Source: Planctomycetota bacterium
Lineage (GTDB): Bacteria; Planctomycetota; Phycisphaerae; Phycisphaerales; SM1A02
Reading direction: 5' to 3'
Assembly: GCA_024230295.1 (NCBI GenBank)
Contig: JAAERN010000032.1
Coordinates: forward strand, 1 to 64,000
DNA length: 64,000 bases
Position 1 is the stretch's first letter. Each line of letters begins with the position of its first letter. Below, in pieces: positions 1 to 64,000 of this stretch. The notes beneath the pieces were generated by a model, which saw nothing but the letters and a program-made list of their open reading frames with translations, did no database searches and was not told where the DNA came from. The translations under genes were made by a program, and so were the position numbers.

Positions 1-993
1 CCAGAACTCGCCGGCACAATCATCGCGGCCTTCAATGGTGATGATGACGTTGAAGTTGCGGAATGTGTGGGTGAGATCGAGTCGGAGCCCCGGGCGACCG
101 ACACGCACGTCTCGAAGGTTCTCGGCCGAATTAACCCGATGCCGCTGCGAGATCAAGGGTTCAACGTCGTTCTTGACTCAGTCAATGGTGCGGGCGGCCT
201 TGGCGGGCGAGCCCTACTCGAGTACTTGGGCTGCGACGTGACTCATCTCGGCGCAGCACCCGATGGCGATTTTTGGCACACACCGGAACCGACTGCCGCC
301 AATCTCACCGGCTTGTGCGAATCGGTGCGCGATCATGGCGCCGACATCGGCTTCGCGCAGGACCCCGACGCGGATCGCCTTGCCATCGTTGATGAGCGGG
401 GCCGCTACATCGGCGAGGAGTACACATTGGTGCTAGCAGCGTGGCGTATCTTGCTGGACCATCCGGGTGGAGCCCTTGTCGCCAATCTCTCGACGAGTCG
501 GATGATCGATGATCTGGCGGCCAAGTTCGGCGGCCGCGTCTATCGAAGCGCGGTTGGAGAGGCCAATGTCGCGGCGGTCATGCGGGCCGAAGGGGCGGCC
601 ATGGGAGGCGAGGGCAACGGCGGCGTCATCTTGCCTGAGATTACATTTGTGCGAGACAGCCTCTCCGGGATGGTGCTCGTGCTCGATCTGATGCGAAGAG
701 AAGGTAAGCCGCTCTCGGAACTCGTCGATGCGATTCCCCGATACGTCATCGTCAAAGAGAAGTTTGAACTCGCCAATCAGAGCGATCTCGATCCGGCCCT
801 TGCGAAGATGCGAGCAGCATTTGCCGGCGCCAAGATCGACGACTGCGACGGCATCCGAATCGATCTTCCCGAGGGCTGGGCACATGTTCGTCCAAGCAAT
901 ACCGAGCCGATCGCGAGAATCATTGTTGAGGCGGCGACCGAGGAGGCCGCGCGGGAATTGGTCGAACGCGTACGGGCCGCAACCGGGCTGTAG
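1..993 (+). CDS. Phosphoglucomutase/phosphomannomutase family protein (GlmM/ManB-like), 5' truncated by window edge
   Basis: Frame is open from base 1 (PELAGTIIAAFNGDDDVEVAECVGEI...) into ORF 67..993; metal-binding loop DPDADRLAIVD and C-terminal phosphate loop RPSNTEPIARI. Confidence 0.9.
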   Translation, partial: PELAGTIIAAFNGDDDVEVAECVGEIESEPRATDTHVSKVLGRINPMPLRDQGFNVVLDSVNGAGGLGGRALLEYLGCDVTHLGAAPDGDFWHTPEPTAANLTGLCESVRDHGADIGFAQDPDADRLAIVDERGRYIGEEYTLVLAAWRILLDHPGGALVANLSTSRMIDDLAAKFGGRVYRSAVGEANVAAVMRAEGAAMGGEGNGGVILPEITFVRDSLSGMVLVLDLMRREGKPLSELVDAIPRYVIVKEKFELANQSDLDPALAKMRAAFAGAKIDDCDGIRIDLPEGWAHVRPSNTEPIARIIVEAATEEAARELVERVRAATGL

Positions 994-1009
994 CAGGGCT
1001 ACAAGCAGT

Positions 1010-1549
1010 TCACGCTGATGTTGCAGGGGCTTTCCATGATTCCTGAACGGTCCAGGTCAGGGGTTTGGCCGTGCAGTCGATGTGGCAGGCGAAGAAACCA
1101 CCCACGTGCTCGGTGACCAGCGGCCAGATGATTTCGCGGTCGGTTCTGGGCAGATCGAGGCCATCGATGGTCTCGCGGTCGAGCCACTCGAGTTTGCCTT
1201 CGTCCATCTCGTAGGCGGTGATTTCGTCATGTCTGATCGGCCGGGTGGCCTCGAAGAGGAAGAGCAGCCAATGGCACTCCCCCTCGTAGGCAGTCTCGGA
1301 CACCATGCCCATGAGCCGCATCTCGTGGTATGGCAGAGAGACGCCGGTTTCCTCCCATGTCTCCCGGATGGCGCAGCAGTGCGGGCTCTCGCCGGTAGTC
1401 GGTTCGAGTTTGCCGCCGGGCGGCGAGTACATGCCCTTATTCGGCGGCTTGATTCGATGCAGCATCAGCAGTTTGCCATCGGCGTCTCGTAGATAGCACA
1501 GCACGGCGATGCGATAAGGGAGAGATCCGTCGGTGAGGTCGGTCGTCAT
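1010..1549 (-). CDS. NUDIX hydrolase
   Basis: Nudix box-like GGKLEPTTGESPHCCAIRETWEETGV; start chosen at MTTDL, 4-nt overlap with pdxJ stop. Confidence 0.88.
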   Translation of the reverse strand: MTTDLTDGSLPYRIAVLCYLRDADGKLLMLHRIKPPNKGMYSPPGGKLEPTTGESPHCCAIRETWEETGVSLPYHEMRLMGMVSETAYEGECHWLLFLFEATRPIRHDEITAYEMDEGKLEWLDRETIDGLDLPRTDREIIWPLVTEHVGGFFACHIDCTAKPLTWTVQESWKAPATSA

Positions 1550-2286
1550 GGTGATGCGTTCTCGATGAGGCCGACCATATCGCGGACGGCGGTCTGGATT
1601 CCGGTGAAGATCGCTCGCGAGATGATCGCATGGCCGATATGCAGTTCGCAAAGGTCCGCGAGCATCGCAATAGGCTGGACGTTTTCATAGTTCAGCGCGT
1701 GTCCCGCGTTGAAACGCATGCCTGCCTGGGTGATCTGTCGGCCGGCATCGGCGACGCGGCCAAGTTCAGATTGAGCCTTTTGCGATTCGGCTCCATGCTC
1801 GTAACAGGCGTGCGCCCAAGGGCCTGTATGCACTTCACAGACGGCAAAGCCGCACGAAGCAGCGGCCTCGATCTGCGATATTTCGGCGTCAATGAAGGCA
1901 CTGGTAGGGATCTTTGCCTCGTTGAATCGGGTCACGATGTCGGTGAGGCGATCCCGCTGGGCCGCCACATCCAGGCCGCCCTCGGTCGTGACCTCGTCAC
2001 GGCCTTCGGGGACCAGCATCGCCGAGGCTGGCTTGATCCGCAGGGCGATCTCCACCATTTCGTCGGTGGCGGCCATCTCAAAGTTGAGCGGGAGGCTCAC
2101 AACCTCGGCAAGTCGATCGACATCAGCGTCCTGAATGTGCCGCCGGTCTTCACGGAGATGGCACGTGATACCGAGGGCTCCACCGAGTTCGGCTTCCAAG
2201 GCGGCGACCACCGGGTCCGGCTCGTAGGTTCGCCGCGCTTCACGGACGGTCGCGACGTGATCGATGTTGACACTGAGGATGGCCAT
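1546..2286 (-). CDS. pdxJ: Pyridoxine 5'-phosphate synthase
   Basis: N-terminus MAILSVNIDHVATVREAR, internal ITCHLREDRRHIQDADV, NFEMA, NAGHALNYENV. Confidence 0.95.
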   Translation of the reverse strand: MAILSVNIDHVATVREARRTYEPDPVVAALEAELGGALGITCHLREDRRHIQDADVDRLAEVVSLPLNFEMAATDEMVEIALRIKPASAMLVPEGRDEVTTEGGLDVAAQRDRLTDIVTRFNEAKIPTSAFIDAEISQIEAAASCGFAVCEVHTGPWAHACYEHGAESQKAQSELGRVADAGRQITQAGMRFNAGHALNYENVQPIAMLADLCELHIGHAIISRAIFTGIQTAVRDMVGLIENASP

Positions 2287-2363
2287 GAAAGTGGGATAGT
2301 ACCCACCGCGCCGCAAACGCACGGATGATGATCGATCTATACTCCGGCCGTCACGGACGCTGC

Positions 2364-3041
2364 ATGGACGACTTTCACAAGAGCCTCGAATCCGTTCTGA
2401 ACGACCTCCTCTCTCAGGGGCGTCGAGTCACGGATATCAGTCTTGCCGCAGTTGAGTCCTATTTCGAGAATAACGCGGGCGTGGCGGCCGGCGTGATCCG
2501 AGAGGATGCGACGATCGACCACGTCGATGTGCAGATTGAGCGATCCTGCATCGCGCTCATGGGTTACAGGCCGAGCGATGAGCACGACCAGCGATCAATT
2601 CTGACGATCGTCAAGATTAACAACGAACTCGAGCGTATCGCTGACTGCGCGGTCAACATCGCGCAGGCCACCGAACAGCGCAAGGACACCGAGGTTGCCG
2701 ACACGCTTCGCGTGATGGCCAATAGCGTCGTTGGCATGGTCCGCGATACGGTTGAAGCACTTCGAAGCCGCGACACCAATCTTGCGCAGCGAGTGCTCTC
2801 GTTCGATGACACGGTTGACGCCTTCAAGGACGAACTCGTAACCCGAGCGCAGAACGCGCTCGCTGGCGGTGTCGTTTCGGTTGGCGCTGCAATGCAGCTT
2901 CTGTCGGTTGTCCGTGCGGTTGAGCGAATGGCCGATCACTGCACGAACATTTGCGAGCAGGTCATCTATCTTGAGACGGGGAAGATTGTGCGGCACCTCC
3001 CCTCCGGGTGGACTGCGCCAACGCTTCCCGAGGACGCCTGA
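2364..3041 (+). CDS. phoU: Phosphate signalling/transport accessory protein PhoU
   Basis: Two PhoU helical repeats (NNELERIADCAVNIAQ and VRAVERMADHCTNICEQVIYLETG). Confidence 0.9.
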   Translation: MDDFHKSLESVLNDLLSQGRRVTDISLAAVESYFENNAGVAAGVIREDATIDHVDVQIERSCIALMGYRPSDEHDQRSILTIVKINNELERIADCAVNIAQATEQRKDTEVADTLRVMANSVVGMVRDTVEALRSRDTNLAQRVLSFDDTVDAFKDELVTRAQNALAGGVVSVGAAMQLLSVVRAVERMADHCTNICEQVIYLETGKIVRHLPSGWTAPTLPEDA

Positions 3042-3047
3042 GAAAGC

Positions 3048-4484
3048 ATGGATCGACTCGCATCGCTGCGAACCCATATGGAATCCCTTCGGCAGGGTCA
3101 TCTGCTCGCGGGCGCCGAGGCGCTTTCGTCACAGGATCGCGACGCGTTGATCGGTCGAATCGAATCAATCGGGTGGGAGGCGATTCCCGAACTCGTCGAG
3201 CACTATGTGAAATGCAGGCCTGCAGCTGCTTCGGGCGAGATCGTTCCAGCCTCCTGCGCGACGGTTGATCCCGAGTGCGTGTGTGATTCGGTGTCGCTTG
3301 TTGATGCGGGCGACCTTCGCGAGAGGGGTGAAGCGATGCTTCTCGCCGGCCGCGTCGCAGCTTTCACTGTCGCCGGTGGGCAGGGCACGCGTCTTGGATG
3401 GCAGGGCCCCAAGGGCACGTTCCCAGCCAGCCCGGTGACGGGCAAGCCGCTCTTCCGTCTCTTCGCCGAGCAGATTCTCGCCGCGCAGAATCGATGGGGT
3501 CACACGATTCGCTGGTACATCATGACCAGCAAAGCCAACGACGCGCAGACACGAAGTTTCTTTCTCGACAACCGCTGCTTCGGTCTCGACCGTAGGCAGA
3601 TCATGATGTTCCCGCAGGGAATGATGCCGGCATTCGATGCGGAGAGCGGCCGCGTGCTGCTCGAAGGACCGGCCGCGCTGGCGATGAGCCCGGACGGGCA
3701 CGGCGGTTCGTACCAGGCGTTGCTGCGAAGCGGCGCACTTGATCAGATGGAAGGCCGCGGCGTCGAGGCGATCAGTTACTTCCAGGTGGACAACCCACTC
3801 GCGCCGGTTCTTGATCCGGTGTTTCTTGGCCTGCATGCCGACTCAGAGCGTTCTTCCGGTGAGTTCACGAGCAAGATGGTTCCAAAGTGCGGGCCGGATG
3901 AGAAGGTCGGTGTCTTTGCGCTTCGCGGCGGTGTACCGGGCGTCGTGGAGTATTCGGATCTCTCCTGCGAACAGGCCGAGGCTATGGATGCGTCGGGCCG
4001 TCTGTGCTTCGCCGCGGGCAATATCGCGATGCATATCATCAGTACGGAGTTTGCCAGGCGTGTTGCGGTTGGCGGCGAGGACGGGCTGCCATGGCACCGG
4101 GCCGATAAGAAAGTCACGTGGTATGACCCGGCGAGCGGCGAAACACACGCCCCGACCCAGCCCAACGCGGTCAAACTTGAGCGATTCGTATTTGACGCGA
4201 TGGGAATCGCGAAGAAGCCCGCGATTCTGGAAGTCTCTCGCGAAGCGGAGTTCGCGCCAATCAAGAACGCCAGCGGCGTCGATTCGGCCGAGTCAAGCAG
4301 CCAGTTACAGAGCGATCTCTATGGCGGTTGGCTCGAACAGGCGGGCGTCACTGTCCCCCGCCGCGCCGACGGGCACGTCGACGCCGCCATCGAGATTTCG
4401 CCGCTGACGGCCATGTCAGCCGAGGAACTCTGCGGCCAGAATCTCCCCGCCGAAATCGCCCCGGGAAGCGATTTCGTCTGCTAA
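3048..4484 (+). CDS. UDPGP-family UTP-sugar-1-phosphate (UDP-GlcNAc/UDP-sugar) uridylyltransferase
   Basis: VAAFTVAGGQGTRLGWQGPKGTFPASPVTGKPLF and FQVDNPLAPVLDP, typical of eukaryotic-type UAP1/UDPGP proteins. Confidence 0.88.
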   Translation: MDRLASLRTHMESLRQGHLLAGAEALSSQDRDALIGRIESIGWEAIPELVEHYVKCRPAAASGEIVPASCATVDPECVCDSVSLVDAGDLRERGEAMLLAGRVAAFTVAGGQGTRLGWQGPKGTFPASPVTGKPLFRLFAEQILAAQNRWGHTIRWYIMTSKANDAQTRSFFLDNRCFGLDRRQIMMFPQGMMPAFDAESGRVLLEGPAALAMSPDGHGGSYQALLRSGALDQMEGRGVEAISYFQVDNPLAPVLDPVFLGLHADSERSSGEFTSKMVPKCGPDEKVGVFALRGGVPGVVEYSDLSCEQAEAMDASGRLCFAAGNIAMHIISTEFARRVAVGGEDGLPWHRADKKVTWYDPASGETHAPTQPNAVKLERFVFDAMGIAKKPAILEVSREAEFAPIKNASGVDSAESSSQLQSDLYGGWLEQAGVTVPRRADGHVDAAIEISPLTAMSAEELCGQNLPAEIAPGSDFVC

Positions 4485-4495
4485 GAGAACTGCCT

Positions 4496-4639
4496 TTGTA
4501 TTGCAACCTCAACGACGCGCTTCGGGTGCTGAGCATGTGGGGACAGTCGGGCGGCATTGCGGATGTGACCCTTGATGGCATCGTCGGTGTCGATGACATG
4601 CTGGCCCTACCCTCAGGCTGGGGACCGTGCCCGGAGTAG
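4496..4639 (+). pseudogene. Decayed remnant of a GC-type dockerin C-terminus
   Basis: In-frame YCNLNDALRVLSMWGQSGGIADVTLDGIVGVDDMLALPSGWGPCPE* matches the dockerin tails elsewhere in the window (e.g. CAADITGDGFVGVDDILAIIGEFGPC); no signal peptide or body upstream, where the UDPGP gene ends at 4484. Confidence 0.6.
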
Positions 4640-4678
4640 CCCACCTACTGTGAGTGCTTACTCGGGTAGCCTGCGCGG

Positions 4679-5476
4679 ATGTCTGCCCGTGTGATGTCGA
4701 TCGGCTTTCTCGTGCTGCTGCTGACATCCGTTGTGTTGGCAGGGGACGCGAAGACTCCGGGACCAGATCTTGTCAAGGATTCGAAGACGCTCCACGGTAA
4801 GATCGAATCGAAGGTCGAGGAGATGCTTTCGCATGACGGCCCGTGGCTACTTTTCGGCGTCATCATGCTCGCCGGCGTCGGCATTCCGATTAGCGAAGAG
4901 ATCCTCATCGTGCCCGCGGGGTTCCTTATTGAGCGCGGCGTGCTGCCGTTCTGGTCGACGGTCGCTGCGGCGTGGACCGGCGTTGTGCTCGCCGATCTCA
5001 TTTGGATGCTTCTCGTTCGCCGCTTTGCCCACAAACTTCTTTCAATTCGTTTATTCAGACGCATGTTCCACCCGCGCCGGATTCTTGAGATCAAGTACAT
5101 GCTCGATAAGTGGGGGGCGTGGGTCGTGGTGATGGGCCGCATTCTTCCAGCAGCCCGTACGCCCGTTATCACCGCGGCGGGACTTGCGCACATGCCGATC
5201 GGAAAGTTCATGCTAGGCGAGAGCGTCGGGGCCGCCAAGAGTGTGGCGTGGCAACTTTCTGTTGGTTGGCTCATTGCCAAAGGCCTCGGCGAATCGGTGT
5301 ATGACAAGCATGTTCGAGACGCCGTGCTTATTGGAGTGGGCGTTCTGGCACTCATCGTGGTAGCGTGGTGGTGGAGAAAGCGGCGCCAGTCCCGGCGTCA
5401 TCGACCGAGGGCTCCGATGCGTTGGTTGCGGTCGGCATGCATGCCGCCCGAGGAGCGAAAACGAGCCCACCCATGA
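4679..5476 (+). CDS. DedA/SNARE-associated family membrane protein (copy 1)
   Basis: Multi-TM; GVGIPISEEILIVPAG, GRILPAARTPVITAAGL. Confidence 0.85.
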   Translation: MSARVMSIGFLVLLLTSVVLAGDAKTPGPDLVKDSKTLHGKIESKVEEMLSHDGPWLLFGVIMLAGVGIPISEEILIVPAGFLIERGVLPFWSTVAAAWTGVVLADLIWMLLVRRFAHKLLSIRLFRRMFHPRRILEIKYMLDKWGAWVVVMGRILPAARTPVITAAGLAHMPIGKFMLGESVGAAKSVAWQLSVGWLIAKGLGESVYDKHVRDAVLIGVGVLALIVVAWWWRKRRQSRRHRPRAPMRWLRSACMPPEERKRAHP

Positions 5477-6126
5477 CCGAGTTCATCACCCAAAACGCGG
5501 AGTATCTGCCATGGATCGTGCTGGTGTTGCTGCTCGCGAGTGGGATTGGCATTCCGATCGGCGAGGACATCGTCATTATTCCGGCGGGCGTGATCATCGG
5601 CGAGCAGATGCTCGGCGCGGGCGTCTGGGTGCCGACGCTGATTGCCGCCATTGTCGGCGTCGCAACGGCAGACATGCTCTGGTTCACCTGGTGTAGTAAG
5701 TTTGGAACGAGGCTGTTGCACAGGCGGCTTATCCGGCGCTTTCTGCACCCCAAGCGCCTTCTTCAGGCCAAGCACCAGATTGACAAGCGCGGCGCGTGGT
5801 TTATTGTCGCCGCGAGGTTCATTCCCGGAAGCCGCACGCCCGCGATCACCGTTGCCGGTCTCATGCATCTGCGGTTCTGGCGGTTTGCGCTGGCGACATG
5901 GTCCTGCGTGCTTGTGACCGCTCCGATGCAGTTTGGCGTAGGTGTGCTTGTGGGATACGGCATTGCCTCTCGAAGCACCTTCGGCACAATGCAGTGGATC
6001 ATTGCCGGTGTTGTGCTGGCCGTCGTCATATCCGCCGCCGCCGTAGTGTTTGCGAAGTCACGCGGCCGTAAGACCGAGCCGCCACGGGCAAGGGCGGCGT
6101 GGCTGCGGCACTTTCGGCGGGCGTAG
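5473..6126 (+). CDS. DedA/SNARE-associated family membrane protein (copy 2)
   Basis: GIGIPIGEDIVIIPAGVI, ARFIPGSRTPAITVAGL; start at MTEFITQ has ATGA overlap with copy 1 stop. Confidence 0.87.
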   Translation: MTEFITQNAEYLPWIVLVLLLASGIGIPIGEDIVIIPAGVIIGEQMLGAGVWVPTLIAAIVGVATADMLWFTWCSKFGTRLLHRRLIRRFLHPKRLLQAKHQIDKRGAWFIVAARFIPGSRTPAITVAGLMHLRFWRFALATWSCVLVTAPMQFGVGVLVGYGIASRSTFGTMQWIIAGVVLAVVISAAAVVFAKSRGRKTEPPRARAAWLRHFRRA

Positions 6127-6222
6127 AAACACAATCGTGGACCCCGGGGTGTGCGGCGAGGTTCTGCCCTCATCAAGATTGAGAGTTGGGATTGCCCTTC
6201 GGTGCGTGGTATCCTGCGCGGT

Positions 6223-7353
6223 ATGAGAGCAGTTATCACCGGTCAGATTGGTATTGACAAGAAACCCTATCTGGAGGAGGTCCGCGAGCGTGCCGGAGTG
6301 CAGGGCAAGCGGATCGAACTCTACAACGTAGGAAACATGATGTACCGGGAGGGTCCTGACGTACGGTCGGGTCGCATTCTCGACCTCCCGCTTAGCCGAC
6401 TGGCTTCGCTCCGTCGCGCCGCGTTCAAGGACATCATCGCCGAGTCGACACCAGCAGTCGATTGCCCAGACCTCATGGTCAATACCCACGCCACCTTCAG
6501 GTGGCGGCACGGGCTGTTCAGTGCCTTCGATTTTGATCAGATGGAAAAGTTGCAGCCCAACATGTTCATCTGTCTGCTCGACAACATCGAGATGGTCCAT
6601 CACCGCCTTCATGCAGAGCACGATATTGATGCGACGCTCAAGGACTGCATGGTCTGGCGCGAGGAAGAGATCCTCGCCACGGAGTTGCTCGCCAGCGCAA
6701 TGGGATGCGCCGACCAGTTCTACATTCTCAGCCGCGGCCGCCAGCAGGACACAATCGATACGTGCCTGCGGCTTGTGACGCGACCGGATATAAAGCGGGT
6801 CTATCCGTCCTTCCCGATGAGTCATGTCATGGACATGCCCGACGTTCTTGACGAGATCGGCCGTTTCCGCGATGCGCTTGCCCAGCACTTCATCACCTTC
6901 GATCCAGCGGACGTTGATGAGAAACTACTGCTCGACCGCGCTATCGAGGCTGCCAAGATCGGACAGGACTGGATCGACGTCACGCCGCACGCCTATGGCG
7001 GTCGTGAAGGTGTTGAACTGCGAGTGCGGGTCCGCGAAGTACTCGATATCGCTGGCGATGTCGATGGGCAGATCTATATGCGGGACTTCAAACTGATCGA
7101 TCAGAGCGACATGATCGTGTCGCTGGTTCCAGAACTTCCGGGCGGGATTCCCGGCCTCTCCAGTGGCGTTGAGCGTGAGCTCCAGCACGCGTGGGAGCAC
7201 ACGAAGGAGGTCTATGTGGTGTGGAAGCCGGCCAAGCCGCCGTCACCGTTCATCACCGAGACCGCGACGAAAATCTTCCCGGATGTCGATGCAGCGCTTG
7301 AATTCTTCGAGTCAGAGCGGATGTTCGCACCCGGAAACCTCTTCGGACACTGA
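6223..7353 (+). CDS. Adenylate-kinase-like P-loop protein fused to a C-terminal nucleoside 2-deoxyribosyltransferase-like domain
   Basis: N-terminal MRAVITGQIGIDKKPYLEEV (altered Walker A), VNTHATFRW...LQPNMFICLLDN (archaeal AdkA-like layout); C-terminal GQIYMRDFKLIDQSDMIVSLV...SSGVERELQHAWEHTKEVYVVWKP. Confidence 0.6.
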   Translation: MRAVITGQIGIDKKPYLEEVRERAGVQGKRIELYNVGNMMYREGPDVRSGRILDLPLSRLASLRRAAFKDIIAESTPAVDCPDLMVNTHATFRWRHGLFSAFDFDQMEKLQPNMFICLLDNIEMVHHRLHAEHDIDATLKDCMVWREEEILATELLASAMGCADQFYILSRGRQQDTIDTCLRLVTRPDIKRVYPSFPMSHVMDMPDVLDEIGRFRDALAQHFITFDPADVDEKLLLDRAIEAAKIGQDWIDVTPHAYGGREGVELRVRVREVLDIAGDVDGQIYMRDFKLIDQSDMIVSLVPELPGGIPGLSSGVERELQHAWEHTKEVYVVWKPAKPPSPFITETATKIFPDVDAALEFFESERMFAPGNLFGH

Positions 7354-7355
7354 GC

Positions 7356-8207
7356 GTGCCGACACGCCGAATCAAGTTGACTGTGGCGTACGAGGGTACG
7401 GAGTTTTTTGGTTGGCAGAAGCAACATCCGCCAGACGAATCGCCGCTTCGAACGGCGCAGGGCGTGCTTGAACAAGCGGTGCGGCAGGTCGTCCGTGAAG
7501 AAGTGTCGGTTCACGGCGCATCCCGGACAGATTCAGGTGTTCACGCGCTTGGCCAGGTTGCGGCGTTCGATACGTGCAGCGAAATCGATGTCGATCGGCT
7601 GCCCCCTGCGATCTCGTCAAGACTTCCAGATGACATTCGCGTTGTCGCCGCAGAGGTTGTTCCGAGCGAGTTCAATGTGATCGGCGATGTTGAGAAGAAG
7701 GCGTATCGCTACCGCGCCGCGTTCGGTCGGCGAGAAGCGCATCAGCGGCCGCTGTTTGATCGCCGTACGCTTGCTTGGGTGCCGTGGGATCTTGATCTCG
7801 TCGCAATGAACGAGGCTGCGGAAATGCTCGTGGGCAAGCACGACTTTGCGAGTTTCACCAGACTCAACCATGGACGCGAATCGACGATTCGCCGTGTGCA
7901 CGCCTGTGGAGTCTCACTGGACGGTGATCAGGTTGCGTCGATCGAGGTCGTAGGCGAAGGGTTTCTTTGGAACATGGTGCGGATCATCGCTGGCACGCTC
8001 GTCGAGGTGGGTTCCGGCAGAAGGGACCTGGCATCGGTGGATGCCGCATTGCAAGCGGGCGAGCGGTCTGCGGCCGGTGTGACCATGCCGCCCGAAGGGC
8101 TTTCGCTTGTGTGGATTCAGTACGGTACGCCGGGGTGCGGTCGGCAGCGACAGTTGCAAAGCAAGCGCGAACGCGAGGCAGTCTCCGAACCAAGTGATGC
8201 CAGTTGA
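7356..8207 (+). CDS. truA: tRNA pseudouridine(38-40) synthase TruA
   Basis: IKLTVAYEGTEFFGWQKQ, catalytic GASRTDSGVHALGQVAAF, FLWNMVRIIAGTLVEVG. Confidence 0.95.
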   Translation: MPTRRIKLTVAYEGTEFFGWQKQHPPDESPLRTAQGVLEQAVRQVVREEVSVHGASRTDSGVHALGQVAAFDTCSEIDVDRLPPAISSRLPDDIRVVAAEVVPSEFNVIGDVEKKAYRYRAAFGRREAHQRPLFDRRTLAWVPWDLDLVAMNEAAEMLVGKHDFASFTRLNHGRESTIRRVHACGVSLDGDQVASIEVVGEGFLWNMVRIIAGTLVEVGSGRRDLASVDAALQAGERSAAGVTMPPEGLSLVWIQYGTPGCGRQRQLQSKREREAVSEPSDAS

Positions 8208-9306
8208 GATGGCTCAGCAAGCAGAGCAGCCCCGATGGCTTCTCGCAATGCTCCGCAGGCTTGCGACTGACTCTTCGCGTCTTGCACGCCGTGATCCGGC
8301 GAGGTATCCAACTGCAGCGTTGAAGGCAAAGGTACGGTTGCTGCTGGCGGACCGGCTGGGCTCTGGATTCGATGCGGGAGACGGGTGCGCCGTGGTTGTA
8401 GTGGCGGAGTTGGTGCGATCGCTCGATTCAATTGATGCGTGGATGGACGCCGTGAGTGCTTCGGAGTCGAGCGATGTTGTGGCGCATCTTGAGGGGACGC
8501 GAGGCGGCCCACGGGCACTCGCCGAACCTTTGCGAGCGCACGGTCCGGCCGAGCGAGAGCGACTTGCCAAGGAAGCGATTCACAACTTGCAGGCAGTTGG
8601 CGTGCCTCGGCAATTTTGCGAGCATGCGGGGAGGGCAATGAATCAGCTGATCCAAAGCGAATCGCAAGACATTCGGCATGAAGCCCTTCGGACGCTGAGC
8701 CACATGGCAGAGTCTCTGAGCGTGCCGGCGTGGCGTGCGAGCGGCCACTTTCGCTCGGCCATCGCGGTGATGGACCGGCGCATGCATCAGGATCTTGAGC
8801 GGTTGGACGACCACGCAGACTGGCTCGCGGCTTGCGCCGATATCTGGTGTGATCCTGGGGCCGCGGTCCTGATGGCATCACTTCGGCAGCGTGCCCGTCG
8901 CCGCAGCACGCTCGCCATGTGCGCACAAAAAGCACACTGGGCCAAGGTCAGTGACGCGGATCGCGACATCATCCTCCGCGTTTCGCGGGACATCGTTGCT
9001 GGCGTGGATGATCCCGCGACGCACGAGCGGCTTGCTTCTATCGCGGCCTCCCTTCCAAGGGATCAAGTTGTGAAAGAAGCTCTTCAGGCAATCGAGTGGC
9101 CCACCGACCCGCTGGAACGGCTCACTTGGACTGGGCCGGATCGCTGCGACGAACAGGCTGGAACACTGCTGATGGCGTTGGAAGCGAGGCACTGGTTTGC
9201 GCAGATGCGTTGGACCAGGCTCTGGCGGAAGGCCTGCGACCAGGCTGAGGAGGCCGCCGCCGCGGTGCTGGCCTGTCTGGATTCTGCGCCGACCTACCAT
9301 GCCTGA
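8197..9306 (+). CDS. Hypothetical helical protein
   Basis: Long ORF following truA on the same strand and abutting the next gene; no family recognised; start uncertain (8197 or 8209). Confidence 0.6.
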   Translation: MPVEMAQQAEQPRWLLAMLRRLATDSSRLARRDPARYPTAALKAKVRLLLADRLGSGFDAGDGCAVVVVAELVRSLDSIDAWMDAVSASESSDVVAHLEGTRGGPRALAEPLRAHGPAERERLAKEAIHNLQAVGVPRQFCEHAGRAMNQLIQSESQDIRHEALRTLSHMAESLSVPAWRASGHFRSAIAVMDRRMHQDLERLDDHADWLAACADIWCDPGAAVLMASLRQRARRRSTLAMCAQKAHWAKVSDADRDIILRVSRDIVAGVDDPATHERLASIAASLPRDQVVKEALQAIEWPTDPLERLTWTGPDRCDEQAGTLLMALEARHWFAQMRWTRLWRKACDQAEEAAAAVLACLDSAPTYHA

Positions 9307-9309
9307 ACT

Positions 9310-10005
9310 ATGGCACGAATACTCGTCTTTGGACCTCATCCCGATGATCAGGAACTGGGCATGGGGGGAACGATCGCTCGGCTCGCTGACCAAGGGCACG
9401 ACGTTGTTCTGGTAGACATGACCGACGGGGAACCTACGCCGTATGGCGACCCGCAGACGCGAAGTGCCGAAGCGGAACGCGCCGCTGAGATTCTCGGTGT
9501 GCGGCGAGTGCAGGTCGGCCTACGGAATCGGTATGTCGAGCATACGATCGAAGCAAGGCATGCGGTTGCGGGCGTCATTCGCGAGCACCAGGCCGACATT
9601 CTCTTTGCGCCGTACCCCGAGGACGCTCATCCCGACCATGTCGCCGTGACGAAGATCGTCGAAGATGCTCGGTTCGATGCGAAGCTCACGAAGATAGATC
9701 TTCCCGGCGAGCCGATCTATCCACGATGGCTCTTCCACTACTACTGCACACATCTGCGAATCATTCCCAATCCATCATTCCTCATGGACATCAGCGGATA
9801 TGAGTCGCAAAAGCGTGAGGCGATTGTCGCGTATGAAACGCAGTTTGTACTTCCTGAGAAGAATCGCCGCGTCGTCAATTGGGTCGACTCCGCCGGCCAT
9901 TACTTCGGCAGCCGAATCGGAGTCGATGCCGCCGAGCCATTCTTTGCCCGTGAGCCGCTTGGCTTGACTGGCTTCGGGCAGGTTGTTGGGTGTACCGATT
10001 CATAA
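9310..10005 (+). CDS. PIG-L/LmbE-family deacetylase, BshB1-like
   Basis: FGPHPDDQELGMGGTIARL, AHPDHVAVTKI, C-terminal SRIGVDAAEPFFAREPLGL. Confidence 0.85.
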   Translation: MARILVFGPHPDDQELGMGGTIARLADQGHDVVLVDMTDGEPTPYGDPQTRSAEAERAAEILGVRRVQVGLRNRYVEHTIEARHAVAGVIREHQADILFAPYPEDAHPDHVAVTKIVEDARFDAKLTKIDLPGEPIYPRWLFHYYCTHLRIIPNPSFLMDISGYESQKREAIVAYETQFVLPEKNRRVVNWVDSAGHYFGSRIGVDAAEPFFAREPLGLTGFGQVVGCTDS

Positions 10006-10136
10006 CGACCGCGAAGCACCCCCTGTGTGCGGTTGCATCGCGCGGTGTTCTTGCACGTGCCTTATAGGGAGAAGAAGCGGAGAGGCAACGGCAGGTGTGA
10101 TCGCACGCAGACCCAAAACCAGAGTTCACAAAACAG

Positions 10137-10592
10137 TTATTCCGACTCGCCGTGTACTCCGGTCGATCCAAATCCGCCGTGTCCGCGGCCGGTGCTGTCG
10201 AGTTCTGCTACTTCGTCGATGATGCAGTGGGTTACAGGCGAAACGACCATTTGGGCGATTCGCATGCCGGGCTCGATGGTGAACGGCTCTCGCCCCAGAT
10301 TGATCAGCGGCACAGAGACTTCGCCTCGGTAATCTTCATCAATCGTTCCAGGAGCGTTTGGAAGCGTGATGCCGTGGCGGCTGGCAAGGCCGGAGCGAGG
10401 ACGGACCTGTCCCTCATGTCCGTGCGGGAGAGCGATGGCAATACCGATCGGGATCATCTCGATGTCGCCCGGTTCGATGCTGCGGGGCGAGTCAATTGCC
10501 GCGTGCAGGTCAAGACCGGCGGCGCCGCCGGATTGATAGGCGGGAATGTGCGCGAGTGGGGAGAGGCGTTGGATGCGGAGGGTTGGTGCCAT
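10137..10592 (-). CDS. dut: dUTP diphosphatase
   Basis: AGLDLHA, RPRSGLASRHGI, NAPGTIDEDYRGEV, GHGGFGSTG (dUTPase motifs). Confidence 0.95.
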   Translation of the reverse strand: MAPTLRIQRLSPLAHIPAYQSGGAAGLDLHAAIDSPRSIEPGDIEMIPIGIAIALPHGHEGQVRPRSGLASRHGITLPNAPGTIDEDYRGEVSVPLINLGREPFTIEPGMRIAQMVVSPVTHCIIDEVAELDSTGRGHGGFGSTGVHGESE

Positions 10593-11029
10593 GGAGAGGC
10601 ACGGTAGCGAGACCTATTGAGTTCCGCTGTGTTTAGGAGGTCGCCGGTCGGAGGCGGGAGAGTCCTGCGCAACTCGTGACGATCGGTGGCTGCGATTCCG
10701 GGTGCAGCACGCGGTCTGCGGAGTGGATCACCATTTCCCTCGGCGGATGTTGGTGGTCCGCCGAGCGAGTTCGCTGGTCATTGGTGGAAGTTGATTGTTG
10801 GGAACACGTTTCGGACACGGGATTCATCTCACATCAAAGATTGCTCGGCCGCCGAAGTGCGGGCAGGTCGAGATAGGTGTACTCGACCAGTCTACCTGTA
10901 TTCCTGCAGTTTCTTGTCTTTGCAAACGCCTTTCGCGTAAGACGATGCGTGTGAATGTTTTCACGAGTTGTTGGTGGGGGTCCAACAATCCCACGTCGTT
11001 TTGCGAGGAAGCCGCTGCACCGAAAAAAC

Positions 11030-11064
11030 ACCACCGGCCTCGCCGTGTTGGCGAGGCCGGTGGT
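11030..11064 (-). terminator. Rho-independent terminator (minus strand)
   Basis: ACCACCGGCCTCGCC / GGCGAGGCCGGTGGT, 15-bp perfect stem with 5-nt loop, followed on the minus strand by GTTTTTTCGG (plus strand cgaaaaaac at 11021-11029). Confidence 0.85.
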
Positions 11065-11325
11065 AGAGAGAGGAGAGGAGAGTTGAAGAGGAGGAGAATC
11101 GGAGTTGTTTGGGTTCCTTTTGAGAACCCTGAAGTGTGCTGGTCAGATGCTCACTTCATTGCCAACTACGCGAGATAGAGGGTTGTGTTTGCCGTAGACA
11201 GAGAAATAACAGCATTATTACGCCGCAGGGGAAAAAACCCGATTGAGAGCGCAAGAACAGCGATTGTTACAGAGTCGAGATCGAGAGATTTTGGGTGTCA
11301 GGGCAGAAACCAGCGCCGCAGGCCC

Positions 11326-11715
11326 TCATCCGCACCCGCCGAAGGCTCCAAGAAGAATCAACAGATCGTTGACGTCGCCCACTCCGTCGCCATTGAGGTC
11401 CGCGCCTTCCGTGCCGTAGACGGCTAGGAACGCGAGCAAGTCCTCGATGTCGACGCTACCGGATCCATTCATATCGCCAGCGCAGATGTCCTGTGGCATG
11501 TGAACGCCCCCGCTGTGGAGCGTCCACTCCCCGCCTGAGGCTGAGCCAACCGCTGGTTGTCCTGCGCGGGCAATCATTGTGAAGTCGCCGCCGGTCATTT
11601 CGGTGCCGGCGTACTGCGTGCCATGTTCCAGCCACCCGCTGAATCCGAGGGCCGAAGCGGCCCCCACGATTATTGCGAGTGTGGTGAACACCAGAATGTG
11701 TCGTAATGGAGTCAT
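11326..11715 (-). CDS. Small secreted GC-type dockerin domain protein
   Basis: Signal peptide MTPLRHILVFTTLAIIVGAASA; DMNGSGSVDIEDLLAFLAVYGTEGADLNGDGVGDVNDLLILLGAFGGCG. Confidence 0.85.
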   Translation of the reverse strand: MTPLRHILVFTTLAIIVGAASALGFSGWLEHGTQYAGTEMTGGDFTMIARAGQPAVGSASGGEWTLHSGGVHMPQDICAGDMNGSGSVDIEDLLAFLAVYGTEGADLNGDGVGDVNDLLILLGAFGGCG

Positions 11716-11731
11716 CTTGGGTCTCCGTCGA

Positions 11732-13357
11732 TCACTGTGGCTGAATGAGCATCAACACCAAACCGGTGCCGTTATCCAAACTCGACATCGCCTTGCCCAG
11801 AATGGCGCCGCGCGTATCAGGCAACCCACTGGCTGACATGGCATGGCCTGGCGTCAACGAGGTTGTCAGCATGTCGCCGGGGCGAACTGGATTGTCAGTG
11901 GCGTCGCATTGGACCCACACGCGGCCAGTGAGCGCGACGGGATAATTACCATCAGCTTCGGTTCCGGTCTGGCCGAGCGAAAGGCCGGGGCGAATGCCAC
12001 CAGCGCCGCTGATGACGCCGACGACCGATGTATCGATCGCCTTGGTGCTGACAATCAAACCGCCGACAACTTCGGGGTCGATGCACAAGACTGTTCCCGG
12101 TTCGGGTTCGGATCCTCGAACGCTAAAGCGTTCGCACAGATCGGCGCCGCCCTTGACCTGCACTTCATCACAGATCACGCGGCCCATGCCGTTGTAGTAG
12201 GTGTCGAGCTCGATCGCGACCTCGCCGGCGGCGTTGCTCAGTTTGAGCGAGCCGTGGCGAGATCCATCGTTCGATTCTGTTCCGAGATCCACCAGATTGG
12301 TGCCTGAATCGTTCATGATTCGCAAGCCCCATCCGTCGTTGCCGGTAGACCACTGGCCAAGATGCAATTTACTAACGTTCGCATCCTCCATGATGAAACT
12401 CAAGTCATCATCGTTGGCGCGAATGAACAGTTGCCCGTCGCTGTCAGGGCTTGTCCAACTAGACATGCTGCCGCCGTCGTATCCCCAATGCGAGACGTTA
12501 GCGCTGGTGGAAGCGCCGCTGAGTGCCAAGTACCCGCCGGCGAACGGACGGAGGAGTACCTCTTGTTCGCCAGTAACTCCGTCCATAGTGAGGGTGGCGT
12601 CCCCGAACAGGGTGTCGGATACGTACAACTTAATTTTGGAGTCGCCTTCGGTACCCATCTGGAACACGTTGTTGGTGCCACCAATGTGAAAGGCGGCCTG
12701 GGGGTCATTGGTCATAATGCCGACATTGCCACCCGAGTAACTGATAGACGTGCCGCTGATTAACCATACGGAGTCGCCCGTGGGGCCTTCGGGGCCTTGC
12801 TCGCCCTGCTCACCTTGTTCGCCCTGTACTCCTTCGTCGCCTTGCGGGCCCTGATCTCCCTGTGGGCCCTGGTCGCCCTGAGGACCTGGATCACCCTGTG
12901 GTCCAGGAGATCCGGTGGCGCCTTGTATTCCCTCTTCGCCCTGCTCACCCTGCTCACCCTGCTCGCCCTGCTCGCCCTGCGGTCCCTCGTTGCCCGAGAG
13001 TGCGTACATGGCAAAGGGAGCGGGGGTAAGACGGTGCCGCGGGGAGAACGTCGTCGCGTCTGCAGTCACTTCGAGATACCGCTCTTCGCCTGTGCTGAAG
13101 TGTGTGAGCGAGAATGGAATATCCACGGCAAAGCGTCCGTCGGTAACAGTTGTTGCCAACAGTTCAACTTCGCTCAGCAGTGTTCCGCCGGTTTCCGCGT
13201 CCCAGAGCCCGAACGTAAAGTCCTGCGTTCCGGTGAATGGTCCGTCAACATCACTGAGCGTGCCTTCGTAACTGATACCGGGGGTGACCGGTGCTGCGGC
13301 CGCCAGTGAGGCGGCGGAGGCTGCTACGAGAATTCCTATGGCAATATTCATACGCAT
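11732..13357 (-). CDS. Secreted collagen-like (Gly-X-Y) repeat protein
   Basis: Signal peptide [23 protein letters not shown]-terminal domain [26 protein letters not shown]...[15 protein letters not shown]; about 24 GXY triplets; start set at MRMNIAIG behind an aggagat-type RBS. Confidence 0.87.
12776..12997 (-). repeat. Collagen-like GXY-coding tandem repeat (mainly GEQ/GPQ/GDQ)
   Basis: [74 protein letters not shown] within the CDS. Confidence 0.9.
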
Positions 13358-13382
13358 ATTGGGATCTCCTCCCCTTTGAAGG

Positions 13383-14963
13383 TCAACGGAATATCGATGA
13401 CCCACCTGTACTCTTGATAAGCATGGCGCGGATGGGGCCTGACGTGCCATCATCCTCGCAGTTCTTCATGATGAGCGTGCCGCCCCAGCGCACATTGATG
13501 TACCCCTCCCAGAAGGTGTCCCACGGATTGGATGACGACCCGTTCTCAGATCCGCCCCAGTCTGTATCAACATACTGGGTGGTCGACGAGGCCGCTACAT
13601 AGTCGTCGATGGTGTCCGAAACCTCGTCGAACATTCTGGCGCAGTCGTGGTTGGCGTCGCCGACGGCATTGCCGTTGAACGTAACTCCGGGGTTGCTGAA
13701 GAGTGGAATGCGGTTTCCACCGAGCGAGTTTCGGGCCATGATGGTCTGCTCCTGGATTCCCGAAGCGTTATTCCAATAGTGACCACAGCCGTAGAGCGCC
13801 ACGTAGTTCGTTGGGATCTGCAGATCATCGTGATAGGCACCCATGTTGTGCCCTGCCTCATGGGGCATGGACCACGTTGGCGTGGCCATATTTTCCCAGT
13901 GACAAGTGTGGAATCCGATATCGGCGTTGGAAGTGGATTCGGTGGTTGGTCTCCAGCCAAGACCGAAGGTCACGCTAGTGCCCGAAGGGTCAAGATCATT
14001 GATCATGAACGTCACGAGATCGGCGCCTACCTGATCCCGAATCGTGTGGACCCCGTCGATCACATCATCGCTGTCGTCGGTGACCGCGTCGAGGTGGTCA
14101 TCATGTGTTCCGAAGACGCCATCCCCGTCAATGTCGAACGCCGTTTCGTCGTAATCGACCTCGTACATGCGAGCCATGCGCATGCGGTGGTCAACATCGC
14201 TGTCCAGGTAGATCTCATTGGCGGTGTCGATGGTGAGATGGCCGAGCAACCTTGCGGCGCCCTGACTTCCAATGGCAGCGCGGGCGCCATCGGTGTAGAC
14301 GATCATGACATCGATGTACGGGTTTCGTGTTGCACCATCATCATCATCGTGGCGAGTGTTGCCGTTGCCACCCCATGTCGATGGTGGCTCAGCGTTCGGT
14401 CGCGCCGGCACGACGACATCATGCAGGTCATTGCCACAGGTGGCGCCGGGTTGCTCCCGAACCGACTGCACTAGATGAATACCGTTGCCTCGAGCGCCAA
14501 TCGCTACAAAGGCGTTCTTCGGTGCTTGCCGAATCTGCACCATGTCGGGGCCGCGGACAATGTCTCCTAGCAGCAGGCCGTCACCAATCTCAAGGATGAC
14601 GCGGGAGGGAACATCGCCTCGAACTGTTCCGATGACTCCGACTGTTCCATCGCTGTGGTGGATGTGGCGCCGAATATCAATGACAATCGGGCCCATATCT
14701 GGCAGATCGAGCGAGAGTTCGCAGGCGCGGTGCGTTGCCAACTCGTCAAGAATCCGCTGGTCGATATGAACTGCTTCGCGGTTCACAGCGACGGTACTTG
14801 GAGCGGCCCCGAGGCTCAGCATTGCTGTTGCGGCAGGATCCCCGATGAATGGCGATCCTTGAATGCGGTGGGGCGGTGGGTCTTGGTCGGCAACTGCAAT
14901 TGAGAGTGGCAGCACGCCTACAGCGGCAACTGCCAGCGTCAACGTCATCCGATCTCTGAGCAT
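13383..14963 (-). CDS. Secreted metzincin metalloprotease (reprolysin M12B-like)
   Basis: Signal peptide; [13 protein letters not shown] zinc motif (HExxHxxGxxHD). Confidence 0.85.
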
Positions 14964-15114
14964 TGTCCTAGTCCCTTCTCAGCAAGTGATCTTGAGGGTA
15001 CGGGGTCCGGATCATCTGTCAACGATAAAAAACCAATACGGCTTTGACGCCTCGCTGATGCCAGCCCGGAGCAATGAAAGGAGTCATACTTTTGGATGAT
15101 CGGGGGCTATTTGG

Positions 15115-16131
15115 CTACTTCTTGGGTGTCACTTCGGGCGGCGATGAGGGCTCATCTTCCTCGCCTCCGCCGATCATCCCGATCCCGACCGAGCATGCAA
15201 AGCCGACCAGCACCAGTGCAAAGGCCGATGCCCATTGCCCTGCCGATGCCGAGAATGCTTCCGTCGGCCAATGCTCGGGTTTGATGGCATCAAGAGTCTC
15301 TTCGGTGACAGCCTGTCCGCGAATAATCTCGCCGATTTCCGGTTGCCTTGCCGCTTTGAATGGCCACAGCCCAAGGACTGCTCCAAGAAGCAAACCCATC
15401 AACACGCCGAGCGTAGCTTGGCGAGCGTGATCGAGAAACCAACGCACGGCATTCGACACGCCGACCACGCCGATGATGGCGCCGATACCGACCGGAATGA
15501 TGACGCTCAGCGGCTCGGCCAGGTCGCCGCCATCCTGCAAGGCGATTTTAGCGCCTTCGACCGCGCCGAGGACGATGAGGTACTCGCCGAGAATGAGCAG
15601 CACATAACTTCCAGAGAGCCCCGGCAGCACCATGGCCGAGCCCGCGGCCAAGCCTGCAATCAAGTGAAGCCACCAGCCGCCTCCGGTTGATTGCGACTCC
15701 CCGCCGATGGACTGCGCCGTTACCAGCACCACCATGAACGCGAGCCCGCCGACGAAGCCGCCGATGGCCGCAGGCGTCGCTGGCCTGATGAGCGACCACA
15801 GCAGTGGCACACCGCCGAGCGTAAGCCCGAGGAAGAGGCTGTACATCACCCATCGATGTTCATGGACGAGATCGCCGACGATGCCGGCTCCCAGCACGAT
15901 GGCGGCGCCAGCGCCCCCAACGATGACCGCCAACGTGACGATCGACTCCAGAGACCATCGAAACGTCGTAATTCGTGCAATTGCATTGACGAACCGCCGA
16001 TAGACGCCCGCCGCGAGCAGCATCGTTCCGCCACTGATCCCCGGAACGAGGTTTGCGAGCCCCATCAAGACGCCGCCGAGCGCACACCGAACGAGCAGCA
16101 GCGGATTGGTGATGTGTGGGCCGTCTGACAT
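15115..16131 (-). CDS. DUF368 family membrane protein (PopT-type undecaprenyl phosphate translocase family)
   Basis: LANLVPGISGGTMLLAAGVY and GSAMVLPGLSGSYVLLILGEY, multi-TM. Confidence 0.85.
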   Translation of the reverse strand: MSDGPHITNPLLLVRCALGGVLMGLANLVPGISGGTMLLAAGVYRRFVNAIARITTFRWSLESIVTLAVIVGGAGAAIVLGAGIVGDLVHEHRWVMYSLFLGLTLGGVPLLWSLIRPATPAAIGGFVGGLAFMVVLVTAQSIGGESQSTGGGWWLHLIAGLAAGSAMVLPGLSGSYVLLILGEYLIVLGAVEGAKIALQDGGDLAEPLSVIIPVGIGAIIGVVGVSNAVRWFLDHARQATLGVLMGLLLGAVLGLWPFKAARQPEIGEIIRGQAVTEETLDAIKPEHWPTEAFSASAGQWASAFALVLVGFACSVGIGMIGGGEEDEPSSPPEVTPKK

Positions 16132-16208
16132 GGCGGCGGATGGTAGGCGGCATCGCGGTCAGGAAGTAGGGAGCGACGGTCGAAAAACCGTTGAAAGGCT
16201 GCGGTCCC

Positions 16209-17279
16209 TTAGCCCCCGATCGCCGACATGCCGCGGTCGGGCTGCTGGAAGTCCTTGGCGCCGATGCTGTGGCCGGCTTGCTTGGTCCAGACCGAGTCGA
16301 CGAGGAATCGCTTGATGTCCTCGTGGGTTCCACCGTTTCTCAGCAGCGGTCGGATGTCCCACTCTGTATTGCTGAAGAGGCAGGGGCGGACGGCACCCTC
16401 GGCGGTGACTCGTAGTCGGTTGCAGGCGGCACAGAACGGCCTAGTCACAGAAGGAATGACGCCGATACGCCCCGGGGCGCCGTCGGCGAAGTAGTAATGC
16501 CGTGATGTGCTGTGCGGGTTCTTGGGATCGCGATGTTGTAGGGCGTGCCGCGCACTGACCATCTCGATGATTTCCGTTTCGGATACAACGCGACCGGGTT
16601 TCCATGAGCGGCCGGAGTCCAGCGGCATGAACTCGATGAACCGAATATCCAAGTCTCGTTCGCGGGCGAGATCGGCGAAGTCGGCAAACTCATCTTCATT
16701 GAAGTTCCGCATGGCGACGACGTTTATCTTGGATCTGGCAAGTCCCGTTTCGGCCGCGACGTCAATCGAGCGGAGCACATCTGCGACGCGGGTCTTCGAT
16801 CGCGTGATTGCGGTCATGCGATCTTCGCGCAGTGTGTCGAGACTGAACGTCAATCGTGTCAAGCCCGCGGCCTTCCATCTCGCTGTCCGGGTGGGATCGA
16901 GGAGCGATCCATTGGTCGTCATGGCGATGTCGTCGAGATTGCGGCGACCGAGTTCGCTGATGATTGTGTCGAGCACGGGGTATAGCGTGGGTTCGCCGCC
17001 GGTGAGCCGGACCTTACGAACGCCCAGCGCGATGGCCGCATCGACGATGGTCATGTACTCGCTGGCCGAGAGCAGTGCTCGCTTCGGCAAGAAACGATCG
17101 CCCGGCTCCATGCAGTAGACGCAGCGAAAGTTGCATCGGTCCGTGATGCTCATCCGCAGGTCGTGTATCACTCGTTCATGCGAGTCTCGCAGGACACCGT
17201 GGGCATGTTCGGCCTCCGGGGCTGCTGGCGGAGATGTTGAGTCGAGTTGGGGGAGAGGCTGATCCATCGGAATCCGCAT
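16209..17279 (-). CDS. moaA: GTP 3',8-cyclase (molybdenum cofactor biosynthesis)
   Basis: Radical SAM motif CNFRCVYC, TGGEP, FCAACNRLRVTAEG, C-terminal MSAIGG. Confidence 0.93.
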   Translation of the reverse strand: MRIPMDQPLPQLDSTSPPAAPEAEHAHGVLRDSHERVIHDLRMSITDRCNFRCVYCMEPGDRFLPKRALLSASEYMTIVDAAIALGVRKVRLTGGEPTLYPVLDTIISELGRRNLDDIAMTTNGSLLDPTRTARWKAAGLTRLTFSLDTLREDRMTAITRSKTRVADVLRSIDVAAETGLARSKINVVAMRNFNEDEFADFADLARERDLDIRFIEFMPLDSGRSWKPGRVVSETEIIEMVSARHALQHRDPKNPHSTSRHYYFADGAPGRIGVIPSVTRPFCAACNRLRVTAEGAVRPCLFSNTEWDIRPLLRNGGTHEDIKRFLVDSVWTKQAGHSIGAKDFQQPDRGMSAIGG

Positions 17280-17335
17280 GATAGGTGGCGGGGGGATGTC
17301 GCTGGGGTGGGTGGTCCTACTACCATTCGAGTTCG

Positions 17336-18433
17336 ATGATGCAATTACATGAGTATCGAATGTGGTGCTGTCTCGGGCTGGCGTGCGCGTGTGTCGGGTG
17401 TGCGGCGCATGGGCCTCGGATTGATGGAACGCTTCCCGAGGGGCATCCACGGGTGTACGTTGCTGGCGAGGTTGAGGTGGCTCCTCGCATCGATGGTGAA
17501 CTTCGGGACGCGGCCTGGAAAGGTGCTGCGTGGACGGCTGACTTTGTTGACATCGAAGGATCTGCGAAGCCCCGTCCGAGGTTCCGAACACGCGCAAAGA
17601 TGTGCTGGGACTCGGAGTATTTGTATGTGGCGGCCCAACTCGATGAGCCACACTTGTGGAGCACGCTTACCAAGCGGGACTCGATCATCTATCACGACAA
17701 CGACTTTGAAATCTTCATCGACCCCGATGGCGATCGCTTCGAGTACGACGAGTACGAGATCAACACGCTTGGAACCGAGATGGATCTGCGAATGAGCCGC
17801 CCGTATCGCGATGGTGGTGGTTTCGACATAAGTTGGGACTTTGCTGGCGTGTGCTCGGCGGTGGCGACGCAGGGCACGATCAACGATCCGTCAGATCGCG
17901 ATGAGGGGTGGACGGTTGAGATTGCGATTCCGTGGGCCTCAATGGCCGACACGGCGCGGCGGGCATGTCCACCGCGACCGGGCGATGCGTGGTGGATCAA
18001 CTTCTCTCGCGTGCAGTGGCCGGTGCGAGTTGAGGGTGGCGAGTATGTCAAACCGGATGGCGCGCGTGAGGACAACTGGGTGTGGTCGCCGCAGTACGCC
18101 ATCGACATGCATCGACCCGAGTATTGGGGCCGCGTGCAGTTCAGCGCAGATGCGCCAGGTGCCGGAGCGTTTGTGGTTCCCGTGGATGCCGCTGTGCGCA
18201 TGCAGCTTCGTCACTTGATCGATGCGGATGAGCGGTACATGTCCCAGCACGCCGCGCCGCCTGCGACCATGGCGGACCTCGACGGGCTATGGACGCCAGA
18301 TGACACGTTGCCGGAACCAATATTTCGTGATGGTCCTGATGGCCGAGTGATTGTCCAGCAAGCAGGCGACACAACATGGATTGTCGATAGTCAGGGTCAG
18401 ATCCGCCGCGTGATGCGCCAAGGTGAAAGATGA
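17336..18433 (+). CDS. Lipoprotein with family 9 carbohydrate-binding/DOMON-like domain
   Basis: N-terminal lipobox-like LACACVGC; IDGELRDAAWKGAAWTADFVD...RAKMCWDSEYLYVAAQLDEP...NDFEIFIDPDGD. Confidence 0.75.
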   Translation: MMQLHEYRMWCCLGLACACVGCAAHGPRIDGTLPEGHPRVYVAGEVEVAPRIDGELRDAAWKGAAWTADFVDIEGSAKPRPRFRTRAKMCWDSEYLYVAAQLDEPHLWSTLTKRDSIIYHDNDFEIFIDPDGDRFEYDEYEINTLGTEMDLRMSRPYRDGGGFDISWDFAGVCSAVATQGTINDPSDRDEGWTVEIAIPWASMADTARRACPPRPGDAWWINFSRVQWPVRVEGGEYVKPDGAREDNWVWSPQYAIDMHRPEYWGRVQFSADAPGAGAFVVPVDAAVRMQLRHLIDADERYMSQHAAPPATMADLDGLWTPDDTLPEPIFRDGPDGRVIVQQAGDTTWIVDSQGQIRRVMRQGER

Positions 18434-18445
18434 CGCGGCGGGCTA

Positions 18446-18757
18446 TCACACCTTGACGAGTACATCGTCCCCATCGAGTCGAACTTCAAAGACTCGAATC
18501 GGATCGTCAGCAGGTGGGTCGCAGGCCTCGCCGTCAGAAAGACGGAAGGAGCCGCAGTGGAGCGAGCAGATGATGCATCCGTCCTCGACATGCCCGCCAT
18601 CCGAGAGCGAGAACTCGCTGTGAGTGCATGCGTCACTGACGGCGTGGACGGTGTTGCCCTGGCGCACGAGGGCGATCTCCTCCCTGCCTATTGAGACGCG
18701 GACAGGGGTGCCTTCCGGAAGTTCAGAGATCTTGGCAGCGTGTGTGAAGTCTGTCAT
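18446..18757 (-). CDS. Rieske [2Fe-2S] ferredoxin-like protein
   Basis: CTHSEFSLSDG...CSLHCGSFRLSDGEACDPP. Confidence 0.9.
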   Translation of the reverse strand: MTDFTHAAKISELPEGTPVRVSIGREEIALVRQGNTVHAVSDACTHSEFSLSDGGHVEDGCIICSLHCGSFRLSDGEACDPPADDPIRVFEVRLDGDDVLVKV

Positions 18758-18825
18758 GGGGGGGGGAGGATACTGCCTTTGAGAAGTAGTCCTCGGATTC
18801 TGCCAGAGAACGAAGAGCAGAGAAC

Positions 18826-18856
18826 GGGGTCAGGCACTCAGCGGGTACCTGGCCCC
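18826..18856. repeat. Imperfect palindrome adjoining a purine-rich tract (interspersed element, member A)
   Basis: GGGGTCAGGCAC / GTACCTGGCCCC arms (10/12 complementary, 7-nt spacer), preceded by cagagaacgaagagcagagaac. Confidence 0.55.
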
Positions 18857-19051
18857 CGCTGTGATAGTGGACACCCACCAATGTGCTTGCCCCGATTTCG
18901 GGGTGAAGCAGCAGTTGGCAGCGGACGGATGGGGTCGCGCCGAATAATCTTTGTTGCCGCCTGCTGCTTTTCGGCAGCGAATGGGCGAGCGGCACTGAAA
19001 CTGTCGTAGGGTTCCCGTCGCTGCAACAGATGCGGCAGGAGGACATGACCC

Positions 19052-19870
19052 ATGTACTGCGCCATTGTGAGCGCCGCCCTCGTGGCGGCTGTGCTATCGA
19101 TCTATCCGCGACCCGAGACACTTCTTCGCGTGCCCCAAGACTACAAGTCCGTGCAGGCAGCGGTTGATGCTGTGCCAATTGGCGGCACAGTGCTGCTGGC
19201 TCAGGGCGTGCACGTTGGACCCGTGGATATGCGGGGTAAAGCGGTGACGCTTCGCAGCGAGTGGGGGGCCGAGTTCACATCTATCCTCGGCGGCCCTAGC
19301 GTCATTCGATGCGCGAGCGGCGAAGGGCCAGGAACGATCATCGAGGGTCTTACCATTGCTGGTGGAACCGGCGCTGTGGGCGATGACGGTTTGAGCCGCG
19401 GTGGTGGGGTGTACATCGACGGCACCAGCCCACGAATCCTCCGGTGTCTCATCGTCGGCAACAGCGCCGATCGTGGTCCCGGCGCTTGGATTCGAGATGG
19501 CCAACCAGTCTTCGAGGACTGCTGGATTCACGACAACATCTCGCCGAACACCGATGGCATCGTGTGCGAAGGTGTGGCGCCTCGGTTCATACGCTGCGGA
19601 TTTCACGAAGACGGTGTGCAGTGGACCGATGCGCCGCCAGTCGATATTCGCAGCGATTGCGAGTCGCCGGGCGGGGCGTGTTGCCTGGGAAACTACTGCG
19701 TGCAGACGACCGACATCGCGTGTGGCGATGCAGGTGGATTCTGGCATCAGGACGCCGCATGTGGCAGCGGCGTGTGCCCGCAGCCGTGTTATGGCGATAC
19801 CAATGCCGATCGCCGCGTCAATCACACCGACCTCATCCGCGTGCTGGATGGCTGGGGGATGTGTCCGTGA
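19052..19870 (+). CDS. Secreted right-handed parallel beta-helix protein with dockerin-like C-terminus
   Basis: DYKSVQAAVDAVPIGGTVLLAQGVH...GGGVYIDGTSPRILRCLIVGNSA; C-terminal CYGDTNADRRVNHTDLIRVLDGWGMCP. Confidence 0.83.
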   Translation: MYCAIVSAALVAAVLSIYPRPETLLRVPQDYKSVQAAVDAVPIGGTVLLAQGVHVGPVDMRGKAVTLRSEWGAEFTSILGGPSVIRCASGEGPGTIIEGLTIAGGTGAVGDDGLSRGGGVYIDGTSPRILRCLIVGNSADRGPGAWIRDGQPVFEDCWIHDNISPNTDGIVCEGVAPRFIRCGFHEDGVQWTDAPPVDIRSDCESPGGACCLGNYCVQTTDIACGDAGGFWHQDAACGSGVCPQPCYGDTNADRRVNHTDLIRVLDGWGMCP

Positions 19871-20040
19871 TATATACGGAGCGATATTGACGCCGATCGA
19901 TCGCTCGAATATTCCGCATCTACTTCAGGTGGAAGGCTGGAAACGCATGCCGCCGGCAGAGGCTGCGCCGTTTCGTCGAGCCGAAGTTGACCATGCGGCC
20001 TTGCTTTCCGAGTTGGGCTACGACGCGTTGTAGAGCCCGT

Positions 20041-20469
20041 TCATCGATCCGTTGGCTTGCGTCCGATCGTCAGATTCGTCTTTGAGGGCTGGTGGAACTT
20101 CCGGGGGTCGAATTTGCCAGTGAAGTCGAGGTCAAGTTTGGCGGCCTCGCTCATCATGTCGGGTGTCCACTCGGGCTCCCAGACAATTTCAACCGCGGTG
20201 CCGCTAACGCCATCGACCGCGGCGACTGCTTGTTCAACCTGCTGCGGAAGCAGTTCGGCGACGGGGCAATTCGGCGTCGTCAGGGTCATGGTGATCTGAA
20301 CGCTGCTACGTTCGTCGATTTGAATGTCGTAGATCAGACCGAGCTCGTAGAGGTTCACCGGAATCTCGGGATCGCGCACTGTTCGGATGGCATCGATGAT
20401 CCGTTCTCGGAGTGGCGACGATTCAGGTAAGGCAGCGGCGCCTGTCTTGGGGGGGCTATCCGAAGACAT
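20041..20469 (-). CDS. sufT: DUF59/MIP18-family Fe-S assembly protein, SufT-like
   Basis: IRTVRDPEIPVNLYELGLIYDI...MTLTTPNCPVAELLPQQV; terminal gene of suf cluster. Confidence 0.85.
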   Translation of the reverse strand: MSSDSPPKTGAAALPESSPLRERIIDAIRTVRDPEIPVNLYELGLIYDIQIDERSSVQITMTLTTPNCPVAELLPQQVEQAVAAVDGVSGTAVEIVWEPEWTPDMMSEAAKLDLDFTGKFDPRKFHQPSKTNLTIGRKPTDR

Positions 20470-21688
20470 CGATGATTCTCCGGATGGCTGCTTCGGTGGC
20501 CTCAAGTTCGGCTTCGGTGTTGAAGAATGCAGGCGCGATGCGCGCCGTTGCGGAATAGCCGAGCCGTTCGAGAATGGGCTGCGCGCAGTGGTGTCCTGCG
20601 CGGATAGCGATGCTATGTCGATCGAGCATCGCCCCAACGTCCGCGGGGTGCATGCCGTCGATCACGAACGAGATCGCACCGGCGCGGTGCGAAGGTGTGC
20701 CGACGAGTTGAACGCGGTCGATTGACTTAAGACGTGTCACCATGTCCGCCAGCAGGGCAGTCTCTCGATTGGCGATTGTGTCCATGCCGATCCCAGAGAG
20801 CCAGTCGACCGCGCCGCCCAGGCCGATCGTTCCGCCGACATTCGGCGTGCCGGCCTCAAACTTCCATGGGACATCGTTCCAGGTGCTGTCGGCGAACGAC
20901 ACTGAGCGAATCATGTCGCCGCCACCTTGCCATGGTGGCATGGCTTCGAGTTGAGCCCCTGAACTGAGTAGTCCACCAATACCGGTGGGCGCATACATCT
21001 TGTGGCCGCTGAAGACGAAGAAGTCGCAGCCAATCGCGGTGATATCGACCGGCATGTGCGGCACCATCTGGGCGCCGTCGACGAGTGTTGTGATCCCGCG
21101 AGCCTTCGCGGTGGCGCAAAGCTCGGCGATCGGTGTCACCGTGCCAAGCGCATTGCTGACGCCGGTCATGGCAAGCAGACGCGTACGATCGGTCATCGCA
21201 TCGATGACCGTATCGAGGTGCAGTTCGCCCGCATCATCAACATCGGCCACACGAAGTACGCATCCACGGCGGGCGCAGAGCAGTTGCCACGGCACGATGT
21301 TGGCGTGATGCTCAAGCGCAGAGATCAGGACTTCGTCGCCAGCACCGAGATTCGTCTCACCCCACGATCCGGCTACGAGATTGATTGCTTCGGTCGTTCC
21401 TCGGGTGAAGACAAGTTCACCGCCACCAAAGAATGCGGCGATGCGGCGCCGGGCGTCTTCGTAGGCGTGCGTGGCTTCGCCCGAAAGTGTGTGGACACCG
21501 CGGTGGACGTTTGCGGGGAACTGTGATTCATAGGTGAGAACAGTGTCAAGGACGGCCTGCGGGCGAGGCGTCGTGGCGGCGTTGTCGAGGTAGATGAGTG
21601 GCTTGCCGTGAATATCGCGACTGAGCGCCGGAATACCGTCACGGATAGCCATGATATTTGGGCAGGTCGTTGCGTCTATGTCCGTCAC
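20456..21688 (-). CDS. sufS: Cysteine desulfurase SufS
   Basis: PLIYLDNAATTPRP, FTRGTTEAINLVA, SGHKMYAPTGIG, RAGHHCAQP; GTG start at 21688 assumed from GTGA overlap with sufD stop (alternative ATG 21652). Confidence 0.93.
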   Translation of the reverse strand: MTDIDATTCPNIMAIRDGIPALSRDIHGKPLIYLDNAATTPRPQAVLDTVLTYESQFPANVHRGVHTLSGEATHAYEDARRRIAAFFGGGELVFTRGTTEAINLVAGSWGETNLGAGDEVLISALEHHANIVPWQLLCARRGCVLRVADVDDAGELHLDTVIDAMTDRTRLLAMTGVSNALGTVTPIAELCATAKARGITTLVDGAQMVPHMPVDITAIGCDFFVFSGHKMYAPTGIGGLLSSGAQLEAMPPWQGGGDMIRSVSFADSTWNDVPWKFEAGTPNVGGTIGLGGAVDWLSGIGMDTIANRETALLADMVTRLKSIDRVQLVGTPSHRAGAISFVIDGMHPADVGAMLDRHSIAIRAGHHCAQPILERLGYSATARIAPAFFNTEAELEATEAAIRRIIDVFG

Positions 21689-22974
21689 AGTGACACGATG
21701 CCTTCGTCGAGCATCTCGGCGCCAGGAAGCTGCGCGAGAATTCGCCTCGCGAGGTGGCTGCGAAGCGATTGAAGCGGCACTTCGTTGATGACCTCGGCTG
21801 CAAAGGCCCATGCCAGCAAGGCTCGGGCAGTTGACTCGGGCACACCGCGGGCGCGCAGGTAGAAGAGGGCTCCTGGATCAATCTCGCCTGTGGTGGCGCC
21901 ATGCGTGCACTTGACGTCGTCGGCGTAGATCTCAAGTTCCGGGCGGCTCCACGACTTGGCGTCGGGGCTCAGCAGGAGATTGCGGCTGGTCTGAACAGCG
22001 TCGGTTCCATGCGCACCGTGGTTGACGAAGATTCTTGCTGCGAACGCGGCAGAAGACTGATCGGGCAGCAGGTGTTTGAAGATTTCGCGGCTGGTGCAGC
22101 CGGGGGCCATGTGCGCGACGAGGATTCTGCTGTTGATGTGCCGATCACCGTCGCCAATGCCGAATCCTCGGAGGGCTGCATGCGCGCCTTCACCGTCGAG
22201 TGACGCGTGGGCGATCGTTCGCACCGTCCGTCCGCCGACTGTGAGGACGACCGACTCGAAGGTGCTGCCTGCAGCCTGGCGGGAGGCGATGCCGCCCATG
22301 TGCCAAGTTTGATCGTCGTGTTCGACGAGGCGGGCATGATTGCACTTGGCGCCTTCCTTGAGTTCGACCTCGGTCATGGGCGTGACCAATGCTGGTCCTG
22401 TGCCGCCCCAACTCTCCAGCACACAGGCGGTTGCGTTGCGGCCGAGGCGGATGACGACTCGAAGCGTGCTGGCAATCGGGTCGGCATCGGGTGACGAGAG
22501 ATGCACGATGTGAAGTGGTTTGGAAAGCGACTGTCCGTCGGGGACTTCAATAAGCACACCATCTTCGACAAGCGCGGTGGAGAGCTGTGCGAACGGGTCG
22601 TCTGAAAAGTCGGCCACTCGATCGAGGTGGGTTTCGTTGAGCATCGGACTCAGCAGCCGCACGCCCTCCGGTAGGTCAGAACTCGCGGCCGCATCGAACC
22701 TGCCGTTGACAAAGATCAGTCTGACATCGGTTCCCTTGATGTCGAACGCAGCGAGTTCGCCGCGGTCGGCAGTCGCATTTGGTCCCAGGTGCCACGCCGT
22801 GTCGGCGGCCTCTTTCAGGTTGCAGTACTTGAAAGCGTCATCGTTCTTAGAAGGCCAGCCAAGTTCATGAAGCCGCTCGCAAGCCGCGCGCCGCTGGTCT
22901 CCCATCGACTTCGCTGCGAGTGCATCGATCGAATCGCAGAGTGGACACACATTGTCAAGCGTCTTGATGCACAT
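21685..22974 (-). CDS. sufD: Fe-S cluster assembly protein SufD
   Basis: LLSPDAKSWSRPELEIYADDVKCTHGATTGEIDPGALFYLRARGV, immediately upstream of sufS. Confidence 0.93.
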   Translation of the reverse strand: MCIKTLDNVCPLCDSIDALAAKSMGDQRRAACERLHELGWPSKNDDAFKYCNLKEAADTAWHLGPNATADRGELAAFDIKGTDVRLIFVNGRFDAAASSDLPEGVRLLSPMLNETHLDRVADFSDDPFAQLSTALVEDGVLIEVPDGQSLSKPLHIVHLSSPDADPIASTLRVVIRLGRNATACVLESWGGTGPALVTPMTEVELKEGAKCNHARLVEHDDQTWHMGGIASRQAAGSTFESVVLTVGGRTVRTIAHASLDGEGAHAALRGFGIGDGDRHINSRILVAHMAPGCTSREIFKHLLPDQSSAAFAARIFVNHGAHGTDAVQTSRNLLLSPDAKSWSRPELEIYADDVKCTHGATTGEIDPGALFYLRARGVPESTARALLAWAFAAEVINEVPLQSLRSHLARRILAQLPGAEMLDEGIVSL

Positions 22975-22976
22975 GG

Positions 22977-23741
<765 letters not shown>

Positions 23742-23752
23742 GGTGTCTCTTT

Positions 23753-25216
23753 CTAGCCAACGCTGTCCTCAAGGCTCACGGCAAGCAGTGCCTTGGCCTC
23801 GACGGCGAATTCCATCGGGAGCTCCGCGAAAACTTCGCGGCAGAACCCATTGACGATCATCGACACCGCGTCTTCGGACGAAATGCCCCGTTGATTGCAG
23901 TAGAAGATCTGGTCTTCCCCGATCTTGGTGGTCGATGCTTCGTGTTCGACTTGCGCGGTGCAGTTCTCGACTTCGATGACCGGGAACGTATGTGCGCCGC
24001 ATTCGTCACCCATGAGCATCGAGTCGCATTGAGTGTAGTTTCGCGAGTCGGTGCTTCCGGGCAGAATCTTGACGAGGCCTCGATACGTGTTGTGGCCCTT
24101 GCCAGCGCTGATTCCTTTGGAAACGATGTTGCTGTGCGTTCGCTTGCCGACGTGAATCATCTTTGTGCCGGTGTCAGCCTGCTGGTAGTTGTTGGTGAGG
24201 GCGACCGAGTAGAACTCGCCGATGCTGTCATCGCCCTTGAGAATGCAGGATGGGTACTTCCATGTCATCGCCGATCCAGTTTCGACCTGCGTCCACGAGA
24301 TGTGACTGCGATCGCCTGAGCAAAGACCTCGCTTGGTGACGAAGTTGTAGATGCCGCCTACACCGTTTTCGTCACCGGGATACCAGTTCTGAATCGTTGA
24401 GTACTTGATCTCAGCGTCTTCCATAGCGACAAGTTCAACCACAGCAGCGTGCAACTGGTTCTCGTCGCGTTGCGGGGCGGTGCAGCCTTCGAGATACGAG
24501 ACGTAGGCGCCCTCATCAGCCACGATGAGCGTTCGCTCGAATTGGCCGGTGTTCATCTGGTTGATTCGGAAATAGGTGCTCAGTTCCATCGGGCAGCGGA
24601 CGCCCTTGGGGATGTAGACGAACGACCCATCTGTGAAGACGGCGGCATTGAGCGCAGCAAAGAAATTGTCGGTGCGAGAGACGACCTTGCCAAGGTACTT
24701 CTTGACGAGCTCGGGATGCTTCTGCACCGCTTCAGAGAAGGGGCAGAAGATGACTCCTGCTTCGGCGAGTTTGTCTCGAAAGGTCGTAGCGACAGAGACG
24801 CTGTCGAACACTGCGTCGACGGCCACGCCAGCGAGCGCCGCGCGTTCTTCGAGTGGGATGCCGAGTTTCTCGTAGGTCTCAAGAAGAATCGGGTCGACCT
24901 CGTCCAGACTTTTCGGCCGATCCTCATCGCGTTTCGGCGCGGAGTAATACGAGATTGCCTGATAATCGATGGGCCGCCAATCGTGATCGGGCCAGTGCGC
25001 CCACTCGGGTTCGACCATGTCCTTCCACTTGGCGAACGCGCCGAGCCGCCATTCCAGCATCCACTCGGGTTCTCCCTTGCGGGCGGAGATGATTCGGATG
25101 ACCTCTTCGTTGAGTCCAGGCGGCAACGTGTCCGTATCGATGTCGGTTACGAATCCCCACTTGTAGTCCGATTGCTCGGCCCACTGATCCAGCGTTGTAT
25201 TGGGGTCGTGTGGCAT
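23753..25216 (-). CDS. sufB: Fe-S cluster assembly protein SufB
   Basis: [71 protein letters not shown]. Confidence 0.96.
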
Positions 25217-25341
25217 AAAGGCGGGTTCGTGGGCTGGGGGCGATACTTGCAAACGAATCTCAAGTAGAACTGTTCGTCCTTGAGGAATCCACTATAATAG
25301 CGATTTCGGGATCGATTTGAGTCCCAGCCAGGAGTTCCGCC
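25217..25341. promoter_or_regulatory. Divergent suf / sufA-like intergenic control region
   Basis: 125-nt gap between divergent starts; consensus -10-like TATAAT at 25293-25298 (plus), with TATTAT on the minus strand; no convincing -35. Confidence 0.4.
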
Positions 25342-25716
25342 ATGTCCGTGATCATCACCGAGACCGCTGCACGAGAGATCGCCTCCATTGTTCGCCAGCA
25401 GGATCTCGATGCCAAGGCAATCCGCCTTCGCGTGGGTGTCAAAGGTGGCGGCTGCTCCGGCTTCTCGTATCTCTTGGATCTCACTGAAACAACCCGCGAT
25501 TCGGACGAGACGTGGGACTTCGACTACGAACTCGAGAAGGCTGACGGCGAGGGCAAGGAGCCCTTCAAGCTTCGCGTGATCTGCGACCCGAAGAGCCTTT
25601 TGTATCTCAATGGCACCGAGATCGACTTCAAGGACGAGATCATGGGCCGTGGGTTCGTCTTCAACAACCCGAACGCGACCAGCAGTTGCGGTTGCGGAAG
25701 CAGTTTCAGCGCGTAG
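25342..25716 (+). CDS. A-type Fe-S carrier (SufA/IscA/ErpA family)
   Basis: LRVGVKGGGCSGFSYLLDL and C-terminal SCGCGSSFSA. Confidence 0.93.
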   Translation: MSVIITETAAREIASIVRQQDLDAKAIRLRVGVKGGGCSGFSYLLDLTETTRDSDETWDFDYELEKADGEGKEPFKLRVICDPKSLLYLNGTEIDFKDEIMGRGFVFNNPNATSSCGCGSSFSA

Positions 25717-26062
25717 CGCGGCCTGCTATGCAACCCAATTGGTGACCGATTTCGGCAGCCGCATAACGCGGTCGATTTCGCCCAAGTATGAACCCTCGCC
25801 GACCGTCTCAACGATGTTCGTGTGGGCTGCCCTCGGCTGAGAACGAGAGAAGAATCAACGCACATACGCCAGATACTGGGCCCAATCGCATGGGAAGGAG
25901 CTCCTTTGCTGGGCAGCGCATATAAATGGGAACCTACAAAGTGTTGGTTGGTGGGTCCCGATCATTGAGAAGTTGCTCCAGACCGGCCTCGCCAGATCGC
26001 GCAGATCAACTTCCCACCGCCCCATGGGTACAGAACCGCCGATTTGCTATCCTTTGTTCGCA

Positions 26063-27202
26063 ATGTCCAACAACCAGCCAATGACCATCAAATCGATCGT
26101 GACCAATATTGTGTGCGTGCTGATCATCGCTCCTGTGGTGACGGCTCTCATTGTGTGGGCAGCGATGGTGCTGCGCCCGGATCCGCCGCCGCAGACGATG
26201 TCGCCGCACGCGGCGACAAGTCACACGGCTGTCATCCGCCCCGCACCGCACATGCCGGTTTCGGGGCGGACGGTCTATATGGCCAACTGTGCGCGGTGTC
26301 ATGGTGCTACTGGCGATGGCAATGGAACCGAAATACTCGACCGGCCAGCAAGATCATTTCTTGCTGGTGGCTTCTCGTTTGGCAATACGACCGAAGCGAT
26401 TCGCCGAGTCGTGCAACATGGAATCGCCGGAACGCCGATGCCCGGATTTGCCGGCGTGCTTGGCGCCTCTCAAACTGGCGCCGTTGTGAAGTATGTACAA
26501 GCCATGGCCCCAGTTGCGCCACCCGTCGGTGACGAAGCGGAAATGGTTGTCGGCGATCACCCCCGGGTCATTCGGGGCATGCTGCCGCCGCGTGGCCCGT
26601 GGGACGAAGTCCAGCCCCGGGGATTGATTGTCGGAGGAACGGACGGGCTGGCGCTTTCGTATGACGTTGACGATGTTCGGTTTCGGGTGGCGCGTCAAGG
26701 ACCGTTTGTCCGGCGAACCGACTGGGAAGATCGTGGGGGTACGCCGCTCCAGCCACTTGGGCGCGTCATTCACTTTGCAGGCGTCACCGCGCCGTTCTGG
26801 AAGGGCGGGGAGCCGGTGGCGGCGGACTTTCTTGGGACCAGTACACAGGGCGAGCGAGCGTCGGTGCGTTTGGCAGTCGGCGAAGCCGTCATTGCCGAAC
26901 AGGCAGCGATCGATTCACACAAGTCGCTGCCTGGATATGTTCGTACGCTGAATGTCACCGGTGACGCGAGTGGCCTGCTGATGTCAATTCCGTCGTTTGA
27001 AGAGGCTGTCTTTCTCGGAGACAGCGACGGATGGAACTGGTGGCGGGGCGGCGATGATGTGATTGGCGTTCAGGGGGCCGAACGATCTGGCGAGCGCGTA
27101 GCGCTGCCGCCAACGGGAACGGTGAAACTGTTGGTGCTGCCCAGTGTTGATGCCGAGCGAGCTGCCGCGGCAGGCATTCCGACCAAGGCACCGACATCAT
27201 GA
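26063..27202 (+). CDS. Membrane-anchored mono-heme cytochrome c with long C-terminal domain
   Basis: N-terminal TM; YMANCARCHGATGDGNG (CxxCH), GTPMPGF distal ligand motif. Confidence 0.85.
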   Translation: MSNNQPMTIKSIVTNIVCVLIIAPVVTALIVWAAMVLRPDPPPQTMSPHAATSHTAVIRPAPHMPVSGRTVYMANCARCHGATGDGNGTEILDRPARSFLAGGFSFGNTTEAIRRVVQHGIAGTPMPGFAGVLGASQTGAVVKYVQAMAPVAPPVGDEAEMVVGDHPRVIRGMLPPRGPWDEVQPRGLIVGGTDGLALSYDVDDVRFRVARQGPFVRRTDWEDRGGTPLQPLGRVIHFAGVTAPFWKGGEPVAADFLGTSTQGERASVRLAVGEAVIAEQAAIDSHKSLPGYVRTLNVTGDASGLLMSIPSFEEAVFLGDSDGWNWWRGGDDVIGVQGAERSGERVALPPTGTVKLLVLPSVDAERAAAAGIPTKAPTS

Positions 27203-29679
27203 TCGGGTTCCTTCTGCCGGCATTGCTGTGCGGTGATCCTGCGCAGGCGTGGATCGTTGAGACGATTCCCACGCCCGACGGCGAGGTAGTGGAAGTAGGC
27301 GGCATCGCGTTTCCCGATGATGATGCCATCGCGGTCAGCACGCGCCGCGGCCGCGTGTGGCGGGTTGATGGCGCGCTCGACACTGATCCTTCGGACGCGG
27401 TGTGGACGTTGATGGTGGAAGGTCTCTGGGAAGGCCTTGGACTGGACCGCGACGGGGATGATCTGATTGTTCTGCAGCGAGGGGAGCTTTCTCGCTTGCG
27501 CGATGTCGACGGTGATCATGTTGTCGATGAGATCGATGTTGTGACGCAGGACTGGGGACTCTCGGACAACTACCACGAGTACGCCTTCGGGCTTCCTCGT
27601 GACTCGGAGGGCAATCGCTTCCTGTCGCTGAACCTCGGGTTCGGATCGCCTGAATGGTGGCATGGCCAGTCGTCCGAGCCATATCGTGGGTGGGTTCTCC
27701 GAGTGTCGCCGGAGGGAGAGATTGAGCCATGGGCTTGTGGATTCCGGAGCCCGTGCGGACTCGGGTTCGATGCACAGGGCCGCTTGCTCGCGACCGACAA
27801 CCAGGGTGATTGGATGCCGAGTTCACCTATCTTTGTGGTCGAGCGAGATGGATTTCATGGGCATCCCGCGGGGCTTCAGTGGACCGAGTCCTATGGACAC
27901 GGCGAGGAATCCCCGGACAACCGTGAGCCGCCCGATGTCGAACGCGTTCCGGCTGCGATCTGGATTCCATATGAATGGTCACGATCGACCGGCAACCTTG
28001 TGGCCGACACGACTGGCGGTCGATTCGGTCCGTTTATGGACCAACTTTTTGTCGCGGAGCTTACGACAGGCCGTGTTCTGCGCGCTGAGATCGAAGACAT
28101 TGATGGGACGCCGCAGGGCGCCGTGTGGCCGTTCGTGGATCGTGTCGGATCGGTCGCGCGTATTGCGTTCGCGCCGGATGGATCGCTTGTGTGTGGTCTG
28201 ACCAATCGGGGCTGGGGTGGCCTTGCTCCAGGCAGTGGCGTCAAACGCATCACATGGACGGGCGAGACGCCGCTCGAGATGAACCATGTCCGTATCGCAC
28301 CAGCGGGCTTCGATATTGAGTTCACCAAGCCGATTGCTGGCGGCGTGCTTCCGAGTCAGATCGAGGTTGACTCCTATGACTACAACTGGTGGTGGAAGTA
28401 CGGATCGCCCGAAAAGCGGCGTGGCTCATTGGATGTGACCAAGGCTGTGCTGTCAGCGGATGGGCGCACACTTGGTGTGACAATTCCGGAAATACGCGCG
28501 GGCCGAGTTGTGCGAATGAAACTGCACGGCATCGCTACTGAATCGGGCGAACCACTACGAACCGAGGAAGTCGCCTATACGGTGAATCGTCTGCTCGGAG
28601 GCGAACTGAGGCAAGTAGCCCGGCAAGTGGCGGCCCCGCCACTTGAGTCAATGAACGAAGATGAGTCGGGCTGGCTGCGACTGACATGGGGCGAACCTAC
28701 CGAGTTGTGGACTGGTGATTGGCGGCTTGCCAAGGACAAACTTGATCCTGCCGACCGCAGCAGATTCACCGGTGCGGCTGGGAACAGCGTGCTCGTCAAC
28801 GACAAGACAGATGACGACTTCGTGCTTCGCGGAGCAATTCCTGCGGCGGCGCGGATGCGTGCATCGATCATGCTTCCAAAGATGGGCGCGATTGCGTTTG
28901 GTCTGCCGGGCGGATCAAGGCTCGTGGTGAGAGACTTGGAGGGAAGTGGGTCGGTCACGGTTCTCGATGTATCGGGGGCCGTTGTTGCGAAAGCGCAGAG
29001 CGACGCGTGGCGGGGAGCCGGCCAGTGGCATGAACTTGAATATGCCGTTACATCAAGTGGTCTCTCCGAGGTCTTGCTTGATGACATGCGTGTTCTTGAA
29101 GACGTCAAACGACCCGGCGAAGCGAAGCCCGGTTGGATCCGCATCGCTGGCGATGTTGGTCCGGCAGGCGTGGCGGATATACGAATCAAGATTGAGAAAC
29201 CAGCCGCCAATGAGGGTGGAATCTCGTTGATTGACAAGTCGTTGCAGTTGACCGAGTCCTTGTGGGGCGGACTTGGTTCTGAAGGTTTGTCACTGCGGGG
29301 ATCGGGCCGCGTGCAACTCGCCGCCGGCCTGCCGGCTCGCGGGGTGGTTCACGCCAAGATTCGTTTTGAGAGTGCTACGACCGCACTCTTGGAGATTGGA
29401 GGGGCGAGCGTGGCAATCGCCGAGGGCCGAGCGGGCGAGCCGACAACCGGCAGTGTGATTGGTGTAGCGGATCTGGACGTCCGCCTCATTCCACCCGGCG
29501 TGTGGTATGACCTTGAAATTCGGCGAGACGGTGGCTGCATTCGCGTCGCGCTCAACGGGCTTGTGGTTGCAGACGAATGCGATGTTGCCTCGGACGGCCC
29601 CGTGGGTATTCTGCTGCAGAATGGCGGCGTGGACGTTGCCTCGTTGAGGCTGAATATCCCGCCCACAGCATCCGATTGA
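27199..29679 (+). CDS. Secreted L-sorbosone-dehydrogenase-like beta-propeller with C-terminal 3-keto-disaccharide hydrolase-like repeats
   Basis: GIAFPDDDAIAVSTRRGRVWRVDG...DNYHEYAFGLPRDSEGN...GCGF/PCGLGFDAQGRLLATDNQGDW; ATGA overlap with the upstream cytochrome gene. Confidence 0.75.
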   Translation: MIGFLLPALLCGDPAQAWIVETIPTPDGEVVEVGGIAFPDDDAIAVSTRRGRVWRVDGALDTDPSDAVWTLMVEGLWEGLGLDRDGDDLIVLQRGELSRLRDVDGDHVVDEIDVVTQDWGLSDNYHEYAFGLPRDSEGNRFLSLNLGFGSPEWWHGQSSEPYRGWVLRVSPEGEIEPWACGFRSPCGLGFDAQGRLLATDNQGDWMPSSPIFVVERDGFHGHPAGLQWTESYGHGEESPDNREPPDVERVPAAIWIPYEWSRSTGNLVADTTGGRFGPFMDQLFVAELTTGRVLRAEIEDIDGTPQGAVWPFVDRVGSVARIAFAPDGSLVCGLTNRGWGGLAPGSGVKRITWTGETPLEMNHVRIAPAGFDIEFTKPIAGGVLPSQIEVDSYDYNWWWKYGSPEKRRGSLDVTKAVLSADGRTLGVTIPEIRAGRVVRMKLHGIATESGEPLRTEEVAYTVNRLLGGELRQVARQVAAPPLESMNEDESGWLRLTWGEPTELWTGDWRLAKDKLDPADRSRFTGAAGNSVLVNDKTDDDFVLRGAIPAAARMRASIMLPKMGAIAFGLPGGSRLVVRDLEGSGSVTVLDVSGAVVAKAQSDAWRGAGQWHELEYAVTSSGLSEVLLDDMRVLEDVKRPGEAKPGWIRIAGDVGPAGVADIRIKIEKPAANEGGISLIDKSLQLTESLWGGLGSEGLSLRGSGRVQLAAGLPARGVVHAKIRFESATTALLEIGGASVAIAEGRAGEPTTGSVIGVADLDVRLIPPGVWYDLEIRRDGGCIRVALNGLVVADECDVASDGPVGILLQNGGVDVASLRLNIPPTASD

Positions 29680-29751
29680 TTTAAGCCGTAGCCGGGCGGG
29701 TTACGGAGTCGTGTTGAGGACGGTGCCCTGTGTCTCAGTGCACCGAGCCAT

Positions 29752-30477
29752 TTATGGCGTGGTGGACTGAAGAACCGCTCCGAACCGACTCTCTTTGTTG
29801 TAAATGAGAAATGCGGAGACATCCTTGTAGTTGACGAAGGCAACCGGGCCAATGCCGCGCGCGTAGAAGACCCATGCCGAGTCCTGTATGGAAGCGGGCC
29901 CTACCTTTCCGTCGTAAGTAATCTTGATGAGGCGCGTGTCATAGTTTCCAGCGGGGACTTTGATCTGGAATCCGCCGAGATCTTGATATTCCATCTGCAA
30001 GGTGCCGGTGTAGGCGACCGTCGTTGTGTCGTTCAGGTCGTACACCTTGACCTCCACGGTCTCGGACACGATTGTTCCTGGCGTGATATTGCTGAGGATG
30101 AGGGGCTGTGCAGGTGTGTATTTACTGACAACCGCGTTGGGAATACTGACCGACGAGGGAATGCGGATGCCCGCCGTTGTCGGTTTCAGATAACGCGTCC
30201 ATTGAGAAGGATCCTTTTGGATCCACCTGGATGTTTGGTTAGTAATGCTGTTGATCGTGATGGACTCTGTCTTCCCGGCGTTCTTGCCACTGGTTCGTAC
30301 ATAAGCACGGACGGAATCCTGAAGTGGAATCCAGGCGGTTGGATCTACAACCGGCTTGACACTGCTCGATTGGATGATGACCTCGGTGCCGAGAAGGGCG
30401 AGTGCATTTTGGTCGGATTCGGGCAGTTGGGTGATCGGGTTGGCGAGAAGCAGGGCGGTGAACATCGTTGTCAACAT
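29752..30477 (-). CDS. Hypothetical secreted protein
   Basis: Isolated ORF with weak N-terminal signal peptide; no family recognised. Confidence 0.6.
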   Translation of the reverse strand: MLTTMFTALLLANPITQLPESDQNALALLGTEVIIQSSSVKPVVDPTAWIPLQDSVRAYVRTSGKNAGKTESITINSITNQTSRWIQKDPSQWTRYLKPTTAGIRIPSSVSIPNAVVSKYTPAQPLILSNITPGTIVSETVEVKVYDLNDTTTVAYTGTLQMEYQDLGGFQIKVPAGNYDTRLIKITYDGKVGPASIQDSAWVFYARGIGPVAFVNYKDVSAFLIYNKESRFGAVLQSTTP

Positions 30478-30619
30478 GGACGGGCTCCCTGAAGGCCTTC
30501 AGGCTACACCAGGAGGCCGATGAGCATGAGGCAGGCAAATCGATTTGCTTGCTCGCGTTCAATTGCTTTGGAATCTGGCCGTTGTGCGGTAGGGTGATGG
30601 CTGAGAGAGAGGATCCCCA

Positions 30620-32047
30620 ATGAACTATCGCTGTTTCGGTGTGTGTGGAGTCATGACTGTTCTTGGCACGCTGAGCGGAGTATCCGCCGACGTGCTGTTG
30701 GTGCCTGGGCAGTACGAGACGATTCAGGTTGCTATCGAAGACGCGATTGCGGGCGACACCGTTCAGGTGGCCGCGGGTCTCTACAACGAGCGGATCGACT
30801 TTCTCGGTAAGGCGATTGCAGTTGTTGGTGCAGGCGCTGCTGCAACAACAATCGATGGGTCCGGTCTCGACGGTCCGGTGGTCCGGTTCGCCTCCGAGGA
30901 AGCATCGTCGAGTGTGCTGGACGGATTTCGAATCGGGCACGGGTCCGGCGAGATGGTCACAGACCCGGTCTTCGGCCAGGTGAAATGCGGCGGCGGCATC
31001 TACATCGGGAGCGCTTCGCCGACAATTCGGAATTGCGAGTTGCGAAACAACGCGTCTTGGGGCGGCGCGGGAGCATGTGTGATCGGCGGGCAAGCAACGT
31101 TCTCAGATTGCGTTTTTGGCAACAATATCGCGGAAGGCCACGGCGGCGGCATGTACTTGCTGTACTCGGCGTTGCCGACGCTTGAGCGATGCCGTTTCGA
31201 AGCGAACACGGCATCTTGGGGAGGTGGCATGACGTGCCACGGCTTCAGTGATGTAACGATTCTGGACTGCGAGTTTGAGGGCAACATCACGAACAATGTC
31301 GGCGGCGGCATCTTCATTCGCTCAAGCAGCAGCCCGACGGTGGATGGATGCACGTTCATCGGCAATATTCAGATCAGTAATCCGGTCGGCAGCGGTGGTG
31401 GTATTTGCGTCTACGGAAGTGGAAACGGGGGCGGACCTTGCTATCCGATCATCAGCAACTGTCTGTTTGAGGGCAACACGGTTACTGGCGATGGCGGTGG
31501 CATGTCCAATGCGTATGGGAGTTACGCCACCGTGACGAACTGTACTTTTCGTGGAAACACGGGCGGCCGCGACGGCGGCGGTGTGGCGTGTGTTGGCGCG
31601 GATGATCCGGATGTGCCGAGCAACTCGCACCTTGTGAACTGTGTGTTTGAGGACAACTCGACGGCTGGTCGCGGCGGCGGATTTTTCTCTCGCGCCAGCG
31701 AACCGACACTCGAGGGATGCGTGATTCGTGGCAACACGGCGGATAGCGGTGGCGGCGCCTACTTCTTTGAGAGCCCACTGGCCGGGATGACTGATACGGC
31801 GATTTGCGGCAACTCGCTCGAGCAGGTCGTAGGCACCCACTACGACGGTGGTGGCAACTCGATCGACGAGGAGTGCGAAGTGTGCGCGGCCGATATCACT
31901 GGTGACGGTTTCGTGGGTGTTGATGACATTCTGGCGATCATCGGCGAATTCGGTCCGTGCGAGGGATGTGCGGCAGATGTGGACGGCGATGGCGTTGTCG
32001 GTGTGGATGACATCCTCATCGTGCTTTCGGCTTGGGGACCGTGCTGA
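30620..32047 (+). CDS. Secreted right-handed beta-helix protein with two GC-type dockerin repeats
   Basis: Repeated NCxFxGNTxxxxGGG units; C-terminal DITGDGFVGVDDILAIIGEFGPC...DVDGDGVVGVDDILIVLSAWGPC. Confidence 0.88.
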   Translation: MNYRCFGVCGVMTVLGTLSGVSADVLLVPGQYETIQVAIEDAIAGDTVQVAAGLYNERIDFLGKAIAVVGAGAAATTIDGSGLDGPVVRFASEEASSSVLDGFRIGHGSGEMVTDPVFGQVKCGGGIYIGSASPTIRNCELRNNASWGGAGACVIGGQATFSDCVFGNNIAEGHGGGMYLLYSALPTLERCRFEANTASWGGGMTCHGFSDVTILDCEFEGNITNNVGGGIFIRSSSSPTVDGCTFIGNIQISNPVGSGGGICVYGSGNGGGPCYPIISNCLFEGNTVTGDGGGMSNAYGSYATVTNCTFRGNTGGRDGGGVACVGADDPDVPSNSHLVNCVFEDNSTAGRGGGFFSRASEPTLEGCVIRGNTADSGGGAYFFESPLAGMTDTAICGNSLEQVVGTHYDGGGNSIDEECEVCAADITGDGFVGVDDILAIIGEFGPCEGCAADVDGDGVVGVDDILIVLSAWGPC

Positions 32048-32135
32048 GTCGCTGGCCCGCTCAAGTAGATTCCAAATTGCCTGTCGTCAATTTGTGGCAG
32101 TTGTGCGGCCATTGTGATTTTGAGGACTCATCACG

Positions 32136-33968
32136 CTAGCCAGACCAATGTCCAAGCAATGCGAGGAGATCATCCAGGTTGACAATGCGGTCACCATTCA
32201 TATCCGCTGGGGAGTCGATCATGCTCCACGATCTGATCACGACAAGCAGGTCGTCGACATTCACAAAGCCGTCGCAGTTCAGATCGCCGAGGATGAATGT
32301 TGAGATACTGATCGTGTCGCTGGTCATTTCAATGGGCATGCCCTTGCCGGTCTCAACCCATAAGTCGTAGAGCGTCTCACCCAAGTCATTTGTCGTGTTG
32401 CCATCGCGGAGCATCTCGATGTAGTGCCGCGGTGTGTTCTGGTAGTACACGAACACCTCGGCGGTGGTGATATCCGGAGAGAGCGTGAACCATGAGTCGT
32501 CCCAGTACTGCCCATCGCTATAGGTATGGTTGACAACGGGGGCGCCGCCCGCTTCAAAAGCGTCGTTGTTGAAGCCGCGGGGCGGAATACGGTTGTCCTT
32601 CTCGATGGTGTCGGCAAGCGCCATGTGGCCGGTCGGTCCGGCGGGATATCCCGTTACTTCAGACGCGAACTCACTCAGGCCGACGTGCATTTCATAGATC
32701 TCGGTGGAGTCCTCGTCGAGATGCGCTTCGGTGTAGTCGTAGTGCCCATACTCGTTGACAAGGTCGCCATCAGCATCAAACAGTCGTACGTTGACCCAGA
32801 TGCGTCGACCTTCGATGTGGCCAGTTGGGATCTTGTGTCCGGACTCATTGATAACGCGCGTTCGTAAGGAGCCGCACTCCTGTTCGATATCGAGAGACGA
32901 TGCAAGTTGCAGCATTTGGATTGCTTTGGATCGCGCTACGGCGATGGAATCGAGCAAATCCGGATCAACAGTTGGATCGTCGGCGTATTGAGCAGCGATC
33001 AGGTCGAGGATCGGCGCGGCGGCGCCAGCAAAGTCATGTCGGCGAAGGTCAGGCCGAACGGGGCCGTTGGAGCATGCCTTGCCCGACGTGCGGGGCATAT
33101 GGCAATCTTGACAAGTCGACACAACGGTCACGCCGTCTCCGCCAAAGCGGCCTTCCATGTCGACACCTGAAGTTGCAAACTCGCTGAGTTTCCATTCTGT
33201 ATAGGTGCGTTCCAAAGGGAACATCTGCCACGGATCGCTGGTGGGAGATCGTTTGTCGATGCTGTTGTACTTGTACGTGCCGTCGGCTTGTCGTGTCGTG
33301 GCGAGGTTGCCAACGTCATGGCACGTGCCGCAGAAGTCACTGCTCTGGTGGAATGGCGAGTGCAACAGTTCATGTGGCGGGCTCGAGTCCGCGCGGGGGC
33401 CGCGGCGAGTTCCTGTTGGATCCAGGACAAAGGCGGCATTGCCATAGAACTGAGGTACGTCGGCAAGGTTGGCGAGAATGGATACATCTTCGGCAGGGCT
33501 GACGCCCGCCTTATAGATCGGGTCGACCATGGAGTGGCAGAAGTGGCAGTTAATGCCATCGGCGTCATAATCGGTCAGTGTGTCGCCCAGCGAGTCGTTG
33601 GCATGTCCACTGGCGATGGAGTTGGGCACGTGACATCGGAGGCAGAAGTAGCCGACCTCAGCGACGTCCTGATTGGCGTTGGTCATCTGGGCAAAGAAGA
33701 GGGGATCTCGGCCTGCGTTTGCCATGAGGCTGCCTCTCCAAGTCGAGATTGGATCAGCATCGGTAGATGAGGGGTCGTGACATCCGTCGCAATACATTGA
33801 CTCCCAGATCACAGCCTCCTCAACATCGCCTACTTGGGTACCGGGCACATAGAAGTCCTCGAGGGTCATGTCCACAACGGCGGCCACGCTCAGGCCAATG
33901 ACGGACAGGCCGAGTACGGCGGCTACAGTGCTACGGATTCTCACGATCTGCCTCCTCTTCACGGCCAT
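32136..33968 (-). CDS. Multiheme c-type cytochrome with C-terminal dockerin domain
   Basis: Five CxxCH motifs (CDGCH, CLRCH, CHFCH, CGTCH, CQDCH); C-terminal DLNCDGFVNVDDLLVVIRSW...DMNGDRIVNLDDLLALLGHW. Confidence 0.88.
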   Translation of the reverse strand: MAVKRRQIVRIRSTVAAVLGLSVIGLSVAAVVDMTLEDFYVPGTQVGDVEEAVIWESMYCDGCHDPSSTDADPISTWRGSLMANAGRDPLFFAQMTNANQDVAEVGYFCLRCHVPNSIASGHANDSLGDTLTDYDADGINCHFCHSMVDPIYKAGVSPAEDVSILANLADVPQFYGNAAFVLDPTGTRRGPRADSSPPHELLHSPFHQSSDFCGTCHDVGNLATTRQADGTYKYNSIDKRSPTSDPWQMFPLERTYTEWKLSEFATSGVDMEGRFGGDGVTVVSTCQDCHMPRTSGKACSNGPVRPDLRRHDFAGAAAPILDLIAAQYADDPTVDPDLLDSIAVARSKAIQMLQLASSLDIEQECGSLRTRVINESGHKIPTGHIEGRRIWVNVRLFDADGDLVNEYGHYDYTEAHLDEDSTEIYEMHVGLSEFASEVTGYPAGPTGHMALADTIEKDNRIPPRGFNNDAFEAGGAPVVNHTYSDGQYWDDSWFTLSPDITTAEVFVYYQNTPRHYIEMLRDGNTTNDLGETLYDLWVETGKGMPIEMTSDTISISTFILGDLNCDGFVNVDDLLVVIRSWSMIDSPADMNGDRIVNLDDLLALLGHWSG

Positions 33969-34297
33969 TCAAATGCCCATTCGTCGAAGTTGGACAACTT
34001 GATCCGAATATCTTGGCACGAGGTCTCAACTTTGTCGAGCATGAACCATCGCATTCTTTCGGGATTGGGTGTGGTGGACGGGTTTGGGGGATATGAGGAG
34101 GCATTTTCGGGGCAATTCTGGGCACCCACCCAAATGCACGACATCTCGCTCTACACACCAGAAACGATGGTGAGGGGACCTATAGCCCGCTGAGCATTTC
34201 TCACCACCACTGGGTGTCTAGGATCCGCCGTTCGGGGGCTTCGCGAGGCCTCTTCCCGCCTTCATACGTCCAAGCAGTTGTGGGCCATCAGTGGGCG

Positions 34298-34963
34298 TTA
34301 TGAAATCAGATCAACATACTGCTGCGTAATCGCACCGAGAATGAGCAGCGCACCGTTAAAGAGGTTCGTTGTCATGATCAGGAAGAAGACAATGAGCCCC
34401 GCCATGCCTGCGTTCGGATGGGAGTACCACGTTCGAATCGTCTGAGAGCACGCCGCAAGAATGCGAGACCCGTCCAGCGGCGGCACCGGAATGAGGTTGA
34501 GCGTGAAGAGCACCAGATTGAGCCAGCCTCCGAGCCAGAGGAAGTGCTTCACGTGCAGTTGCCAATCGGCAATACCGGTGCCGGATTGGACCGCCGGATC
34601 GAACCTCATCCAGAGTCCCAGTGCGGTCAGTGACACGAATGCGAGGAGGAGATTCATCGCCGGCCCAGCAAACGCAACAATGGCTTCGCCCCACCTGCGG
34701 TGACGGAAATTCCATGGCCTCACCGGCATCATTCCCCACGCAAAGCCGATCAGGGCGAACACGATGAGCGACATGCCGCCCATGTGAACGACCGGGTTAC
34801 TGCTCATGTGCCCAGTCTCGATCGGCGTTCGATCGCCTTCCCAGATCGCTGCCCACCCATGTGCCAACTCGTGCAGCGTGATCGACAGAAGTACCCAGAA
34901 GATCCAACTGAGCAGATAGGGCAACCCCTGAGTTTCAAATACGTTGTGGACCCACCAAGTCAT
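34298..34963 (-). CDS. Site-2 protease family (M50) zinc metalloprotease
   Basis: HELAHGWAA and NLIPVPPLDGSRIL, multi-TM. Confidence 0.88.
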   Translation of the reverse strand: MTWWVHNVFETQGLPYLLSWIFWVLLSITLHELAHGWAAIWEGDRTPIETGHMSSNPVVHMGGMSLIVFALIGFAWGMMPVRPWNFRHRRWGEAIVAFAGPAMNLLLAFVSLTALGLWMRFDPAVQSGTGIADWQLHVKHFLWLGGWLNLVLFTLNLIPVPPLDGSRILAACSQTIRTWYSHPNAGMAGLIVFFLIMTTNLFNGALLILGAITQQYVDLIS

Positions 34964-34980
34964 CTCTGAAAGTCTCCCCG

Positions 34981-36147
34981 CTAGGAAGCAGCACCGACCT
35001 CGGTCGGTTGTGACTGTTTTGCTCTCTTGAGAGCATCCACATCGAGCCCTAATTGCACCAAGTGTGCTTCTGGACCATGCGGCTTGCTCTTCTCATCTTC
35101 AAGTGCCTTCGCGGCGGACTCGCTCGCATACCGCGAAAAGAGCATGGCTTTCACGGTCCCCCAGAGCCCCTTGATAGATGTGAATGTGTGGTCAACCGCT
35201 GTCGCTTCGTAGCCGCTGTGCACCATGCAATTGGCGCACTGGGAGTTGCCCGACTCGAAGCCATAATTGTCCCATGCTGTTTCCTGCATGAGTTCTTGGA
35301 AGGAGTTCACATAGCCGTCATTGAGCAAGTAGCAGGGCTTCTGCCAACCGAAGAGGCAGTAGGTCGGATTACCCCATGGTGTGCAGTCGTACACGCGTTT
35401 GCCCATGAGGAATTCGAGGAAGAGCGGTGACTGATTAAACTTCCAACGCTTTTTGCGATTCGAAAGCAGCATGTCGAAGAGCCTGTTGGTATTGCGGCGT
35501 CCTAGGAAATTACTTTGATCGGCGGCCGCCTCGTAGGCATAGCCTGGGCTCAACATCATTCCTTCGACACCAACATCCATCATCTCGTCGAAGAATCTGC
35601 GAACGGCGTTCGGATCGGCTCCTTCGAAGAGTGTCGTGTTCGTCGTGGTGCGGAAGCCCATCTTGACGGCCTGGCGGATGCCGGCCATCGCCTTCTCATA
35701 GGTGCCTTCCCGGCAGACAGCGAAGTCATGGTCGTCTTTGGGACCATCCATGTGCACCGAGAAGGTGAGATATTTGGTTGGCGTGAACCAACCTTCGTCG
35801 AGTTTCTCCTTGAGGAGAATGGCATTCGTGCAGAGATAGATGTACTTCCGCCGCTTGACAAGCTCTTGGACGAGTTCGCGGATTGGTCCATAGAGGAGTG
35901 GCTCCCCTCCGGGGATCGACACCATGGGAGCGGGGCACTCATCGACGGCTTGAAGGGCTTCCTCGAGGGGCATGTCCTTGCGGAGGATGTGAACCGGATA
36001 CTGGATCTTGCCGCAGCCTGCGCAGGCGAGGTTGCACCGGTAGAGCGGCTCGAGCATCAGGACGAGCGGATACTTGCGGCGGCCACGGAGACGCTGTCCG
36101 AGGACGTAGCTCGCCACGGTCCACATTTGGCTGATTGGAACTCCCAT
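34981..36147 (-). CDS. hpnH: Adenosyl-hopene transferase HpnH (radical SAM)
   Basis: MGVPISQMWTVASYVLGQRLRGRRKYPLVLMLEPLYRCNLACAGCGKIQYP, SIPGGEPL, NPTYCLFGWQKPCYLL. Confidence 0.92.
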   Translation of the reverse strand: MGVPISQMWTVASYVLGQRLRGRRKYPLVLMLEPLYRCNLACAGCGKIQYPVHILRKDMPLEEALQAVDECPAPMVSIPGGEPLLYGPIRELVQELVKRRKYIYLCTNAILLKEKLDEGWFTPTKYLTFSVHMDGPKDDHDFAVCREGTYEKAMAGIRQAVKMGFRTTTNTTLFEGADPNAVRRFFDEMMDVGVEGMMLSPGYAYEAAADQSNFLGRRNTNRLFDMLLSNRKKRWKFNQSPLFLEFLMGKRVYDCTPWGNPTYCLFGWQKPCYLLNDGYVNSFQELMQETAWDNYGFESGNSQCANCMVHSGYEATAVDHTFTSIKGLWGTVKAMLFSRYASESAAKALEDEKSKPHGPEAHLVQLGLDVDALKRAKQSQPTEVGAAS

Positions 36148-36320
36148 GGGCGGGAATGATATCAATGGGTGCCTCCCCGCAATCACGCTCGATATTGGGA
36201 GAAACAGGGCTTGAAATGCCTTTGCGCGAATGATTGCGCCATCTGGGATGGACTCCCACCCCATCCATTTCAATTCTTCCTCTGTTTTTGCGTTACTTGG
36301 GTGAACTTGCTCTCGGGGGT

Positions 36321-37091
36321 ATGGGTATGGACTCCATGCTTGCACTTGATTTGCAACAGTTGCTGTCTCTGCACCCCTCGTGTGGCAGTCCGGCTATGAT
36401 CGGCCGCGCCATGCTCGAGGAGGCTCGGGCACTATTCACGAGTCGGCCGCGGCCCGCGGTCCCGGAGTGCCAAGCGGCCGTGCAGTCGGTATCAACCCAG
36501 AGTGACGAGGCCCTGCTGGAGGCTCATCTTGCAGGCGACGAGGAGGCGTTTTCAACGCTCGTCGGTCGGTATGTGTCCGAGCTGGTGCCGTATCTCGCCC
36601 GAGTTACCGGGTCGCGGACAACTGCAGATGACATTTTTCAAGAAGCTTTTCTGCAGGTCCACCAGTCAGCCCACACCTTTGACCTCTCACGACGGTTTAA
36701 GCCGTGGCTCTACACCATCGCAGTCAACAAGGCCCGTGATTGGCATCGTCGTCAATCGCGTCGCCGCGCCGTGTCCTTGTCCACGCCAATCGGTAGCGAT
36801 GGCGACGGGGCAGGCGTCATCGATCTTCTTGAGGGAGATTCGGTTCCTCCGACCGAGGCTCTTGAGCAGGAGGAGTTGGCCATTCGCGTTCGATCGGCAG
36901 TTGATGACATGCCGGAACACCTTCGGGAGATCATTCTGCTGAGTTACTTCCAGAAAATGAGTTACAACCAGATTGCGGAAACGCTGCAGATTCCACTCGG
37001 CACCGTCAAGAGCAGGCTGCATGCCGCAGTGGCATCGTTCTCCCGCGCGTGGGCCCCGGCCGAACAGGCTGGGGAGGGAGACGACCAATGA
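36321..37091 (+). CDS. ECF-type RNA polymerase sigma factor
   Basis: Region 2 DEEAFSTLVGRYV...DDIFQEAFLQVHQ...FKPWLYTIAVNKARDWHRR; region 4 MPEHLREIILLSYFQKMSYNQIAETLQIPLGTVKSRLH; start uncertain. Confidence 0.88.
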   Translation: MGMDSMLALDLQQLLSLHPSCGSPAMIGRAMLEEARALFTSRPRPAVPECQAAVQSVSTQSDEALLEAHLAGDEEAFSTLVGRYVSELVPYLARVTGSRTTADDIFQEAFLQVHQSAHTFDLSRRFKPWLYTIAVNKARDWHRRQSRRRAVSLSTPIGSDGDGAGVIDLLEGDSVPPTEALEQEELAIRVRSAVDDMPEHLREIILLSYFQKMSYNQIAETLQIPLGTVKSRLHAAVASFSRAWAPAEQAGEGDDQ

Positions 37092-38008
37092 CCGATCAAC
37101 ACGACTCCCTTCCGAAGATGTCCGCCGCCGACGCCGAGGTCTTGGACCATTTGGCCAACGAGGGATTTGATGCTTCGAAGTTGGCGGATCTTGATGGCGA
37201 GCAACTTGCTCGCGGCGAAGCCGCATCGAATCTTCTTTCTCTTCTTGAGGCATATCCAACAGAGGTGCCAAGCGACGAAGAACAACAGACGCTTGTCGAC
37301 GCGACGATGGCGAGGATTCGCCGTGCCGAGGACAACCGCCGCGACCGTATGAAGATGGACAACCATCCTGTCATGCTCGGTCGCGGCCTTCGTTTTAGGA
37401 TTGCTGAGGCGTTGGCGCTGGCCGCCGTGCTCGCCATGGCGACCGCGACGATCTGGTCATTCGGAACAATGGCCGGTGAGCGATCGCTTTCGATTCGCAC
37501 TCGCCAGAATCTGGGCGAAATCCACGCAGGCTTGTCTGCGTTCCAGGGCTCCACAGGCACAATGCCTGTACAAGATGTATCCACTCCGGTTGGCAATCTG
37601 TTGCAGAACGGCTCTGCCAAGACGCTCGATATCGAGAGCGTGGCGGACGGAACATTCTGTGAGACTAAGTATTTGAGGAATCCCCGCCGGCCGGGGATCG
37701 GCGGCAATGGATTCTCGTTCGCGGTCTTCTCTGCCGGTGACGCCCGCCACATTAGCCATGCTGATGTGATTCTGGTCGGTGACCGAAATCCTGCCTTGGC
37801 GGGAATGCTGGCGGGCAAGTCCTACGGTGAAGCCATGGCCGATTCGGTCTGGAACCTCCGTCTCGTGAATCGCCCCAGCGTGCTCTTCAGCGATGGAAGT
37901 TGTCGCGATCTGGAATCACACGATCACGCTGGCGACGGGATCTGGCAGGTCGATCGGTCAAATACGGCTCCAACTGCGGCTCCGATCGAGATTTTCCTAG
38001 CTCATTGA
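37088..38008 (+). CDS. Putative single-TM membrane partner of the ECF sigma factor (anti-sigma candidate)
   Basis: ATGA overlap with sigma stop; hydrophobic ALALAAVLAMATATIWSFG followed by a periplasmic-like domain. Confidence 0.55.
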   Translation: MTDQHDSLPKMSAADAEVLDHLANEGFDASKLADLDGEQLARGEAASNLLSLLEAYPTEVPSDEEQQTLVDATMARIRRAEDNRRDRMKMDNHPVMLGRGLRFRIAEALALAAVLAMATATIWSFGTMAGERSLSIRTRQNLGEIHAGLSAFQGSTGTMPVQDVSTPVGNLLQNGSAKTLDIESVADGTFCETKYLRNPRRPGIGGNGFSFAVFSAGDARHISHADVILVGDRNPALAGMLAGKSYGEAMADSVWNLRLVNRPSVLFSDGSCRDLESHDHAGDGIWQVDRSNTAPTAAPIEIFLAH

Positions 38009-38113
38009 TCGCGATTCTGCCTGCTGATCTTCGGAAGGCATCCTCGATGCCGGTGGGGCCTTCTGCTACACTTCCCGGCTCGCCCGACTGGGCCGAGAAG
38101 CCTCAGGAGCCGA

Positions 38114-38368
38114 ATGCCGATGCCGAAGAACAAGCCAAACAAGGGACTCCTCAAGCGAATCCGGATTACCAAATCTGGTCGCGTGAAGTCCAAGCCTGCC
38201 TTCGGTCGGCATCTCCGCAGTCACAAGTCTGGTGACACGATGCGTTCCTACCGCAAATCGAACTATGCCAGTTCGGCCGATGTCGGTCGCGCAGCTCGGA
38301 TGCTGCATCGCCGCATTGTTTCTGCCGACTCGTCCAAGAAGGACACGACAGAAAAATCTGGCGACTGA
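38114..38368 (+). CDS. rpmI: 50S ribosomal protein bL35
   Basis: MPKNKPNKGLLKRIRITKSGRVKSKPAFGRHLRSHKSGDTMRSYRK. Confidence 0.92.
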   Translation: MPMPKNKPNKGLLKRIRITKSGRVKSKPAFGRHLRSHKSGDTMRSYRKSNYASSADVGRAARMLHRRIVSADSSKKDTTEKSGD

Positions 38369-38445
38369 TCTATTGACCATCCATCCGTACTCGGGTGAAG
38401 CGGCCGGACTTCCCGGTCCCCCGACTCGGCTCAGGAGTATTGCCC

Positions 38446-38820
38446 ATGCCACGCGTTCGAAAAGGTTCGGCTACCGTCAAGGCCCGCAAGCGGATTCTCC
38501 GCGCTGCTCGCGGATACTGGGGCACCAAACATCGCCATAAGCAGCAGGCCAAGGTCGCGCTCATTCGCGCCGGCCAGTACGCCTACCGCGATCGTCGTAA
38601 TCGTCGCCGCGATTTCCGCCGCCTTTGGATCACTCGTGTTTCGGCGGCATGCCGCATGCGTGGTACTCGATACAGCCGGTTCATGAACGGGCTCTCCAAG
38701 GCTGGCATCAGTCTCAATCGAAAGATGCTCAGCCAGATCGCGATCGAGGATCCCGCGACGTTTGACCTGCTGGTCGAGCGTTCGGAAGCATCGACGACTG
38801 CCTGTAAGGCATCAGCCTGA
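38446..38820 (+). CDS. rplT: 50S ribosomal protein bL20
   Basis: MPRVRKGSATVKARKRILRAARGYWGTKHRHKQQAKVAL...YAYRDRRNRRRDFRRLWITR. Confidence 0.96.
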   Translation: MPRVRKGSATVKARKRILRAARGYWGTKHRHKQQAKVALIRAGQYAYRDRRNRRRDFRRLWITRVSAACRMRGTRYSRFMNGLSKAGISLNRKMLSQIAIEDPATFDLLVERSEASTTACKASA

Positions 38821-38830
38821 CTCCGCTGTC

Positions 38831-39454
38831 GTGGCACGTTTCCTTATAGAGGCTCTTCGTCGACGCAAGGAAGTCGGTGCTGTTGCGGCATCTGGTCGCC
38901 ATCTCGCCAAAGCGATTACAAGAACGGTGGGGGGCAAGGGTCAATCCGAGCGTGTTCTTGAGGTAGGTGCTGGTACGGGGGCCTTCACGAATCAGATTCT
39001 CGATCGTCTCGGACCCGGCGGCAAGGCTGACATTGTCGAACTGAATCCTCGGTTTTGCGAGAAACTCCGGAGCGATATCGTCGGTCCGTGGAGCGATGCC
39101 AACAGGGACCGCTCTGCCAGAGTGATCGAATCGTGTATTGAGGACGCCGATTTGGATCGTTCCTATACCACGATCGTGTGCGGGCTTCCGTTCAACTCCT
39201 TTCCGCCTGACGTGGCCGATCGGATTCTTCAGCAGCTCGTCAGCCTGCTCGCGCCCGGCGGCACGCTCGCCTTCTTCGAGTATGCAGGCTTCCCTTCGCT
39301 GCGGTGCGTAGTGCCCGGCCCATGGAGGAGCGGCGCTCGCGAGCACCGAAGATGCCTTCACGACCTGTCCTCTTCGATGAGGCAGGAGCGGACATTCATC
39401 TTCCGTAATATCCTTCCGGCGTGGGCCGTCTTTCTCCGCGCCCAAGGAGCCTGA
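38831..39454 (+). CDS. Class I SAM-dependent methyltransferase (phospholipid/rRNA methyltransferase-like)
   Basis: VLEVGAGTGAFTNQIL, IVCGLPFNSFPP; GTG start assumed. Confidence 0.75.
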   Translation: MARFLIEALRRRKEVGAVAASGRHLAKAITRTVGGKGQSERVLEVGAGTGAFTNQILDRLGPGGKADIVELNPRFCEKLRSDIVGPWSDANRDRSARVIESCIEDADLDRSYTTIVCGLPFNSFPPDVADRILQQLVSLLAPGGTLAFFEYAGFPSLRCVVPGPWRSGAREHRRCLHDLSSSMRQERTFIFRNILPAWAVFLRAQGA

Positions 39455-39460
39455 ATCCCA

Positions 39461-40672
39461 ATGAGTGATCCTGCTTTTCTCGAGGAACTGCATGAGCGGC
39501 AGCGGGCGTTCGATGCGCTTGAGCCCGAGTGCGAGATGACGATTCGCGATCCGGAGCTTGGAGTCGAAGGCCATGTCATCGTGTGGTCGACCCTCGCTGT
39601 TAAGGATGGTCCGCTTGGTCGTGTTGGCAAGGGTGGCACCCGTATCACGCCAACCGTGACCAAGGACGAGATCATGCGACTCGCCCGGACGCAGACGCTC
39701 AAGAACGCTGCGGCGGGCCTGGCAACGGGCGGCGCCAAGTCAGGCATGCGAGCCGATCCGAAGGCCGACGGGTTTGAGCGGGCGTACCGCCGATTCGCCA
39801 AACTTGCCTGGCCCGCGCACTATGACAATGGTGGTCTCTGGGGCGGGCTCGGGTACGACCTTGGCGGTGATCCACAGCATTGCCAGTGGGCGATGGACGA
39901 ACTTGGTACGACGCGGTGTTTTACGGGGAAGCCTGTGGAGCAGGGCGGAACCGACTATGACGTCGAGGGCGTCGCAGGGCTCGGTGTTTCAGTTGCTGCG
40001 GCAACATGGCTGGATGCTTCGGCAGGCGGCGTCGCTGGCAAGACAGCCGCCGTGCAGGGCATCGGCGCGATGGGCGGAGCCGTGTGCCGATACTTCACCA
40101 AACTCGGTGGTTGTGTAACAACGATCGCAGATCCGAGAATCGATGGTGCATGGCGGCTGCACGGGCCTCTCTCGGGCGCAATGCTCGATGCGATCGCTGA
40201 AATGGATTTCCACACGACGCGCGAGCATCTACTCAACGAAGGTCACCAACAGATGCCGATGGATGATGTGCTCTGGGAGGATGTCGATGTACTCATCCCA
40301 TGCGCTGTGCAGGATGTAATTGACACCGACAATCAGTCACGCATTCGCGCCGGTGTAGTCGTCGAAGGCGCGAATAATCCCTGCACCATGCCGGCGCGGC
40401 ATGCGCTTCATAATCGTGGCGTTCCGGTCGTCCCCGACTTCATCGCGAACCCCGGAGGCGCCATTGCAGCGAGTGTCGAGATGACGTCCGATGTGAGTGA
40501 CGAGGAGAATGCGAGGACCCGCGCCAAGGTCGATGAGGCCAAGAATGCGACGCGGTCAATGGTCGCCGAGAATGTTCGCGAAGTCCTGGCACTCGCAGAT
40601 CTGCACGAGGCGCCACTCGTAGATGCCGCGGCACTGCTGGCCCTGCGGCGTATTTTCTCGTTCACCGCGTGA
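39461..40672 (+). CDS. Glu/Leu/Phe/Val dehydrogenase family protein
   Basis: GGTRITPTVTKDEIMRLARTQTLKNAAAGLATGGAKSG, VQGIGAMGG, EGANNPCTMPA, PDFIANPGG. Confidence 0.9.
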   Translation: MSDPAFLEELHERQRAFDALEPECEMTIRDPELGVEGHVIVWSTLAVKDGPLGRVGKGGTRITPTVTKDEIMRLARTQTLKNAAAGLATGGAKSGMRADPKADGFERAYRRFAKLAWPAHYDNGGLWGGLGYDLGGDPQHCQWAMDELGTTRCFTGKPVEQGGTDYDVEGVAGLGVSVAAATWLDASAGGVAGKTAAVQGIGAMGGAVCRYFTKLGGCVTTIADPRIDGAWRLHGPLSGAMLDAIAEMDFHTTREHLLNEGHQQMPMDDVLWEDVDVLIPCAVQDVIDTDNQSRIRAGVVVEGANNPCTMPARHALHNRGVPVVPDFIANPGGAIAASVEMTSDVSDEENARTRAKVDEAKNATRSMVAENVREVLALADLHEAPLVDAAALLALRRIFSFTA

Positions 40673-41601
40673 TGGTGTCCCGGCCGACATTCGAGGACAT
40701 TTGCACTGCGCATAGACGCATTCAGGGTGCCGTCCATCGAACGCCGGTAATGACATGCGCCACACTTGACAAGATGTCCGGTCGGCGACTCTTCTTCAAA
40801 TGCGAGCAGTTTCAGCGGGTGGGGGCCTTCAAGTTTCGCGGCGCGAGCAATGTTGTCCTCGGCTTGTCTGCCGAGGATGCCTCGCGAGGCGTCTGCACAC
40901 ACTCAAGTGGTAATCATGCCCAAGCACTTGCGCGGGCGGCAAGATCGCGAGGGATTCCGTCTTGGATCGTGATGCCAACGAACGCTCCAGCGGTCAAACG
41001 AGCCGCCGTCGAAGGCTACGGTGCCACAATCGTTGAGTGCGAGCCGACGCTTGAGGCGAGGGAGACGACTGCTGCGAATGTCATCGATCGCACTGGAGCA
41101 CTCTTTGTCCATCCATACGACGACGACCGGATCATCGCCGGACAGGGAACTGCGGCGAAGGAACTCATTGAGGATGTCAGTGAACTGGACGCTGTGATGG
41201 CGCCGGTTGGCGGCGGGGGGCTGATGTCCGGAACGTGCATCACAACTCGTGCAATGCTTCCGGAAGCTCTACTTCTGGGAGCGGAGCCCAGCGGCGCTGA
41301 TGACGCGGCGCAGTCGCTGTCCGCCGGCACGCTCATCCCGCAGACCGCCCCCAACACAATTTGTGACGGGCTGCTCACAAGCCTGAGCGAGCGGACCTTC
41401 TCGATTCTGCGCGATCACCTCAAGACAATCGTCACCGTGACAGACGACGAAGTCCGTGCGGCACGAACACTGCTTCTGGAGCGGGCAAAACTCTGGGTCG
41501 AACCCAGCAGCGCGACGGTGCTGGCTGCCATGCTTAAGGACACCTGCCCGATTCCAATGGGCGCACACGTAGGCCTCATCCTCTCTGGCGGCAACGTCTG
41601 A
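40669..41601 (+). CDS. PLP-dependent threonine/serine dehydratase family
   Basis: FFKCEQFQRVGAFKFRGA (PLP Lys), HSSGNHAQALA, APVGGGGLMSG; GTG start overlapping previous stop. Confidence 0.92.
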   Translation: MMVSRPTFEDICTAHRRIQGAVHRTPVMTCATLDKMSGRRLFFKCEQFQRVGAFKFRGASNVVLGLSAEDASRGVCTHSSGNHAQALARAARSRGIPSWIVMPTNAPAVKRAAVEGYGATIVECEPTLEARETTAANVIDRTGALFVHPYDDDRIIAGQGTAAKELIEDVSELDAVMAPVGGGGLMSGTCITTRAMLPEALLLGAEPSGADDAAQSLSAGTLIPQTAPNTICDGLLTSLSERTFSILRDHLKTIVTVTDDEVRAARTLLLERAKLWVEPSSATVLAAMLKDTCPIPMGAHVGLILSGGNV

Positions 41602-41617
41602 CCCGCCGGGCCGGAGG

Positions 41618-42725
41618 CTAACCCTTGGCGGCGCGGCGGCGTTTGAGTTCGGCGTCGATGAAGCCGTCGAGGTCGCCGTCGAGCGTAGTTTGCGGGTTGC
41701 CGACCTCGTGCCCGGTACGGTGATCTTTCACGCGGTTGTCGTAAATGACGTACGAGCGGATCTGGGAACCCCAGCCTCGATCGACCTTGCCCCCTGTGGC
41801 AGCATCGAGTTCGACTTGGCGGCGCTCCTCCTCGAGCTGATCGAGCTTTGCCTTGAGGATGCGCATCGCCTGTTTGCGATTCTGCAACTGCGCCTTATGT
41901 GTGGAACTCACGACCATGATGCCGGTCGGTTTGTGGACGATTCGCACGGCTGATGCGACCTTGTTGACGTTCTGTCCGCCCGGCCCAGATGATCGGGCAT
42001 AGGTCGTCAAGTCGATGTCCTTGTCGTCGATCTCGATTTCTTCGTCATCAAACTCGGGAGTGACGTCGATGGTGCAGAAACTTGTCTGTCGCTTTCCCTG
42101 ACTGTTGAATGGACTGACGCGGGCGAGTCGGTGGGTACCTCGCTCGCAGGACATATATCCATAGGCCAGCGGGCCCTTGATGTGGTAAGTCACGCTGCTA
42201 ATACCGACTTCGCTGCCATGGACGAGGGCCAGCTGCTCGACTTTCCAGCCCTGCTTCTCCCACCACGATATGTACATGCGGTCGAGCATGGTGGCCCAAT
42301 CGTCCGCATCGTTGCCACCGTCACCTGCCTGAATTGATACAAAGCAGTCGCGGTGGTCATGCTTGCCCGAGAGCAGCGATTGCAACTCGACCCGCTCCAT
42401 ACGTGTGTTGAGTTGGAAGAGCGTCTCGTCGGCTTCGGTGAGCAGATCGTGGTCACTGGCTTCTTTTGCGAGTTCATACCCAACCTGCGCGTCTTCAAAA
42501 GACTCGATGACGCCCTCGAGACCCTCGGTCTGGGCCTTGAGGAGGCGGTATTCGTTGATCACCTTCTGGGCGGCCTCCTGGTTGTTCCAGAAGTCCCCAC
42601 CACTCATCTCATCCTGCAGCGATGTCCGCCGCTCAACCTTGGCGTCGTAGTCAAAGAGAGTCGCGGATGGTCAAGATCCGCGCCTCAAGATCGTCGATCA
42701 CAGGTTGGTGGGCGTCGTAGTGCAT
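41618..42725 (-). CDS. prfB: Peptide chain release factor 2, expressed by +1 programmed frameshift (frame-0 leader 42725..42651, main frame to 41618)
   Basis: GGQ motif [11 protein letters not shown]; in-frame TGA at 42653..42651 within CTTTGACTACGAC; frame-0 leader [24 protein letters not shown], then [23 protein letters not shown] after +1 shift. Confidence 0.93.
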
Positions 42726-42841
42726 TGGCCGCGTAGGGTAACGGCCCATTTGATAGGCGGGTGGAGTTTGCGGTGGCGGCGTGAGGACGGCTTTCAGCGT
42801 ATCTTTGGCCTGTTCGATACGCTCCACTCATCAGGCCGCTA

Positions 42842-44080
42842 TTGACGAGCAGGACAGCCATGACCACGACCGCCGACCCACATATTTCTATCCGAGCCAC
42901 TGCGATTCAACCCTCTTCGACGCTGGCCATTACCGCCCGCGTTCGCGCCATGAAGGCTGATGGCCGCGACATCATCGGCTTTGGTGCCGGAGAGCCTGAC
43001 TTCACGACCCCGGACCCAGTCCGTGAGGCCGCCATTGAGGCGATTCGGGCGGGCATGACCCGCTATGTGCCGGTGCCGGGAATTCCTGAAGCTCGCAATG
43101 CTGTGGCCGAGAAGTTCCGAACCGAGAATTCAATCGACTGCGAACCCGATCAAATCATCATTTCCAATGGAGGCAAATTCAGCCTCTACCTGGCGATTCA
43201 GGCCATCATCGATCCTGGGGACGAGGTCATCATGCCGACACCGGCGTGGGTGTCCTACAAGCCAATGGTCGAACTGGCGGGCGGCACCATCGTCGAGATC
43301 CCCACGACTGCCGAGAGTGGTTTTCTCGCTGCACCGGAGGACTTCGCCGCCGCAATCACGCCGCGAACCCGCGCGGTCATCCTGAACAGCCCGAGCAATC
43401 CGTGCGGAACCATGTATGACCCCGATGCAATTCGTGCCATCTGCGATGTACTTTCGAAGCACGATCGCATCACGCTCATCAGTGACGAGATCTACGAGCG
43501 GCTCGTCTATCGCGGCCGCGAACATCTTTCTCCGGCGTCGCTTCCGTCTATGTCCGGCAAGACGATCACTATCAACGGGCTGAGCAAGGCCTTCGCGGCG
43601 ACAGGGTGGCGGATCGGATACACCTGTGCTCCGCTCCCGATCGTCAAGGCAATGTCCAAGTTGCAGAGTCAGATGACATCATCGGTGACAAGTTTCACGC
43701 TGCCCGCGTTGGTGACGGCGCTTCAGTCGTGCCAGAATGAAGTGGCTCGAATGCGAGCCGCATTCGAGAAGCGAGCGGGATTGATGGAACGCTTGGTGTC
43801 TGTATGGCCGGGCGTGACGTGCCCGCCGCCGATGGGCGCCTTTTACGTATTCCCCGATATCTCTGTGGCATTTGGTCGCACATCTGCTGGCGGGCGGGCG
43901 GTCGATGATGCCGGCTCCTTCGCCGAGGCCCTCCTCGAGGAGACAGGCGTCGCGGTAGTTCCAGGGGACGATTTCCTCGGATGCGGCCCCAACCACGTGC
44001 GGCTCTCCTTTGCGCTGGACGAGGCCTCCATCGAGGATGGATGCAGCCGAACCCACAAATGGTTGGACGCCCTGAGCTGA
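42842..44080 (+). CDS. Class I/II pyridoxal-phosphate aminotransferase (aspartate aminotransferase-like)
   Basis: IIGFGAGEPDFTTPDPV, NSPSNPCGTMYD, NGLSKAFAATGWRIGY. Confidence 0.93.
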   Translation: MTSRTAMTTTADPHISIRATAIQPSSTLAITARVRAMKADGRDIIGFGAGEPDFTTPDPVREAAIEAIRAGMTRYVPVPGIPEARNAVAEKFRTENSIDCEPDQIIISNGGKFSLYLAIQAIIDPGDEVIMPTPAWVSYKPMVELAGGTIVEIPTTAESGFLAAPEDFAAAITPRTRAVILNSPSNPCGTMYDPDAIRAICDVLSKHDRITLISDEIYERLVYRGREHLSPASLPSMSGKTITINGLSKAFAATGWRIGYTCAPLPIVKAMSKLQSQMTSSVTSFTLPALVTALQSCQNEVARMRAAFEKRAGLMERLVSVWPGVTCPPPMGAFYVFPDISVAFGRTSAGGRAVDDAGSFAEALLEETGVAVVPGDDFLGCGPNHVRLSFALDEASIEDGCSRTHKWLDALS

Positions 44081-44165
44081 AAAACAGCATTTCAGGAGTC
44101 TTATCGGTCCTTACGGGGGCGGGAGGTGGCATCGGAGGCCGGGGCCCTGTAGACTGCTCGATTCT

Positions 44166-44186
44166 CCGAAGGCGAGGTGCCTTCGG
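44166..44186 (+). promoter_or_regulatory. 5' UTR hairpin upstream of rpsO
   Basis: CCGAAGGC-GAGGT-GCCTTCGG perfect 8-bp stem, 21 nt before the rpsO ATG. Confidence 0.5.
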
Positions 44187-44207
44187 ATGTTTTGAACAGG
44201 ACCATCT

Positions 44208-44477
44208 ATGGCCCTCACGCTCAATCAGAAGACAGAGATCATCGGCGACTACCGCCGCGATGATGCTGACACCGGTTCCCCAGAAGTGCAGGTTGCGCTG
44301 CTGACCTCCCGTATTCAGGAGATCAACGAGCATCTGCAGTCGAACAAGAAGGATCATGCCGCTCGACTTGGCCTGGTCAAACTTGTCGGTAAACGGAACC
44401 GCTTGCTTCAGTACTTGTCGCGGATCAACCCCGCCGCCTATCGCGAACTCATCAAGCGACTCGGTCTTCGCAAGTAG
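44208..44477 (+). CDS. rpsO: 30S ribosomal protein uS15
   Basis: DTGSPEVQVALLTSRIQEINEHLQSNKKDHAARLGLVKLVGKRNRLLQYL. Confidence 0.96.
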   Translation: MALTLNQKTEIIGDYRRDDADTGSPEVQVALLTSRIQEINEHLQSNKKDHAARLGLVKLVGKRNRLLQYLSRINPAAYRELIKRLGLRK

Positions 44478-44507
44478 GGGAGTAATCCCCACAGAACGGG
44501 TCCGGTG

Positions 44508-44570
44508 CCTCCAAGCAGGTGGCAGTGGACAGGCGCCAGTTGTGAACTGACCCCTGTCTTCTGCCTTCTG
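44508..44570. repeat. Interspersed element, member B (reverse orientation), between rpsO and pnp
   Basis: Minus strand: CAGAAGGCAGAAGACAGGGGTCAGTTCACAACTGGCGCC; heptad-like tract at 44554-44570 next to GGGGTCAG and a CAGTT-CAC-AACTG palindrome. Confidence 0.5.
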
Positions 44571-44646
44571 GGACCGGCGGGATCTGGACCCCAAACAAGT
44601 GGTGACATGCGCCCAAGATGCGCGGTCGCCACGGGAGTATTCAGAT

Positions 44647-46875
44647 ATGGCAAATGCCACAGTTCATGTCGTTGAACGAGAAATCGGCGGCCGGACCCTT
44701 CGTATGGAGACGGGCCGCATCGCAAAGCTCGCTGACGGCTGCGTCATGGTCAGCCATGGCGACTCGGTCGTCATGTGCACGGCCGTGCGGGCCAACCCGC
44801 GTCCCGGCCTCGACTTCTTCCCGATGCAGTGCGACTATCGCGAGCGACTCAGTGCCGGCGGTAGCTTCCCCGGCGGATTCAGAAAGCGTGAGGGCGCTCC
44901 CAACGAGAAGGAAATCCTCACGATGCGGATGATCGATAGACCGATCCGTCCGCTCTTCCCCGACGGCTTCATCGACGAGATTCAAATTCAGTGCTGGACG
45001 ATGAGCCACGACGGCCAGAATGACACCGATGTGCTCGCGTGCACCGGTGGATCCGCCGCCGTAATGATGACCGATGCCCCGTTCCAGGGTCCGGTTGCGA
45101 CAGTCCGAGTCGGCCGCATCATGACCGACGACGGCGAGCAGTTCGTTATCAATCCGACGCATGCCCAGATGGAGTACTCCGATCTGGACATGGTTCTCTC
45201 GGGTCACTGCGACGGCATCAACATGATTGAAGTCGGCGCTGCCGAGGTTCCCGAAGACGCCATCCTTGCCGCCATCGAGTATGGCTACGAGCATGGCTGC
45301 AAGCCGATCATCGACATGCAGAACGAACTTCGCGAGAAGGCCGGCTGCCCCGAGGTTCGTATGGGAAGCCTTGCTCTTCCCGCCGACGATGTCACCGAGT
45401 TGGTGAACAAAGTCGCCGGTGAGGAAATGTTGACCTGCCGCCGCATCGGCGGCAAGGCCGATCGTCATGCCGCGGTCGATGCGCTTCGAGACAAGATGCT
45501 CGACGAGCACTTCAAACTTCCCGAGGGTGGTACGTATCAGGAGTACCAAGTTGCGGAGACGCGTCTGCGTCAGGCCCGTGAGGCCTTCCGTACGCTCGAG
45601 AAGAAGATGACCCGCAAACTGATTGTGGACGAGAGCACCCGCGCCGACGGCCGGGCATTCACGCAGATTCGCGACCTCGAAATCGAGGCTGGAATCTTCC
45701 CGCGAACGCACGGTTCATCGCTCTTCCAGCGCGGCGAAACGCAGGGTCTTCTGACTTGCGTCTTGGGTACTGGCCGCGACGAGCAAATCGTTGATGGCCT
45801 CATGCCCGAGTACGCCAAGAAGTTCTACCTGCACTACAACTTCCCGCCGTTCTGCGTCGGCGAAGCCCGCCGCATTATGGGTCCCGGTCGCCGAGAGATC
45901 GGCCATGGTGCCCTCGCCGAGCGATCACTCCTGGCGATTCTTCCGGACGTTGAGGACTTCCCTTACACGGTCCGGCTTGTCAGCGATATCACCGAGTCGA
46001 ACGGCTCTTCGTCGATGGCATCGGTCTGCGGTGGCTGCATGGCGATGATGGACGCAGGCGTGCCGATCAAGGCGACGTGCGCGGGCATCTCAGTCGGCCG
46101 CTTCAGCAATGCCGACGGCAAGATTGTCCGTGTGACCGACATCCTCGGCGAAGAGGACTTCTTCGGTGACATGGACTTCAAGGTCTGCGGTACGCGTAAC
46201 GGCATTACCGGCATCCAGCTCGACCTCAAGGCTCGCGGACTCTGGTTCGACGAGATCAAGGAGACCTTCGAGCAGGCTCGCGTTGGCCGCATCGAGATCA
46301 TCGAGCAGATGGAAGCCTGCCTGCCCGAGCCTCGTGCTGAGCTCAGTGCGTACGCCCCTCGCATCATGCAGGTCATGATCGACCCAGAGAAGATCGGCAA
46401 GTTGATCGGACCTGGTGGCAAGATGATTCGTGGTATTCAAGAGCGGACGGGCGCGACGATCGACGTCGACGACGACGGTACTGTCACGATCGCTTCCACC
46501 GACGGCAAGGCCGGCGATGCCGCCAAGGCCGAAGTCGAGGCTCTTGGCGCCGAGATCAAGGTCGGTACGGTCTACGAAGGCACGGTCGTTTCGACCAAGG
46601 ACTTCGGGGCCTTCATCGAACTCGTCCCCGGCACCGATGGCATGTGTCACATCTCCGAACTCGACAACGGATTCGTCAAGAGTGTGTCCGATGTCGTCTC
46701 GATCGGTGACAAGATCAAGGTCAAGGTCATCAACGTCGACAACACCGGCCGCATCAAGCTTTCCCGCAAGGCGCTGCTTGAGCCGGCCGAAGGTGACTCG
46801 GATGATAAGGGTGATGGCGGAGGCCGCCGTCGCCGTGGTAAGAAGAATGAGGACGCCGTGGAAACGGCATCCTGA
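44647..46875 (+). CDS. pnp: Polyribonucleotide nucleotidyltransferase (PNPase)
   Basis: GDSVVMCTAV, GSFPGGFRKREGAPNEKEILTMRMIDRPIRPLFPDGF; KH (IGKLIGPGGKMIRGIQERTGATIDVDDDGTV) and S1 domains. Confidence 0.97.
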   Translation: MANATVHVVEREIGGRTLRMETGRIAKLADGCVMVSHGDSVVMCTAVRANPRPGLDFFPMQCDYRERLSAGGSFPGGFRKREGAPNEKEILTMRMIDRPIRPLFPDGFIDEIQIQCWTMSHDGQNDTDVLACTGGSAAVMMTDAPFQGPVATVRVGRIMTDDGEQFVINPTHAQMEYSDLDMVLSGHCDGINMIEVGAAEVPEDAILAAIEYGYEHGCKPIIDMQNELREKAGCPEVRMGSLALPADDVTELVNKVAGEEMLTCRRIGGKADRHAAVDALRDKMLDEHFKLPEGGTYQEYQVAETRLRQAREAFRTLEKKMTRKLIVDESTRADGRAFTQIRDLEIEAGIFPRTHGSSLFQRGETQGLLTCVLGTGRDEQIVDGLMPEYAKKFYLHYNFPPFCVGEARRIMGPGRREIGHGALAERSLLAILPDVEDFPYTVRLVSDITESNGSSSMASVCGGCMAMMDAGVPIKATCAGISVGRFSNADGKIVRVTDILGEEDFFGDMDFKVCGTRNGITGIQLDLKARGLWFDEIKETFEQARVGRIEIIEQMEACLPEPRAELSAYAPRIMQVMIDPEKIGKLIGPGGKMIRGIQERTGATIDVDDDGTVTIASTDGKAGDAAKAEVEALGAEIKVGTVYEGTVVSTKDFGAFIELVPGTDGMCHISELDNGFVKSVSDVVSIGDKIKVKVINVDNTGRIKLSRKALLEPAEGDSDDKGDGGGRRRRGKKNEDAVETAS

Positions 46876-46884
46876 GCGAGCGTC

Positions 46885-47712
46885 GTGCAGGACGCTTTCT
46901 GGTTTCTGATCGGTGCCGGCGCAACGGTTGTTGCGCTGGCACCGGTCGTTTTTGTTTTGCTTCGGAGCGCCGATCGCCGAGCCCGTAACGCCGAGGGTGA
47001 AGCGAGGCATAGTCAGCGCCTTGCCGAACTTGGCGCGATGACAGAGGGTCTTGCTCATGAAATCAAGAACCCACTCTCTACGGTTGGACTCAATGCGCAG
47101 TTGCTGATCGAGGACCTGCAGCAGGCTCCGCTTGAGCAGGCCGAGCGTGAGCGTCTGGTACGTCGCGTGGAAACACTTCGTCGCGAAGTCGACAGGCTTG
47201 CCGGGATTCTCACCGACTTCCTCCAGTTCGCTGGCCGGGTCAGACTCGCGCCCGAGCGGCGAGACTTGCGAACGATTATCGAGGATCTCAGCGACTTTTA
47301 TCACCCGCAGTGCGATCAGTCGGATGTGATTCTTGGGATACAACTTCCCGAGCACCCACTCGATGTCATGGTGGATGAGGGTCTGTTCAAGCAGGCAATG
47401 CTCAATCTCATGATCAACGCGGTGCAGGCAATGTCATCGGACAAGCAGCAAGAGGGGGCCTCAGAACTGCTGATCGGCGCAGCCTCCGAGGGAGATCGGG
47501 TCGTTGTCACGGTGACCGATACCGGTCCAGGAATTGAGATTGGGCGGTCAGAGGAAATCTTCCATCCCTACGTGTCGGATCGAGCCGGGGGAACCGGACT
47601 CGGACTTCCAACGACGCGCCGCATCATCGAGGAGCACGGTGGGCGGTTGAGCGTCGAGTCTGAAGTCGGTCGTGGGACGTGCTTCCGATTGGACTTGCCA
47701 GCGGCGGTCTAG
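46885..47712 (+). CDS. Membrane-anchored sensor histidine kinase
   Basis: N-terminal TM; H-box AMTEGLAHEIKNPLSTVGLNAQLL; N/G boxes NLMINAVQAM, DTGPGIEIG, GGTGLGLPTTRRIIEEHGG. Confidence 0.93.
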   Translation: MQDAFWFLIGAGATVVALAPVVFVLLRSADRRARNAEGEARHSQRLAELGAMTEGLAHEIKNPLSTVGLNAQLLIEDLQQAPLEQAERERLVRRVETLRREVDRLAGILTDFLQFAGRVRLAPERRDLRTIIEDLSDFYHPQCDQSDVILGIQLPEHPLDVMVDEGLFKQAMLNLMINAVQAMSSDKQQEGASELLIGAASEGDRVVVTVTDTGPGIEIGRSEEIFHPYVSDRAGGTGLGLPTTRRIIEEHGGRLSVESEVGRGTCFRLDLPAAV

Positions 47713-48356
47713 TCGCCGAGCAGGGCCTCGCTCTCGATCACGGATTGCGCGATTTCTACAAGCGGCCGCCGGCCGTTTCTTGCCTGCTTCTGCAGCATTC
47801 GCATGGCTTCAGGTTCTTCGACACCCTTGCGTTTGACGATGATCCACTTGGCCTGTTCGATGACTTTGCGGTGTTCCAGTCTGGTGTGGAGCGTGTCGAC
47901 CTCATCGGATAGTTCGGATTGCTGCAGGAACCGAGCCCAGGACACTTCCAATCCAACGCGAAGTTGGTCTCGCGTGACCGGCTTGAGCAGGTAACCGAAG
48001 ACGCCGATACGGTTGCCACTGTTGACGTACTCCGGATCCGAGTAGGCCGAAACCATGATGATTGGAATGCCGAGTTCGTTGTAGATCGTTTCGCCGGCAG
48101 CAAGGCCATCGAGGCCAGGCATTCGAATGTCGAGGATCGCCATGTCGGGGTGTTCGGCACGGCACATCTCGATTGCCTTCTCCCCATTACTCGCCGGACC
48201 GATGACTTCGTATCCAAGATCCTTGAGTCCAGCGATCAGTCCGGCGGCGACGAGGTGTTCATCGTCGGCCACGAGCACGCGTCTGGGCGATGTGGGGAAA
48301 TCCTGTCCGGCACCGTTGCGGCCGTGGCTCTGGGGTGTGTCTGGCGTGTTCGTCAT
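47709..48356 (-). CDS. Response regulator with C-terminal ANTAR RNA-binding domain
   Basis: Receiver VLVADDEHLVAAGL...MAILDIRMPGLDG...LLKPV; ANTAR LEHRKVIEQAKWIIVKRKGVEEPEAMRMLQKQARNGRRPLVEIAQSVI. Confidence 0.9.
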   Translation of the reverse strand: MTNTPDTPQSHGRNGAGQDFPTSPRRVLVADDEHLVAAGLIAGLKDLGYEVIGPASNGEKAIEMCRAEHPDMAILDIRMPGLDGLAAGETIYNELGIPIIMVSAYSDPEYVNSGNRIGVFGYLLKPVTRDQLRVGLEVSWARFLQQSELSDEVDTLHTRLEHRKVIEQAKWIIVKRKGVEEPEAMRMLQKQARNGRRPLVEIAQSVIESEALLGD

Positions 48357-48479
48357 CAGGGACGAGGTCCTCTTTCCCTCGCGTGGCAGCCGTTGCCAAG
48401 CCCGCTGATTGTACTAGGGAGCCAGTTGCGGGTCGAGTGCCAGCAGGGTTGTGCCCACTTCTGATGCGTTAGGGCCCTG

Positions 48480-49685
48480 TCAGTCCAAGAAGTCTTTCGC
48501 CTTGAGCCGTGCCGGGACGTATTCCTCGGTGACGTAGGAAATGTCCTTGGTAATGAGCGACTCGACTTCCATCTTGAAGCCGTTGGCAAGAAGCGTCTTG
48601 ATTTCCTTCTGCCAAGGCCGCTTGTCCTTGAACCATGGGTACTCGGCGATCTGACGTGCGCGGGTAATGTCACGCTCATTGAGGGCAATGCGCACATCCG
48701 ACGAGAGATCACAGCGGTCGTAGTCCATCGCGCGAATACCCATGAACTTTGCGTCGGGGATCGCCATTCGCTCACTCTCGAATGCGAGGTTGATCGATCC
48801 CTGCTTGATGACGCTGTAGATGTAGTGTCCCCATGGATCGCAGTCGAGCAGGCAATAGATTGGAAGGCCGAGTTCCTTGTTGAGTCGGTGGAGCAGACGT
48901 CGCACGCCGCGCGGGGGCTGCCCAGAACCTTCTGTGAGGATGCAGTTGTGCGTCTCCCAGAATCGATCTTCGTTGAAGCGGCTCCAGACCGTGTCCTTCT
49001 CGACATGCAATACGAACTTCGCATCGCATTTCTTGAATCGAATGACGCTTGGTTCACAGATGCTCGGGATGGCATAGCCGCCCGTGCCCATGCGCCGGCA
49101 GTCGATCTCGTCGCCGTTGTCTTCAACAGTGATGTTGCCGACCATGGTGCCGCGTTTCTTAGCGAAGACGTGTAGTTCCTCGCGAAGTCCACCAAGTGAG
49201 ACTTCGAGATCCTCCAGCACGGTGTCGGATTCGCCCTGATCGTTGAAGGTCTTTTCTTTCGTCCCTTCGATTGTGTGCAGCGACATGTAGTACATGCCAC
49301 GCAGACTGAGTGTTTTCTCGGCTTTGATGAGTTCGCGGCTGCCCTTGGCCAACAGCAGTGTCTGCATGAACTTCCGTGCCTGGCCGACGTTGAAGAGGCT
49401 GCGAGTTTGCGTCGAGTCGCCCATCTCAAGGATGCGCTTCCGCTTGTTCCACTTCATGTTGGTGACCGTGCGAAGCGGAATCTCGACGTTCGGCTCCTTG
49501 CCCTTGAGGCCATCACGGGCGACATCGTCTGCGAGCAATTCAATGGCTCGCTTTGTGACTTTATCGCGTTCCTTGCTCACCGGAGCGCCACGCTTCTTGC
49601 TGGCGGTCTTGGGTGCGGCCTTCTTCTTCGCCGTTTTCTTGCTGGCGGACTTCTTTGTGGAGGTTGTCTTCTTTCGGGGGGGCAT
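48480..49685 (-). CDS. top6A: DNA topoisomerase VI subunit A (Spo11/TopVIA family)
   Basis: Catalytic-Tyr region LSLRGMYYMSLH; Toprim PIYCLLDCDPWGHYIYSVIKQGSINLAFESERMAIPDAKFMGI; Lys-rich N-terminal tail. Confidence 0.93.
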   Translation of the reverse strand: MPPRKKTTSTKKSASKKTAKKKAAPKTASKKRGAPVSKERDKVTKRAIELLADDVARDGLKGKEPNVEIPLRTVTNMKWNKRKRILEMGDSTQTRSLFNVGQARKFMQTLLLAKGSRELIKAEKTLSLRGMYYMSLHTIEGTKEKTFNDQGESDTVLEDLEVSLGGLREELHVFAKKRGTMVGNITVEDNGDEIDCRRMGTGGYAIPSICEPSVIRFKKCDAKFVLHVEKDTVWSRFNEDRFWETHNCILTEGSGQPPRGVRRLLHRLNKELGLPIYCLLDCDPWGHYIYSVIKQGSINLAFESERMAIPDAKFMGIRAMDYDRCDLSSDVRIALNERDITRARQIAEYPWFKDKRPWQKEIKTLLANGFKMEVESLITKDISYVTEEYVPARLKAKDFLD

Positions 49686-51490
49686 CAGCGTCTCGTTTTC
49701 TTCTTTGCCCGCGTGGCTTTCTTCTTTGTCTTCTTGCGTCGCCCCTTGAGCGTTACACCACCAAAGAGATCATCATTCTTGGATTCCTCACTCCCGCCGG
49801 TCTGGAGATCCTCGACAATGATGACGTCCGAATCCTTGGCAAGTCTGCCGCCGTCGTCGACAATCTTGCCCTCATCGTCGAGCCTCTGGTCAGCTTCGGC
49901 GGTCTTCTTCGCGGCTTGATTCTGGAGCGCCGCGTAAAGTTTCTTCGCATCAACGCCGGTGATGGCGTTGCAGGCCGAGGCAATCTCGCCGATGTAGCGC
50001 TCAAAGATACTGCGTCGCTCGGACTCTTTCTTCATCCGCTGCCGGCGGCGAAGATAGATCCCGAGTTTGCGCCCGCACTCCTGAAGCGCGAGCCGCATTT
50101 CCTTTCGAATCTCGTCGTAATCGGCGACTGCTTCTTTCGACTCGCTCGTGAACGGCACCCACACGCTCGCCATGTGAATCATGATGACGATCGGCCCGAC
50201 CGGGAGCCCGCCACGAGGCTGCTGCAGGCTGTAGTTCTTCCAGCCGGTTTCGACGACGGCCTTGAAGGAACTGCAAGCGCTCTGCTGATAGAGCAGGGGG
50301 ACCCGATTGGCGAATCGCAGAATGCGAGCCGACTCTTCTGTCTTGAGTTCGCCGCCGAAGGCGATAGCTACTTCCATTTGGAAGGGGTTGCCTCGGTACA
50401 CAGCGGGTGGGCGAGTGGCTGCCGCGAAGAACTCAGCCTTTACTTCCTTGAGCAGGCCCGCGAGAAGGGCCTTGGAACCGATCGGCACAAGGCAGTCGGT
50501 TGGCGGCGAAGTGATGCGTGTGTCCTGAATCGACTTATAGAGTTTCTCGGCTTCGGCGTGGCCGACGTTCTTGACCCATGTTCGCGAGGTCATTCCGGCG
50601 CCTTCGGCGAGCTGCTTGGCTTTTTGCTGGCCGACACGGCAAAAGTCCTTCTGGAGGAAGCCGCCGAGCTGGCGCGCCTCGGTCCGCTCAAGCATCTGGA
50701 TGAGCGTGCCGAGTTCAATGCCCTTGGGGTGCGGCTTGATCTCCTTGGCTTCTTCAGGCAGTTCGTCCATCGCCCGCGGAAACTCGATCGTTTCATTGCT
50801 CGGTGTGATGTATGTGATCTGCGCGTGCGGATTGGCGATGGCTGTCTGCTCGAGATACTCGTCGACGCTTTGGCGTCCCTTCTGGTACTTACCTTCGAGT
50901 TCGATGGCGACGATCGTGCCACGGCCTTCGGGGAAGAGTTTGTCGTCTTCGGGATGTTCGGTGTCGCTGACAACCTCTGCCTTGTTCTTCGAGGTGTCAA
51001 TTTTCAGGACAACCTCGTGCGAAGGCTTCCGAGGGCCGGTCTTGGAAATGATCTTGACCGGCTTGCCTGTCGTCATGAGGCCGTACATGCCAGCGGCAGA
51101 GATGCCGATGCCCTGCTGTCCACGGCTCATCTTCATGCGGTGGAATTTCGATCCGTAGAGCAGTTTGCCGAAGATGTTCTCGATCTGCTTGCGGACGATG
51201 CCTGGGCCATTGTCCTGCACGGTGATCTTGAATCGAGTTTCGTCGAGTTGCAGCAGGTGGATCTTGAGCGCGGGGAGGATGCCAGCTTCTTCGCACGCGT
51301 CGAGGGCATTGTCGACAGCTTCTTTGACCGTCGTGAGCATTGCCTTGCGGGCGTTGTCGAAACCGAGGAGGTGGCGGTTCTTAGCAAAGAACTCGCTGAC
51401 CGATATCTCTCGCTGGCTGGCAGCCATCGATTCGGCAGTGGCTTTTTTTCGGGACTTCTTCTTGGCTGCCACGGGCACCTGGGGCTCCAT
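49685..51490 (-). CDS. top6B: DNA topoisomerase VI subunit B (GHKL ATPase)
   Basis: Bergerat motifs EAVDNALDACEEAG, VQDNGPGIVRKQIENIFGKLLYGSKFHR, RGQQGIGISAAGMYGLMTTG; TSPPTDCLVPIG; Lys-rich C-terminal tail; TGATG junction with top6A. Confidence 0.94.
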   Translation of the reverse strand: MEPQVPVAAKKKSRKKATAESMAASQREISVSEFFAKNRHLLGFDNARKAMLTTVKEAVDNALDACEEAGILPALKIHLLQLDETRFKITVQDNGPGIVRKQIENIFGKLLYGSKFHRMKMSRGQQGIGISAAGMYGLMTTGKPVKIISKTGPRKPSHEVVLKIDTSKNKAEVVSDTEHPEDDKLFPEGRGTIVAIELEGKYQKGRQSVDEYLEQTAIANPHAQITYITPSNETIEFPRAMDELPEEAKEIKPHPKGIELGTLIQMLERTEARQLGGFLQKDFCRVGQQKAKQLAEGAGMTSRTWVKNVGHAEAEKLYKSIQDTRITSPPTDCLVPIGSKALLAGLLKEVKAEFFAAATRPPAVYRGNPFQMEVAIAFGGELKTEESARILRFANRVPLLYQQSACSSFKAVVETGWKNYSLQQPRGGLPVGPIVIMIHMASVWVPFTSESKEAVADYDEIRKEMRLALQECGRKLGIYLRRRQRMKKESERRSIFERYIGEIASACNAITGVDAKKLYAALQNQAAKKTAEADQRLDDEGKIVDDGGRLAKDSDVIIVEDLQTGGSEESKNDDLFGGVTLKGRRKKTKKKATRAKKKTRR

Positions 51491-51550
51491 CCCTTGAGTG
51501 TCGAGATCTGACCTCAGCGGTGCGTACGGTAGCAGGGCTGACAGGTCAGG

Positions 51551-51563
51551 GGGACCAGGTCCC
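51551..51563. repeat. Palindrome in the divergent top6B/ndk intergenic region
   Basis: GGGACC-A-GGTCCC perfect 6-bp arms, preceded by aggtcagg. Confidence 0.4.
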
Positions 51564-51647
51564 AACATACCTTTGGAGGCACGAGGCAGCGCGCGAGTTT
51601 GCCCGCCTACGTTACAATCCCCCGCTTCCCACAGGAGCAACCAACCA

Positions 51648-52118
51648 ATGGAAACCACCCTCATCATCCTCAAGCCGGACGCCGTGCAGCGGGGCCTCAT
51701 GGGCCGCATCATCAGCCGTTTCGAGGACAAGGGCATTCAGGTCGTCGGGGCCAAGTTCATGCAGATCTCGGGCGATTTGGCTGCGAAGCACTACGAGTCG
51801 CATCAGGGCAAGCCCTTCTATGACGGTCTCGTCGGCTTCATGACCAGTTCGCCTGTCTTGGTGCTGGCACTCCGCGGCGTCGGCGCGATCGCGATCTGCC
51901 GGAAGATGATGGGCGCGACCTTTGGCAGCAACGCTGAGCCCGGAACGATTCGAGGCGACTTCGGTGTCTCCAACAGTTTCAACCTCATCCATGGCTCCGA
52001 TAGCCCCGAGGCAGCTCAGCACGAACTCGGGCTGTTTTTTACTGATGGCGAGGTCCTTGATTGGAGCCGTGCGAGCGAGGGCTGGGTCTACGACCTGAGC
52101 GGTGGCGATCCCGAGTGA
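51648..52118 (+). CDS. ndk: Nucleoside diphosphate kinase
   Basis: TLIILKPDAVQRGLMGRIISRFEDKG, FNLIHGSDSPEAAQHEL. Confidence 0.97.
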   Translation: METTLIILKPDAVQRGLMGRIISRFEDKGIQVVGAKFMQISGDLAAKHYESHQGKPFYDGLVGFMTSSPVLVLALRGVGAIAICRKMMGATFGSNAEPGTIRGDFGVSNSFNLIHGSDSPEAAQHELGLFFTDGEVLDWSRASEGWVYDLSGGDPE

Positions 52119-52468
52119 GTTTCTGAGAACCTCAGATCCCTTGAACTCATCCAATCCGGACCATCCGCGCGGTTTCTATACCCGCGCATGAAATGTCATG
52201 CAAGCAACCTCTAATGACCACGTTGGAGAGGCTGCATGCCAATGGTCGAGGCATATTCAGGTGCAGGATCTTTCAGTCGAGTCGGTTTAGGCCGTGGCGA
52301 CCGATACCAGGGGAAATACGGGGGAAACACGCACTCGACAGGCGAAAGATCGTCTTTCTTAATGGATCGAACCCGTATGCCATGGTCGGCGTACAGGCTT
52401 TTTCTGGGCTATTCCTGCGCCGGGACCGCATGGATGGCGCATTTCTAGGAGTCCCGAGGACCTCTTTC

Positions 52469-53491
52469 ATGGAAGAACGTATCACAGCTAATAATGGTTC
52501 GGAGAATCTCCCCGGTAGCCGCGCGAATACGCCAGCGGCTTCTGAGAAGGCGCTTCTGGATGAAATCCTCGCAATTCCGATCGAGTATGTCGAGTCGGAC
52601 GAGTTCCGACGAGTGGGGGCCGAGCGACGGATCTTTGACGAGGCTCCCGAGGTTCGGCGGGCCGACGTGGCTTGGTACAGGCCGCTCATGGACCCCATCG
52701 GGACGACCTCCAAGCAGCCCAGGCGGCGTGACTCGATCGTGCTGACGGCTGCTGAAGAACGCGTGATATTCCTTCAATACAACTATGCCAGATTCCGCAT
52801 TCGCCGGATGCAGGATCGAGTCAAGGCGAAACGTCCCGGCCCCAGACAGCGAGAAGAACTGCTGCTTTGGTACCGAATTGCACAGCACTTGCGGCACCGA
52901 ATTGCGGAAGCAAACTTGGCGCTCGTGCTCGCCATGTCCAAGCGAATTCGTCTCGGTGACATGGACTTCTCCGATCTCATTAGCGAAGGCAACATGGCGC
53001 TTATGCGGAGCATCGACAAGTTCGACGTGGGCCGCGGCTTCAAGTTCTCCACCTACGCCTGCCGGGCCATTCTCAAGGGATTCTCCCGCCACGGCAGCAA
53101 GCATCTCCGATACCGCCAACGTTTCGGCGCATCCTATGACCCGGAGTTCGAGCGATCGAACTACCCCGAGGACCGCCGTCGTGAAGAACTGCGTGACAGT
53201 GCCGACGAGGTCAAGCAGTTTGTGCTGCAGAATCAGGCCGACCTCACCGAGGTCGAGCGAGAAGTGATCCACCATCGCTTCCGCATCGGCCCCGGCGAGG
53301 CGGCCGGTCTGCGGCACGAGCGGCCGCGAACATTGGCGCAGGTCGGCAAAATGATCGGTCTGACGAAGGAACGCGTGCGGCAGATACAGAACAAGGCGCT
53401 GGGCAAGCTGCGGCTCGCTGTGGAAGAGTCATCGTTGCCGAGTGCTGAACGCTCTACGTTTCGGCGGAGTTGGCGGGAATCAGTTGGCTGA
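52469..53491 (+). CDS. Sigma-70 family RNA polymerase sigma factor
   Basis: NLALVLAMSKRIRLGDMDFSDLISEGNMALMRSIDKFDVGRGFKFSTYACRAI; region 4 RTLAQVGKMIGLTKERVRQIQNKALGKLR. Confidence 0.9.
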   Translation: MEERITANNGSENLPGSRANTPAASEKALLDEILAIPIEYVESDEFRRVGAERRIFDEAPEVRRADVAWYRPLMDPIGTTSKQPRRRDSIVLTAAEERVIFLQYNYARFRIRRMQDRVKAKRPGPRQREELLLWYRIAQHLRHRIAEANLALVLAMSKRIRLGDMDFSDLISEGNMALMRSIDKFDVGRGFKFSTYACRAILKGFSRHGSKHLRYRQRFGASYDPEFERSNYPEDRRREELRDSADEVKQFVLQNQADLTEVEREVIHHRFRIGPGEAAGLRHERPRTLAQVGKMIGLTKERVRQIQNKALGKLRLAVEESSLPSAERSTFRRSWRESVG

Positions 53492-53525
53492 GGGGGCGTT
53501 GCGTTGAGCGGTAGAACGCGGAGCG

Positions 53526-53553
53526 CAGTAGGCAGTAGGCAGTAGACAGTAGA
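53526..53553 (+). repeat. Tandem heptamer CAGTAG(G/A) x4 (interspersed element, member C)
   Basis: CAGTAGG CAGTAGG CAGTAGA CAGTAGA read directly. Confidence 0.85.
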
Positions 53554-53555
53554 CC

Positions 53556-53586
53556 GCCATGGGCCCGCGGAAGGCGGACCCATGGC
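53556..53586. repeat. Imperfect palindrome abutting the heptamer repeat
   Basis: GCCATGGGCCCGC-GGAAG-GCGGACCCATGGC, 12/13 complementary arms. Confidence 0.75.
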
Positions 53587-53641
53587 TCTGAACTCTTTGT
53601 CAATTGGCTCAGACCATGGAGCACTCGATACCCTGCTGTGT

Positions 53642-55588
53642 ATGGCGTCTGCACACAAGAAATCTGTCGGTGTTGACTTGCGGGTTCTTCCGAATGACGA
53701 GCCCCGCGAGATTGGCTGGGGACGCCGCTGGAAGTTGCGACTCTGGGTGCTGATCGCAGTGCAAGCAGCGATGGTGCTGCACATTCTCGTGTGGTGGATC
53801 GGTATTCCGTACGGGTGGAAGACGCTTTCTCCTGTCGAGCCGTCCGAGTCGATCGAAACTGTGTCCGAAGGAATCATCAACGCTGGCGCGATCTTTTTTG
53901 CGGTGGCTCTTCTGTCAACGGCTGTCCTTGGGCGTTGGTTTTGTGGCTGGGGTTGCCACGTTGTGCTGCTGCAGGACTGGTGTCTGAGACTGATGAGTCT
54001 GGGCGGGCTTCGGCCAAGGCTATTTCGCAGTCGCCTGCTGATGCTTGCACCGCTCATGCTTGCCCTCTACATGTTCGTCTGGCCGATTGCCTATCGGCTC
54101 ATCATCGCCAAATGGACGCGCCCCGATCTCCATTGGCCCGGCTTCAGATTGGAAATCCTGACGCGTGACCTCTGGGCATCGATGCCGGGAGTCGGTGTCG
54201 CGGTCGTGTTCCTCTTCTTGTGCGGCTTCGTTACGGTTTATGTGCTTGGTGCCAAGGGGTTTTGCACCTATGCCTGCCCGTACGGTGGCTTCTTTGCGCC
54301 GCTTGACCGTTTGGCATTTCGCCGCATTCACGTAGATGACTCATGTGAAGGGTGTGCGAAGTGCACGGCGGTATGCACGTCGAATGTTCGGGTTCATGAG
54401 CAGGTGGCTGCCTACGGCCAGATCATCGACATAGGGTGTATGAGAACAACGGATTGCATCGAAGCATGTCCGAACGACGCGCTATCAATGAGGTGGGGGG
54501 CGCCAGCGATTGGCGTGCGACTCCGAGAGGGCGGTCAAAAGCCTACGAGGCGATGGGATCTTACCTGGGCTGGTGAGATCACTTTGGCCATCCTGATGTT
54601 TGCATTCTTTCTGGCGTGGCGGGGCGCATACGGAATTGTGCCCATGCTTCTCTCGCTCGGTGCCGCATCGATCATGACTTGGGTGTGCTGGAAGTTATGG
54701 CGGCTCCTTCGTGACCAGAACACATCATTTCGTCGCAGCGTCCTCAAAAAGCACGGGCGCATGACTTCTCGCGGGGCGTGGTTCATCGCTTTCAGTGCCG
54801 TCCTGCTCCTTGCCACACTGCAAGCAGCGGCTTCACAGATCATCGGGGGCCGAGCAAATTGGCTTGCAACAGGCATACGCCAACGAATCGATTTTCAAGT
54901 TCGACCTGGGGAGGCACAGCTGTCCGGAGAGGATCAGGCCCGCGCGAGAGAGGCGATCGACTGGTATCGGCTGGCTGGGTCAATGACTCGCGGTGGGATT
55001 GGGCTGGGCGATGATCCCAACAATCTACTTGCCGCTGCTCGTCTTCATGCTCAACTCGGCGAGTTGGAACAATCCAGAGAGTTGATCCGGTTGATCCACA
55101 AACTTTCCAAGCCCAATCAGGATGTGGCGATCGAACAGTTCACACTGGAACTTGCGATCGAACGACCGCGGGAAGTCGCCAACTGGCTTGACGATACGCT
55201 GGTGGATCACATCGAGTGGTCACGCCTGCGAACAATGGCAATACAGTGGGCGTTGTCCCAGAGTGATCTCATGGCTGCAAGCCGTTTTTCGAGAGGTCCC
55301 GATACATGGAAATACGCGGCGCTGGCTGCGATCCGATCAGGCAAATTCCATGCTGCCGTGATTCAACTCAAGCGTTATGTCGCTGCTACGCCTGATGATG
55401 CACTTGGGTGGATTACGTTGGCAAGGGTTCAGTTGCAGTTGGGAAATATTCAAGAGGCCGACGCTGCCGCTACCGAAGCCACTCGAGCAAGTTCAATCAT
55501 GCCCGAGGAGGCGCAGGCGGATCTGGCAGCTGAGTTTGAGGCGTTTCGAAGAGCCCGCGCCGTACGTGGGCCTCAGATCGCGCCATGA
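53642..55588 (+). CDS. Membrane polyferredoxin (NapH/CcoG-like 4Fe-4S protein) with C-terminal TPR-like region
   Basis: RWFCGWGCHVVLLQDWC, GFCTYACPYGG, CEGCAKCTAVC, CMRTTDCIEACPNDALSMRWG; alternative start 53582. Confidence 0.85.
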   Translation: MASAHKKSVGVDLRVLPNDEPREIGWGRRWKLRLWVLIAVQAAMVLHILVWWIGIPYGWKTLSPVEPSESIETVSEGIINAGAIFFAVALLSTAVLGRWFCGWGCHVVLLQDWCLRLMSLGGLRPRLFRSRLLMLAPLMLALYMFVWPIAYRLIIAKWTRPDLHWPGFRLEILTRDLWASMPGVGVAVVFLFLCGFVTVYVLGAKGFCTYACPYGGFFAPLDRLAFRRIHVDDSCEGCAKCTAVCTSNVRVHEQVAAYGQIIDIGCMRTTDCIEACPNDALSMRWGAPAIGVRLREGGQKPTRRWDLTWAGEITLAILMFAFFLAWRGAYGIVPMLLSLGAASIMTWVCWKLWRLLRDQNTSFRRSVLKKHGRMTSRGAWFIAFSAVLLLATLQAAASQIIGGRANWLATGIRQRIDFQVRPGEAQLSGEDQARAREAIDWYRLAGSMTRGGIGLGDDPNNLLAAARLHAQLGELEQSRELIRLIHKLSKPNQDVAIEQFTLELAIERPREVANWLDDTLVDHIEWSRLRTMAIQWALSQSDLMAASRFSRGPDTWKYAALAAIRSGKFHAAVIQLKRYVAATPDDALGWITLARVQLQLGNIQEADAAATEATRASSIMPEEAQADLAAEFEAFRRARAVRGPQIAP

Positions 55589-56025
55589 AGTACTGCGGTC
55601 AGTTCCTCGGCCGACTTTGCTGAATAGGCCGCCTCTCTGGTGAGGCGATCACTGAGCAGCCGGCTGATACCACCGAGCACTTGAATGTGAGATGCGGTGT
55701 CCTCTGGTGGCGAGAGTACAAGTACGACAAGTTGCACCGGCTTCTGATCGAAGGATTGGAAGTCGATGGGAGTCGCCGGTCGGCCGATGGCCAGTACCAG
55801 GTGGTCGACGTACCGGCAGCGACCGTGTGGTACCGCGAGGCCCTCACCAATGCCGGTCGTCCGTTCCTGTTCACGCGTCCACGTCGTCTCGATGGCGCTC
55901 TCAGTGTCGGAAACGACACCTTGCGCCCCAAGCAGTTCGATGAGTTCCCGGATGGCCGAGAGCCTGTCTTCGGCACGAAGTGGCACCCGAATGACATCCG
56001 GAGAAATGAGTGTTTCGATCTGCAT
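55573..56025 (-). CDS. PTS EIIA / PtsN-like domain protein
   Basis: TTGIGEGLAVPHGRCRYVDHLVLAIGR (phospho-His loop), VLVLSPPEDTASHIQVLGGISRLL. Confidence 0.88.
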   Translation of the reverse strand: MQIETLISPDVIRVPLRAEDRLSAIRELIELLGAQGVVSDTESAIETTWTREQERTTGIGEGLAVPHGRCRYVDHLVLAIGRPATPIDFQSFDQKPVQLVVLVLSPPEDTASHIQVLGGISRLLSDRLTREAAYSAKSAEELTAVLHGAI

Positions 56026-56111
56026 GGCTGAGGCTCCGCGAGCCGTCTGTCTGGCATGGGCCGGGACAGGCGAAGCGAGGAATGGTAGCGAGGATTGGGC
56101 TCGACCGGGCA

Positions 56112-57467
56112 TCAGCCGTGAGCGATTCTCGGCTTCCGGAGCAAGGCATGGAATCCGCCATCGCACCACTGGGATGGTGAATCCCCAGGGCCACCTTGCC
56201 CGGATTCTGCATGGGCTTGGGCGACTTCGAGGGCGTGCCACTGTGTGAGCCACTCCACTTGCCGCTGATTCTCATCGGGGTCGATGCTGCAGGTCGTCCA
56301 CAGAAGCGTGCCGCCCGGACTGAGAAGCGCCAAGGTGTCTGCTGCGATCTGCCGCTGCACGTCAACAAGCTTTTGGCGAGTTGCCGCATTCTGTCGGTGG
56401 CGGGCTTCGACGCGGCGTGCCAGAACGCCTGAGTTTGTGCAGGGGACGTCCAGTACAAGCAGGTCGGCGGTGCCAGCAAACCGGCCCAAATCCCGCGACT
56501 CGACCGCTTCGATGGATGGATGCTCGCCAGCGAGTTCGTGGAGATCTCGCATTCTGGCTGCCTGCGTATCCGAGGCGATGATTCTGGCGTCCGGATGCAT
56601 GGCCGCGAGTTGGCGAGTCTTGGTCCCTCGTCCCGCGCACGCATCGAGGATGAGTTGCGGTGCCAATGCCGAGGTTGCTGCGCACGAAGCAGCGGCAGTC
56701 GGGTCCTGCACAATGGCGTTGGGGAATTCCTGGAGGATGGCAAGAGGGGAAGTGCCCGGGGCCAACACATGAAACCCCGGTCGGTCATGCGGAAGCAGAG
56801 CTTCGTGGGGTCCGGCGCCGTGCAGGATGATCGGCGGCTGGGCCATTGCATGGAGCGCGAGGCGAAAGGCCTCCTGCTCGCCGTGGATCTCGATCATTCG
56901 TTTGAGCAGGGGCAGCCCACATCCGGTCTGAGAGGCGCGACGCGCGGCGGGATCAGTTCCAAAGACCGGTTCGTTGAGCGTCCACCCGGATCCATCGGAG
57001 CGAATGAGATGGTTTGGTTGATCCGGATCGGCCTGATCGATCCGCTCGCCTCGTAATCGTATGATCCGGCGGAGCACGGCATTGACGACGCCGGATGCTC
57101 GGCCTGCGGGGGTCGATCGGCACCACTGCACCGATTCACTCACGGCGGCGTGATCTGGAATGCGATCGAGCAAGAGCAGTTGGGCGGCTCCTGCGAGCAG
57201 CGATGCAACAATCGCAGGGTGCTGTGAGTCCCATGACCTGCTGAGCATCGGTTCGATGATGGTCTGCAGGGTCAACCATCGCGCCGTGACTTCCCGATCA
57301 ATCGCTGTTGCCAATCCGGCATCTCGCGGGCTGAGCTCGCTGACATCGATGGGATTGGGGAAGAGATCAGGAAAGCGCCCCGCCTTGGTTTCAAGGTGTG
57401 GCATCGCTACAGCGCGGGCAGGGCTGACCCCAGCGCCGCGGGTCGAGGTCGTCTTTGACTCAGACAC
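56112..57467 (-). CDS. rsmB: 16S rRNA (cytosine-967-C5)-methyltransferase RsmB-like
   Basis: NusB-like N-terminus; [53 protein letters not shown] start overlapping metK stop. Confidence 0.88.
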
Positions 57468-58662
57468 CGGCAGAATGGGCAGCGACTGCTTTTTGTAGCG
57501 CCTCCACCTTGTCCGTGCGTTCCCACGTGAATGTGCCGGGCTCGCCTTCGTCAGGCTTCCGACCAAAGTGGCCATGGGCGGCCGTAGTCCCGTAGATCGG
57601 CCTGAGAAGGTCGAGTGACTTGATGATTCCAGCTGGCGTCAACGAGAATGTCTCGGCAATGGCGTCGGCGATGGTGCTCTCGGGAACCGTCGCGGTGCCT
57701 TGGCAGTCCACGTGGATCGATGTGGGCTTGGCGACCCCGATGGCATAAGAGAGTTGCACCTCACACGCCTCGGCCAATCCGGCCGCTACAACGTTCTTCG
57801 CAATGTAGCGAGCCATATACGCGGCACTTCGATCAACTTTGCTTGGGTCCTTGCCAGAGAAGGCGCCACCGCCGTGCCGGCCGCGCCCGCCGTATGTATC
57901 GACAATGATATTGCGGCCGGTCAGTCCGCAATCTCCAAGCGGGCCACCAACTTCAAACTTGCCAGTCGGGTTGACGAGGACGTTGATGTCATTGTGCCAC
58001 CAAGAGCCGAGCACCGGCTTGACGATGAGTTCGTTGACTGCGGATGCCAGGCCGTCATGGTCATTGCTCCACTCGGGTCCATGCTGTGTACTGAGTACGA
58101 CGGTTTCGACTGACTCGGGCGTCAGGCCGTTGTACTGAACTGTGACTTGCGATTTGGCATCCGGACGCAGATGTGGAATGCCACCGCTGCGTCGCACTTC
58201 GGCATGCCGCGCGACGAGTTGGTGACTCAGATCAATTGGAAGCGGCATGAGGGACTCGGTTTCATTGCACGCAAATCCAAACATGAGCCCCTGATCTCCG
58301 GCACCCTGCTCTTCGTGCAGTCCGGCACCAGTGTTGACGCCTTGCGCGATATCGGGGGACTGCTTGTCGAGCGTTACCATGACGGCGCATGAGTCGGCGT
58401 CGAAGCCCATGCGAGCATCGGTGTAGCCGATGCGGCGAGCAGTGTCTCGAACGACCTTGGGAATATCCACGTAGCCATCGCATGTCACTTCGCCAGCAAT
58501 GACCGCCAAACCTGTGGTGACCATCGTCTCGCATGCGACGCGAGAGTTTGGATCTACCTTCAGCATGGCGTCGAGGATGGCGTCTGAAATCTGATCGGCC
58601 ATCTTGTCGGGATGCCCCATCGAGACAGACTCAGATGTGAACATGTACTTGCGATTGCTCAT
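57460..58662 (-). CDS. metK: S-adenosylmethionine synthetase
   Basis: [66 protein letters not shown]. Confidence 0.97.
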
Positions 58663-58798
58663 GAGAACTCCTGGCGACAAAAGGATGTGTCCGACGCTGA
58701 TATCAGGCACCGGATGAAGCCGACTATTGTACTCCACCATGCCTTCCTGCGGTCCTCCTTCGGAGGTCGTAGAATCCGCATGCGGAGGGTTTGGCCAC

Positions 58799-59281
58799 AT
58801 GGATGTTCAGATGACGCTCTCTCGAATCCTTATCGGTGAGATGAGTGATGCGCAGCTCATTGAGCTCTCGGAAATAGACGGCGATCGCCGGTTTCCGATT
58901 GTCATCGGTATCTCTGAAGCCTTCGCCATTGAGCGGCGGATCAAAGGAATTCCGCTTCCTCGGCCGCTCACACACGAGCTTCTCTCCTCGGTCATTGTCT
59001 CTCTGGGGGCACGGCTGAGTCGCGTGGTGATTCACGATCTCAGCGAGGGCACCTTCTACGCCATGCTGTGCTTTGAGCAGCGGGGCGAGGAGATTCAGGT
59101 GGACGCCCGGCCTTCCGATGCCATCGCGCTTGCCGTTGGTGCCGATGTACCGATCTTCGTCAGTGAGTCTGTCCTCGAAGTGATCGAGCAGGATGGGTCG
59201 CTACCGGATCTTGATGTGCCGCACGAAGACGATGAAGATGACGAACAACATCCGTTCGAGGGGGGACAGGAGTGGTCTTGA
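58799..59281 (+). CDS. Bifunctional nuclease family protein (DUF151)
   Basis: [31 protein letters not shown]...[24 protein letters not shown]. Confidence 0.88.
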
Positions 59282-60438
59282 CAGGCACTCCAGAGCCATC
59301 CATTCGCGAGCGGCCTGAAGACTTTCTCGTCGAGGAGTTGACGCGGTTTGAGCCATCCGGTGACGGAGGCCACATCGCGATGTGGATTCAGCGTCGTGGA
59401 CTCGATCACCGAAACATGGTTCGCCGTGTGGCGCGGGGGTTTGGTGTTCCGCAGTCAGCGGTTGGTTGGGCTGGTATGAAGGACCGCCAAGCGGTGACCC
59501 TTCAGTGGATCACGGTGAAGGCCAAGGAGGACCGCAGCTCTTCGCTCGACTCAGAAGATCTGCGAGTGGTGCATTCCGCACGCCATGCCCGAGGCCTTCG
59601 CCTCGGGCAGCTGACCGGGAATAGATTCATAATCCGAATCCGCAACCTCGACCCCACAGCTGCGCCGAGGATCTTCCGGAAGCTCAACACTTTGGCAAAT
59701 ACCGGCTTGCCGAATAGGTTCATGTCGCAGCGGTTTGGATACCGCGGCGCCAATCATGTGCTTGGCGGCTGCTTGCTCCAGAAGGACTGGAGCGGACTTC
59801 TTCGGTGCTGGCTCGGAACAGACGGACCGCCCTGGCCGGAAGCGGAGGAGCGTCGCCGAGTTCACTTCGAACGAGGCGAACTGGATGAGGCAGCCGCAGC
59901 TTGGCCACCGTCCTGGCAGGCGGAGCGCCGGGCTCTCGAACGGCTCGCCCAAGGTGCTACGCCCGAGGCGGTCGTGCTGGACGTGCGACGCGCTGTCAGC
60001 CGGATCTGGACCGATGCATGGCAGTCCGCCATTTTCAACGATGTGCTTGATCATCGCGTTGCAAATGGGACGATCTCGCAGATCAGCGAAGGCGATATCT
60101 CGTGGAGCCATGAACGATTTCTGGGCGAGGTCGACGCAGCCGGGCCGGTCGATGTGCCGACCGGACCACTGTGGGGACGCCGCATGCGGCGAGCATCCGG
60201 AGTGGTGGATGAGGCAGAGGTCGAAGCATTACACCGATGTGGGCAGTCCGTGGGCCTTCTTGAGGAGCGCGGTATGCCGCGAGGTAACCGGCGGCCATTG
60301 CTGGTGCCGGTCGGCGCGCCTCGGTGCGAGTCGGGATTCGATGACCATGGCGCGTATGTCGAAGTTGGCTTCGAGCTGGCGAAGGGCTGCTATGCCACGG
60401 CTGTGATTGATGAACTCATGGGCTCCGCCGCGACTTGA
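59272..60438 (+). CDS. truD: tRNA pseudouridine(13) synthase TruD
   Basis: PEDFLVEEL, GWAGMKDRQAVTLQWITV, GNRFIIRIRN, PNRFMSQRFGYRG; GTG start. Confidence 0.92.
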   Translation: MVLTGTPEPSIRERPEDFLVEELTRFEPSGDGGHIAMWIQRRGLDHRNMVRRVARGFGVPQSAVGWAGMKDRQAVTLQWITVKAKEDRSSSLDSEDLRVVHSARHARGLRLGQLTGNRFIIRIRNLDPTAAPRIFRKLNTLANTGLPNRFMSQRFGYRGANHVLGGCLLQKDWSGLLRCWLGTDGPPWPEAEERRRVHFERGELDEAAAAWPPSWQAERRALERLAQGATPEAVVLDVRRAVSRIWTDAWQSAIFNDVLDHRVANGTISQISEGDISWSHERFLGEVDAAGPVDVPTGPLWGRRMRRASGVVDEAEVEALHRCGQSVGLLEERGMPRGNRRPLLVPVGAPRCESGFDDHGAYVEVGFELAKGCYATAVIDELMGSAAT

Positions 60439-60883
60439 AGAATCGACGAAGTAGTTCGGCACATTCGTCGGCAAGCACGCCACCCGTTCCCTCGAGGCGG
60501 TGGTTCAGCCTTGGGTCTGCATGGATCTCGTAGAGTGAACGGCAGGCGCCGGCCTTGGCGTCGTCGGCGCCCCAGACAACGCGGTTCAGCCGAGCGTTCA
60601 CCATTGCTCCTGCGCACATAGGGCAGGGCTCGAGGGTGACTGCCATGGCACACTCATGCAGTCTCCACATTCCAAGCCGCGCGCCCGCGGCTCGCATGGC
60701 GACGACTTCGGCGTGCGCGGTCGGATCGTTGTCGATTTCGCGACGGTTGGCGCCCTCGCCCAGGATTTCATCGCCCCGGTAGATGACGGCACCAACGGGG
60801 ATATCGCCACGTTCAGCGGCTTCCTCCGCGAGTTCGATGGCCCGTTGCATCATCCTGACATCGAGCCCGGAGGCATCCGTCAT
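60416..60883 (-). CDS. tadA: tRNA(adenine34) deaminase TadA
   Basis: PTAHAEVVAMRAAG and TLEPCPMCAGAMVNARLNRVVWGADDAKAGA. Confidence 0.93.
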   Translation of the reverse strand: MTDASGLDVRMMQRAIELAEEAAERGDIPVGAVIYRGDEILGEGANRREIDNDPTAHAEVVAMRAAGARLGMWRLHECAMAVTLEPCPMCAGAMVNARLNRVVWGADDAKAGACRSLYEIHADPRLNHRLEGTGGVLADECAELLRRFFKSRRSP

Positions 60884-61884
60884 GCCGCTTCGTCCCCATC
60901 ACGCTGCTGTTTTCCGACGATTCGATCGACCGGAAGTGTTGCAACCAACACAATCCCAAACTCATACAGGGCATACAGCGGAACGAGCATGAGAAGCATC
61001 GAGAATGCGTCGGCCGGTGTGGTAATTGCCGAGACCATGGCGCAGACAAGGAACGCCCACTTTCGCTTACCGCGCAGCATCGGCGCATTGAGTAGTCCCA
61101 GCCAGCCTCCGAGCAAAAGTACCAGCGGAAGTTGGAAGGCCAATGACACGCCCAGCAGCAGGGCCAATACGAAGTTCACGTAGGACGAGAGTTGAAACAC
61201 TTGCGTGACAGCACTTCGGCCCTGCAGTGGAGTCTGAAGAATTTGAACGTGATCCGGTGCATCCGACTGTACGGCAATGCGCAGCGTCGTCCCATCGGCA
61301 CTTACCCAGAATTGACCGGGCACCGCAGTTTCGGGAGGCTTCTCAAGAATTGGTATGACCAGCGCCGAGTCGGCCCCGGTCGCGGCAGGAATCAGTTGCG
61401 GCGGCACGTCGACGCCGCGCGTGATGAGCATGAGCACCTGCAGCATCAACGGAAGCATGACAAAGTACATGACGGCGATACCGACAAGTGTCAGGATGCC
61501 GCTTCCTGGAAGCAGCAGATATACAAATCGGCGTTCGCGGGGATACAGCCCCGGTCCGACGAAGAGCCATGCTTGCCAAAGTAGCCAGGGCAGTGACAGC
61601 ACCAGTGCCAGTACGACGCTGAGTTTCAATTCGAGCATCAAGAACTCGGGGGGGCTCAGAACCTGCACTTCCGGCGGAAAGCCCCACGCAAGTTGAACGC
61701 GCTGCAAGGGAAGAAGCAGCCATTCGATCAGAATGTGCGCAGCGAAGAAGATCAGAATCGAGAGCGGCAGCGGCACAATAATCGCTGCAATGACGCGTCG
61801 GCGAAGTTCCTCAAGATGATCGCCAAGACTCATCGTGTAGTCCGAGGGATCTTTGGGAAGTCGTACTTGTCGTTCGTCAGCCAT
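60880..61884 (-). CDS. tatC: Sec-independent (Tat) protein translocase TatC with enlarged periplasmic loop
   Basis: SLGDHLEELRRRVIAAI, LPWLLWQAWLFVGPGLYPRERRF, SSYVNFVLALLLGVSLAFQLP. Confidence 0.92.
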   Translation of the reverse strand: MADERQVRLPKDPSDYTMSLGDHLEELRRRVIAAIIVPLPLSILIFFAAHILIEWLLLPLQRVQLAWGFPPEVQVLSPPEFLMLELKLSVVLALVLSLPWLLWQAWLFVGPGLYPRERRFVYLLLPGSGILTLVGIAVMYFVMLPLMLQVLMLITRGVDVPPQLIPAATGADSALVIPILEKPPETAVPGQFWVSADGTTLRIAVQSDAPDHVQILQTPLQGRSAVTQVFQLSSYVNFVLALLLGVSLAFQLPLVLLLGGWLGLLNAPMLRGKRKWAFLVCAMVSAITTPADAFSMLLMLVPLYALYEFGIVLVATLPVDRIVGKQQRDGDEAA

Positions 61885-62828
61885 CAGGGATCGGTTCTTG
61901 CTGGAGCCGTCTCAACGCCCGGCGTATCGAGCCTCGGGTCGGGGAGCGCCGATTGAATTGCTTCGAGATGTGTGCGGACATCATCCGATACGTCGCTCGG
62001 CGCGACAATTTGAACGACGGCGTAGAGGTCACCCGGGTCGCCATTTGGCCGCGTAATTCCCTGTCCGCGAATTCGCAGACGAGTGCCTGACGAACTGCCA
62101 GGAGGAATTCGAACGGTCACCGAGCCTTTCATGAGTGATACGTTCACACTCGTTCCGATCGCAGCTTCTGCGATGGTGATTGGGATATCGACCAGAAGGT
62201 CGGCCCCCTGACGTGTGAAGTAGGGGTGGCCGCCCACATGAATAGTGACAATCAAATCTCCACGATCGCCTCCAGCGGATCCGGCACCGCCGCGGCCTCG
62301 GAGGCGAAGTTTCGCACCGTCATCGATTCCTGCTGGAATCTGCACATCGAACTTTGTGCCGTCATCCAAATCAACATGTTCGGTTCCACCCAGCGCGGCC
62401 GTTCGAAATGTGACGGTGATCGTTCTGGTCTGATCTATTCCACGCCGTGGGGCAGGGCGGCTCGTCCCGCGGCCCTGTTGGCCGAACCCTCCAGGGGCTG
62501 CGCCTCCGCCGAACATTTGCTCGAAGATGTCACTGAACTCGGATGGATCGACCTGCTGGCCTCCCCATCCGCCACCAACCCCCCCGGCACCCGTCGAAGC
62601 CCCGGGCCCCCCGACGCGGCCGAACCGGTCGTATGCGGCTCGCTTCTCAGTATCTGAGAGGACTTCGTAGGCCTCTTGGACCTCAGCGAACTTCTTGTCA
62701 GCATCCGCCTCGGTGCTGACGTCTGGATGGTGTGTTCGCGCAAGTTTGCGGTAGGCCGTGCGGATTTCATCATCCGTGGCTGTACGGGGAATGCCGAGTA
62801 CTTCGTATGGATCTCGCTCAAGGGACAT
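61884..62828 (-). CDS. DnaJ/CbpA-type co-chaperone (no zinc finger)
   Basis: J domain RDPYEVLGIPRTATDDEIRTAYRKLARTHHPDV; G-rich linker; C-terminal DnaJ substrate-binding domain. Confidence 0.92.
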   Translation of the reverse strand: MSLERDPYEVLGIPRTATDDEIRTAYRKLARTHHPDVSTEADADKKFAEVQEAYEVLSDTEKRAAYDRFGRVGGPGASTGAGGVGGGWGGQQVDPSEFSDIFEQMFGGGAAPGGFGQQGRGTSRPAPRRGIDQTRTITVTFRTAALGGTEHVDLDDGTKFDVQIPAGIDDGAKLRLRGRGGAGSAGGDRGDLIVTIHVGGHPYFTRQGADLLVDIPITIAEAAIGTSVNVSLMKGSVTVRIPPGSSSGTRLRIRGQGITRPNGDPGDLYAVVQIVAPSDVSDDVRTHLEAIQSALPDPRLDTPGVETAPARTDP

Positions 62829-62885
62829 GGGAATGGCAGGATATCTCAGCGAGGCAGTGCTGTTGGTTCAGGTAATCTCTATGGG

Positions 62886-63578
62886 ATGAAGTCCACGCCA
62901 GCGGTCGTACTTGTCTCAGGAGGATTGGATTCTGCCACCGTGCTCGCCTTGGCAGCCCGTGATCATCCCTCCATGATTGCCCTGACCTTCGAGTATGGGC
63001 AACGGCACTCCCACGAACTCTCGTGTGCGGCGTCGATCTGCCGGAATCAGGGCGTGAGCGACCATCGAGTCATTCCACTCGATGCCTCGCTGCTCGCGGG
63101 CTCGGCTCTGACGGGAGGTGGTGAAATCCCGCGACCTGAGTCGATCGAGGTGATCGGATCGACAATTCCGGACACCTATGTGCCTGCGAGGAATACAGTC
63201 TTTCTTTCAATGGCATTGGCTGTGGCTGAAATCGCCGGGGCTGCGGACATCTACATTGGAGCCAATGCGATCGACTTCAGCGGATACCCCGACTGCCGAC
63301 CTGAGTTCATTTCGGCGTTCCAAACCATGGCGAGGCTCGCAACCAAGTGCGGCGTCGAGGGCGTGCCGCTGTCAATCATGACGCCACTGATCAATATGAC
63401 CAAGGCGGAAATCATTCAGTGCGGTATTGACATGGGCGTCGATTATTCGATGACCAGCAGTTGTTACGATCCAAGTGACTCTGGCCAGCCGTGTGGTTCG
63501 TGTGAGTCGTGTCTGCTTCGAGCCGAGGGATTCGCTGAGGCGGGTGTCGTGGATCCGCTTGTGGGAGCCAGTGTATGA
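62886..63578 (+). CDS. queC: 7-cyano-7-deazaguanine synthase QueC
   Basis: VVLVSGGLDSATVLALA, YVPARNTVFLSMALA, CYDPSDSGQPCGSCESCLLRAEGF. Confidence 0.96.
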   Translation: MKSTPAVVLVSGGLDSATVLALAARDHPSMIALTFEYGQRHSHELSCAASICRNQGVSDHRVIPLDASLLAGSALTGGGEIPRPESIEVIGSTIPDTYVPARNTVFLSMALAVAEIAGAADIYIGANAIDFSGYPDCRPEFISAFQTMARLATKCGVEGVPLSIMTPLINMTKAEIIQCGIDMGVDYSMTSSCYDPSDSGQPCGSCESCLLRAEGFAEAGVVDPLVGASV

Positions 63579-64000
63579 CGCGATTCATAGCAGCCACCTT
63601 TCTTGTTCTTGCTGCTTGCGGCCACAGCGACATGCCGGACACGCGTGAGGGCATCGTTCGCTGGGCGCGAAATTGTGGCAACCAGTTGCTGGTCGATGTA
63701 AGAGATTGGTACGACGGTCTTCCTAGCGGCCTCTCGTCCGAGCGAGTTGATATTGAAGTGCAGGCAATGTTTGTCGGCGCAGGGCGATTCAAGACGACGC
63801 AGGTCGTGCTTGATCGAGCTGGAGTTCCCGTGGGTGTCACCTGGGATCAACGATTCTGGGATTCGGCAGGACGCGTTATGCCGGAGGCCGAGGTGCGTAT
63901 ATGGAAAGTATGGTCTGCCTCGGTGCTCAATTCGGCCATGGTTTCGGCAGGGCTCTACGCCCCAAAGGATTGGCGCGATGCATCCGCGAAACCCGTTGTT
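63575..64000 (+). CDS. Putative lipoprotein, 3' truncated by window edge
   Basis: ATGA overlap with queC stop; open to window end; MTRFIAATFLVLAACGHSDMPD with lipobox LAAC; not in the ORF track because no stop is reached. Confidence 0.7.
   Translation, partial: MTRFIAATFLVLAACGHSDMPDTREGIVRWARNCGNQLLVDVRDWYDGLPSGLSSERVDIEVQAMFVGAGRFKTTQVVLDRAGVPVGVTWDQRFWDSAGRVMPEAEVRIWKVWSASVLNSAMVSAGLYAPKDWRDASAKPVV

Follow-up and report, generated by a model that had tools for sequence, protein, structure and literature searches.

Topo VI has been solved from the archaea M. mazei (2q2e/9o0g), S. shibatae (2zbk) and M. jannaschii (1d3y), and its domain order, catalytic motifs, B fold and B-A gene pair are common to the locus described here. 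The archaeal B proteins examined were without flexible ends bearing clamp-like motifs, unlike the bacterial B proteins, and the M. mazei B subunit has an Ig-like C-terminal domain in place of such a tail (PMC11302465). Topo VI in planctomycetes has already been published by Allen & Maxwell 2024 (PMC11302465), who treat its bacterial role as unsettled. In Pyrococcus, topo VI subunits co-purify with the PCNA-binding protein NucS according to a review (PMC4929162). The consensus of the bacterial clamp-binding motif (CBM) is QL[S/D]LF or more generally QxxLF, with natural xxxLF variants in DnaE3 proteins (PMC12309361). No paper attributing a clamp-binding motif to a type II topoisomerase of bacteria, whether topo IV/ParC or topo VI, was found in the open-licence literature, and the main text of PMC11302465 has no mention of clamp-like motifs, of the Phycisphaerales or of a topo IV swap within an order.

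The window, meaning the whole 64,000-nucleotide stretch of planctomycete DNA analysed, carries top6B (49685-51490) and top6A (48480-49685) on the minus strand, encoding proteins of 601 and 401 aa identified by Pfam, NCBIfam and solved-structure matches. Both ORFs were intact and the stop of top6B shares one base with the start of top6A (TGATG), which bears out the two translationally coupled subunits described in the earlier note. The length of VI-B was counted from the genus-conserved start MEPxVPVxxKKK; starting instead from the in-frame codon at 51736 would lengthen the protein but run the ORF into a plus-strand gene that begins near 51650. Subunit A contains the Pfam domains TP6A_N, Topo_VI_alpha and TOP6A-Spo11_Toprim and subunit B contains HATPase_c and Topo-VIb_trans (transducer, 50015-50506), the type IIB arrangement of a CAP-type Tyr domain (TP6A_N) and Toprim in A with a GHKL ATPase and transducer in B. 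The diagnostic motifs listed in the earlier note were all found on the minus strand, including the GHKL N box KEAVDNALDA (B residues 56-65, 51296-51325), the G1 box DNGPGI (residues 93-98, 51197-51214) and the G2 box GQQGIGI (residues 124-130, 51101-51121; GQQGIGIS in full). The Toprim motif DCDPWG (A residues 281-286, 48828-48845) was invariant in the alignment of relatives, as was the predicted catalytic Tyr133 in GMYYMS (49287-49289), which was also backed by the archaeal alignment; the second Tyr of this motif is assigned as the catalytic one by analogy with the family.

Each subunit scored above the cut-off of its NCBIfam topo VI model, and the two matched solved archaeal Topo VI with E = 1.6e-75 (A) and 2.6e-154 (B), values at which a chance match can be dismissed. 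Trees built without Spo11 and Topo VIII sequences placed the window proteins with topo VI. By domains, families and structure comparison the pair is a genuine, complete Topo VI. The alternative of a Topo VIII or Mini-A protein was not upheld, as the subunits are separate and full-length, a phage database search gave no match and a plasmid search gave haloarchaeal plasmid matches only, which together support its being neither. Several NCBIfam models and haloarchaeal plasmid records mislabel Topo VI A as 'DNA topoisomerase IV subunit A', an error by which topo VI is concealed.

The window genome is Phycisphaerales-like and its nearest named relatives are Phycisphaerales MAGs (B identity 94%). 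Matches to PF04406 were present in 52 of 61 near relatives and VI-B was present in 109 of the 158 genomes of the class, so that Topo VI is the rule within the class and not an oddity. The earlier note was right to call the enzyme topo VI, while its description as one known from a minority of bacteria does not fit this class. That note had also raised the question of gyrAB and parCE. Gyrase was present, with one GyrB and one genuine full GyrA, and topo IV was absent from the genome, where a search for ParC/ParE gave none beyond gyrase. Planctomycete carriers without topo IV were likewise described by Allen & Maxwell 2024 (PMC11302465).

A second PF00521 match in the window genome was a GyrA fragment on a 3.05-kb contig (C42), where it adjoins a GuaB3-like ORF and mimics a second type IIA topoisomerase. 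A ParC was rejected for this genome and C42 was regarded as a contaminant, probably cyanobacterial, because the closest solved relative of the GuaB3-like ORF is 8p4q and congeners have no second gyrA copy.

Exactly one GyrA/ParC (PF00521) gene was found in 107 of the 109 topo VI genomes of the class; the two exceptions, the window genome with its contaminant and one genome with two weaker, probably partial matches, both look artefactual. Among the 49 class genomes without topo VI, thirteen had two or more PF00521 genes and thirty-six had one (Fisher p = 4e-6 for topo VI versus an extra PF00521 gene, kinship ignored). Topo VI and topo IV thus hardly co-occur in the class and neither is strictly required. 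Strict reciprocity between the two was rejected on the thirty-six topo VI-less genomes with a single GyrA/ParC gene, and these also indicate that some bacteria can do without a dedicated decatenase. In one genome of the same order (G050, family f2, 98% complete) no topo VI was found, and no second gene of the GyrA/ParC or GyrB/ParE type either, a possible recent loss given that its congeners have topo VI. Family f6, also of this order, has topo IV in place of topo VI and represents a lineage-level exchange. All eight sampled f6 genomes had two PF00521 genes and no VI-B, all five checked also had two PF00204 genes, and a ParE-type gene lay downstream of ParC in several loci.

The basic tails pointed out in the earlier note were present as described, at the N-terminus of A (residues 1-39, 49569-49685, minus strand, predicted disordered) and at the C-terminus of B (KGRRKKTKKKATRAKKKTRR, residues 582-601, 49688-49747, minus strand). 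Of the 48 A subunits examined, that of the window among them, nearly all began with a basic N-terminal tail (11-94 aa) of unconserved sequence. The C-terminal tail of B usually combines one LF with an acidic stretch and a hydrophobic strand (DVIIVED), and a basic run is often present as well. In close relatives the occurrence and basic charge of the tails were kept and their sequence and length were not. It is plausible on this pattern of charge without sequence or length conservation that the tails contact DNA, although unspecifically. An AlphaFold model of B left residues 562-601 disordered (pLDDT < 50) with a small strand just before the tail; the model of A (pLDDT 62) was too poor for a fold search. 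A flexible, partly basic tail (GGGRRRRGKKNED) was also present on the PNPase of the window (44599-46875), and basic tails are therefore not unique to topo VI here.

Just before the basic C-terminal tail of B stands NDDLFGG, which the earlier note had missed and which includes the conserved, predicted clamp-binding motif NDDLF (B residues 572-576, 49763-49777, minus strand). An LF was present in 125 of 140 non-redundant B tails against 9.0 expected by shuffling, an expectation that overstates independence as the sequences share ancestry, and it never occurred twice in a tail. Lineages differ in where the LF stands with respect to the basic run. Most members of the window's family have an internal LF, while in some lineages the B protein ends on it and many relatives have DGPxLF at the extreme C-terminus. 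As background, 13 of 59 window ORFs had LF/LY in the last 70 aa.

Proteins that bind the beta clamp (DnaE, DinB, MutS, Hda) carry QxxLF/xxxLF or QLxLxF in a flexible segment, and bacterial VI-B likewise carries its motif in one. The window motif has the LF of positions 4-5 in a segment of pLDDT < 50 but differs from the consensus of these proteins in having Asn at position 1, where Gln was found in 13% of the C-tail motifs of relatives. Loss of this Q weakens clamp binding in studied cases. Since the Q is absent, and although natural Q-less CBMs have been described, the window VI-B is best termed CBM-like and would not count as a proven CBM member. A PSSM comparison with the DinB/DnaE motifs put 116 of 126 sites above the shuffled median and 41 at p < 0.05, a result in favour of the match to which composition may contribute. 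Related genomes supplied positive controls, in which the C-terminal part of DinB included EGPGLFD, GEQLGLF, EQLDLFDD, TQESLFED and EQMGLF, and DnaE included GQGQLFGG or GQGNLFGG; the window genome's own DnaE had no LF at the expected place. DnaN of the window genome keeps TDGRRL and a C-terminal MPV, and compared with the E. coli pocket residues its pocket is canonical.

A VI-B tree separated a tail-less clade (several class families, Gemmatimonadota and Myxococcota) from a tailed clade (Phycisphaerales and others, Nitrospirota, Elusimicrobiota and Rokubacteria) with archaea outside both, and the two bacterial clusters of Allen & Maxwell 2024 (PMC11302465) were thereby seen again. In an A tree with fewer rows the tail-less group joined M. 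jannaschii. N-terminal extensions of the tail-less clade included QMSFDF, QMNFNF, QMELF, QGELF, QLNLAF, QMSLDF and GPSLFGG, and basal members of the tailed clade had N-terminal QLSLAF, QLTLPF, QLQLPF or QMTLDF besides the C-terminal LF. The hexapeptide Q[LMI]x[LFM]x[FL] was found in 23 of 119 bacterial B N-extensions, their start codons being inferred, against 0.07 expected. Further examples were QMDLL in Gemmatimonadota, TLSLF in Myxococcota and QIALF, QAALF and QQELF in Nitrospira tails. No motif could be recognised in about 15 of the 122 B proteins examined from bacteria, among them those of family f23, Rokubacteria and some Elusimicrobia (the script returned 18, three of which carry a motif outside its limits), and no clamp-like motif was found in two nanoarchaeal B proteins.

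Several loci met in this comparison were of separate interest. In the tail-less clade (L206-L246) mostly no A subunit was found within ~2 kb of VI-B and the A/B gene pair appears split. A record named 'Leptolyngbya sp. PLA1' has a VI-B that branches inside Phycisphaerae and appears to be a mislabelled MAG. A 482-kb viral contig (IMG/VR 3300028558_000016) carries overlapping topo VI-B and VI-A genes, with B 33% identical to that of the window, and a family B DNA polymerase lies ~2 kb downstream of them. By eye, one large viral contig seemed to have a sliding-clamp gene next to topo VI, but follow-up gave this no support. Another contig filed as viral (IMG/VR 3300037657_000197), with topo VI genes adjoining a transketolase-like ORF and a B N-terminus of DQLTLDM, looks like planctomycete DNA.

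The ParC of family f6 takes the place of topo VI on an unrelated, type IIA strand-passage scaffold and has the same module of a basic run and DxLF at its N-terminus. This was the case for six of six f6 ParC proteins examined (MAKRKKRKQDESLF, MAKRKRTKKDDSDLF, MAKRRSNKSISADDGSLF, MAKKK...GDDASLF, MARKK...QADDAGLF and MAAKKSRRKLSVSATDFDERSLF) and for none of twelve GyrA proteins from f6 and related genomes. The module begins at inferred TTG/GTG starts, which are supported only by purine-rich sites (GGAGG or AGGAAGGA) before the start where the upstream f6 DNA was visible. The probability of LF arising by chance in five of these extensions was ~9e-7 by shuffling with shared ancestry ignored. In family f11 genomes with extra PF00521 genes, the PF00521 matches examined had GyrA-type N-termini. 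That the replacing ParC has basic and LF elements and GyrA does not argues that the module may serve the decatenase job and not the topo VI fold.

The conserved LF motif suggests binding to another protein, for which the sliding clamp is the likeliest candidate. Conservation of LF demands a partner without naming one, and a real short linear motif that binds something other than DnaN, such as an SSB-tail-binding site, SMC/ScpAB or a planctomycete-specific partner, would suit the acidic, Q-less DDLF of the window family and the terminal DGPxLF of many relatives, which resembles SSB tails. Such a partner nonetheless seems unlikely, as sister lineages carry textbook clamp hexapeptides and the same spectrum of LF motifs is seen in DinB and DnaE of related genomes. 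The mostly internal LF of the window's family also speaks against it, and SSB-C-terminus mimicry as a general explanation was rejected on that ground.

The earlier note suggested that the tails may be DNA-binding or nucleoid-anchoring additions. A reading in which they bind DNA or the nucleoid nonspecifically and do nothing more, with the LF incidental, draws on the recurrence of Lys/Arg-rich tails on A and B across relatives and on the partly basic PNPase tail. It is improbable given the single LF in 125 of 140 tails, where 9 were expected, and the LF and basic runs on f6 ParC, although DNA binding by the basic part remains compatible with these observations. In gyrase and topo IV, tails are known regulators of activity, and the LF could similarly act inside the enzyme, controlling the ATP gate by binding Topo VI-A or the GHKL domain, a proposal with which the small strand before the B tail agrees. 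This is very improbable when the motif switches between N- and C-terminus from clade to clade, recurs on the unrelated ParC scaffold and lies in a region that AlphaFold leaves disordered.

The best reading of these sequences, and in our judgement a reasonably probable one, is a decatenase tethered to the replication clamp through a portable tail module. Topo VI (A2B2, ATP-gated double-strand passage) would be the chromosome decatenase of a bacterium with gyrase plus topo VI, in which the B subunit would have acquired flexible termini that carry a short clamp-binding motif beside basic stretches. We infer that NDDLF inserts into the hydrophobic pocket of DnaN, the beta sliding clamp that stays on the DNA after the fork has passed, and that DNA is gripped by the Lys/Arg tails of both subunits. 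Strand passage would thereby be placed on freshly replicated sister duplexes, which is where topo IV acts in other bacteria.

The LF motif offers a concrete and cheaply testable role for bacterial topo VI, in which the sliding clamp would recruit the enzyme behind the fork, and the replacement by topo IV within a single bacterial order provides a natural matched comparison. The chances appear evenly balanced that bacterial topo VI in general is replisome-tethered through clamp-binding motifs acquired at one or other end of its B subunit and that selection has kept the portable basic and LF tether rather than the type of decatenase. If true, the enzyme would be, as far as the open-licence literature shows, the first type II topoisomerase of bacteria tethered to the clamp, and a short peptide would tie decatenation to replication.
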